A stretch of 40,737 bases of DNA, taken from assembly GCA_016290765.1 (NCBI GenBank), contig JAEEVE010000003.1, positions 1 through 40,737 on the forward strand. The letters run 5' to 3'. This document shows positions 1 through 40,737 of this stretch, in pieces. A program made the translations under genes and the position numbers. Position 1 is the stretch's first letter; each line of letters begins with the position of its first letter. The notes under the pieces were generated by a model, which made no database searches, was not told where the DNA came from, and saw nothing but the letters and a program-made list of their open reading frames with translations. This DNA is from Muribaculaceae bacterium (GTDB lineage Bacteria; Bacteroidota; Bacteroidia; Bacteroidales; Muribaculaceae).

Positions 1-1173
1 GAGGAAATTGCCGCTGCCACAGGCGGGGTCGAGGAAGGTCAGCGACGCCAGTTTGTCCTGGAACGCCTCCAGTTTGCGGTTGCGGTTACGCTCCACCTTG
101 TCCTCGAGGATGGTGTCGAACTCGGCCCGCAGGTCGTTCATAAACAGCGGGTCGATGACCTTGTGGATGTTCTCAATGCTGGTGTAGTGCATGCCGCCGC
201 TGCGGCGAGTCTCGGGGTTGAGCGTGCTTTCGAACACGGCACCGAAAATGGTGGGAGAGATTTTGCTCCAGTCAAAGTCGAGGCTGGCGTTCTGCAACAG
301 CAGTTGGCGGATGCGGTCGTTCATGCGAGGTATCTCGATGTGCTCGTCGGCAAATAGCCCGCCGTTTGCATAGGGGAACGCCAGCAGATCCTCGCGCATA
401 TAGGGGTCGCGCTCGGCAATCGGAGTGTCCAGCACCTTGAACAGGCGAATCAGCGCATTGCGCATCTCCTCGACGGAATAGGCGGCGAGGAAGTCGTGGA
501 ACATGTCGCGGCGCCCAAAGATGCCAGCATCCTCAGCATAGAGGCAGAACACCAGGCGCACGCACAGCACGTTGAGCGACTTGAGCGTGTCGGGGTTGCT
601 AGGGTCGATATATTGCCCCAGCAGTTCGTCGTAGAGCTTGCCCACAATCTCGCCCGCTGCCATCGACACCTCCATTTCCTTCGACAGATGCTCGCTCTTG
701 ACATCGACGAGAAACTGCAGGCGGTAGTACTCCTTCTCCAGGTTCTTTAGCAAGATTTGCTCCGGCTCGCCATTAGGCCGCTCCATGTCGTAGACGAGGA
801 ACTCGGCGAAGTTGCAAGTCACAATCCATCGCGGTCGTGCCGAGTAGCTCAGTTCGGCGGCATAGCGCTTGGCTTGCTGGAACGGCGTGAGAATAGAGCC
901 GTCGCTCTGCAGGATGCCTTTGCGCAAGTCCTTGCCCAGCGACTTCTGTTCAATCAGCGTCTTGGTCGCGTCGATCGAGGCGTCGATAAACTTGGTGCTG
1001 CCTACCTTCACCTGCTCCTCAAAGCGGATGAATGTGCTGGCATCCTCCACGCCGTAGACCTCGGTCAACAGCTCAATCCAGAACGACTGGGTGTCGCCCT
1101 TCTCATATCCCCGGTCTTGCCACTTCTCGGCAAACTTCTTTGCCGCCGCAGCCTGTTGCTTCTCGCTACGCAT
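1..1173 (-). CDS. MmeI-like (type IIL) restriction-modification DNA methyltransferase, N-terminal part, truncated by window edge
   Basis: Open frame from ATG at 1173 to the window edge, absent from the ORF track because it has no stop. Translation MRSEKQQAAAAKKFAEKWQDRGYEKGDTQSFWIELLTEVYG...FIDASIDATKTLIEQKS (D...ExK nuclease-like motif)...LTFLDPACGSGNFL (N6-methylase SAM motif I). Confidence 0.88.
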   Translation of the reverse strand, partial: MRSEKQQAAAAKKFAEKWQDRGYEKGDTQSFWIELLTEVYGVEDASTFIRFEEQVKVGSTKFIDASIDATKTLIEQKSLGKDLRKGILQSDGSILTPFQQAKRYAAELSYSARPRWIVTCNFAEFLVYDMERPNGEPEQILLKNLEKEYYRLQFLVDVKSEHLSKEMEVSMAAGEIVGKLYDELLGQYIDPSNPDTLKSLNVLCVRLVFCLYAEDAGIFGRRDMFHDFLAAYSVEEMRNALIRLFKVLDTPIAERDPYMREDLLAFPYANGGLFADEHIEIPRMNDRIRQLLLQNASLDFDWSKISPTIFGAVFESTLNPETRRSGGMHYTSIENIHKVIDPLFMNDLRAEFDTILEDKVERNRNRKLEAFQDKLASLTFLDPACGSGNFL

Positions 1174-1329
1174 AATCCAGTCAATTAATCCGCTGCAAAT
1201 TTACAAAAAATGGCTAAAAGCCGCAACTAAAAGCGAAACAAACGAAACGACGTTTCGCGTGATAGAATTAATTGGTTTGCGGGCTTCGCGATAGAATGGT
1301 GTTGATCGATCTCACGTGTTTTGGGGAGC

Positions 1330-2031
1330 TTACTGGCTGCTCATGGCCAACAGCATCAGTACGCCAGGCACATTGTTGGCTGCATGGAATAGCACGCCCC
1401 ACCAGAAACCCAGATTCACTCGGGCATAGGTGATGGCGCATCCCACTAGGCCAGGACGCAGAATGGTCACCAGGCAGTAGGGCAACAGCATCCAAGTGAT
1501 CACCGAGAAGGCCTTGAGGTGAATCAAGGCAAACCCGATGGCCGATGCCCACATCACGGGCCGTAGGTATTTTCCCCGCCATCGGTTCCACTGTTCATCG
1601 GTCGTGAAGTGCATCACCAGCCAGTACAGTAAAGCTCCGGTGACGATTGTGGCGGCCATGACCATCCAATTAGCGTAGGCATCATAAAAATAGGCTGCTA
1701 TGGTGACGGGTAGCAGTCCAGACCAGAGAGCCACAGCTTGCCGTTTGAGCGACACGCCCAGTCGAAATATGATTTCCTCAGCGATGGGAGCAATCACTAA
1801 CAACAACAGGACAGTTTGCCATACGGGTTTATCCATTCGTGTGGTGACATCTCCTCCAAACTTGGTGAGTTGGGTGGGGTCTATGCCTTGGCTCATGTAA
1901 GCCATTTGGCAAATTAATATGGCGACAATGCTCGCAACTGTCAAGAGAACGAACCAGATAGCGGTCTTTATAATAATCTTCATCTTGGGCATCGTCGCCC
2001 AGTCGTCGGTGCAATTAAGAATAAATTTCAT
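1330..2031 (-). CDS. CPBP-family intramembrane metalloprotease (start may be one of the internal Met)
   Basis: Multi-TM protein with IAPIAEEIIFRLGV (EExxxR) and C-terminal FHAANN motifs. Confidence 0.8.
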   Translation of the reverse strand: MKFILNCTDDWATMPKMKIIIKTAIWFVLLTVASIVAILICQMAYMSQGIDPTQLTKFGGDVTTRMDKPVWQTVLLLLVIAPIAEEIIFRLGVSLKRQAVALWSGLLPVTIAAYFYDAYANWMVMAATIVTGALLYWLVMHFTTDEQWNRWRGKYLRPVMWASAIGFALIHLKAFSVITWMLLPYCLVTILRPGLVGCAITYARVNLGFWWGVLFHAANNVPGVLMLLAMSSQ

Positions 2032-2076
2032 GTCAAGGCAATTGTTAGTAATTACATGACAATCAGATAGTTGTGC

Positions 2077-2973
2077 TTAAATCACTGCGTTGCTGGCGGG
2101 AACGACGACTTTAAGGCCTGCGGGATGGCACACGATGTCGAGCACTTCGGGCATCATCACGGGGTCGCCGTCGATGTGCATCACGTCGGTGTCATCGCGC
2201 TCGATGGTGATGTGGCGGCCGCGGTAGATGCTCACATGGCGGTCGCGGTCGATGGTGCTGGTGAACAGGCGGGCGCTCAACAGTGCAGCCTCGCCTAAAT
2301 TGAAACTATGAATGACGGTGATGTCGATCTTGCCGTCCTGCATCGATGCCCGCGGGGCAACATATGCGTTGTTGCCATACTGTGCCGCGTTGCAGCAGGC
2401 GATGACAAAGGCTTTCTCCTCGAGGCTCTCGCCGTCGATGGTGATGCGGTAATGCTGGGCGCGGTAGCGGAAGTACTCGCTGATGGTGGTCTTGATATAA
2501 GTGACGAGGCCACGGGTGTCTTCGTTGGCAAACTTGTAACTCACCTGGGCGTCAAAGCCCACCCCGCAGGTGCAGAAGAATGGCTGCTCGTTGACCGTGC
2601 AGTAATCCACGTGGTCAAACACACCGCCATCCATCGCGTCGAGTGCCTTCTCGGCGTTGATGGGGATGTGCAGATGACGCGCCAAACCGTTGCCCGAGCC
2701 GCAGGGCAGGATGGCCAGCGCGGTGTCGCTGCCGCACAGGGCGCGACCCACCTCGTTGACTGTGCCGTCGCCACCCACGGCAAGCACGATATCATAGCCG
2801 TCAGCTACTGCATCCTGAGCCAAAAAGGTCGCATGGCCAGCACGTTCAGTGAAGGCAATGTCTACGTCAAATTTGTTGGGATCAAGCTTGTTGGATATTA
2901 GGGCGGGCATCATGGCTTTGCCGCCAATGCCCGATATGGGATTAATGATAGCAAGGAGTCTATAATGGTTCAT
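2077..2973 (-). CDS. Diacylglycerol kinase-family lipid kinase (DagK/YegS-like)
   Basis: MNHYRLLAIINPISGIGGK...VLAVGGDGTVNEVGRAL...LPCGSGNGLARHLHIP; start moved to the internal Met because the longer ORF reads into an upstream tandem repeat. Confidence 0.9.
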   Translation of the reverse strand: MNHYRLLAIINPISGIGGKAMMPALISNKLDPNKFDVDIAFTERAGHATFLAQDAVADGYDIVLAVGGDGTVNEVGRALCGSDTALAILPCGSGNGLARHLHIPINAEKALDAMDGGVFDHVDYCTVNEQPFFCTCGVGFDAQVSYKFANEDTRGLVTYIKTTISEYFRYRAQHYRITIDGESLEEKAFVIACCNAAQYGNNAYVAPRASMQDGKIDITVIHSFNLGEAALLSARLFTSTIDRDRHVSIYRGRHITIERDDTDVMHIDGDPVMMPEVLDIVCHPAGLKVVVPASNAVI

Positions 2974-2976
2974 ATA

Positions 2977-3112
2977 ACAAAATTTAGATAATTTCGACTG
3001 CACTCGGCAATTCATGCAAGCACGAATTGCACTCGTTGGTACGAAATTTAGATAATTTCGACTGCACTCGGCAATTCATGCAAGCACGAATTGCACTCAT
3101 TGGTACGAAATG
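2977..3112. repeat. 64-bp direct tandem repeat, two copies plus a short third start, containing GCAATTC...GAATTGC inverted repeat
   Basis: 2977-3040 and 3041-3104 match except for about two substitutions; next copy starts acgaaat at 3105. Confidence 0.92.
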
Positions 3113-3197
3113 TGAGGGCAAAAGTACAAAAAAAACGTCAGTTCTTTGTGCGAGTGAACATTTTTTAGTAATTTCGCATTGCAAAAAATAATGACTC

Positions 3198-3872
3198 ATG
3201 AAGAATATCAGTATCAACCTTCTCACCAACGTGGTCCTGCTGCTGGCAGGCGTGTTGCTTATCATCTTTTACAAACACCCTGACCTGCTTGACTGGGTGG
3301 CGCGCATCATTGGCATGATGTTTATGCTGCCGTCAATAGCCTACCTGATGGTGGTGGCCTTGAGGCACACTCCCGCTAAGGCGAGCAATGACTATCTGGG
3401 TGTCCTGCCTGCCGTTGGCGGACTGTGCTTTGGCATCATCATGTTGGCCAAACCCCAACTTTTCAGCGGTGTGTTGACCATCTTCATGGGAGCCTTGCTC
3501 ATCGTTTTGGGCCTGTTCCATATCATCTACCTCTTCCTCTCGCGCAAGACAGTCGAAGTCAAGGGATGGTATTATGTGTTGCCACTGATTGTCACCGTGT
3601 TCGGCCTGCTCATCCTGTTTGTCAATGGGTGGCGAAACCACGAAGACAATGTTGTGATGATGACAGGTCTCGGTTTGCTCATGTTCAACATGACCAGTTT
3701 GCATGAGTATTTTGCCGAGCGCAAAGCACGCCGCAACGCCCCCACGTTGCCTCGCATCGATGACACTGATGATGACACAGCCACACCGCCGCCTCACAAG
3801 CCTGCCGATGACACTGGAAAAGACTGCGACCACGACCCCGATGCCGAGAAATACCTCCACACCGAAGTATAA
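3198..3872 (+). CDS. DUF308/HdeD-like membrane protein
   Basis: MKNISINLLTNVVLLLAGVLLIIF... six hydrophobic segments followed by an acidic/His-rich tail. Confidence 0.65.
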   Translation: MKNISINLLTNVVLLLAGVLLIIFYKHPDLLDWVARIIGMMFMLPSIAYLMVVALRHTPAKASNDYLGVLPAVGGLCFGIIMLAKPQLFSGVLTIFMGALLIVLGLFHIIYLFLSRKTVEVKGWYYVLPLIVTVFGLLILFVNGWRNHEDNVVMMTGLGLLMFNMTSLHEYFAERKARRNAPTLPRIDDTDDDTATPPPHKPADDTGKDCDHDPDAEKYLHTEV

Positions 3873-3886
3873 CTCAACACGTCATG

Positions 3887-3936
3887 CCCTATAACTCCTT
3901 AACTCCTTTAACTACTTAACTACTTTAACTACTTAC
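3887..3936. repeat. Degenerate TAACTCC/TAACTAC tandem repeat, period about 7-9 bp
   Basis: ataactccttaactcctttaactacttaactactttaactacttac immediately upstream of ATG 3939. Confidence 0.7.
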
Positions 3937-3938
3937 AT

Positions 3939-4370
3939 ATGTTACACAACGAGATTAACCGCCACATTGCCGAGGCAATGAAGGCAAAAGACAAGAACCG
4001 GCTCTACGTCCTGAAGATGATCAAAGCCAAGTTCCTCGAGTTCCAGACCAGCAAAGGTTTCAAGGAAGAGGATTTTAACGAAGCAAAAGAAATCTCCATC
4101 CTGCAAAAGATGGAGAAAACCTGGGCTGACGAACTCAAGTCGTTCAGTGACGCTGGCCGTGATGTGACCGAACTGAGCGAGCAAGTACAGATTTTGCAAA
4201 GCTACCTGCCCAAGGAACCCAGTATGGAAGAGATTGTAGCTGCCGTGAAAGAGTCGGGACTTGCACCCGAGATGAAGAACATGCGCAATATCCTCGCCTT
4301 TGTCCAGCAGCGTTTCCCAGCAGCTGGCGGCAAGCAGGTCAGCGAGGCCATCAAGCAGCTCAACGCTTAG
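3939..4370 (+). CDS. yqeY: GatB/YqeY domain-containing protein
   Basis: MLHNEINRHIAEAMKAKDKNRLYVLKMIKAKFLEFQ...FPAAGGKQVSEAIKQL. Confidence 0.9.
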   Translation: MLHNEINRHIAEAMKAKDKNRLYVLKMIKAKFLEFQTSKGFKEEDFNEAKEISILQKMEKTWADELKSFSDAGRDVTELSEQVQILQSYLPKEPSMEEIVAAVKESGLAPEMKNMRNILAFVQQRFPAAGGKQVSEAIKQLNA

Positions 4371-4414
4371 GGATTCCATCTCTCGTTGGAGTAATGCAAG
4401 CCTTGGGCTTGTAT

Positions 4415-4446
4415 GAAAAAAGCACCACACATCATCTGTGCGGTGC
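4415..4446 (-). terminator. Intrinsic terminator of L31 gene
   Basis: AGCACCGCACAGATGATGTGTGGTGCT hairpin followed by a T-run on the minus strand. Confidence 0.75.
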
Positions 4447-4467
4447 TTTGTGCTAGTGAGAGGAAGA

Positions 4468-4725
4468 TTATTTCTTCTTCTTGCGGTCGCCGTAGCGGCT
4501 CAGGAACTTGTCAACGCGGCCAGCGGTGTCGACCAGCTTCTGCTTGCCAGTGAAGTAGGGGTGCGACGAGCTGGTAATCTCAAGCTTAACCAGGGGATAG
4601 GTCTTGCCGTCGATTTCGATGGTCTCTTTCGAGTTGACCGTCGAGCGGGTGATGAAAACCTCTTCGTTCGACATGTCCTTGAATGCAACTTCGCGATAGT
4701 TGCTAGGATGGAGATCTTTCTTCAT
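4468..4725 (-). CDS. rpmE2: 50S ribosomal protein L31 type B
   Basis: [30 protein letters not shown]...[28 protein letters not shown]; no Cys in the protein. Confidence 0.95.
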
Positions 4726-4800
4726 TGCGATATTTCTCTTAAATAGTTAACTAATTGAGTTTTGCGGGCGGTGGTAAACGCCCTTTTTCGTAATGGCGTG

Positions 4801-4831
4801 CAAAAGTACTAAAACTTTTCGGAATGGCAAA
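4801..4831 (-). promoter_or_regulatory. Bacteroidota-type promoter of L31 gene
   Basis: Minus strand TTTG-N19-TACTTTTG matches the TTTG-N19/20-TAnnTTTG consensus. Confidence 0.75.
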
Positions 4832-4935
4832 AATATTTTGCGATTTTTGCGTTATTTTTTATATAAGCGGTGAAAAAGTGCCCCACATTGGACATTTTTT
4901 CGTAATTTTGCACTCTATTTAGTTCTAAAGCTACT

Positions 4936-5682
4936 ATGTTCAATATATTCAAGAAAAAGAATCAAGACGCAACGCTTTTCTATGTCACCGATGTCCACTG
5001 CCACATCTTGCCTGGGGTGGATCATGGCGCACAGACTGTAGAAGACTCGTTGGCTATGCTTCGAGCAGAGAAGGAGATGGGCATCAATCGTGTCGTGCTC
5101 ACATCGCACGTCACTGCCGAGACATTTGAGAACACTCCCGAGACACTGAAACCCGCTTTTGAATTGCTCAAGCAGGCTGTGGCCGAGACCGAGGACTTGC
5201 GTGATATGCAGCTCTATCTCTCGGCAGAGTACCGTATCGACGAGTTCTGGGATAAGCAATATGCCGCAGGCAACCAGATTGCCATGCCAGGAAACTATAT
5301 CCTCATGGAGAACTCGTTTCACCAGGAACTGTTGGGACTCGATGATTTGCTCTTTGACCTGCGCATGAAGGGGTATCATCCCATCTTGGCTCATCCTGAA
5401 CGATATGGCTACTATGCGCAGCGTCATCAGCGTATGGAACATCTTCATGGCATGGGAATCAAGTTCCAGGTCAATCTATTGTCGTTGGCCGGATACTTTG
5501 GTCAGCACTGTCGCGAGACAGCATTGTGGCTGGCAAAGAAAGGAATGATTGATATGTTGGGAAGCGACATGCACGGCATGGAGCATGTCAAGGTCATCAA
5601 GAATTATCTCAACTCAAAGGAGTGGCGCAAACTGGCGCCCACCCTTCAATCACACATCCTCAACGATTTGGTGCGCGACTGA
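4936..5682 (+). CDS. CpsB/CapC-type tyrosine-protein phosphatase (PHP domain)
   Basis: DVHCHILPGVDHGAQTVEDSLAML...VVLTSHV...PILAHPERYGYY...MLGSDMHG. Confidence 0.88.
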   Translation: MFNIFKKKNQDATLFYVTDVHCHILPGVDHGAQTVEDSLAMLRAEKEMGINRVVLTSHVTAETFENTPETLKPAFELLKQAVAETEDLRDMQLYLSAEYRIDEFWDKQYAAGNQIAMPGNYILMENSFHQELLGLDDLLFDLRMKGYHPILAHPERYGYYAQRHQRMEHLHGMGIKFQVNLLSLAGYFGQHCRETALWLAKKGMIDMLGSDMHGMEHVKVIKNYLNSKEWRKLAPTLQSHILNDLVRD

Positions 5683-6303
5683 GTTGGCAAACTCTGAAAT
5701 TAGGCGCGCCGAGTTCCACGGGCCTAGCAGCGAAGAGTCGAGGGTGAGGTCGTAGCACGACGCCTCGCCCCAATGCTTGTCGGTGTAGAAGTTGTAATAC
5801 TCGGCACGCAAGCGGTTCTTCTTCTCAATCAGTGCTCGTGCTTCGTCCCTGGTGGCACACTCGCCACGATTCATCACACGCAACACACAGTCGTCGATGG
5901 GAGCATGGATGAACACACTCACCACACGACAATGCTCACGCAACACATAGTCGGCCGTGCGGCCCACCATCACACAGGGACCGCGGTCGGCTAGCTCCAT
6001 GATCACCTTACTTTGCGCGCGATAAGCGTAATCATCGCTCAGGGGACTGTCGCCCATGAAGTATAGACCGCTGTTCATGCCCAGGTTGAACGACCAGAGG
6101 TTGGTAAAAAAGCGAGGGCTGCGTTCGTCGGCGGCCTCAAACACTTGCTCGCTCATTCCGCTTTGCCGTGCCGCGGCACGAAGCAACTCCTTGTCATAGT
6201 AGTCGATGCCCAACATCTCGGCAACCAAGCGGCCAATCTCACGACCGCCACTGCCATATTGGCGACCAATCGCCAACACCCATTTGTCAACTTCCTCTAT
6301 CAT
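5650..6303 (-). CDS. Cytidylate kinase-like family protein
   Basis: MIEEVDKWVLAIGRQYGSGGREIGRLVAEMLGIDYYDKELL; P-loop-like GSGG; start set to the Met at 6303. Confidence 0.85.
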   Translation of the reverse strand: MIEEVDKWVLAIGRQYGSGGREIGRLVAEMLGIDYYDKELLRAAARQSGMSEQVFEAADERSPRFFTNLWSFNLGMNSGLYFMGDSPLSDDYAYRAQSKVIMELADRGPCVMVGRTADYVLREHCRVVSVFIHAPIDDCVLRVMNRGECATRDEARALIEKKNRLRAEYYNFYTDKHWGEASCYDLTLDSSLLGPWNSARLISEFANSVAHQIVEDV

Positions 6304-6318
6304 GTTAAAACCATTTGG

Positions 6319-6458
6319 CATTACTCATTATGCATTATGCATTGTGCATTGTACATTACTCATTATGCATTGTGCATTGTGCATTATGCATTGTGCATTG
6401 TGCATTGTGCATTATGCATTGTGCATTGTGCATTGTGCATTATGCATTGTGCATTAAA
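6319..6458. repeat. Heptameric tandem repeat (CATTRTG)n, 20 consecutive 7-bp units
   Basis: Units cattact/cattatg/cattgtg/cattgta counted directly, the last degenerate (cattaaa). The second half shows a 28-bp superperiod (one ATG unit then three GTG units). Nearly fills the 6304-6459 intergenic gap. Confidence 0.97.
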
Positions 6459-6459
6459 T

Positions 6460-7098
6460 CTAGTATCCTAACTCTTCGCCCACCAACACGACTACATGGC
6501 GGTTGGCGCCATTGCTATTGCGCAGCAGGTGGATGTAGTTGCAGATGCACTGAGGCGAGTTGCAGTTGTGGCATGCACCATCGGTCTGACATGGAGTCTT
6601 GATGTCAAAACGAGTAGCATTAGTAGGTGCTGCTGTCGAACGAGCACGCTTCAAGGCTGCCTTTACATCCTGTGCCACCTTGTTCATGCCGATGACATGA
6701 ATCACACGTCGTGGCCCCCAAGTGATGGCTGCAACACGATTGCCGTTTCCATCAATGTTCACCAGCACACCATCCTCGCTGATGGCATTGGCCGATGTCA
6801 AGAACACATCGCAGGCAAACGCCTCGCGGTACAGTGCTTCAATTTCCTCGCGGTCGGTAAGGCCCTCGCGATCTAGAAGCATCAGCGACGGGCGACGGCG
6901 CAGGCTGTCAAGCAGGCCCATGTCACGGATGGTCATCGAGCCACCCCACGTCACTGAACTTCCATCGGCAATCAGAGTGTTAATCAACTCAATCGCCTCC
7001 TGACGGGTAGGGCAGTAGTGTGCCTCAAAGTGGCGACGCTCCAGGTTCTTGACCATCGTCGCACCAAGCCTAGCATTTCTGGTCTCTTTAATATTCAT
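6460..7098 (-). CDS. LUD-domain (LutC/YkgG-like) lactate-utilization protein
   Basis: MNIKETRNARLGATMVKNLERRHFEAHYCPTRQEAIELINTLIADGSSVTWGGSMTIRDMGL...CHNCNSPQCICNYI; start after an upstream terminator. Confidence 0.85.
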   Translation of the reverse strand: MNIKETRNARLGATMVKNLERRHFEAHYCPTRQEAIELINTLIADGSSVTWGGSMTIRDMGLLDSLRRRPSLMLLDREGLTDREEIEALYREAFACDVFLTSANAISEDGVLVNIDGNGNRVAAITWGPRRVIHVIGMNKVAQDVKAALKRARSTAAPTNATRFDIKTPCQTDGACHNCNSPQCICNYIHLLRNSNGANRHVVVLVGEELGY

Positions 7099-7148
7099 AG
7101 TGTGAGTTGTAAAATGATAGGCAAAATTACGAATAATTCTTGTAATTG

Positions 7149-7185
7149 CAAAAAAACAACCGCAATTTGTGATTGCGGTTGTTTT
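7149..7185 (-). terminator. Intrinsic terminator of nqr operon
   Basis: ACAACCGCAAT/ATTGCGGTTGT stem followed by a T-run on the minus strand, just after nqrF. Confidence 0.85.
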
Positions 7186-7200
7186 CATACTTGGCTCGTT

Positions 7201-8484
7201 TTAGCCGAAGTTGTCGTAGTGGATGCTCGATGGGTCGACACCCAGCGAGTCGAGCAAGTCGTTGACGGTTTTGCTCATCATTGCCGGGCCGCACATGTAG
7301 TACTCGCAATCCTCGGGAGCTTCGTGCTGACCCAGGTAAGTGTCGCGCATCACCGGGGCAACAAAGCCCGCGGTATACTTCACGCCGGCTGCGTCGGCGA
7401 CAGGGTCGGGACGGTCTAGAGCTAGGTGGAAGTGGAAGTTGGGGAACTCCTTTTCGATCTCCAGGAAATCTTCCAGGTAGAACACCTCGCTCAGCGAGCG
7501 AGCACCGTAGAAGTAGTGCATCTCGCGGTCGCGCGTATTGAGTGTGCGGGTCATGTGCATGATCTGAGCGCGCAGCGGAGCCATGCCGGCGCCACCACCC
7601 ACCCAAATCATCTCCTTCTTGGAGTCGAAGATGGGGTGGAAGTCGCCATAAGGGCCACTCATGATCACCTTGTCACCAGGCTTGAGCGTGAAGATGTAGC
7701 TTGAAGCGATGCCGGGCATCACATCCATGAAGCCACCGCCCTGCTCCTTGGGCTTGAATGGCGGTGTGGCTATGCGGACGGTGAGCATGAAGCGGTCGCC
7801 CTCGGCGGGATAGTTTGCCATCGAGTAGGCGCGTATCGTGGGCTCGGTGTTGCGGCACTTGAGCGAGAACATATTATATTTCTCCCAGGTGGCGCGGTAC
7901 TCGCCCAGCGACTCCTTGTCGATATCCTTGTCGTAGTCCATCTCATACTCGGGGATGCGAATCTGAGCATAGGAGCCAGGGATGAAGTCCATGTGCTCAC
8001 CCTCGGGCAATGCCACGATAAATTCCTTGATGAACGACGACACCAGATTGTTGCTCACCACCGTGCACTCATACTCCTTGACACTGAGAACCGAGTCGGG
8101 AACCTGAATCTCCAAGTTATCCTTTACTTTGACCTGGCATCCCAGGCGCCAGTGGTCTTGCTGTTCCTTGCGAGAGAAGTGGACGGTCTCGGTGGGCAGA
8201 ATTTGGCCACCGCCTTCCACGACCTGGACCTTGCACTGGCCGCAGCTACCCTTGCCGCCGCAGGCACTTGAGAGCATCACTCCCTGGCTTTGTAGCGTGC
8301 TTAGAAGGGTCGAACCAGTCTCAACCTCAAGCTCTTTGGTGCCACCATTGATATTGATTTTCACTTTGCCGCTGGGCACCAGATAGTGACGTGCCGTCAG
8401 CAGGACAATCACCAGTAACAGGGTGATAATCAGGAAGATTATCGCACTGGCAATGACTGTGGTTGTTATATCCAGTAATATCAT
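7201..8484 (-). CDS. nqrF: Na+-translocating NADH:quinone reductase subunit F
   Basis: 2Fe-2S motif LSSACGGKGSCGQC; FAD/NADH domains RAYSMANYP, GGGAGMAPLRAQI, CGPAMM. Confidence 0.97.
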   Translation of the reverse strand: MILLDITTTVIASAIIFLIITLLLVIVLLTARHYLVPSGKVKININGGTKELEVETGSTLLSTLQSQGVMLSSACGGKGSCGQCKVQVVEGGGQILPTETVHFSRKEQQDHWRLGCQVKVKDNLEIQVPDSVLSVKEYECTVVSNNLVSSFIKEFIVALPEGEHMDFIPGSYAQIRIPEYEMDYDKDIDKESLGEYRATWEKYNMFSLKCRNTEPTIRAYSMANYPAEGDRFMLTVRIATPPFKPKEQGGGFMDVMPGIASSYIFTLKPGDKVIMSGPYGDFHPIFDSKKEMIWVGGGAGMAPLRAQIMHMTRTLNTRDREMHYFYGARSLSEVFYLEDFLEIEKEFPNFHFHLALDRPDPVADAAGVKYTAGFVAPVMRDTYLGQHEAPEDCEYYMCGPAMMSKTVNDLLDSLGVDPSSIHYDNFG

Positions 8485-8490
8485 AGCCGA

Positions 8491-9108
8491 TTATCCGAGT
8501 TTAATGCCCAGGAAGCTCATGAACGCGATGCCCATGAGTCCAGTAATGATGAATGCAATGCCCACGCCACGCAACGGAGCCGGAATGTTGCTGTAGGCAA
8601 TCTTCTCGCGGATGGCTGCCAAGCCCACAATGGCTAGCAACCAACCGATACCCGAACCAAAGCCGTAGACTGTTGCGGTCCAAGCATTGGCAAAGTCTTT
8701 TTGCTGCATGAACAACGCACCGCCCAGGATGGCGCAGTTAACGGCAATCAGTGGCAAGAAGATGCCCAACGAAGCATAAAGCGACGGGGAGAATTTCTCA
8801 ACAGCCATCTCGACCAACTGAGTGCCACTGGCTATCACTGCGATGAACAAGATCAGACCCAAGAAACTCAGGTCAACATCGGCCAGCGACGGGCTCAACC
8901 AACTTAATGCACCAGGCTGAAGCACATAACGGTCAAGCAGGAAGTTGATGGGGATAGTCACCACAAGCATGAATGTCACTGCTATACCCAGGCCTAGAGC
9001 GGTCTTCACATTCTTGGACACGGCCAGGAAAGAGCACATGCCCAGGAAGTAGGCAAATATCATGTTGTCGATAAAGATCGACTTGACAAACAAATTAAGT
9101 TCTTCCAT
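8491..9108 (-). CDS. nqrE: Na+-translocating NADH:quinone reductase subunit E
   Basis: [41 protein letters not shown]; operon position. Confidence 0.96.
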
Positions 9109-9127
9109 AGTAATTGCGCATTATGAA

Positions 9128-9754
9128 TTATGCATTCTCTTGAAGTTCGGTATTACGGGCACGATGCACCCAGATGATACAGGCAACGGTGATGAGTGCC
9201 ATGGGCGGCAGGATCATCAGGCCGTTGTTCTCATAGCCATGGTCATAGCACCACTGGGGAATCACCTGATAACCCAACAGCGTGCCGCTGCCCAGCAACT
9301 CGCGGAAGAAACCGACAATCACCAGAATGATGCCATAGCCCAGGCCGTTGCCAATGCCGTCGAGGAACGATGGCCAGGGACGGTTGTTCAGGGCAAATGC
9401 CTCCAGGCGGCCCATCAAGATACAGTTGGTGATAATCAGGCCGATAAACACCGACAATTGTTTGCTCACCTCATAATTATAAGCCACCAAGATTTGTTGC
9501 ACGATAATCACCAGGGCGGCAACGACTACCAGCTGAACAATGATGCGGATGGTGGTCGGAATAGTGTTGCGAATCAATGAGATAATCACATTGCTGAAGG
9601 CCAGCACAGCGATGACCGAGATGCTCATCACGATGGCGGGCTTCAGGCTCACCGTAACGGCAAGCGTCGAGCAGATGCCCAGTATCTGCACCAATACAGG
9701 GTTGTCCTTCGACAACGGATTGAACAGGGCTTCTTTATTCTTTTTGTTCAACAT
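9128..9754 (-). CDS. nqrD: Na+-translocating NADH:quinone reductase subunit D
   Basis: NPVLVQILGICSTLAVT...LIITNCILMGRLEAFA; operon position. Confidence 0.96.
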   Translation of the reverse strand: MLNKKNKEALFNPLSKDNPVLVQILGICSTLAVTVSLKPAIVMSISVIAVLAFSNVIISLIRNTIPTTIRIIVQLVVVAALVIIVQQILVAYNYEVSKQLSVFIGLIITNCILMGRLEAFALNNRPWPSFLDGIGNGLGYGIILVIVGFFRELLGSGTLLGYQVIPQWCYDHGYENNGLMILPPMALITVACIIWVHRARNTELQENA

Positions 9755-9766
9755 AGTCTTAGTGCT

Positions 9767-10489
9767 TTAGTCGGTTTTACTTTGCAATTTCTTGAAAAAC
9801 GGGTCGTAGGCCTTCAGGCAACGATGCATCATCGCCGACACACCGCGGCTGGTAATGGTAGCACCGCTGATGGCGTCGACATAGTCACTGCCATCTGTCG
9901 GTTGTTGACCCTTTTTCATCACGCTCACATTCTTGAACTCACCATCTTGATACAGTTCCTTGGCAACAAACTGATCTTGGAAAGCATCCTCGGTGATGCG
10001 GGCACCCAAGCCCGGTGTCTCGCCCTCGTGCGAGAAGTCGGCACCATAGATGGTGTTGCCGTCGTCGTCAATAGCGACATAACCCCAGATGGGACCCCAC
10101 AGGCCAGCGCCATAGACGGGAATCACATACTTGACACTGCCGTCATCAAGCGTACACTTCATTACAGGCAACAGTCGCTCAGACTCGGCAAGTTTCATGT
10201 TCTTCTTCATGTCGACATCAAAAGCGCAGTTTTTGGTCGAGTCTGTCACATTACCCTCATGGTCGACAAGCAGGTCTTGAGTGATATATTTCTCATATGT
10301 GGCCGGAATCTCGGCCTCGCTGGGAGCGACAATGTGCAGCGCACTCAGGATTTGATTGCGCGTGTCGTTGGCGATGTTCTCGTCCTGTTTGGGTTTCAGG
10401 CTCATGTAGATGAGCGCAAGAACAGCACCAACTAGCACGACCATAATGGCCGAGTACAAAATCTGATAGGAATTGCTATTCTTATTCAT
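9767..10489 (-). CDS. nqrC: Na+-translocating NADH:quinone reductase subunit C
   Basis: Single N-terminal TM, C-terminal DAISGATITSRGVSAM flavinylation-type motif; start set to MNKNSNSY. Confidence 0.95.
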   Translation of the reverse strand: MNKNSNSYQILYSAIMVVLVGAVLALIYMSLKPKQDENIANDTRNQILSALHIVAPSEAEIPATYEKYITQDLLVDHEGNVTDSTKNCAFDVDMKKNMKLAESERLLPVMKCTLDDGSVKYVIPVYGAGLWGPIWGYVAIDDDGNTIYGADFSHEGETPGLGARITEDAFQDQFVAKELYQDGEFKNVSVMKKGQQPTDGSDYVDAISGATITSRGVSAMMHRCLKAYDPFFKKLQSKTD

Positions 10490-10503
10490 AATACATCCCT
10501 CCA

Positions 10504-11709
10504 TTATTTTGCGGCGACGCGACGCAGGCGGCGCTTGATGTTGAACGAAACAACACAGTGGTCAATCAGTGGGGCGAACGCGTTCATCAGCAGAACGGCG
10601 AGCATCGCACCCTCGGGATAACCACCATTGTACACACGAATCAGGATGGCAAACACGCCAATCAAGAAACCGTAAATATATTGCCCGATGTGCGTGCGTG
10701 CACCCGTCACCGGGTCGGTGGCCATAAACACAGCAGCAAAGGCAAATCCGCCATAGCACAATTGGCTTAAGGGGTCGAGCATCGACGCGGCATAGGTGGG
10801 GGTTGCAAAGGCATGCACCAGTGCGCCCATTGCCAGACCGCCCACAAACACCGAGCACATGATGCGCCACGAAGCAATGCCCGTGAGCAACAACAGGGCT
10901 GCGCCCAGCAGGATGGCAATCATCGAGGTCTCGCCAGGCGAACCAGCGATGAGGCCCATAAAGGCGTCGCATGTGCCGATGGGTTCGCCCACCACATTAT
11001 TTAATTGGAGGGTGTCACCTACATGCGTGGCAATCTGACCCAGGGGAGTGGCACCAGTGAATGCGTCAGTTACCGTGCCGTCACCCAATCCAAAAGCGGT
11101 GTCGGTCTTAACAAAGGCGGTATCACCGCTCATGCGCGACGGATAGGCAAAGAACAGGAAGGCGCGAGTCACCAGTGCGACGTTGAAGATGTTCATGCCA
11201 GTGCCGCCAAAGACCTCCTTGGCAAAAATGACTGCGAAGGCAGTGGCGACGGCTACCATCCACAGCGGGGTGTTGATGGGAACAATCAGCGGAATGAGGA
11301 TTCCCGATACCAGGAAACCTTCTTGAATCTCCTTGTGGTGAATCTGGGCCCCGATAAACTCGATGCCCAAGCCCACGGCATAGCTCACCACGATGCAGGG
11401 CAGCAAGGCTACCACGCCATAGAAGAACATGGCCCAGAACGATGCATCGCTCTGCCCAATGGCCAAGTAGTGCTGGTAGCCGATGTTGTACATACCGAAC
11501 AACAAGCAAGGCAACAACGCCACCACAACCGTGATCATGGTGCGCTTCAGGTCGTTGCCATCATGAATATGCGTGCCCGTATGCGACGTGGCATTGGGCG
11601 TGAACAAGAATGTCTCCATGCCGTCATACACCGACTGCAGCTTCTCCAGCTTGCCGCCAGGCATAAACGCAGGCTTAATCTTGTCCATATATTTTCTTAA
11701 TGCTTTCAT
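10504..11709 (-). CDS. nqrB: Na+-translocating NADH:quinone reductase subunit B
   Basis: Multi-TM protein with TDAFTGATPLG flavinylation-type motif; operon position. Confidence 0.96.
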   Translation of the reverse strand: MKALRKYMDKIKPAFMPGGKLEKLQSVYDGMETFLFTPNATSHTGTHIHDGNDLKRTMITVVVALLPCLLFGMYNIGYQHYLAIGQSDASFWAMFFYGVVALLPCIVVSYAVGLGIEFIGAQIHHKEIQEGFLVSGILIPLIVPINTPLWMVAVATAFAVIFAKEVFGGTGMNIFNVALVTRAFLFFAYPSRMSGDTAFVKTDTAFGLGDGTVTDAFTGATPLGQIATHVGDTLQLNNVVGEPIGTCDAFMGLIAGSPGETSMIAILLGAALLLLTGIASWRIMCSVFVGGLAMGALVHAFATPTYAASMLDPLSQLCYGGFAFAAVFMATDPVTGARTHIGQYIYGFLIGVFAILIRVYNGGYPEGAMLAVLLMNAFAPLIDHCVVSFNIKRRLRRVAAK

Positions 11710-11760
11710 CTCTAGTTGATTGAGAATTAAATAATTGAGATTTTTCGCCTCACTATAAGT

Positions 11761-11786
11761 CCCCCTTTAGGGGGATTTAGGGGGCC
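11761..11786. repeat. G/C-run palindromic intergenic element between nqrA and nqrB
   Basis: CCCCCTTTAGGGGGATTTAGGGGGCC. Confidence 0.6.
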
Positions 11787-11790
11787 TAGA

Positions 11791-13107
11791 CTATGCCATT
11801 TCGCTGCGTAGGCGGTCTAACCCCTCGCGAACGATGCGTTGCAGCTCAAGCTTACTCGTGCAGGCATACTCGGCAAGGGCAAAATCCTCGGGGGCAACCT
11901 CATAGATGCCTAATTGCTCCATCTTGTCGATGTCAAACGTGATGATGGCCTTGACCAGGAACTCGGCGTAGATGTCCATCGGCAACATGTCGTCATACTC
12001 GTCGGTACGAACAATGGCACGTTCGCCGCCCTTGATGCGTGCGTCCATACTCACCTCTTTCTTGCCCAGGAGCCAACTGGTGAATGTGCGATAGATGCTG
12101 AAGCGGCTGGGGCACAATGATGCCCATCCCATAAACTCGTCGGGCTTTGACACCTCGGGGATGACTGTCACGTGGCGATAAGGCGCACGCAAGAATCCGT
12201 CGGCAGGCACTTGATAGCCGCTCAAAGCATTGCCGCTGATGATGCGCGTGTTGTCTAGCGAGTGACCAGCGAGTAGGCTACTCATCTGGCAGCCCATCGT
12301 GGCGCGAACATAGTGGGGCTGATCCACACACTCGCCAGTAACGGCGACAACAGTCTCGTGACTTACCTCACCAGTAGTGAATAGCCGGCCGATGCGGGCC
12401 AATGTCACGACATCGAGTGTCCAAACAACCTCGCCCTTGTTCACGGGCTTGACATTGGCAACCTGCACGCCAGCGTTGCCAGCGGGGTGAGGACCCTTAA
12501 ATGAGTTGACGATAGCGCCGGGCACTTCGATCTCTTCGCCTAAACGGAAACCTAGGTAAACATCACCATCGGTCAGCGTCTTCAACACCTCAACACCCTT
12601 GGCAAGGTACTGCTTATCTTCTCCTAGCACCACGCCTAGGTCAGGAGCCAGTGGAGCCGAGTCAAACCCAGTGACAAAGATGTCGCGCGGACGAACTTCG
12701 GGATTGGGAACGATGTCATATGGGCGCTGGCGCAGCATCGCCCACAGGCCAGATGCCAGCAATACCTCTTTAATGTCGCCATGCTGGTCATGTTTTACCA
12801 CCTCGCCGCTGCCGTCAGGCGCGATAACGATGGCATCGATGTGACGGCGGGCGCCGCGGCGCACCTCCTTCACAACACCGCCCACGGGCGACACGACCCG
12901 GATTTGCTCGTAGTTCTTGTCGTGATACAGCGGCTCACCGGCACGAACATGATCGCCCTCACGCACATCCATGCGGGGCGTCAGCCCGACAAAGTCGTCG
13001 GGAACGACGGCATACAGCTCGCTCACCACGGCATCGGCTATCGAGGGGTCGACAATGCGGCCCTTCAGGTTCAGGTCGTAACCTTTCTTTAGTCTAATTG
13101 TTGCCAT
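11791..13107 (-). CDS. nqrA: Na+-translocating NADH:quinone reductase subunit A
   Basis: MATIRLKKGYDLNLKGRIVD...; start of nqrABCDEF order on the minus strand. Confidence 0.96.
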   Translation of the reverse strand: MATIRLKKGYDLNLKGRIVDPSIADAVVSELYAVVPDDFVGLTPRMDVREGDHVRAGEPLYHDKNYEQIRVVSPVGGVVKEVRRGARRHIDAIVIAPDGSGEVVKHDQHGDIKEVLLASGLWAMLRQRPYDIVPNPEVRPRDIFVTGFDSAPLAPDLGVVLGEDKQYLAKGVEVLKTLTDGDVYLGFRLGEEIEVPGAIVNSFKGPHPAGNAGVQVANVKPVNKGEVVWTLDVVTLARIGRLFTTGEVSHETVVAVTGECVDQPHYVRATMGCQMSSLLAGHSLDNTRIISGNALSGYQVPADGFLRAPYRHVTVIPEVSKPDEFMGWASLCPSRFSIYRTFTSWLLGKKEVSMDARIKGGERAIVRTDEYDDMLPMDIYAEFLVKAIITFDIDKMEQLGIYEVAPEDFALAEYACTSKLELQRIVREGLDRLRSEMA

Positions 13108-13300
13108 GCAATATTGCGTTTTTGTTTATTTTGCGAAATAATCTGCAAAGATAGGCAAAATTTCTTATCATGCACACCCTTTCACACATTATTTTATTAT
13201 AACAAGGAAAAAGTGTACTCATGTCACGACTGACAAAACGACATTAATACACCCCAAAAGAGCAAAAGGTCAAAAAAAAAATGAAATTTTTGCTCAAGTG

Positions 13301-13332
13301 TTTGCCATTCTCAAATATTTGTAATACTTTTG
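13301..13332 (+). promoter_or_regulatory. Bacteroidota-type promoter upstream of exbB operon leader
   Basis: TTTG (13301)-N20-TACTTTTG (13325-13332). Confidence 0.75.
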
Positions 13333-13338
13333 CGTTAA

Positions 13339-13485
13339 TTTTGTGAGCGAAATAGGCTTCTTGATAAGCATGGAGAACCGTTTCACCGACCCAAACTTGT
13401 GAGTAACAAGTAGATATGCTTTACTCAATGGGACGTTTTTTGTTGCCTGGGGTCTGCTTCTTGGCCCAACAACATTTTTCTACTG
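13339..13485 (+). ncRNA. Candidate structured leader or small RNA upstream of exbB
   Basis: About 215 nt from predicted TSS to exbB ATG; ACTTGT-GAGTA-ACAAGT hairpin (13396-13412); TTGTTG/CAACAA stem followed by ATTTTTCT. Confidence 0.35.
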
Positions 13486-13554
13486 TGAACTAAACAAAAA
13501 CAAATAACTTTATTAATTAATCTTTTTTTAACAACTTAATTTTATCTTAAAATT

Positions 13555-14406
13555 ATGGCTGAACAAACAAACATCCAGAAGCCTCAGGCTCCCGCGCCTA
13601 AGACTGCTAACAAGAAAGAAGTCAGCAGCAACGTAGGCGGCATCAAGAGTGCGTCAATCGTCATTCTGATTTGCTTTATTCTCGCAGTGTGCATCTACCT
13701 GTTCGTCTTTGGTGCAGGTTCCAACTTCAAGGATGGCAACAATGCCAACGCTCCTCTCAACCTGCTCGGAACCGTCTATAAGGGCGGTATCATCGTGCCT
13801 GTGCTGTTGACCTGCTTGCTCACCGTGATCGTCCTCACTGTCGAGCGCTGGATTGCTCTGGCTAAGGCTAAGGGCAGCGGCAACATCACCAAGTTTGTCG
13901 AGAACGTGAAGGATGCCCTCCGTGCTAAGGACATCAACAAGGCTGAGGAACTCTGCCGCAAGCAGAAAGGTACTGTTGGTGCTGTTGTTTACGCAACCCT
14001 CCAGAAGTACAAAGAGATGGACAAGGACACTGTTCTCGAGAAAGAGCAGAAGCTCACCAGCATCCAGCAGACCCTCGAAGAGGCTACTGCACTTGAGATG
14101 CCCATGCTTCAGCAGAACCTCCCCATCGTTGCTACTCTGACTACCCTCGGTACCCTGATCGGTCTTCTCGGTACTGTGCTCGGTATGATCAAGTCGTTCC
14201 AGGCTCTGGCTGCTTCGGGTGCTCCCGACTCGACCGAGCTTTCGACCGGTATCTCTGAGGCACTTGTGAATACCGCCTTCGGTATCGCTACTGCTGCTCT
14301 CGCTCTTATTGCTTACAACTTCTACACCAACAAGATCGATAACATGACCTATGCTATCGACGAGCTGGGATTCTCAATCGTTTCTACCTTCGCCGCTACT
14401 CACTAA
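13555..14406 (+). CDS. exbB: MotA/TolQ/ExbB proton channel family protein
   Basis: C-terminal LPIVATLTTLGTLIGLLGTVLGMIKSFQALA...ALVNTAFGIATAALALIAYNFY. Confidence 0.93.
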   Translation: MAEQTNIQKPQAPAPKTANKKEVSSNVGGIKSASIVILICFILAVCIYLFVFGAGSNFKDGNNANAPLNLLGTVYKGGIIVPVLLTCLLTVIVLTVERWIALAKAKGSGNITKFVENVKDALRAKDINKAEELCRKQKGTVGAVVYATLQKYKEMDKDTVLEKEQKLTSIQQTLEEATALEMPMLQQNLPIVATLTTLGTLIGLLGTVLGMIKSFQALAASGAPDSTELSTGISEALVNTAFGIATAALALIAYNFYTNKIDNMTYAIDELGFSIVSTFAATH

Positions 14407-14471
14407 TTCTTTCAGGCGAAACACATTTTTTAATTAACAGAAACAATTAAACCCAACAAGTTGTAAGAAAT

Positions 14472-15161
14472 ATGGGAAAAGTCAAAATTAAGAAAAAAGA
14501 GACGCGTATCGACATGACCGCTATGTCGGACGTGACCGTCCTTTTGTTGACTTTCTTCATGTTGACTTCTACTTTCCTTCAGAAGGAACCTATCACCGTG
14601 ATTACTCCGCCCAGTGTGAGCGAGGAGAAGGTGCCCGACGCCAACTTGCTGTCGGTGCTAGTTAGTCCCGAGGGTAGAGTGTTCCTAGAGGTTCTCGGTA
14701 GCAAGGACTCAACCAAAAAGAGTGAGACCGTGCGTGCCGACCTGCTGAAGAACATGGCAGCCGAATATAACAAAATGCATCCCAGCAACCCCGTCAAGTT
14801 CACGGCTAAGCAGATTGATGCATTCTCGAAGCAAAACGCTTTCGGCGTGCCGATGAACCAAATGGCTAAGTGGCTGGATATGCCAACTGACGAGCGCGAC
14901 AAAGCACTCGAGAAAGCAGGTATACCCATCAACATGAACGAAGATCCAAACAACCCCAACGAATTCCAAATGTGGATTCGCGCCGCCTACAACAGCATGA
15001 ACGATGAGTTGCAGGAGACTATGGTGAAAGGAAGAGGTATTGCAATCAAAGCTGACCAGACTACACCTTATAGCGTCGTCAATATTGTCATGGATAACCT
15101 CCAGACTATGAAGATGAATAAGTTCAGCCTGATGACAGCACTTAAAACTGAGGAGGAATAA
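14472..15161 (+). CDS. exbD: ExbD/TolR family biopolymer transporter (first copy)
   Basis: RIDMTAMSDVTVLLLTFFMLTSTF N-terminal TM. Confidence 0.9.
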   Translation: MGKVKIKKKETRIDMTAMSDVTVLLLTFFMLTSTFLQKEPITVITPPSVSEEKVPDANLLSVLVSPEGRVFLEVLGSKDSTKKSETVRADLLKNMAAEYNKMHPSNPVKFTAKQIDAFSKQNAFGVPMNQMAKWLDMPTDERDKALEKAGIPINMNEDPNNPNEFQMWIRAAYNSMNDELQETMVKGRGIAIKADQTTPYSVVNIVMDNLQTMKMNKFSLMTALKTEEE

Positions 15162-15164
15162 GAT

Positions 15165-15872
15165 ATGGCAAAAACTAAAAGTCGTCAGAAAAAGTTCGAT
15201 ACCCGTATCGACTTCACTCCTATGGTTGACATGAACATGCTTCTGATCACGTTCTTCATGCTCTGTACCACAATGATCAAGAGCCAGACGCTCCAGATCG
15301 CTCTGCCCTCGAATGAGAAGGTTGACACCGAGCAACAGAACAAGGTCAAGCAGTCTGAGGCTGTCACCATCATCATCGATGGTAAGGTTGATGATAAGGG
15401 ACTCTCCAAGCCTGATGAGGGTATGCTATACTTCTTCGATGGTATGCCCCCCACGGCTCAGGAGATGAAGGCCATCACCGAGAAGACTATGGAGAACCCG
15501 ATGAAGCAAATCGAGTTCGGCAACAAGACTGGTGGCGCGCTGCCAGCTGTTCGTGAAATTTTGCGTGAACGCAACAAGGACGTTGTGGCCAAGATTGAGG
15601 CCCTCAAGAAAGACTGGAAAGAAATGAAGTTCAGTAACAATGAGGAGAAAAACGACTCGATCTATCAGGTCAAGGCTAAGGAGATCCGCAATGACTCCAC
15701 GCTCAAGCGTCCAGTTGTGATCATTAAGGCCACACCTAATGCAAGTTATGCTCACGTCGTGAGCGTGCTCGATGAGATGCAGATTAACAGTATCTCGCGT
15801 TATCAGATTGACCATATCAACCAGCTTGATTCGGCCATGATGATTTTGCTGCAGGGTCAAGAAGTGAAGTAA
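15165..15872 (+). CDS. exbD: ExbD/TolR family biopolymer transporter (second copy)
   Basis: RIDFTPMVDMNMLLITFFMLCTTM N-terminal TM. Confidence 0.9.
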   Translation: MAKTKSRQKKFDTRIDFTPMVDMNMLLITFFMLCTTMIKSQTLQIALPSNEKVDTEQQNKVKQSEAVTIIIDGKVDDKGLSKPDEGMLYFFDGMPPTAQEMKAITEKTMENPMKQIEFGNKTGGALPAVREILRERNKDVVAKIEALKKDWKEMKFSNNEEKNDSIYQVKAKEIRNDSTLKRPVVIIKATPNASYAHVVSVLDEMQINSISRYQIDHINQLDSAMMILLQGQEVK

Positions 15873-15918
15873 TGAGTGATGAATGGTTTATATGTTGAAC
15901 TATTAAAGATTTAGAATT

Positions 15919-16785
15919 ATGGGAAAAGATGTAGATCTTTCATCGCGTGAATGGTGCGACCTTGTGTTTGAGGGCAAGAATAAGGACTTCGGTGCTTATG
16001 AAATGCGAACCACCTCGACCAAGCGTCATAACAAGGCTATGCTTTACACCATCATCGGTGCTATCCTCGTGGTCGCTGCAGCGGTCTCTATCGCCAAGGT
16101 GCAAGAATACCTGGCTGAGCGCAGACTTGCTGAGCTGGCTGAACAAGAGGAGGTGCTCATCGATATGGAGCAGAACGAGGAACCCGAAGAGGAACAGCAG
16201 GAACGTCTCGAGCAACCCAAACCTGAGGTGCTCCCCGAGGAGGTCCTGAATACCGTCAAGGTGACTGAGCTCCGAATCGTTGAGGATGAGAAGGTGAAAG
16301 CCGAGGACGAGATTAAGACTCAGGATGAGCTGAAGGAAACGACCACTGCTTTCGGTCAGAAAGATAATGACAAGGGTACTGAGGACCGTAACGTCACCCG
16401 TACACTCAAGGAAGAAGTCGTCGTCGAGAAGAAGGTAGAGGAGAAGAAGGTCGAGAAGGAAGAAATCTTCAAGAGCGTTGAGCAGATGCCCCAGTTCCCT
16501 GGTGGCGAGGCTGCGCTGATGAAGTATATCTCGAGCCACATTCAGTATCCGACCATGGCACAGGAGAACAATGTCCAGGGTAAGGTGATCGTACAATTCG
16601 TCGTCACCAAGACTGGTCAAGTGGGTGAAGTCAAGGTGGCTCGCTCGGTAGACAAGGACCTCGACCGTGAGGCAGTTCGCGTCTGCAAGTCGCTGCCCAA
16701 GTTCACTCCCGGTCGTCAGAACGGTCAGCCCGTGTCGGTGTGGTACACACTGCCGGTTAACTTCAAACTTCAGGGTACCAACTAA
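15919..16785 (+). CDS. tonB: Energy transducer TonB
   Basis: N-terminal TM, Glu/Lys-rich linker, C-terminal PQFPGGEAALMKYISSHIQYPTMAQENNVQGKVIVQFVVTKTGQVGEVKV...PVNFKLQ. Confidence 0.93.
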   Translation: MGKDVDLSSREWCDLVFEGKNKDFGAYEMRTTSTKRHNKAMLYTIIGAILVVAAAVSIAKVQEYLAERRLAELAEQEEVLIDMEQNEEPEEEQQERLEQPKPEVLPEEVLNTVKVTELRIVEDEKVKAEDEIKTQDELKETTTAFGQKDNDKGTEDRNVTRTLKEEVVVEKKVEEKKVEKEEIFKSVEQMPQFPGGEAALMKYISSHIQYPTMAQENNVQGKVIVQFVVTKTGQVGEVKVARSVDKDLDREAVRVCKSLPKFTPGRQNGQPVSVWYTLPVNFKLQGTN

Positions 16786-16809
16786 AACCTGACTCTTTTT
16801 AATAAAAAA

Positions 16810-16841
16810 GTCGCAGAGCATCAAGCCCTGCGGCTTTTTTT
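16810..16841 (+). terminator. Intrinsic terminator after tonB
   Basis: GTCGCAGAGC-ATCAA-GCCCTGCGGC then T-run. Confidence 0.8.
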
Positions 16842-16930
16842 GTTGAAAAAATACTAAAACTTTGAGAAATATTTTGATGAACCCACGATTAGTGCTAACT
16901 TTGTAAGTTGAATTGTAGAAAAGACAGACA

Positions 16931-17917
16931 ATGAATAAAATCAGTCTACTGCTTACAGTCGCCATTGTCGCGCTTATCAATGTGGCGTGCCAGAATAATA
17001 CGGCGACTAATACCAGCACAAGCGGCATTGCTAAGATCAGCTGTGACGAGAGCTTCCGCAATATTCTGGACCAGGAGGTCGAGGTGTTTGAGTACAGTTA
17101 TCCCGATGCGAGCATCATGGTCGACTATATCGACGAGGCAGCGGCACTTGACTCACTCATGCACCGCAACGTCGACCTCATAATCACATCGCGTGACCTC
17201 ACCGACGATCAACGAAAAATCCTTGAAAAGCAGGGTAGGGCGCACCGCTCGCGCAAGATAGCGGTCGACGCTGTCGCTGTTATTGTCAACACGGCCAATG
17301 ACATTGACGAACTATCGATGGCCGAACTGAAAGAAATCTTCACAGGCCAGTCGCGCAAGTGGGGCGATCTCTTCCCCACAACCCTCAAGCGTGATTCGAT
17401 CAAGATTGTCTTGGACCAGACTGGCTCAGGTTTGGTGCACTACCTGAAGGATAAGTTTACCGACGGGCGTGACTTCGGAAACACCATCAGTGTGTTTGCG
17501 CAGAAATCCAGCGAGGAGGTGTTCAAGACAGTTATGAGCAACAAGAATGCCATTGGGTTTGTCGGGGTCAGCTGGATCACTGCCGACATGAAGGCAACCG
17601 AAATGACCATGGAACAACGCATCGATGAACTCAAAAACAAGAATGAAGTCAGTGTAATTGACTTTACCGACCGAATCAAGGTGCTGGCTGTACGACCCGA
17701 CGATGCCATCACTGCTCGCAAACCCTATCAAGCTTATATCAACACTGGTGAATATCCCCTGTTCCGTACCATATGGGCCATTGATGCCAGTGCTGGCGGC
17801 ACACTCGACCATGGTTTCTTCTCCTTCCTTACCGGAGTCATAGGCCAGAAGATTATCCTGCAGACGGGCATACTCCCTGCTGCCGAGCCAGTCAGGTATG
17901 TCGAAACAGTAAAGTGA
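16931..17917 (+). CDS. PstS-like phosphate-type substrate-binding lipoprotein
   Basis: Lipobox-like VACQN; SCDESFRNILDQEVEVFE...VDLIITSRDLT...AVAVIVNTANDIDELSMAELKEIFTGQ...GSGLVHYL. Confidence 0.85.
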   Translation: MNKISLLLTVAIVALINVACQNNTATNTSTSGIAKISCDESFRNILDQEVEVFEYSYPDASIMVDYIDEAAALDSLMHRNVDLIITSRDLTDDQRKILEKQGRAHRSRKIAVDAVAVIVNTANDIDELSMAELKEIFTGQSRKWGDLFPTTLKRDSIKIVLDQTGSGLVHYLKDKFTDGRDFGNTISVFAQKSSEEVFKTVMSNKNAIGFVGVSWITADMKATEMTMEQRIDELKNKNEVSVIDFTDRIKVLAVRPDDAITARKPYQAYINTGEYPLFRTIWAIDASAGGTLDHGFFSFLTGVIGQKIILQTGILPAAEPVRYVETVK

Positions 17918-18068
17918 CATTGAAAATCTGAGAATGATTTCAAACCAATGTTAAATCGTCGCGATTGTAATCATATTGTTACATAATTTGCTCATTTGGC
18001 ACGCAAGTTGCAATTGTTCTCACAAAACAACGAAAATAAATTAATAATAACAATAAAACTAAACTACA

Positions 18069-19691
18069 ATGAAAGCTAAATTCTTTATCGCAGGTCTCCT
18101 CCTCGCGGGAGCAGTCATCAGCAGCTCGGCTCAGAGCTACAAGGATGGCATCGAGTACTACAAGGTGGATCAGCTTGACAACGCCAAGGAGTTGCTCGAA
18201 CGTAACCTGAACGCGCCCAGCACCAACAAGAGCGAGGCATTCTACTACCTGGGACAAATCGCGCTCAAGCAGGGGAACCTCACTGAGGCCAAGAGCTACT
18301 TCGACCGTGGCATCAGTGCCGACGCTAACAACCCCTACAGCTATGTGGGACAAGCTGCTCTCGAACTTAAGAAGGGCGGAAACCCCAAGGGACTCTTCGA
18401 CCAAGTGCGCAAGATGAGCAAGAAGGATCCTAAGCTGGAGATTGAGATTGCACGCGCTTACTATGCAGCCAATCCAACAACCTATGCCAAGGACATCGAG
18501 AAGTGCATCAAGAATGCCCAAAAGTGGAATATGACCGACCCCAACAGTCACATCTTCTCAGGCGACATGAAAGCCGACCAGAAGCAATGGGGTGACGCGG
18601 CTGGACTCTACGAGATGGCGTTCTCCAATGATCCCAACAATGTCGAGGCTTATGTTAAGTATGCTAACACCTACTTCAACGTCAACCCCACCATGGCTAT
18701 CGAGCGTCTTGAGGAGCTCAATGCCAAGTCGCCCAACCAGGCACTTGTGCAGCGTCAGCTCGCCGAGAAGTACTACAGCGACAACCAGGGTGTGAAGGCT
18801 GCCGAGAAGTATGGCGAGTATATCAAGAATCCCAACCACTTTGCACAGGATGAGGTGCGCTATGTGCAGCTGCTCTTCTTCGGTGAGAAGTATCAAGAGA
18901 GCTATGACCTGGCCACGAGCCTCATCAGCAAGCTCAACGCTGGTGACGAGAAGGTCTTCTACATGCGCCGCATGCAGCTTTACAATCTGGACATGCTCGA
19001 GAAGTATGAGCAGGCTGTAGAGGCAGGTAAGCAGTTCTTCGCAATGGCTAAGCCCGTCGACGCGACCTACGAGGTGCGCGACTATACCGACTATGGTAAA
19101 GCGCTCCAAGAGGCTGGACAACCCGAAGCAGCTATCGATGCTTACAACAAGGCCATCGAACTTAACCCCCAGAACGAGGACTTGATCCGCAACATGGGTG
19201 ATTCGTATGCCGAAGCAAAGAACTACGAGAAGGCAGCTAGCTACTACCAGAAGCTTTATGATGGTGGTATGGCAAAGGCTAACGATATCTTTACACTCTC
19301 GCGCTATCTGTACTTCCTCGCTAGCGACACTCAGGATGAGGCTGTTAAGGCAAATGCAATTGCACAATCTCAGAAGTACCTCGCAGAGGCTGACCAGAAG
19401 GTTCCTGGCAATGTCCAGATCGTCAACCAGAAGGCAAATATGGCCAAGCTGCTCGAGGGCGACAAGATCACCGGCAAGGCTCTGCCCGCCTACAAAGAGC
19501 TCCTGAGCATTCTCGACGCCAAGGAGGACAACAGTGGATACGATCGCTACTACCGCTACATTTACAACTACCTGGCCAACTATGAGTTCCAGTTTGGCGA
19601 CAAGTCGCTGGCCAAGGAGTACTACCGCAAGTGGTTACAGCACGATCCCGAAAACGAGGCCCTTCGCAAATATGTCGAGGCCATGAAGTAA
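18069..19691 (+). CDS. Secreted tetratricopeptide-repeat protein
   Basis: Signal peptide; repeated AxxxYxKAIELNPQNEDLIRNMGDSYAEAKNYEKAASYYQKLY-type TPRs. Confidence 0.9.
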   Translation: MKAKFFIAGLLLAGAVISSSAQSYKDGIEYYKVDQLDNAKELLERNLNAPSTNKSEAFYYLGQIALKQGNLTEAKSYFDRGISADANNPYSYVGQAALELKKGGNPKGLFDQVRKMSKKDPKLEIEIARAYYAANPTTYAKDIEKCIKNAQKWNMTDPNSHIFSGDMKADQKQWGDAAGLYEMAFSNDPNNVEAYVKYANTYFNVNPTMAIERLEELNAKSPNQALVQRQLAEKYYSDNQGVKAAEKYGEYIKNPNHFAQDEVRYVQLLFFGEKYQESYDLATSLISKLNAGDEKVFYMRRMQLYNLDMLEKYEQAVEAGKQFFAMAKPVDATYEVRDYTDYGKALQEAGQPEAAIDAYNKAIELNPQNEDLIRNMGDSYAEAKNYEKAASYYQKLYDGGMAKANDIFTLSRYLYFLASDTQDEAVKANAIAQSQKYLAEADQKVPGNVQIVNQKANMAKLLEGDKITGKALPAYKELLSILDAKEDNSGYDRYYRYIYNYLANYEFQFGDKSLAKEYYRKWLQHDPENEALRKYVEAMK

Positions 19692-19713
19692 GTCACTCAT
19701 ACAACAACAATAT

Positions 19714-19747
19714 GAGCCGCACCCCATCAGGGCGCGGCTCATTGTTT
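19714..19747 (+). terminator. Intrinsic terminator of TPR gene
   Basis: GAGCCGC...GCGGCTC hairpin then ATTGTTT. Confidence 0.65.
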
Positions 19748-19752
19748 CTATA

Positions 19753-19780
19753 TAAAAAAGGCTGCCGTTCACGGGCAGCC
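19753..19780 (-). terminator. Intrinsic terminator of rpoD
   Basis: GGCTGCCC...GGCAGCC hairpin followed by TTTTTT on the minus strand. Confidence 0.8.
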
Positions 19781-19810
19781 ATTACTAATACTCTTGGCCA
19801 TTGTATTGCG

Positions 19811-20668
19811 TCAGCCCAAATAAGACTTGAGCAACTTGCTCTTCTGTCCTTTCAGGCGACGGATGGCTTTCTCCTTGATTTGTCGCACTCGCTCGCGAGT
19901 CAAGTCAAACTTCGCACCAATCTCCTCGAGCGTCATCTCTTGGCAACCGATGCCAAAGAACATCTTCAAGATGTCACGCTCACGGGGATTCAATTGGTCC
20001 AAAGCACGGTTCACCTCTTTGCTTAACGACTCTTGAGTCAGCGTAGAGTCGGCCATCGGGCTGTCGTCGTTGGGCAATACGTCAAGCAGACTATTGTCCT
20101 CGCCGTCAACAAAGGGTGCATCGACACTCACATGACGACCCGACACCTTCAAAGTGTCGCTGATCTTGTCAACAGGAATGTCAAGGCGCTCGGCCAATTC
20201 CTCGGCCGAAGGACGGCGCTCGTGCTCTTGCTCAAACTTAGACAGTTCCTTGCCAATCTTGTTGAGTGAACCAACCTGGTTCAGCGGCAGGCGAACAATG
20301 CGAGCCTGCTCGGCAAGAGCTTGAAGAATCGACTGGCGTATCCACCAGACGGCATAAGAGATGAACTTGAAACCACGCGTCTCGTCAAATTTCTGGGCCG
20401 CCTTAATCAGGCCGAGATTACCTTCGTCAATCAAGTCCGGGAGACTCAATCCCTGGTTTTGATACTGTTTGGCCACCGAAACGACAAAGCGCAAATTGGC
20501 GCTTACGAGCTTGTCAAGTGCTACCTGGTCACCCTCGCGGATGCGCTGTGCCAACTCAACCTCCTCATCTACAGTGATTAGCTCCTTGCGGCCAATCTCC
20601 TGGAGGTACTTGTCTAGCGACGCACTCTCACGATTGGTGATCGATTTTGTAATCTTGAGTTGTCTCAT
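19811..20668 (-). CDS. rpoD: RNA polymerase sigma factor RpoD/SigA, Bacteroidota short type
   Basis: [26 protein letters not shown]...[41 protein letters not shown]...[18 protein letters not shown]. Confidence 0.95.
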
Positions 20669-20736
20669 CTTACAGTGATGTAGAGTTTAAAGCATGCAAA
20701 GTTACTGCTTTTTTTGTACATGACCAAAAACAAACA

Positions 20737-20771
20737 GCAAAAAGCTGCTAATTTTACAATAATTAGCAGCT
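20737..20771 (-). terminator. Intrinsic terminator of second sigma gene
   Basis: Perfect 11-bp stem AGCTGCTAATT/AATTAGCAGCT, then TTTTTGCTG on the minus strand. Confidence 0.85.
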
Positions 20772-20799
20772 AAAGAATAACGATCGGCACAATCATCAA

Positions 20800-21654
20800 T
20801 TAAAGGTAAGGGCGCAGGTTGCGACTGTTGGCACCGCGCAGATGGCGAATCGCACGTTCGCGAATCTGACGTACACGCTCGCGCGTGAGGTCAAATTTTG
20901 CCCCAATCTCGTCGAGCGACAGTTCGGGCCCACCGATGCCGTATGACATCATTAGAATGTCGCGCTCGCGAGGCTGCAGATTCTGAAGCGTAATCAGCAT
21001 TTCGTGCGACAACCCCTCGCGAGTCACTGCGGCATCGGCGCTGGGCGTCTCAGTATCGGCCAGTACATCGAGCAGACAGTTATCATCGCTGTCGCCAAAG
21101 GGTGCGTCGACCGACGTTTTGTGAGTCTGTGATGCAAGGGCGTCAAACACGCGATCCTCTGTCAACCCGGTGATGGCGACAATCTCGCTGATCGAGGGTT
21201 TGCGCTGGTTCTCCTGTTCAAAGGCGTTAATAGCCTTGTTCACTTTGCCCTGGATATTCACCTGGTTCAGAGGCAAGCGCACAACGTGCCCTTGCTCGGC
21301 AAGTGCTTGGAGCATTGCCTGACGCACCCACCACACGGCGTAGGAGATGAATTTGAAGCCACGCGTCTCGTCATATTTGCGTGCGGCGCGAATCATGCCC
21401 AGGTTGCCTTCGTTGATTAAGTCAAGCAGGCTCATGCCTGTGTTCTGATATTGTTTCGCTACCGACACGACAAACCTCAGGTTGGCAGCAACAAGCTGAT
21501 TCACTGCCTCCTCATCACCCTCATGGATGCGCTGGGCTACTGCCACCTCCTCGTCAGGGGTTAGCTGAGGAATGCGACTAATCTCCTGCAGGTAACGCTG
21601 CAGGGCACTAGTCTCTCGGTTTGTGATTTGTTGTGAGATTTTAATCTGTCTCAT
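20800..21654 (-). CDS. RpoD/SigA-type sigma factor, tandem paralog
   Basis: MRQIKISQQITNRETSALQRYLQEIS...[41 protein letters not shown]...[18 protein letters not shown]. Confidence 0.94.
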   Translation of the reverse strand: MRQIKISQQITNRETSALQRYLQEISRIPQLTPDEEVAVAQRIHEGDEEAVNQLVAANLRFVVSVAKQYQNTGMSLLDLINEGNLGMIRAARKYDETRGFKFISYAVWWVRQAMLQALAEQGHVVRLPLNQVNIQGKVNKAINAFEQENQRKPSISEIVAITGLTEDRVFDALASQTHKTSVDAPFGDSDDNCLLDVLADTETPSADAAVTREGLSHEMLITLQNLQPRERDILMMSYGIGGPELSLDEIGAKFDLTRERVRQIRERAIRHLRGANSRNLRPYL

Positions 21655-21754
21655 GTGTGTTGTTCTTGAGCATTAAACAAATAAACTGATTCCTTTCTCT
21701 CTAAGAAGTATCTGTCATTTGTTTGCAAAAACTATGCCAAGTGACTGCTCAAAA

Positions 21755-21787
21755 CAAAAAAAGTTGACCCGAAGGCCAACTTTTTTC
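21755..21787 (-). terminator. Intrinsic terminator of degP
   Basis: AAAAAAGTTG...CCAACTTTTTT hairpin. Confidence 0.75.
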
Positions 21788-21832
21788 ATTTATAGAAGGT
21801 TTTCCGTGTCGCGGCTAGGTCGCGGCCATCAT

Positions 21833-23383
21833 TTACTCCTCCACATCACTCAAGTCCACGGCATAGTATACTTTCTTGCCAGTCTGCGTAAGACCAGTGA
21901 TTACCATCACCTTGTCCTCGTCTTGAGAACGCATGATCTGGTTATAGATCTGCTCTACGTCGTCCTGACTGTCGATAGGCTGCTGGTTGATGTGCGTGAT
22001 GATGATGCCGTTCTTGATTCCGTTGCTCTTAAACTTGCCGGCTGTCAAGCCTGCCACCTTCACACCATGTGAGATGTTGTAGTCTTTCTTCTCCTTTTCG
22101 CTCAGCTCGGTGAAGGCGCATCCCAGCGAGGTCATGTCGCTGCCCTTGGTGATTTTGGTGTTGCCCTGGTTGTTCTTGAAAGTAACTGTCGTAGTGCGTA
22201 ACTTGTTGTTGCGGTAGTAGCTCACCTCGGCCTTGTCACCAGGACGTAGCTTGTTCATCTGTTCCTGCATTTCACCGCTGTTCTTCACGTTGGCACCATT
22301 CAGCTTCACAATCACGTCGCCTTCTTCCAGACCAGCCTCCATTGCGGCACTGCGGTCATTCACTTTGGCGACATAGATGCCCTCGTTGGTGGCGGTGATG
22401 TTGTGCTCCTTGGCCTTGTCGGCGTCAAGCTCGGTGTATTGGATACCAAACACAGCGCGTTGCACGGTACCATACTGCTTGAGGTCGGTGACGACCTTCT
22501 TCACAGTGTTGCTGGGGACGGCAAACGAGCAGCCCGAGTAGTTGCCAGTGGTAGAATAGATCATCGTGTTGATGCCGATGAGCTCGCCAGCAACATTGAC
22601 AAGGGCGCCACCACTGTTGCCGGGGTTAACGGCTGCATCGTGTTGGATAAACGACTTGATGCCCATGTTAGAGCTTTCGGCAAGACCGCGGCCCTTAGCG
22701 CTAATGATGCCAGCGGTAACGGTCGAGTTGAAGCCGAAGGGGTTGCCGACGGCGACGGCCCACTCGCCCACCTTCACGTTGTCACTATTACCAAACGTGA
22801 TGGGACGCAGGTTCTTCGCGCCGTTGATTTTAATCAAAGCGATGTCGGTATTGGGATCGGTGCCGATAACAGTAGCGTTGTACTTGCTGTTGTCGTTCAG
22901 AGTAACCTCGAGTTTCTCGGCGCCGTCAATCACGTGGTTGTTGGTCACGATATAGCCATCATCACTGATGATCACGCCCGAACCGCTACCCTTGGCTTGA
23001 GGTTCGCTCTTTTGTTGAGGTGACTGCTGGCGGCCACGCTGGCCGTTGCCGAAACCGAAGCCTGGGCCAAAGAAGAACTCAAATGGATCCATTCCTTGGT
23101 AATACTGTTGCTGTTTTGGGGTCTCAAAGCTCTTGATGCTCACCACGCTGTTGATGGTGTTCTCGGCTACTACAGTAAAATCTATGCCCGACGACATTGC
23201 TGCGCTACGGCTTGAAGCTGTGCGTACAAAACTGTCATCCATACTGGCCGATTCCTTATTAGGAATATAGGTGTCTACATCATAGCCTGCACTGCGCAGG
23301 GCACTCTCGCCAACAAGTGTCGTGGCTGAGCCCAACAACGATGCTCCAACAAGCATCAAGGCAATTTTACTATTCTTCTTCAT
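21833..23383 (-). CDS. degP: Do-family serine endopeptidase (HtrA/DegP) with PDZ domain(s)
   Basis: Signal peptide; catalytic NNHVIDGA, NTDIALIKI, VNPGNSGGALVN; PDZ-like GLEEGDVIVKLNG. Confidence 0.94.
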   Translation of the reverse strand: MKKNSKIALMLVGASLLGSATTLVGESALRSAGYDVDTYIPNKESASMDDSFVRTASSRSAAMSSGIDFTVVAENTINSVVSIKSFETPKQQQYYQGMDPFEFFFGPGFGFGNGQRGRQQSPQQKSEPQAKGSGSGVIISDDGYIVTNNHVIDGAEKLEVTLNDNSKYNATVIGTDPNTDIALIKINGAKNLRPITFGNSDNVKVGEWAVAVGNPFGFNSTVTAGIISAKGRGLAESSNMGIKSFIQHDAAVNPGNSGGALVNVAGELIGINTMIYSTTGNYSGCSFAVPSNTVKKVVTDLKQYGTVQRAVFGIQYTELDADKAKEHNITATNEGIYVAKVNDRSAAMEAGLEEGDVIVKLNGANVKNSGEMQEQMNKLRPGDKAEVSYYRNNKLRTTTVTFKNNQGNTKITKGSDMTSLGCAFTELSEKEKKDYNISHGVKVAGLTAGKFKSNGIKNGIIITHINQQPIDSQDDVEQIYNQIMRSQDEDKVMVITGLTQTGKKVYYAVDLSDVEE

Positions 23384-23573
23384 AATCTTAAATGTTAAAT
23401 ATTTGTCCGTTTTAAATTTTCTAATCGTTAAAATTAACTTTTGCTTTACAACGCCAAAAGTACTCTTTTTATTTGCAACATCAATGCCATCACCCCTTAT
23501 TTTTGTACTTTTTAAGCATCAAACCGCCCCTTTTTAACCGCGTTAACAACAAAAATTGTCAATAACCAACATA

Positions 23574-23605
23574 ATTCTCAATTCTCGATTCTCCATTCTC
23601 AATTA
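23574..23605. repeat. ATTCTCN heptamer repeat upstream of rnpB
   Basis: attctca attctcg attctcc attctca att. Confidence 0.85.
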
Positions 23606-23623
23606 AAAGTACTACCTTTGCAC

Positions 23624-23996
23624 CCGCCAGTTGGGTGGCTTGTCGCTCGGCGTGACTGGAGACGGCCGCCGAGAGGAAAGTCCGGGCAACACAGAGCATC
23701 ACATTTCCTAACGGGAAGCCGGGGGTGACCTCGGGGTTCAAGGTGACAGAGAATGACCGCCAACTACGGTTGGTAAGGGTGAAAAGGCGGGGTAAGAGCC
23801 CACCGGATGGCGTGGCGACACGCTATGCCGCACTACCTGTGAGTTGCAATGTCAAGTATACCGCCAGTTAAGGGCTGCTCGTCCATTGGCGGGGGGTAGA
23901 CAGCTATATCGACGCAGCAATGCGCCGGACAGATAAATGACAGGCGACTGCCATTGTGGCAGCTACATAACCCGGCTTATAGCCCAACTGGCTTTT
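23624..23996 (+). ncRNA. rnpB: RNase P RNA (class A)
   Basis: GAGGAAAGTCCGGGC, ACAGAGAATGACCGCC, GGTAAGGGTGAAAAGGCGGGGTAAGAGCCCACCGG; terminal CCAGTTGGGTGGCT pairs with AGCCCAACTGGCT, then T-run. Confidence 0.97.
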
Positions 23997-24025
23997 TTAT
24001 CATTAACCCTACAGGGGCCTGCTAT

Positions 24026-24045
24026 GCCGCAACTCCCGTTGCGGC
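24026..24045. repeat. Short palindromic element copy 1
   Basis: GCCGCAAC-TCCC-GTTGCGGC perfect 8-bp stem; near-copy at 29530. Confidence 0.7.
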
Positions 24046-24063
24046 CATTCGCGATTAAAAGAA

Positions 24064-25353
24064 ATGACTTACCAAGAAACTCTTGATTACCTATACAATC
24101 AGCGCCCCGCCTATGAGCGACAGGGTGCTGGCGGATATAAACCCGGACTGCAGACTAGCCTTGATTTGGACCAGCTCTTCGGCCATCCTCATCGCAACTA
24201 CCGCATCATCCATGTTGCTGGCACCAATGGAAAAGGCTCGGTGTCACACATGCTTGCAGCTATGCTGCAGCTCAGCGGTTTTCGCGTTGGCTTGTTCACC
24301 TCACCGCACTTTGTCGATTTTCGTGAGCGCATCCGTGTCAATGGCCAAATGATTTCGCAGGACGAGGTGGTTCAATTCGTAGAGACATTTCTGAAGATGG
24401 GCTACCCTGGCACGCCCTCGTTCTTTGAAATCACCTCGACCATGGCGTTCAGCTACTTTGCCGATCAACATGTCGATTTCGCAGTCATTGAGACTGGTTT
24501 AGGCGGCAGGCTCGACAGTACCAACATCGTCACACCCATTCTCAGTGTCATCACCAATGTCTCGTTTGATCACACCGAATTCCTGGGCAACACCCTCTCA
24601 GAGATTGCCACCGAAAAGGCAGGCATTATCAAACCGGGCGTCCCGGTAGTCATTGGTGAAGCCGACCAGGAGACACGACCTGTCTTTGAGGAGACTGCAA
24701 TGCATGTGGGAGCACCCATTATCTTTGCCCAGGACACCCCTGAAGTGATTGAGGCACATCACGAGGGAGGAAAGATTATTGTCAACTCGGCACGTCATGG
24801 CGTTATCACATGTGAGCTCGCTGGTGACTACCAATGCCACAATATCAATACGGCACTCGCGGCCGAGCGAGCCCTTGAACAACTAGGCGTCGTGATGAAG
24901 TCCGATGTGGTCAACAGTTCATTTCATCACATACATAGCCTCACTGGACTGATAGGCCGTTGGATGACGGTCAGCGAGGAACCCTGCCGAACCATATGCG
25001 ACTCGGGGCACAACATCGCTGGCATCACCAGCGTCGTTGATCAACTCAAGAACGAGTCCTACGACCATTTGCACATGGTCATGGGCTTCATGCGTGACAA
25101 AGACCTGCAGCACATCTTGCCACTATTGCCCACCGATGCCACCTATTACTATACGCACGCGCACACGTCGCGCGCGATGCCTGGCGATGAGCTCCGCCTG
25201 CTTGCGGCCCAGTTTGGCTTGATGGGACAGAGCTTCCCCGATGTCACAGCTGCGCTGGCCGCAGCACGAGCTGCCGCTACCCATCGTGACCTTATTTACA
25301 TCGGTGGCTCAATGTATCTACTAGCCGAGTTTTTCGCTCACACTAACCTCTAA
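24064..25353 (+). CDS. folC: Bifunctional folylpolyglutamate/dihydrofolate synthase
   Basis: VAGTNGKGSVSHMLAAMLQLSGFRVGLFTSPHFVDFRERIRVNG; GLGGRLDSTNIV; FDHTEFLG. Confidence 0.95.
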   Translation: MTYQETLDYLYNQRPAYERQGAGGYKPGLQTSLDLDQLFGHPHRNYRIIHVAGTNGKGSVSHMLAAMLQLSGFRVGLFTSPHFVDFRERIRVNGQMISQDEVVQFVETFLKMGYPGTPSFFEITSTMAFSYFADQHVDFAVIETGLGGRLDSTNIVTPILSVITNVSFDHTEFLGNTLSEIATEKAGIIKPGVPVVIGEADQETRPVFEETAMHVGAPIIFAQDTPEVIEAHHEGGKIIVNSARHGVITCELAGDYQCHNINTALAAERALEQLGVVMKSDVVNSSFHHIHSLTGLIGRWMTVSEEPCRTICDSGHNIAGITSVVDQLKNESYDHLHMVMGFMRDKDLQHILPLLPTDATYYYTHAHTSRAMPGDELRLLAAQFGLMGQSFPDVTAALAAARAAATHRDLIYIGGSMYLLAEFFAHTNL

Positions 25354-25359
25354 CCTCCA

Positions 25360-25932
25360 TTGTACTTCAACCTCTTCATAACATTCTTTAAGATTGGTCT
25401 CTTCACCTTTGGTGGCGGATGGGCCATGATCAGTATTATCCAGCGTGAAATTGTCGAGAAACATCGTTGGTTGCCTGCCGACGAATTCCTTGACTTGCTT
25501 GCCGTGGCGCAGGCCATGCCTGGCATACTAGCCGTTAACATTGCGTCGGTCATCGGCGATCGATTGCGAGGGCTCAAAGGAAGTATCATTGCCGCACTTG
25601 GCACCATTCTTCCCTCGTTCTGCATCATCATTGCAATCGCAATCTTTCTCACGCCCGACACTATCAAGAACAACCCCACGCTCACCAGCATCTTCAAGGG
25701 CATTCGTCCTGCTGTCGTTGCCCTGATCATTGCCCCTGTTTTCACAACCGCCAGGGCTGCACACATTACTTGGCGCACTGTCGCCATCCCCATTGCTGTG
25801 GCGCTGCTCATCTATAGCAAGATACCCTATATCAGTAACCCCATTATCTATATCATATTAGGCGCCCTTGGCGGTTATCTATGGTTTGCTGTGCCAGGAC
25901 TACGTAATCGCCAAAATCATTCTGAAAAGTAA
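25360..25932 (+). CDS. Short-chain chromate transporter, first half (TTG start predicted)
   Basis: FKIGLFTFGGGWAMISIIQREIVEKHRWLPADEFLDLLAVAQAMPGILAVN. Confidence 0.88.
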   Translation: MYFNLFITFFKIGLFTFGGGWAMISIIQREIVEKHRWLPADEFLDLLAVAQAMPGILAVNIASVIGDRLRGLKGSIIAALGTILPSFCIIIAIAIFLTPDTIKNNPTLTSIFKGIRPAVVALIIAPVFTTARAAHITWRTVAIPIAVALLIYSKIPYISNPIIYIILGALGGYLWFAVPGLRNRQNHSEK

Positions 25933-26471
25933 TGGAAACCTACTTAAAACTCATCTGGGCTTATCTCAAGATAGGATTGTTTGGCTTCGGTGGAGGCTAT
26001 GCCATGCTCTCGCTCATCGAGCGTGAAGTTGTCGGCTCGGGCTGGATCACGAGCCAGATGTTTACCGACATCGTCGCCATCTCTCAGATGACGCCAGGCC
26101 CCATTGGCATCAACAGTGCTACCTACATTGGCTATGTTGTTACTGGTTCGGTATGGGGCTCGGTCGTTGCCACCTTTACCGTCGTCTTGCCACCTTTCCT
26201 GCTGGTTCTTTTCGCTAGCCATTGGATCAGACGGCACCACGACAGTCCTGCTGTGCAGGGGGCCTTCAGCGGGCTGCGCCCTGTCGTTGTGGGCCTCATC
26301 GCCAGTGCAGCTCTCCTGCTTATGAACAGCGAGAACTTTGGCTACGAGACAACTCACCGCATCCTCTCCATCATTATCTGTGTCGCCTCGTTCTGTACCG
26401 TTTACTTCACACGCATCCATCCCATTTTAGTTATTATCGCCGCAGGTCTTACTGGCTATCTCGTCTTCTGA
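25932..26471 (+). CDS. Short-chain chromate transporter, second half
   Basis: LKIGLFGFGGGYAMLSLIEREVVGSGWITSQMFTDIVAISQMTPGPIGIN; TAATG overlap with previous gene. Confidence 0.9.
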   Translation: METYLKLIWAYLKIGLFGFGGGYAMLSLIEREVVGSGWITSQMFTDIVAISQMTPGPIGINSATYIGYVVTGSVWGSVVATFTVVLPPFLLVLFASHWIRRHHDSPAVQGAFSGLRPVVVGLIASAALLLMNSENFGYETTHRILSIIICVASFCTVYFTRIHPILVIIAAGLTGYLVF

Positions 26472-26517
26472 TGCTTTATCTTCATTCTAAAAATAAAGGT
26501 AAGAGTTTCCCAAAATA

Positions 26518-26535
26518 ATTCTCCATTCTCAATTA
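26518..26535. repeat. ATTCTCN heptamer repeat in promoter region
   Basis: attctcc attctca att directly upstream of TAACTTTG. Confidence 0.7.
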
Positions 26536-26540
26536 TTTTG

Positions 26541-26548
26541 TAACTTTG
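26541..26548 (+). promoter_or_regulatory. -7 box of BamA/TamA-like gene, 5 nt from ATG
   Basis: TAACTTTG, then CACCC, then ATG at 26554. Confidence 0.6.
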
Positions 26549-26553
26549 CACCC

Positions 26554-27684
26554 ATGTTTCGAAAATTGCTAACCATAGTCCTGTTCATGGCATCGTTGGT
26601 TTCTGCTGCAGAGCCTGCCGACTCGGTGCCTAGCGTCAGCTTTTGGCAAAAGGTGAAGAATTATTTCAAACTTGACGCCGATACGACAACACAGGAGCCT
26701 AAGCGGTTCAGCATAAGCATGGTGGGTGGACCTTCCTATGCTAGCGACTCAAAGTTGGGTCTAGGAGTAGCTGGAGTGGCACAGTACCGACTCAATGGTT
26801 GCGATACCATCCAGCCGAGTAATGCCACTATCACTGCACAAATAACGACAGCTGGATTTTGGAAACTTGGTGCTGAGGGAACTACTTTCTTCCCTGATGA
26901 CCGCATGCGGCTGAACTACGAGCTGAATGTCGAGTACGCACCCAGAGATTTTTGGGGAATTGGGTATACTAATGGTAACATCGACGAGCACAAGGTTAAG
27001 CTTCATGAACATGATTATAAAATCAAGGGCGAATTCCTCTTCCGCCTGGCAAATAACTTCTATGTAGGGCCTATGCTCCAGTGGGACTATGCCAATAGTG
27101 GTGATGTTGACCCCACGTTACTGTTCCAAGGGCAAGACCATGTGGTGCGCAACTACGGTGTGGGACTCACGTTGCAGTATGACAGCCGAGACTTGGTCAC
27201 AAATGCTTACAGCGGTGTCTACCTTTACCTCAACCAGGTATTCCGACCCAAGTTTCTCTGGAACCACTATGCTTTCTCGACAACCGACTTCCGCTCTTGC
27301 TATTACCACACCGCCTGGAAGGGAGCTGTCATTGCTGGCGAGGCGCGGGCGTTGTTCAATTTTGGCAATCCCTCGTGGGCGATGATGGCGCTGCTAGGAG
27401 ATAGCGACAATATGCGAGGATATTATCACGGACGTTATCGTGACAAACACATGGTCACCGCCCAGGTCGAATTGCGCCAATATATTTATCGCCGATTCGG
27501 GGCGGTAGTATGGGGTGGGGCGGGCAGCGTCTTCCACGATAGTGACTCGTTTCGCCATTGGTTGCCAAACTATGGTGTGGGTTTGCGATGGGAGTTCAGG
27601 CGACGCGTTAACATACGCTTTGACTATGGCTTCGGACGAAGCGGACAGTCAGGCTTCATCTTCAACATCAACGAAGCCTTTTAG
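26554..27684 (+). CDS. BamA/TamA-family outer-membrane protein (surface antigen-like beta-barrel)
   Basis: Signal peptide; alternating beta-strand pattern; C-terminal GVGLRWEFRRRVNIRFDYGFGRSGQSGFIFNINEAF. Confidence 0.82.
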   Translation: MFRKLLTIVLFMASLVSAAEPADSVPSVSFWQKVKNYFKLDADTTTQEPKRFSISMVGGPSYASDSKLGLGVAGVAQYRLNGCDTIQPSNATITAQITTAGFWKLGAEGTTFFPDDRMRLNYELNVEYAPRDFWGIGYTNGNIDEHKVKLHEHDYKIKGEFLFRLANNFYVGPMLQWDYANSGDVDPTLLFQGQDHVVRNYGVGLTLQYDSRDLVTNAYSGVYLYLNQVFRPKFLWNHYAFSTTDFRSCYYHTAWKGAVIAGEARALFNFGNPSWAMMALLGDSDNMRGYYHGRYRDKHMVTAQVELRQYIYRRFGAVVWGGAGSVFHDSDSFRHWLPNYGVGLRWEFRRRVNIRFDYGFGRSGQSGFIFNINEAF

Positions 27685-27701
27685 GTCTCATGGTCTATTT
27701 T

Positions 27702-27729
27702 CAATTCTCAATTCTCAATTCTCAATTAA
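27702..27729. repeat. CAATTCT heptamer repeat
   Basis: caattct x3 plus caattaa between two genes. Confidence 0.85.
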
Positions 27730-27735
27730 ATAGAA

Positions 27736-29436
27736 GTGCGTTATCTTAAAAACCAACATATCATCTATTGGATTTTCCTGGGCATGCTCATTTTGCCCAA
27801 TGTGTTCATGTTTTTCACCGAGTCTACCTCGTTGCTGACTCGCACCATCGGCATCCTGTTGCCACTGGCATGCTACTGGATTGCTCTTACCCTCAAGAAA
27901 AAACCTGGACACATGTTCTGGTGGCTCTTCTTCTTCAGTTTTCTTGCAGCGTTCCAAATTGTGCTGCTCGATCTCTTCGGCGAGTCGCCCATCGCTGTCG
28001 ACATGTTTATTAATGCCGTCACGTCGAATCCGAGCGAGATCCATGAGCTGCTGTCGCAGTTACTGCGCTCGGTTATCTTTGTTGTCCTTATCTATGGCTG
28101 CGGCATCGCTCTGAGCATCATCTCGATCCGTAACAAGGCCACACTGCGATGGGGTTTTTGTCACAACCAGCGCATCATCGGCGGTGCTTTGCTGGTTGTT
28201 TCGCTCGCCATGTTGGGGGTGAATTACTATAAGGACGAGCACTTCCGCATGCGTGACGACATCTTCCCCGTCAATGGTACTTACAACTTCTTGTTGAGCT
28301 TTGACCGGCTTTATCGCTCAGCTCACTATCCTGTCGCAGTCGAGGGTTACAAGCACCAAGCGGTAGCAACGCGCCCCGATTCGATACCTGAGGTTTATGT
28401 GTTGGTCATTGGCGAGACACTGCGTGCCGATGAATTGGGCGTCTACGGTTATGATCGCAACACCACGCCACACCTCTCATCTGACACCATTGTCACTCCA
28501 GGACTTGTTACCTTCCGCGACGCACTCACCATGAGCAATACAACTCACAAGAGTGTACCGCTGTTGCTTACACCGGCCGCCAGTCAGGGCAGTTATGATA
28601 GTTTGTACTGCGAACGGGGCATTGTTAGTGCATTTGAGGAGGCGGGTTATACCACTGCTTTTTATAGCAACCAGCGACGCAATGGCTCATTTATCGACTA
28701 TCTGGGCTGCGAGGCACAAGAGGTACACTTTATCAAGGACAGCATCCCCTTGACCGCCAACCCTATGGACGAGGAATTGGTCGCTTTGCTGGAGCGCAAA
28801 CTGCAGACAACCCCTGACCATCGTCTCTTCATCGTCCTGCATTGCTATGGATCACACTTTGATTACCGCGATCGCTATCCACAGCAGTTCGCCCGAATGG
28901 GCGACACTAGCTATCCCAATGCCGTCAAGGAGTTCAAGCAGCAACTTGTCAATGCCTACGACAACACCGTACTCTACGAGGACCACGTGTTGGGGCGCAT
29001 CATGGCCGTGCTCCACAGCAGCGGGCGGCCCGCGGTCATGCTCTTCACTAGCGACCATGGCGAGGACATTTTCGACGATGCCCGTAACCGCTTTCTCCAT
29101 GCCTCGCCCATTCCCACCTACTATCACCTGCGTGTCCCCTTCATCGCTTGGGCCAGCGACTCATGGCGTGAGGCACATCCCCAGCAATGGCAGACCATGA
29201 AAGGCAACGTTGAACAGCCCGTGATGACCAACATGGTCATGTATCACACTTTGCTTGATTTGGCTGGAGTGCGCACACGCCTTTTGCGCAACGACCTAGC
29301 ATTGGGTAACACGGCATTCACTCCCGTCAAGCGCATGTACGTCAACGACCACAACGAGTTCAGGCCTCTCGATCGCTGTGGACTGAAGCCCCTCGACATT
29401 GAGCAGTTCCACCGTCACCATCTCCAGTACCCCTAA
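27736..29436 (+). CDS. Phosphoethanolamine transferase-like (sulfatase-fold) membrane enzyme, GTG start
   Basis: N-terminal TM segments, then VLVIGETLRADELGVYGYDRNTTPHL...SNTTHKSVPLLLTPA...LHCYGSHFDY...FTSDHGEDIFDD. Confidence 0.87.
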   Translation: MRYLKNQHIIYWIFLGMLILPNVFMFFTESTSLLTRTIGILLPLACYWIALTLKKKPGHMFWWLFFFSFLAAFQIVLLDLFGESPIAVDMFINAVTSNPSEIHELLSQLLRSVIFVVLIYGCGIALSIISIRNKATLRWGFCHNQRIIGGALLVVSLAMLGVNYYKDEHFRMRDDIFPVNGTYNFLLSFDRLYRSAHYPVAVEGYKHQAVATRPDSIPEVYVLVIGETLRADELGVYGYDRNTTPHLSSDTIVTPGLVTFRDALTMSNTTHKSVPLLLTPAASQGSYDSLYCERGIVSAFEEAGYTTAFYSNQRRNGSFIDYLGCEAQEVHFIKDSIPLTANPMDEELVALLERKLQTTPDHRLFIVLHCYGSHFDYRDRYPQQFARMGDTSYPNAVKEFKQQLVNAYDNTVLYEDHVLGRIMAVLHSSGRPAVMLFTSDHGEDIFDDARNRFLHASPIPTYYHLRVPFIAWASDSWREAHPQQWQTMKGNVEQPVMTNMVMYHTLLDLAGVRTRLLRNDLALGNTAFTPVKRMYVNDHNEFRPLDRCGLKPLDIEQFHRHHLQYP

Positions 29437-29457
29437 TATGTGACCCAGTATCTGTAG

Positions 29458-29477
29458 GGATGTGCCCAGGCACATCC
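29458..29477. repeat. Perfect palindrome GGATGTGCC-CA-GGCACATCC
   Basis: 9-bp perfect arms read directly. Confidence 0.75.
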
Positions 29478-29529
29478 AAATCCACGTCCGCAGGGGGTAG
29501 AGGATTTAGGGTTAATCGGTTTCCCCTAT

Positions 29530-29549
29530 GCTGCAACTCCCGTTGCGGC
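29530..29549. repeat. Short palindromic element copy 2
   Basis: GCTGCAACTCCCGTTGCGGC; one mismatch to 24026-24045. Confidence 0.65.
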
Positions 29550-29586
29550 AAAAATGCCCGAGAATTCCAATTCTCAGGCATTTTTT
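29550..29586. terminator. Bidirectional hairpin terminator
   Basis: AAAAATGCCCGAGAATTCCAATTCTCAGGCATTTTTT. Confidence 0.85.
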
Positions 29587-29703
29587 AGGAAAAGCAATGC
29601 AAGATTCTTCAACCGCTCAATGGACGACCTGCCCGCATCCAGTCATCCATGGGCTACTATCTGCAGCAGGTTCTATTCATACCCTAATGTCTCAAGCCAT
29701 GGG

Positions 29704-29895
29704 CTAGTTTTTCTCGATAATCCAATAACCAGTGTATTGAGCATCACGAGCGCGCTTGCCAAAATGGCGCTCACACTCATCGGCAATCTCCGATGGTGTC
29801 GGGCTCGAAAAACTTGACACAACTTGAATCCTAGTGCCTTTAGGCATCCCGCCTCGAGCCTCTTTCAACGTACATGTAAAAACCTGTTTAGCCAT
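29704..29895 (-). CDS. Small conserved-looking hypothetical protein, 63 aa
   Basis: MAKQVFTCTLKEARGGMPKGTRIQVVSSFSSPTPSEIADECERHFGKRARDAQYTGYWIIEKN; consensus promoter upstream. Confidence 0.7.
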   Translation of the reverse strand: MAKQVFTCTLKEARGGMPKGTRIQVVSSFSSPTPSEIADECERHFGKRARDAQYTGYWIIEKN

Positions 29896-29952
29896 AACAT
29901 GATATATTCAATTACCTACTCCCTTTCAAGCGTTTCGGCTATTTCTCGACTG

Positions 29953-29984
29953 CAAATATAGCTACAATCCCCCAAAAATTCAAA
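29953..29984 (-). promoter_or_regulatory. Bacteroidota-type promoter of the 63-aa ORF
   Basis: Minus strand TTTG-N20-TATATTTG. Confidence 0.7.
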
Positions 29985-30077
29985 ATCCCAGCATCTTTTT
30001 TTCAAAAAGAGACGTCTACCCCCACATTTATGGCGCTGCGCTCTGACCCTAGGGTACATAGATGCTGAGATTTCGCA

Positions 30078-32606
30078 TTAAAGAAGGCTTCCCACCTGGT
30101 ACACTGCAGCACTTACAATCCATGCCACGGCGGTGGTGTAGAGGGCAGCGATGGCACCCCAGCGCCATGAGTTTGTCTCGTTCTTGATAGCAACTACCGT
30201 CGCCATGCAAGGGAAGTAGAGCAGCACAAACAGCAAGTAGCAGAATGCCGACAGTGGCGTGATGCCGTCAGCAGTCATCTGCTGACGCAAGTGCGTGTAT
30301 TTCTGGTTGTCTTCGCTAAACGAGTCATCATCGCCAAATGAGTCATCGTCGGTATAGAGCACACCAATGGTCGAAGCAACAATCTCCTTGGCACCCACGC
30401 CAGCAATGAGCGACACGTCGAGTTTCCAGTTGAAGCCCTGCGGAGCAAATACGGGTTCGATGGCCTTACCCATGCGGCCGATGTAACTTTGCTCTTGTTG
30501 CTGCTGGCGAGTGAGCTGGTCGTTGTGAGGGAAATACTCGAGTGCCCATACGATGATACTTGCCACCAGTATAATGCCGCCCATCTTCTTCAGGTACTCC
30601 TTGCCCTTGTCCCATGTGTGGCGACCGATTGCCTTGCCGGTAGGCCATCGGTAAGGAGGCAATTCCATCACGAAAGGCGTGTCATCGCCCTTGACAACAC
30701 GGCTAGAGAACAATTTGCTCATCAACACAGCAACGAAGATGCCGATGGCATAGATGCCTATCATGATCCAGGCCCGCCACTGGACGGCAAAGAATGTTCC
30801 AACGATCATGATGTAGATAGGCAGGCGTGCCGAGCAACTCATGAATGGCAGTATCATCATTGTTATCAATCGGGAACGACGGCTCTCAATCGTGCGAGTT
30901 GCCATCACTGCGGGTACGTTGCAACCGAAACCCATGATCAGCGGAATGAATGACTTGCCGTGAAGACCCATTTTGTGCATGAGTTTGTCCATGATAAATG
31001 CCGCGCGTGACATGTAGCCTGAATCTTCCATCAGCGAGATGAACAGGTACAGGATCAAGATTTGCGGCAAGAAAACAATCACCGACCCCACACCGCCTAT
31101 TACACCGTCGACAAGCAACGAGCGAAGCGGGCCATCGGACATCGCGCTTCCAATGTGCTCACCCAGCCACGCCACACCGGCTTCTAGCCAGTCCATCGGG
31201 TACTGCCCCAGCGTGAACGTGACATAAAACATCACAAACAGGATAAGGAAGAAAATGGGGAAACCAAAGTACTTGTTTGACAAGATGCTGTCTAACTTAT
31301 GAGTAAGACGATAATTGTCATGAGCGGTGCCTAGTTTGTAGCCAGCCTCGGTGAGGGCGCCGCGGATAAAGCCATACTTGGCATCCATGATTGCAGTCTC
31401 GGAGTCGTTATGTGTGTCACGCTCTATCTGACGTGCAGCACGGTCACGGGCTTGGACAATTTCATGGTGATGAGTGTCATGTGCAATCAGTTCTTCGGCA
31501 CTCTTGTCGTGCTCAAGCAGTTTGATGGCGAGGTAGCGGGTCGAATAGTGGCTGCTCAGGTAGGACGATGCCATGATGGGTTCTTTGACAATGCTGATGG
31601 CGCGCTCGACATATTGCCCATGATTGACATGGATGTGGCGGAAGAAGTTCTTCACTGGGCGCTCACCCTCGGCAAAGTCCTCGATGTGGGCATGCTCAAG
31701 GTGCTGGTCGGCCTCTCGGTCATGCCATTCCTTAATCTCGCGAGCAACCTCAGGGTTGATATTACCCTGCTCGTCGATGTAGTCACCACCTTCATACATG
31801 TTGATAATCACGTGGAATAACAGGTCGACGTTCATGCCATTGCGGAATGACGTGGGAATCATTGGCACTCCGAACAAAGTGCTCAACGTTTCGATATCCA
31901 GCTGGTCGCCACGGCGCTCAAGTTCGTCGTACATGTTCAGTGCGCACACCATGCGCAGGTTCATGTCAACCAATTGTGTTGTTAGGTATAGGTTGCGCTC
32001 CAGATTGCTCGAGTCAATGACGTTAATCACAATGTCGGGACTCTGCTTTAGCAGGTGTTCGCGCACATATAGCTCCTCGGGGCTATAGCATGACAGCGAG
32101 TAGGTGCCAGGCAGGTCGGTCAGATTGAAGTCATAACCTTCATAATGGGCACGTGCCACACTAGCGTCGACCGTTACGCCCGAGTAGTTGCCCACGCGGG
32201 CATGCGCACCGCTGGCATAGTTGAAGAGTGACGTCTTGCCGCAGTTGGGGTTGCCAATCAGTGCAACATTGATGGTGCGGCGTTGGCGACGGGCCTTGGC
32301 CAATAGCTCCTCATCGGTCAAGTGTACAGTCTCGGTGATGGGATTGCTATCGCTGTGGTCAACCTCGTCGTCATAATGCTCACCTTCACCTACTACTTCA
32401 ATCAGCTCGGCCTCGTCGTGGCGCAACGACACCTCGTAGCCCATAATCTTATATTTCACAGGGTCTTGCAATGGGGCATTCAGTAACACTTCGATGGTCT
32501 TACCCTTGATAAAACCCATTTCGATAATGCGCTTGCGGAAGCCGCCGTGACCCAGCACCTTCACAATCACACCTCGTTCGCCTGTCTTCAGTTCCGATAG
32601 TTTCAT
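30078..32606 (-). CDS. feoB: FeoA-FeoB fusion ferrous iron transporter
   Basis: N-terminal MKLSELKTGERGVIVKVLGHGGFRKRIIEMGFIKGKTIEVLLNAPLQDPVKYKIMGYEVSLRHDEAELIEV (FeoA), then IGNPNCGKTSLFNYASGAHARVGNYSGVTVD (FeoB G domain) and gate TMs. Confidence 0.96.
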   Translation of the reverse strand: MKLSELKTGERGVIVKVLGHGGFRKRIIEMGFIKGKTIEVLLNAPLQDPVKYKIMGYEVSLRHDEAELIEVVGEGEHYDDEVDHSDSNPITETVHLTDEELLAKARRQRRTINVALIGNPNCGKTSLFNYASGAHARVGNYSGVTVDASVARAHYEGYDFNLTDLPGTYSLSCYSPEELYVREHLLKQSPDIVINVIDSSNLERNLYLTTQLVDMNLRMVCALNMYDELERRGDQLDIETLSTLFGVPMIPTSFRNGMNVDLLFHVIINMYEGGDYIDEQGNINPEVAREIKEWHDREADQHLEHAHIEDFAEGERPVKNFFRHIHVNHGQYVERAISIVKEPIMASSYLSSHYSTRYLAIKLLEHDKSAEELIAHDTHHHEIVQARDRAARQIERDTHNDSETAIMDAKYGFIRGALTEAGYKLGTAHDNYRLTHKLDSILSNKYFGFPIFFLILFVMFYVTFTLGQYPMDWLEAGVAWLGEHIGSAMSDGPLRSLLVDGVIGGVGSVIVFLPQILILYLFISLMEDSGYMSRAAFIMDKLMHKMGLHGKSFIPLIMGFGCNVPAVMATRTIESRRSRLITMMILPFMSCSARLPIYIMIVGTFFAVQWRAWIMIGIYAIGIFVAVLMSKLFSSRVVKGDDTPFVMELPPYRWPTGKAIGRHTWDKGKEYLKKMGGIILVASIIVWALEYFPHNDQLTRQQQQEQSYIGRMGKAIEPVFAPQGFNWKLDVSLIAGVGAKEIVASTIGVLYTDDDSFGDDDSFSEDNQKYTHLRQQMTADGITPLSAFCYLLFVLLYFPCMATVVAIKNETNSWRWGAIAALYTTAVAWIVSAAVYQVGSLL

Positions 32607-32711
32607 ATCAAAAAAGCTTTTTCGCGCCCACGGCGCAGTCATCCAATGTGCAAAATTACTACCTCCCAACATCTCGTGCAATCCCCAAATCAGGCTAAAC
32701 ACAACAAAAAA

Positions 32712-32733
32712 CTATCCCCATATATGGGGATAG
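32712..32733. promoter_or_regulatory. Perfect 22-bp palindrome in the feoAB/32781 divergent intergenic region
   Basis: CTATCCCCATATATGGGGATAG equals its own reverse complement. Confidence 0.5.
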
Positions 32734-32780
32734 CCACAATATTACCCCCAAAAATGGGTTACATTAATGGATAATAGATA

Positions 32781-34683
32781 TTGACAAATATGAAACGACA
32801 AATTTTACTCACCGCATTTGTTTTATGTCTGGCCTTTGTCAGTGCACAGGCGCAAAAGTACTGGGCCAATATGCAACAAGTTTGTATCGATGCTGCATTG
32901 CCAACGATGCAATATCCTGTGGCTCAAGATTGCCGCATGTATGCCGAAGATTTTGAGATCGAGGCTGGTGGCTCATGCCAAGTGACAATCTATTTGGACA
33001 ACACCCTCCCAATTTGGTTCCTACAGCTGCAAATGATCCTGCCCGATGGCTTGTCGGTGACCAGTGCCAAACTATCACAAGAATTCATTTCCCTCACCAA
33101 TTATGTTGTGGATGGTGAGACACACAACGACAATGCTATGACCTATAGCTGGGAAGGCGAGCGGCCTCATGAACTCAGACTGCTCACCACCAACATGGTG
33201 CAACATTACCCCATTCCCATCGGAACGCATCAGAGTGTGTTTGTCATTACCCTACATGCCAACGAGTCATTGACAACCGGTACCTATGAGGTAGCGACAA
33301 CGCTATTTCGCTTTGTCGCCGCCACGACTGATGAAGGTGAGGGCTTTTGTAGGAGTCAACACTTCTTGCCAAGTCACCGTGATTCCTCCCAAGGCGACCG
33401 ATGTCCAGGTGACCCCAGCGAGCATTGAGCTGTTTCCAGGGCAAGCAACGACACTCACTGCCACTGTTCAGCCAAGTTATGTGACCCAGACAGTAATTTG
33501 GCAGTCACAGGATCAAAACATTGCCACTGTCGATGAGCAAGGTTGTGTCACTGCCCATGGTGTGGGGCAAACAACCATTACTGCCACCACCACCGAGGCG
33601 GCGCAACTATCCGCTACGTGTCAGGTCACGGTCAACCCGATCTTGGCGAGCAGTGTGAGTCTCAGCCAGACGGCAGCCATTGTCAAGCCTGGTGCCACTT
33701 TCAGTCTTACCCCGACCATCTTGCCCGAGAATGCCACGTGCAGTGTTGTTGATTGGATCTCGTCCGACCCGCAGGTGGCAACCGTTGACGCCCAGGGAAC
33801 AGTGGTGGTGCATCAACGCGGCACTGCCATTGTCACAGCCACAACCACCGATGGCACCCAGCTGCGCTCAAGTTGCCTCGTTGCCGCTGACTGTCAACCC
33901 GACATCAATGGCGATGGGGAATATGATGTGGTAGATGTGAACTGTTGCATTAATGCCATGCTTGGCAAGACCTCTGACCCAGAAGTCATTGAAAAATCTG
34001 ATGTTAATGGTGACGGTATAGCCGACATCTCGGATGTCAACTTGATTATCAATGCTTTGCTCTACGGAGTGCGCTCAATGACTCATGAGTTTACCGTCAA
34101 TGGAGTGGCATTTACAATGGTTCCTGTAGAAGGTAATGAGGATGTCCCTGCATTTGCCATCGCACAAACCGAGACCACCGAAGCACTATACAAAGCCGTC
34201 ATGGGCAACTATTCGGCATCACACTTGTTTGATGTCGAAGATAATTGGCCAGCAACGTCCCTGGATTTGTATCGATCCCAAGAGTTTGTCAACAAGCTAA
34301 ATCAGCTCACAGGACTAGCTTTCCGTATTCCCCGCTATAGTGAATGGTATCATGCTGCTATAGGAGGCAATCGCAGCTTAGGTTTCACCTATGCCGGAAG
34401 CAACGATATCGAGGTCGTGGCGTGGTTTAACGAAAACAGCGACGATCATCCGCATCCTGTTGCTACCAAGGCACCCAACGAGTTGGGTCTCTACGACATG
34501 AGCGGAAATGTGGCGGAGTGGGGTGCCGAACTTGTACCAGGACCACACAACATGGGTGAGGTTCCATTTAACTATGGAGGCGGCTACAACTCCGACCGAA
34601 TAGGATGCCGAGTAACCTCTTTCGGTTTCTATGACTACCACGACTACGAATGCCGAGGCTTGGGACTCCGCCTTGCCATGTAA
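32781..34683 (+). pseudogene. Secreted multidomain protein (cohesin-like, two Big_2, dockerin, FGE-sulfatase-like) interrupted by an apparent 1-nt frameshift near 33345
   Basis: ORFs 32781-33428 and 33313-34683 join as ...TTDEGEGF|VGVNTSCQVTVIPPKATDVQVTPASIEL... if one T of TTTT (33345-33348) is removed. Dockerin loops DINGDGEYDVVD and DVNGDGIADISD; FGE-like YKAVMGNYS...FRIPRYSEWYHAAIGGN...LGLYDMSGNVAEW. Confidence 0.75.
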
Positions 34684-34723
34684 CAACACTTCCTCTGGGA
34701 AACACCGTTTCGAGGGATAAAAA

Positions 34724-34757
34724 ACAAGGTCGATGCCCCAACGGCACCGACCTTTGT
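34724..34757. terminator. Bidirectional terminator
   Basis: ACAAGGTCGATGCC...GGCACCGACCTTTGT hairpin. Confidence 0.75.
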
Positions 34758-34778
34758 TTGTGATAAGAAAGTTGAGGA

Positions 34779-36938
34779 TTAATCCTCGTCTTGCTTGCTC
34801 TCCTCGTATTCCTTGAGCAGTTGCGACTGGACGTCGGCAGGAACGAGCTCATAGCTGGCGAACTTCATGTTGAACGAAGCACGACCACCGGTGATCGAGC
34901 TCAGAGCAGTGCTGTAGCTGGCCATTTCCTTCAGAGGAATCTTAGCCTTAATCTTCTCCAGACCATTGCTGCTGCTCATGTCCATCATGATGCCGCGGCG
35001 GCCTTGCAGGTCGCTCTGCACACCACCCATGCTGTCGCTGGGCAGCAAAATCTCGACATCATAGACGGGCTCGAGAACCTTGGGGTTAGCGTTGCGGAAG
35101 GCATCGCTGAAGGCGTGGCGAGCAGCCAAACGGAACGAGATTTCGTTCGAGTCAACTGGGTGCATCTTACCATCGTAAATGCAGACGCGCACGTCGCGAG
35201 CATAAGAACCAGTCAACGGGCCCTGCTCCATGCGGTCCATGATACCCTTGACGATGGCGGGAATAAAGCGTGCGTCGATGGCACCACCCACGATACAGTT
35301 GTAGATGACCAGCATGCCGCCCCATTCCAGAGGAATCTCCTGCTTGTCGCGGATGCTCATCTTATACTCCTGGTTGCCGAACTTGTAAGTGTCAGGTTCG
35401 GGATCACCCTCGCGGTAGGGCTCAACGATCAGGTGAACCTCGCCAAACTGGCCCGAGCCACCCGACTGCTTCTTATGACGATAGTCGGCGCGAGCGGCCT
35501 TGGTGATGGTCTCACGGTAAGGAATCTTGGGCTCCTGGTACTCAATCATCACCTTGTCGTTGTTCTCAACGCGCCACTTGAGAGTGCGCAGGTGGAACTC
35601 GCCCTGACCACTGACGATGGTCTGCTTCAGTTCCTTGCTCTGCTCGATGAGCAGCGTGGGATCCTCCTCGTGCATGCGGTTGAGGATAGCGCCCAGCTTC
35701 TCAATCTCGCTCTCGTTCTGCGGGCGGATGGCACGCTGGAACTTGGGTGCGGGATACTCGATGAAATCGAATGAACTCTCCAGACCCTTCTCGTTAAGGG
35801 TGTTGCCACGGCGGACGTCTTTCAGCTTAACGGTAGCGCCGATGTCACCGGCTGCCATCTCGTCAACGGTGGTTTTGGTCAGACCGCATACTGCGTTCAG
35901 CTGAGCAACACGCTCCTTTGAGCCGCGGTTCATATTGTTCAGGTCGGTACCGGCCTTGATGGTACCCGACATCACCTTGAAGTAGCTAACCTCACCAATG
36001 TGAGGCTCGACGGTGGTCTTGAAGAAGAACAGGCTCACGGGACCAGCGGGATCGAGTGCGACCTCGTTGCCATCGGTGTCGGCCTGGGCAGGCATGTCCT
36101 GGGGCGCGGGAACGACGTTGCCCAAAATCTCGAGCAGACGGTCAATGCCCATCTCCTTCTCGCCGCTGCAGCACATCACGGGAATGATGCTGCAGTCGAT
36201 CAGACCCTTGCGGATACCGTCGATCATTTCTTCCTCGCTTAGCTCGCCAGTCTCAAAGAACTTGTCCATCAAGGACTCGTCGTTCTCGGCAGCCATCTCG
36301 ACCAGAGCGCTTTTCAGCTCCTCGGCCTTGTCGGCCAGTGCGGGGTCGATATCGCTGATAGTGGCCTTGCCACCGTCAGGACCGTAAGTGAGTTGCTTCA
36401 TCAGCAACAGGTCGACGATGCTCTTGAAGCCCGGACCACTGCTGGCGGGGAACTGCAGGGGCACAACCTTGTTGCCAAAGGTTTCCTTCAGGTTGTTCAG
36501 CACGTTGTCAAAGTCACTCTTCTCGGCCTCCATCTTGTTGATGACCATCAGCAGTGGCTTGTGGATGCTGTCAACGATGCGATACTGGTTCTGAGTACCA
36601 ACCTCTACACCATACTGGCCGTCGATGACCATCAAGCCAGCCTCGGTCACGTTGAGTGCAGTGTAAACGTTGCCCACAAAGTCATCACTGCCCGGGCAGT
36701 CGATGAAATTGAGCTTCTTGCCACTATTCTCAGCATAAAACAGGGTTGAGAACACCGAGTAGCCATACTCCTTCTCTACGGGGAAGTAGTCGCATACCGT
36801 GTTGCCTGCGTCGATAGTACCCTTGCGGTTGATAGTGCCGCAATTGTGGAGGATAGCCTCGGCCAGCGAGGTCTTGCCCGCCCCCTTGCCACCTAGCAAG
36901 GAGATGTTGCGAATTTCATTCGTCTTATAAGCCTTCAT
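34779..36938 (-). CDS. Elongation factor G paralog (EF-G2-like)
   Basis: NISLLGGKGAGKTSLAEAIL; NFIDCPGSDDFVGNVYTALNVTEAGLMVIDGQYGVEVGTQNQ; NKME; domains IV/V YRETITKAARADYRHKKQSGGSGQFGEVHL and LTGGRASFNMKFASYELVP. Confidence 0.92.
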   Translation of the reverse strand: MKAYKTNEIRNISLLGGKGAGKTSLAEAILHNCGTINRKGTIDAGNTVCDYFPVEKEYGYSVFSTLFYAENSGKKLNFIDCPGSDDFVGNVYTALNVTEAGLMVIDGQYGVEVGTQNQYRIVDSIHKPLLMVINKMEAEKSDFDNVLNNLKETFGNKVVPLQFPASSGPGFKSIVDLLLMKQLTYGPDGGKATISDIDPALADKAEELKSALVEMAAENDESLMDKFFETGELSEEEMIDGIRKGLIDCSIIPVMCCSGEKEMGIDRLLEILGNVVPAPQDMPAQADTDGNEVALDPAGPVSLFFFKTTVEPHIGEVSYFKVMSGTIKAGTDLNNMNRGSKERVAQLNAVCGLTKTTVDEMAAGDIGATVKLKDVRRGNTLNEKGLESSFDFIEYPAPKFQRAIRPQNESEIEKLGAILNRMHEEDPTLLIEQSKELKQTIVSGQGEFHLRTLKWRVENNDKVMIEYQEPKIPYRETITKAARADYRHKKQSGGSGQFGEVHLIVEPYREGDPEPDTYKFGNQEYKMSIRDKQEIPLEWGGMLVIYNCIVGGAIDARFIPAIVKGIMDRMEQGPLTGSYARDVRVCIYDGKMHPVDSNEISFRLAARHAFSDAFRNANPKVLEPVYDVEILLPSDSMGGVQSDLQGRRGIMMDMSSSNGLEKIKAKIPLKEMASYSTALSSITGGRASFNMKFASYELVPADVQSQLLKEYEESKQDED

Positions 36939-37128
36939 TTATTTATGTAATTAATAGAAATTATTTGTTCTCAAACAGTCCGAAAACGGGCCAAGAAGAC
37001 CCTATTTTCATTTCAAGCAGCAAAATTACAAATAAGTCGCGAAAAAATCAGCTATTTTCCCAAAAAAACACCTTAGTTTAAATTTTTCTAACTAATTTTG
37101 CCCCTGAAACGAGATTTTCATCTGTTTT

Positions 37129-38250
37129 ATGGCTGGAGTATACGTGCATATACCGTTCTGTAGGCAACGCTGCATCTATTGCAATTTTTATTCGACTACA
37201 TGCCTTGAAATGCGTGAGGTATATGTCAAGATGCTGGTCAGTGAAGCAAAAACCAGGCGTAATGAGATTCAGCAGAAGTTTAATACTGTTTACCTGGGTG
37301 GTGGCACGCCGTCACAATTGGGTACAGGACTGATGCGTAGACTCGCCGATGGGCTTCGGGAAGCATTGCCGTTAGACGACATTGATGAGTTCACTGTTGA
37401 GGTGAATCCTGATGATGTAACACCACAACTGGTTGATGCCCTGGTTGACATGGGGGTTAACAGGGTAAGCATGGGGGTGCAAAGTCTTGTAGACAACGAA
37501 TTGAGGTTTATGCGCCGTCGGCACAATGCAAAGGGGGCAGTCGACGCTGTTGAAAGCTTGTTCAATAGGGGTATAGAGAACATCAGTTTGGACCTCATAT
37601 ATGGCATTCCTGGGCAAACAATCGACTCGTGGCTATACTCGCTTGATCTGGTAATAGCATTGCGGCCGCAGCACATCTCGGCTTACAACCTGAGTTATGA
37701 AGCCGGCACCCCACTATGGCAAATGCTGAAACGTGGCGAAGTCAACGAGGTGGATGACGACACATGTGTCGCGATGTATCAGATGCTGCTTATGCGGCTC
37801 AAAGAGGAGGGATATGAACACTATGAAATCTCAAACTTTGCATTGCCGGGCTTTGCATCGCGTCACAACTCGTCATACTGGGATGGCACGCCCTATCTGG
37901 GATTGGGAGCGGCGGCACATAGCTATGATGGTCATGTTCGGCGCTATAATGTAGCTGACTTGAAGGATTATATCCATCTCATAGTTGACCAGGATGTCGC
38001 TTAACAAGAGGAATGCCTGACCATGCAAGAGAAATATGACGAGACTGTCATGCTGGCTTTGCGTACATCCCGAGGCCTGGACACGGCAGTTATCCATGAT
38101 GAGTTTGGGCAAGATTTTTATGATCACCTCATGCGTCAAGCGCGGCCACATATTGATGCTGGTCGCCTCACTGCCTTGGGTGGGCAACTGCGTCTAACCC
38201 CACAGGCGATTATGCTCAGCGATGCCATCATCAGTGACCTGTTTATTTAA
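37129..38250 (+). pseudogene. hemW: HemW-type radical SAM protein interrupted by an in-frame TAA (38002-38004)
   Basis: MAGVYVHIPFCRQRCIYCNFYSTT...VYLGGGTPSQL...SYWDGTPYLGLGAAAHSYDG...VDQDVA*QEECLTMQEKYDETVMLALRTSRGLD; ORFs 37129-38004 and 38023-38250 are in the same frame. Confidence 0.85.
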
Positions 38251-38291
38251 TCAGTTGGACCTATTAACGTCTCAACTCACAACTATAAAAG

Positions 38292-38963
38292 ATGACAATA
38301 TTAGAAGCAATAGAGCAACGTCACAGCGTGCGGCGTTACACCTTACAGCCCATTGAGGCCGATAAGGTCATTGCGCTCAAAGAGCTGGTCGACCAGTGCA
38401 ACCGCGAGAGCGGGCTGCACATTCAACTTGTAATTGACGAGCCCAAGGCATTCTCTAGCCCATTGGTGCATTATGGCACATTCTCGGGCGTGATGAACTA
38501 CCTCGCGATGATTGGCCCTTCCGATGACCCCTTGCTCGATGAGAAACTGGGTTACTATGGCGAGAAGATTGTCCTCGAGGCACAACGCATGGGACTCAAC
38601 ACCTGCTGGGTAGCGCTCACTTTCCGTAAGAACCGCAAGGCATACACGGTCAATGCAGGTGAGAAACTGCGCTGCGTGGTCGCTATCGGCTATGGCCAAT
38701 CGCAAGGTGCAGGGCACAAAATAAAGACCATTGACCAAGTGTCGCAATGCGATGGCCCCATGCCCGACTGGTTCCGCCGTGGTGTCGAGGCGGCACTGCT
38801 GGCACCCACTGCCATCAACCAACAGAAGTTCATCTTCACTTTGCACGAGGGCAATCGTGTTGAGGCGCGGGCACGATGGGGCTTCTATGAAATCATCGAC
38901 CTCGGTATAGTCAAGTATCACTTTGAGGTCGCTGCAGGAAAAGACAATTTTACGTGGTTATGA
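38292..38963 (+). CDS. Nitroreductase family protein
   Basis: MTILEAIEQRHSVRRYTLQPIEADKV...LEAQRMGLNTCWVAL...GVEAALLAPTAINQQKF. Confidence 0.88.
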   Translation: MTILEAIEQRHSVRRYTLQPIEADKVIALKELVDQCNRESGLHIQLVIDEPKAFSSPLVHYGTFSGVMNYLAMIGPSDDPLLDEKLGYYGEKIVLEAQRMGLNTCWVALTFRKNRKAYTVNAGEKLRCVVAIGYGQSQGAGHKIKTIDQVSQCDGPMPDWFRRGVEAALLAPTAINQQKFIFTLHEGNRVEARARWGFYEIIDLGIVKYHFEVAAGKDNFTWL

Positions 38964-39958
38964 TGAAGAATTTCTTACTGACAATGATGGCTTGCGTGGC
39001 ATTGCAGGTCTTTGGTGCCGATTTCTGGCTCGGAGCCGACATCAGCGGCACCACACAACTGGAGGCATGGGGCGTGCAACTCTATAACGCACAAGGCGAG
39101 CCACGAGAAAATACCGAACTGATGCGCGAGTTGGGCCTGAATGCCGTGCGGTTGCGCGTGTGGGTAAACCCCAAAGATGGTTTTTGTGGTCCGGTAGATG
39201 TCTTGGCAATGGCTTTGCGTGCCCAACGGCTGGGAATGGCGGTGATGGTCGACTTCCACTACAGCGACTGGTGGGCCGATCCGGCCAAACAGAATATTCC
39301 TGAGGCATGGAAGCATTTGACCTACGAGCAGATGTGTCTAGCCCTGGCCAATCACACACGCCTCACGCTGCAGTTGTTGCGCACGGCGGGCATCGACGTG
39401 CGTTGGGTACAAGTGGGCAACGAGACCACACACGGCTTCCTGTGGGACATGGGCCGAGCCGAGACCAATATGGCACAGTATGCCGGGCTGACCCAAGCGG
39501 GCTATGACGCGGTCAAGCAGGTATATCCCGAAGCGCAAGTCATTATCCACCTCGATGGAGGCTGTGACCCCAAGCGATACCATTTCATCTTTGACGGCTT
39601 GAAGGCAAATGGCGCACGATGGGATATGATTGGGCTCAGCGTATATCCCTACTGGGATCAAGACGCAGGTCTGGAGAAGGACGACGAGGGCACACTGCGC
39701 GACTGCATCGCCAACATCAACGCACTCTATGAACGCTACGGCACCGAACTGATGATTGTCGAAACGGGCTATGAAGTCAAGCGACCCGAAGAGGGTAGGG
39801 CGTTCATGCAACGGCTCATCGATGCGTCACGAACACAAACCAATGGCCACTGCCACGGAGTCTTCTACTGGGCACCCGAACTCGAAGGCCATTACCCCCT
39901 AGGAGCCTTCCGTGACCACCGCCCCACAGTCATCATGGATGCCTTCCGCAACAAGTAA
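38960..39958 (+). CDS. Secreted GH53 arabinogalactan endo-beta-1,4-galactanase
   Basis: MMKNFLLTMMACVALQVFGADFWLGADIS...NAVRLRVWVNP...MVDFHYSDWWADPAKQNIPEAW...VQVGNETTHGFLW...GLSVYPYW...MIVETGY. Confidence 0.93.
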   Translation: MMKNFLLTMMACVALQVFGADFWLGADISGTTQLEAWGVQLYNAQGEPRENTELMRELGLNAVRLRVWVNPKDGFCGPVDVLAMALRAQRLGMAVMVDFHYSDWWADPAKQNIPEAWKHLTYEQMCLALANHTRLTLQLLRTAGIDVRWVQVGNETTHGFLWDMGRAETNMAQYAGLTQAGYDAVKQVYPEAQVIIHLDGGCDPKRYHFIFDGLKANGARWDMIGLSVYPYWDQDAGLEKDDEGTLRDCIANINALYERYGTELMIVETGYEVKRPEEGRAFMQRLIDASRTQTNGHCHGVFYWAPELEGHYPLGAFRDHRPTVIMDAFRNK

Positions 39959-39963
39959 GAATA

Positions 39964-40002
39964 ATTGCCCCGCAGTCACTACAAAAAGACCGCGGGGCAA
40001 TT
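39964..40002. terminator. Bidirectional terminator between convergent genes
   Basis: AATTGCCCCGC...GCGGGGCAATT. Confidence 0.85.
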
Positions 40003-40021
40003 TAAGTTGTTCATATAAAGG

Positions 40022-40737
40022 TTATTGCGGAATAGTTTCTTTCTCAGGCGCAGTGTCGTGGCCTTGATGACCCGTGGGTACGTCATAGTCCTTGCCCAGC
40101 ATGATGTTGATGACCGTGTTCACATCAGAAATGTCAACCACGCCGTCATTGTTGATGTCGCTGGCTCTGTTGTAAAGCGTCTCATCAAGGTCCATCGCCA
40201 GACGGATGCCGATTGGCTCGTTATTGATGCCGAAGACCGTTTTGATGGGTTCGACTCCGGCACGGTTGTATACGTCGCAGTGCCTCTCATCGCCGTCATT
40301 GTAGCACGAGCCACCGCGAATCACACGCTTCGTGCCCGTCTCCGGGCCGGTGGGGTTGACCTGCGCCTCCTCGGTGTAATCGGCGAACCAGTCCTGGCAC
40401 CACTCCCACACGTTGCCGCTCATGTCGTAGATGCCCAGCTCGTTGGGCTTGAGCTTTCCGACGGGTCGGGGATCATTTTCTGAAGAAGGTCCCCAAGGGG
40501 AGTAGGTGCACCATCCCACCTCGTATGCGACATTGCTTCCGCTGTAGTGATATCCTTGCGACTTGTTCCCGCCTCGTGCGGCATATTCCCACTCGGCCTC
40601 GGTGGGTAGGCGGAACTGCAGCCCGGTGACATTGTTGAGCCTCTGTATGAAGGAATTCACGTGGTTCAGGTTGATGCCATAGATGGGGCAATTCATCTGT
40701 TCGTACCCCGGCTCGGTGCCGCCCATCACGGCGTGGA
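40022..40737 (-). CDS. FGE-sulfatase-like domain protein with C-terminal dockerin-type repeat, 5' end off window
   Basis: ...HAVMGGTEPGYEQMNCPIYGINLNHVNSFIQRLNNVTGLQFRLPTEAEWEYAARGGNKSQGYHYSGSN...LGIYDMSGNVWEWCQDWF...VIRGGSCYNDGDERHCDVYNR...GIRLAM...SDINNDGVVDISDVNTVINIMLGK. Confidence 0.9.
   Translation of the reverse strand, partial: HAVMGGTEPGYEQMNCPIYGINLNHVNSFIQRLNNVTGLQFRLPTEAEWEYAARGGNKSQGYHYSGSNVAYEVGWCTYSPWGPSSENDPRPVGKLKPNELGIYDMSGNVWEWCQDWFADYTEEAQVNPTGPETGTKRVIRGGSCYNDGDERHCDVYNRAGVEPIKTVFGINNEPIGIRLAMDLDETLYNRASDINNDGVVDISDVNTVINIMLGKDYDVPTGHQGHDTAPEKETIPQ

Follow-up and report, generated by a model that had tools for sequence, protein, structure and literature searches.

A single gene at positions 32790-34683 (+) of the window, the whole 40,737-nucleotide stretch of Muribaculaceae DNA analyzed here, encodes a signal peptide, a cohesin-like module, two Big_2 domains, a two-loop dockerin, and an FGE-fold domain. 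The locus raises the question of whether such a chain belongs to a cohesin-dockerin system, and if so, what kind of system and in what capacity.

Domain organization of the window gene

The initial annotation named a signal peptide, a beta-rich module, two Big_2 domains, a dockerin, and an FGE-like domain, and all of these parts were recovered in place. The coding sequence is divided between two ORFs. Translation of the first (32781-33428) gives the signal peptide and the beta-rich module, and Pfam identifies two Big_2 domains, the dockerin, and the FGE-sulfatase domain in the second (33313-34683). The best start codon is the ATG at 32790, and a TTG at 32781 is also in frame. The Sec signal peptide, MKRQILLTAFVLCLAFVSAQAQ (32790-32855, +), was read from the translation alone. 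The divergent cohesin-like module (32904-33341, +) was assigned from the family profile, direct phmmer matches, its cohesin-related relatives, and weak structural support. Its last strand lies past the frameshift, at about 33355-33381 (+) in the frame 2 translation. The single frameshift between the two ORFs (33341-33355, +) falls within this last strand. Frame 1 is good up to FRFVAATTDEGEG (~33341) and frame 2 picks up with TSCQVTVIP (~33355), a stretch that aligns with the final strand of related modules. The frameshift was located from the translations and from the unbroken layout of a congeneric adaptor (genome G007, L130:3870-5273), and it may be an assembly error, the genome being represented by one metagenome assembly of 313 contigs that is 83.5% complete. 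The G007 protein is an intact signal peptide-cohesin-dockerin-FGE chain that has the window layout without the Big_2 domains; therefore, the layout of the window gene is not an artifact.

Big_2 domain 1 (33397-33606, +) was assigned with PF02368, and Big_2 domain 2 (33673-33882, +) with the second PF02368 stretch and a local profile; PF02368 scores 92.6 bits over the two stretches. The dockerin (33901-34062, +) has the loops DINGDGEYDVVD and DVNGDGIADISD. The FGE domain is the last part of the chain, and searches with TIGR04183 and PF18962 gave no T9SS C-terminal sorting domain. The gene stands alone. Its neighbors, feoB and an EF-G-like gene, are both on the opposite strand, and no anchor gene adjoins it. 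A perfect 22-base palindrome, CTATCCCCATATATGGGGATAG, lies at 32712-32733 between the divergent feoB and adaptor genes and is a possible operator; no second copy was found at ≤4 mismatches within the 0.49 Mb of genome searched. An ORF with an FGE-fold domain and a single-loop dockerin (40025-40735, -) is cut by the contig end and is a second, separate gene of the same system.

The C-terminal FGE/C-type-lectin-fold domain (34081-34680, +) was defined with PF03781, AF2, Foldseek, and a cysteine alignment. PF03781 scores 55.8 bits, and most of the AF2 model has pLDDT >90. The nearest solved relative, both by sequence and as the top Foldseek match, is TvpA (PDB 2y3c), a variable protein with the C-type-lectin fold. 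Comparison with human and bacterial FGE places a serine at the first catalytic cysteine position, and the second cysteine is kept (human C336 and C341). FGE chemistry is therefore not expected. Enzyme activity of this kind is unsupported, and a role as a formylglycine-generating enzyme was rejected on the missing cysteine. The domain most resembles a ligand binder of the C-type-lectin fold. Retroelement-driven diversification is known for TvpA, whereas no reverse transcriptase was found in the source genome, and thus TvpA-like diversification is not supported. A diversity-generating retroelement acting on the FGE-fold tails was rejected because the 83.5% complete genome has no RVT_1 match. Named Bacteroidota records with a similar FGE domain come from Paludibacteraceae, Bacteroidia, and Prevotella. 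A locus in a yak rumen Prevotella bin (L003:2-4286) encodes proteins with two or three tandem FGE-fold domains and single-loop dockerins, and these proteins are related to the dockerin-FGE family, in expanded form.

Cohesin homology of the N-terminal module

The initial annotation called the N-terminal module cohesin-like, with a caution that proved apt. Searched directly by sequence, the module had no match in Pfam, NCBIfam, or the PDB. Pfam Cohesin (PF00963) matched nothing across the genome at E 1, its cut-off being a detection threshold and not a biological definition. The link to cohesins is made by relatives of the module. Direct phmmer searches were run against the ORFs of loci chosen for their Pfam Cohesin matches, several of them above cut-off. 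Among congeners, the module matched L018 at 6.5e-10, and the L018 cohesin is above the Pfam cut-off; further matches were to L017 (1e-6) and to L014 (twice) and L010 (7e-6 to 2e-4). As a drift check, the 16 aligned modules were compared singly with Pfam Cohesin, which matched 10 of them (best 2.8e-8). The 16-row family profile searched against the PDB retrieved mostly cohesins (5n5p, 8.3e-5; 5nrk, 0.0019; 2xdh, 0.0056; 5nrm, 0.0069), followed by the NagJ cohesin-like modules. The same profile scores 108.1 bits (E 5.2e-31) on the window module, a value that is not independent because this module is row 1 of the 16.

Single-sequence AF2 prediction gave a nearly all-beta model of poor confidence (pLDDT 52), and its top five Foldseek matches are cohesins (2jh2, 4uyq, 1qzn) with TM only ~0.3. 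The alignment reveals an insertion around NDNAMTYSWEGERPHE compared to most relatives. In the tree, the window cohesin is on a very long branch of 2.54 changes per site; its best identity is 33%, its nearest rows are all adaptor cohesins, and it has no supported place. The homology comparisons make it very likely that the N-terminal module is a divergent cohesin homolog.

Dockerins, cohesins, and anchor-adaptor gene pairs in the genus

The dockerin called in the initial annotation is real. It scores 38.8 and 34.8 bits against a PF00404 cut-off of 22.9, and both DxNxDGxxDxxD loops are complete. AF2 places helices at both repeats with pLDDT 42-71, there being almost no aligned relatives for that part. 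The first loop (VVDVNCC) deviates from the dockerin class of the genome. The window dockerin is closest to the dockerins of its own genome (similarity 0.524). Similarity is 0.587 inside the source genome versus 0.35-0.51 to other genomes, from which the top-scoring matches were picked, a choice that favors similarity. Dockerins are generally more alike inside one genome than between most genomes; G001, G009, and G010 share one dockerin class, and the G007 dockerins are heterogeneous. A scaffoldin dockerin class set apart from the enzyme dockerins was rejected, as the scaffoldin dockerins of G009 and G010 match the other dockerins of their genomes.

The genome-wide search proposed in the initial annotation returned 103 dockerin matches (PF00404) and five or six cohesin-like modules (family profile). 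Dockerin matches in 18 congeners number from 29 to at least 145 per genome. The window gene is not unique, being one of ~103 dockerin-bearing ORFs, 13 of which also have an FGE-fold domain. The dockerin lies at the end of 77 of these ORFs, internally in 18, and near the start in 8. Pfam analysis of 97 dockerin ORFs identified LRR_5 (20), FGE-sulfatase (13), Peptidase_C10 with a Spi inhibitor (9), M6 (4), S8 (2), alpha-amylase (4), CotH (3), Omp28 (4), GH53 (1), and nucleases (2). No cellulase family is among the matches listed for these 97 ORFs, and the remaining families each have one member, with E-values of at best 1.1e-14 and 5.1e-25. The dockerin cargo consists of C10, M6, and S8 peptidases, BspA-like repeats, amylases, and FGE-fold domains. 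The L119, L121, and L134 scaffoldins carry no cellulose-binding module. A classical cellulosome was rejected on the cargo of the dockerin ORFs and the missing CBMs. Single-loop dockerins also occur in L058, L065, L044, L061, L037, and L078, and L044 has two dockerin loops split by a TGNQGHDTAP linker. Four source-genome loci (L024, L040, L049, and L055) contain clusters of internal-dockerin ORFs with the common tail FEFNDVTKAYKYYRFEVIEIGG...FQLAELTLVGY.

The cohesin-like modules of the source genome include those in L074 and L084, which encode LRR_5-dockerin-cohesin proteins, and in L067, a cohesin-dockerin-FGE protein cut by a contig end. The family profile detected between 1 and 16 such modules per genome in all 15 congeners searched. 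The proteins encoded by L119:1747-4500 and L120:2571-5333 each consist of a signal peptide, six cohesins, and a dockerin. Multi-cohesin scaffoldins were found in congeners and none in the source genome at its 83.5% completeness in 313 contigs. Thirteen same-strand anchor-adaptor gene pairs, mostly <100 bases apart, were identified in eight congeneric species (G002, G003, G004, G005, G007, G009, G010, and G017). The anchor is a dockerin-cohesin protein with a glycine-rich T9SS-like sorting tail, and the adaptor is a secreted protein with one or more cohesins followed by a dockerin; one of the 13 downstream genes (L136) has no recognized dockerin. By layout, the window gene is an adaptor gene, and it is unpaired. 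In a tree built without the window module row, the anchor cohesins are set apart from the adaptor cohesins (3 label changes versus 22 when shuffled), the placement of the window module being taken from a later tree. Behind the cohesin, a T9SS type A domain was detected above cut-off in L093 (TIGR04183, 27.9 bits); the corresponding match in L119:4529-6271 is below cut-off. The source-genome anchors L074 and L084 are not tail-positive in NCBIfam, and their surface location therefore rests on resemblance. The T9SS pore SprA is present in the source genome, split across two contigs.

Dockerins are present in 14 of the 15 genomes of the order that have this cohesin type compared to 56 of 149 overall (Fisher p 3.8e-6), and p is 2.4e-5 when the two profile-source genomes are left out; these values are only a guide because species are not independent. 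Several dockerin-rich genomes (e.g. G112, G134, and G137) are without this cohesin type. The best dockerin matches in G112, G113, G134, and G137 mostly begin at profile position 8-11, and these are perhaps another dockerin class with another partner. G021, in family f4, encodes 8- and 5-cohesin proteins with Por_Secre_tail, and its dockerins are on C10, M14, and S9 peptidases, gingipain-type C-terminal domains, and peptidylarginine deiminase. In G066, a genome from another family of the order with at least 40 dockerins, an ORF of 1728 residues (C85:22765-27762) contains about ten cohesin-like modules. An alignment-based scan of viral contigs found no conserved stretch.

Proposed role and relation to known systems

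The modules, their order and family links, the anchor-adaptor pair that recurs in congeners, and the species-matched dockerin classes are properties of the sequences themselves, and from them we infer the binding events, surface location, and ligand binding of the window protein. The balance tips toward a cohesin-dockerin surface system of non-cellulosomal type in which the gene encodes a secreted adaptor, or mini-scaffoldin. The protein would be exported by Sec and would then cross the outer membrane without a T9SS tail. Its dockerin would plug into the cohesin of another protein, most likely a surface dockerin-cohesin protein with a T9SS-like tail, and its N-terminal cohesin would capture one of the ~100 proteins of the same cell that carry a dockerin. 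The Big_2 domains would be spacers, and the FGE-fold domain would be a ligand-binding head and not a formylglycine-generating enzyme. A surface complex outside a classical cellulosome, as envisaged in the initial annotation, fits the dockerin and cohesin context across the genus.

Given how far the window cohesin has diverged, decay, or loss of its putative binding, has to be weighed against the adaptor role. The gene could be a decaying paralog, a frameshifted and drifting relic of the adaptor family that has no present function. The frameshift is inside the cohesin, the branch is very long with a maximum identity of 33%, the first dockerin loop is atypical, and the FGE domain has lost the usual EWC motif along with a catalytic cysteine. 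However, the downstream frame is open for 462 codons, the upstream signal peptide is intact, both calcium loops are present, and the FGE domain is modeled confidently; a lone frameshift may also be an assembly error in a 313-contig metagenome assembly. We consider decay unlikely, though it is the more plausible of the alternatives. Less probable again is a beta module that derives from a cohesin but, having lost dockerin binding, serves as a structural or carbohydrate-binding spacer, which would leave the dockerin alone to dock the FGE head to an anchor. Divergence beyond Pfam detection and the insertion around NDNAMTYSWEGERPHE are consistent with a spacer, as is the absence of a cohesin from many other dockerin-FGE proteins of the source genome, but the related adaptors L130, L018, L089, L097, and L101 bear recognizable cohesins at the same position.

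Self-assembly, an idea carried over from the initial annotation, would take the form of an intramolecular clasp, with the cohesin bound to the dockerin on its own chain, or of a self-polymer, with binding to an identical chain. Both partners are on one chain, and this is also true of L018, L089, L130, L119, and L120. Self-binding would, however, consume the docking site, and dockerins of the same class are found on ~100 other proteins. Ruminococcus cellulosomes use chains that carry a cohesin and a dockerin as ordinary adaptors (PMC7480376, PMC8865330). The adaptor role is likelier than homo-polymerization because ~100 other dockerins and other cohesins are available as partners, and we regard a clasp or self-polymer as very improbable.

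The evidence is evenly poised on a broader proposal in which the adaptor encoded in the window is one part. A Bacteroidales-like genus would build a T9SS-anchored surface cohesin-dockerin assembly with >100 dockerin proteins, dominated by peptidases, BspA-type repeats, and lectin-fold heads in place of cellulases. Docking would be by divergent cohesins that Pfam largely misses, and the type would recur in several further families of the order, with G021 and G066 among the examples. In a genome with ~100 dockerins, the curated cohesin model detects no cohesin, whereas the relative-derived profile recovers five or six and also reveals scaffoldins and anchors in the genus. Were binding confirmed, the Bacteroidota would possess protein-targeting cellulosome-like assemblies coupled to type IX secretion, and matching cohesin-dockerin pairs could be deduced from sequence.

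Searches of an open-access library, which omits most subscription papers, gave no description of such a system in Bacteroidota, and its novelty is provisional. Dockerins and cohesins of rumen Bacteroidetes are noted in PMC4035507 and PMC6071333, and dockerins with some cohesins are listed for rumen or landfill Bacteroidetes (PMC6071333, PMC4035507, PMC5541161). According to PMC4035507, no cellulosome producer was known in Bacteroidaceae. Cohesins in the camel rumen were confined to Firmicutes_A bins (PMC9177762), and there are rumen bins with dockerins yet without cohesins (PMC9763041). Such survey reports of dockerins but no cohesins in rumen bacteria contrast with the source genome. The noncellulosomal modules of Peer et al. 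2009, as cited in PMC4035507 and PMC8542988, are similar in that cohesins and dockerins occur apart from cellulose degradation. As represented in those citations, the modules are listed, whereas no genus-wide Bacteroidota system with scaffoldins and anchors is described. The window protein and its putative partners can also be compared with two cellulosome-type systems.

Ruminococcus is Gram-positive. R. flavefaciens, R. champanellensis, and ERACg_42 resemble the source genus in having many dockerins, single-cohesin adaptors with a dockerin (Cohesin_I-dockerin_I), and LRR_5-dockerin proteins, whereas the cargo of their cellulosomes is cellulases and hemicellulases (PMC8865330, PMC7480376). The closest published system is the cellulosome-like complex of Candidatus Stygibacter (Cloacimonadota) (PMC8542988). 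It differs in having a single scaffoldin of 3,755 residues that bears CBM2/CBM3, together with few dockerins, and the portions of that paper dealing with the complex mention neither adaptors with one cohesin nor paired anchor and adaptor genes nor FGE heads. The likeness, as given in the same portions, is that the Stygibacter dockerins are on peptidases (S8, C25) and glycosidases with polypeptide degradation as the inferred function, and that a large cohesin scaffoldin carries a C-terminal T9SS-type domain.
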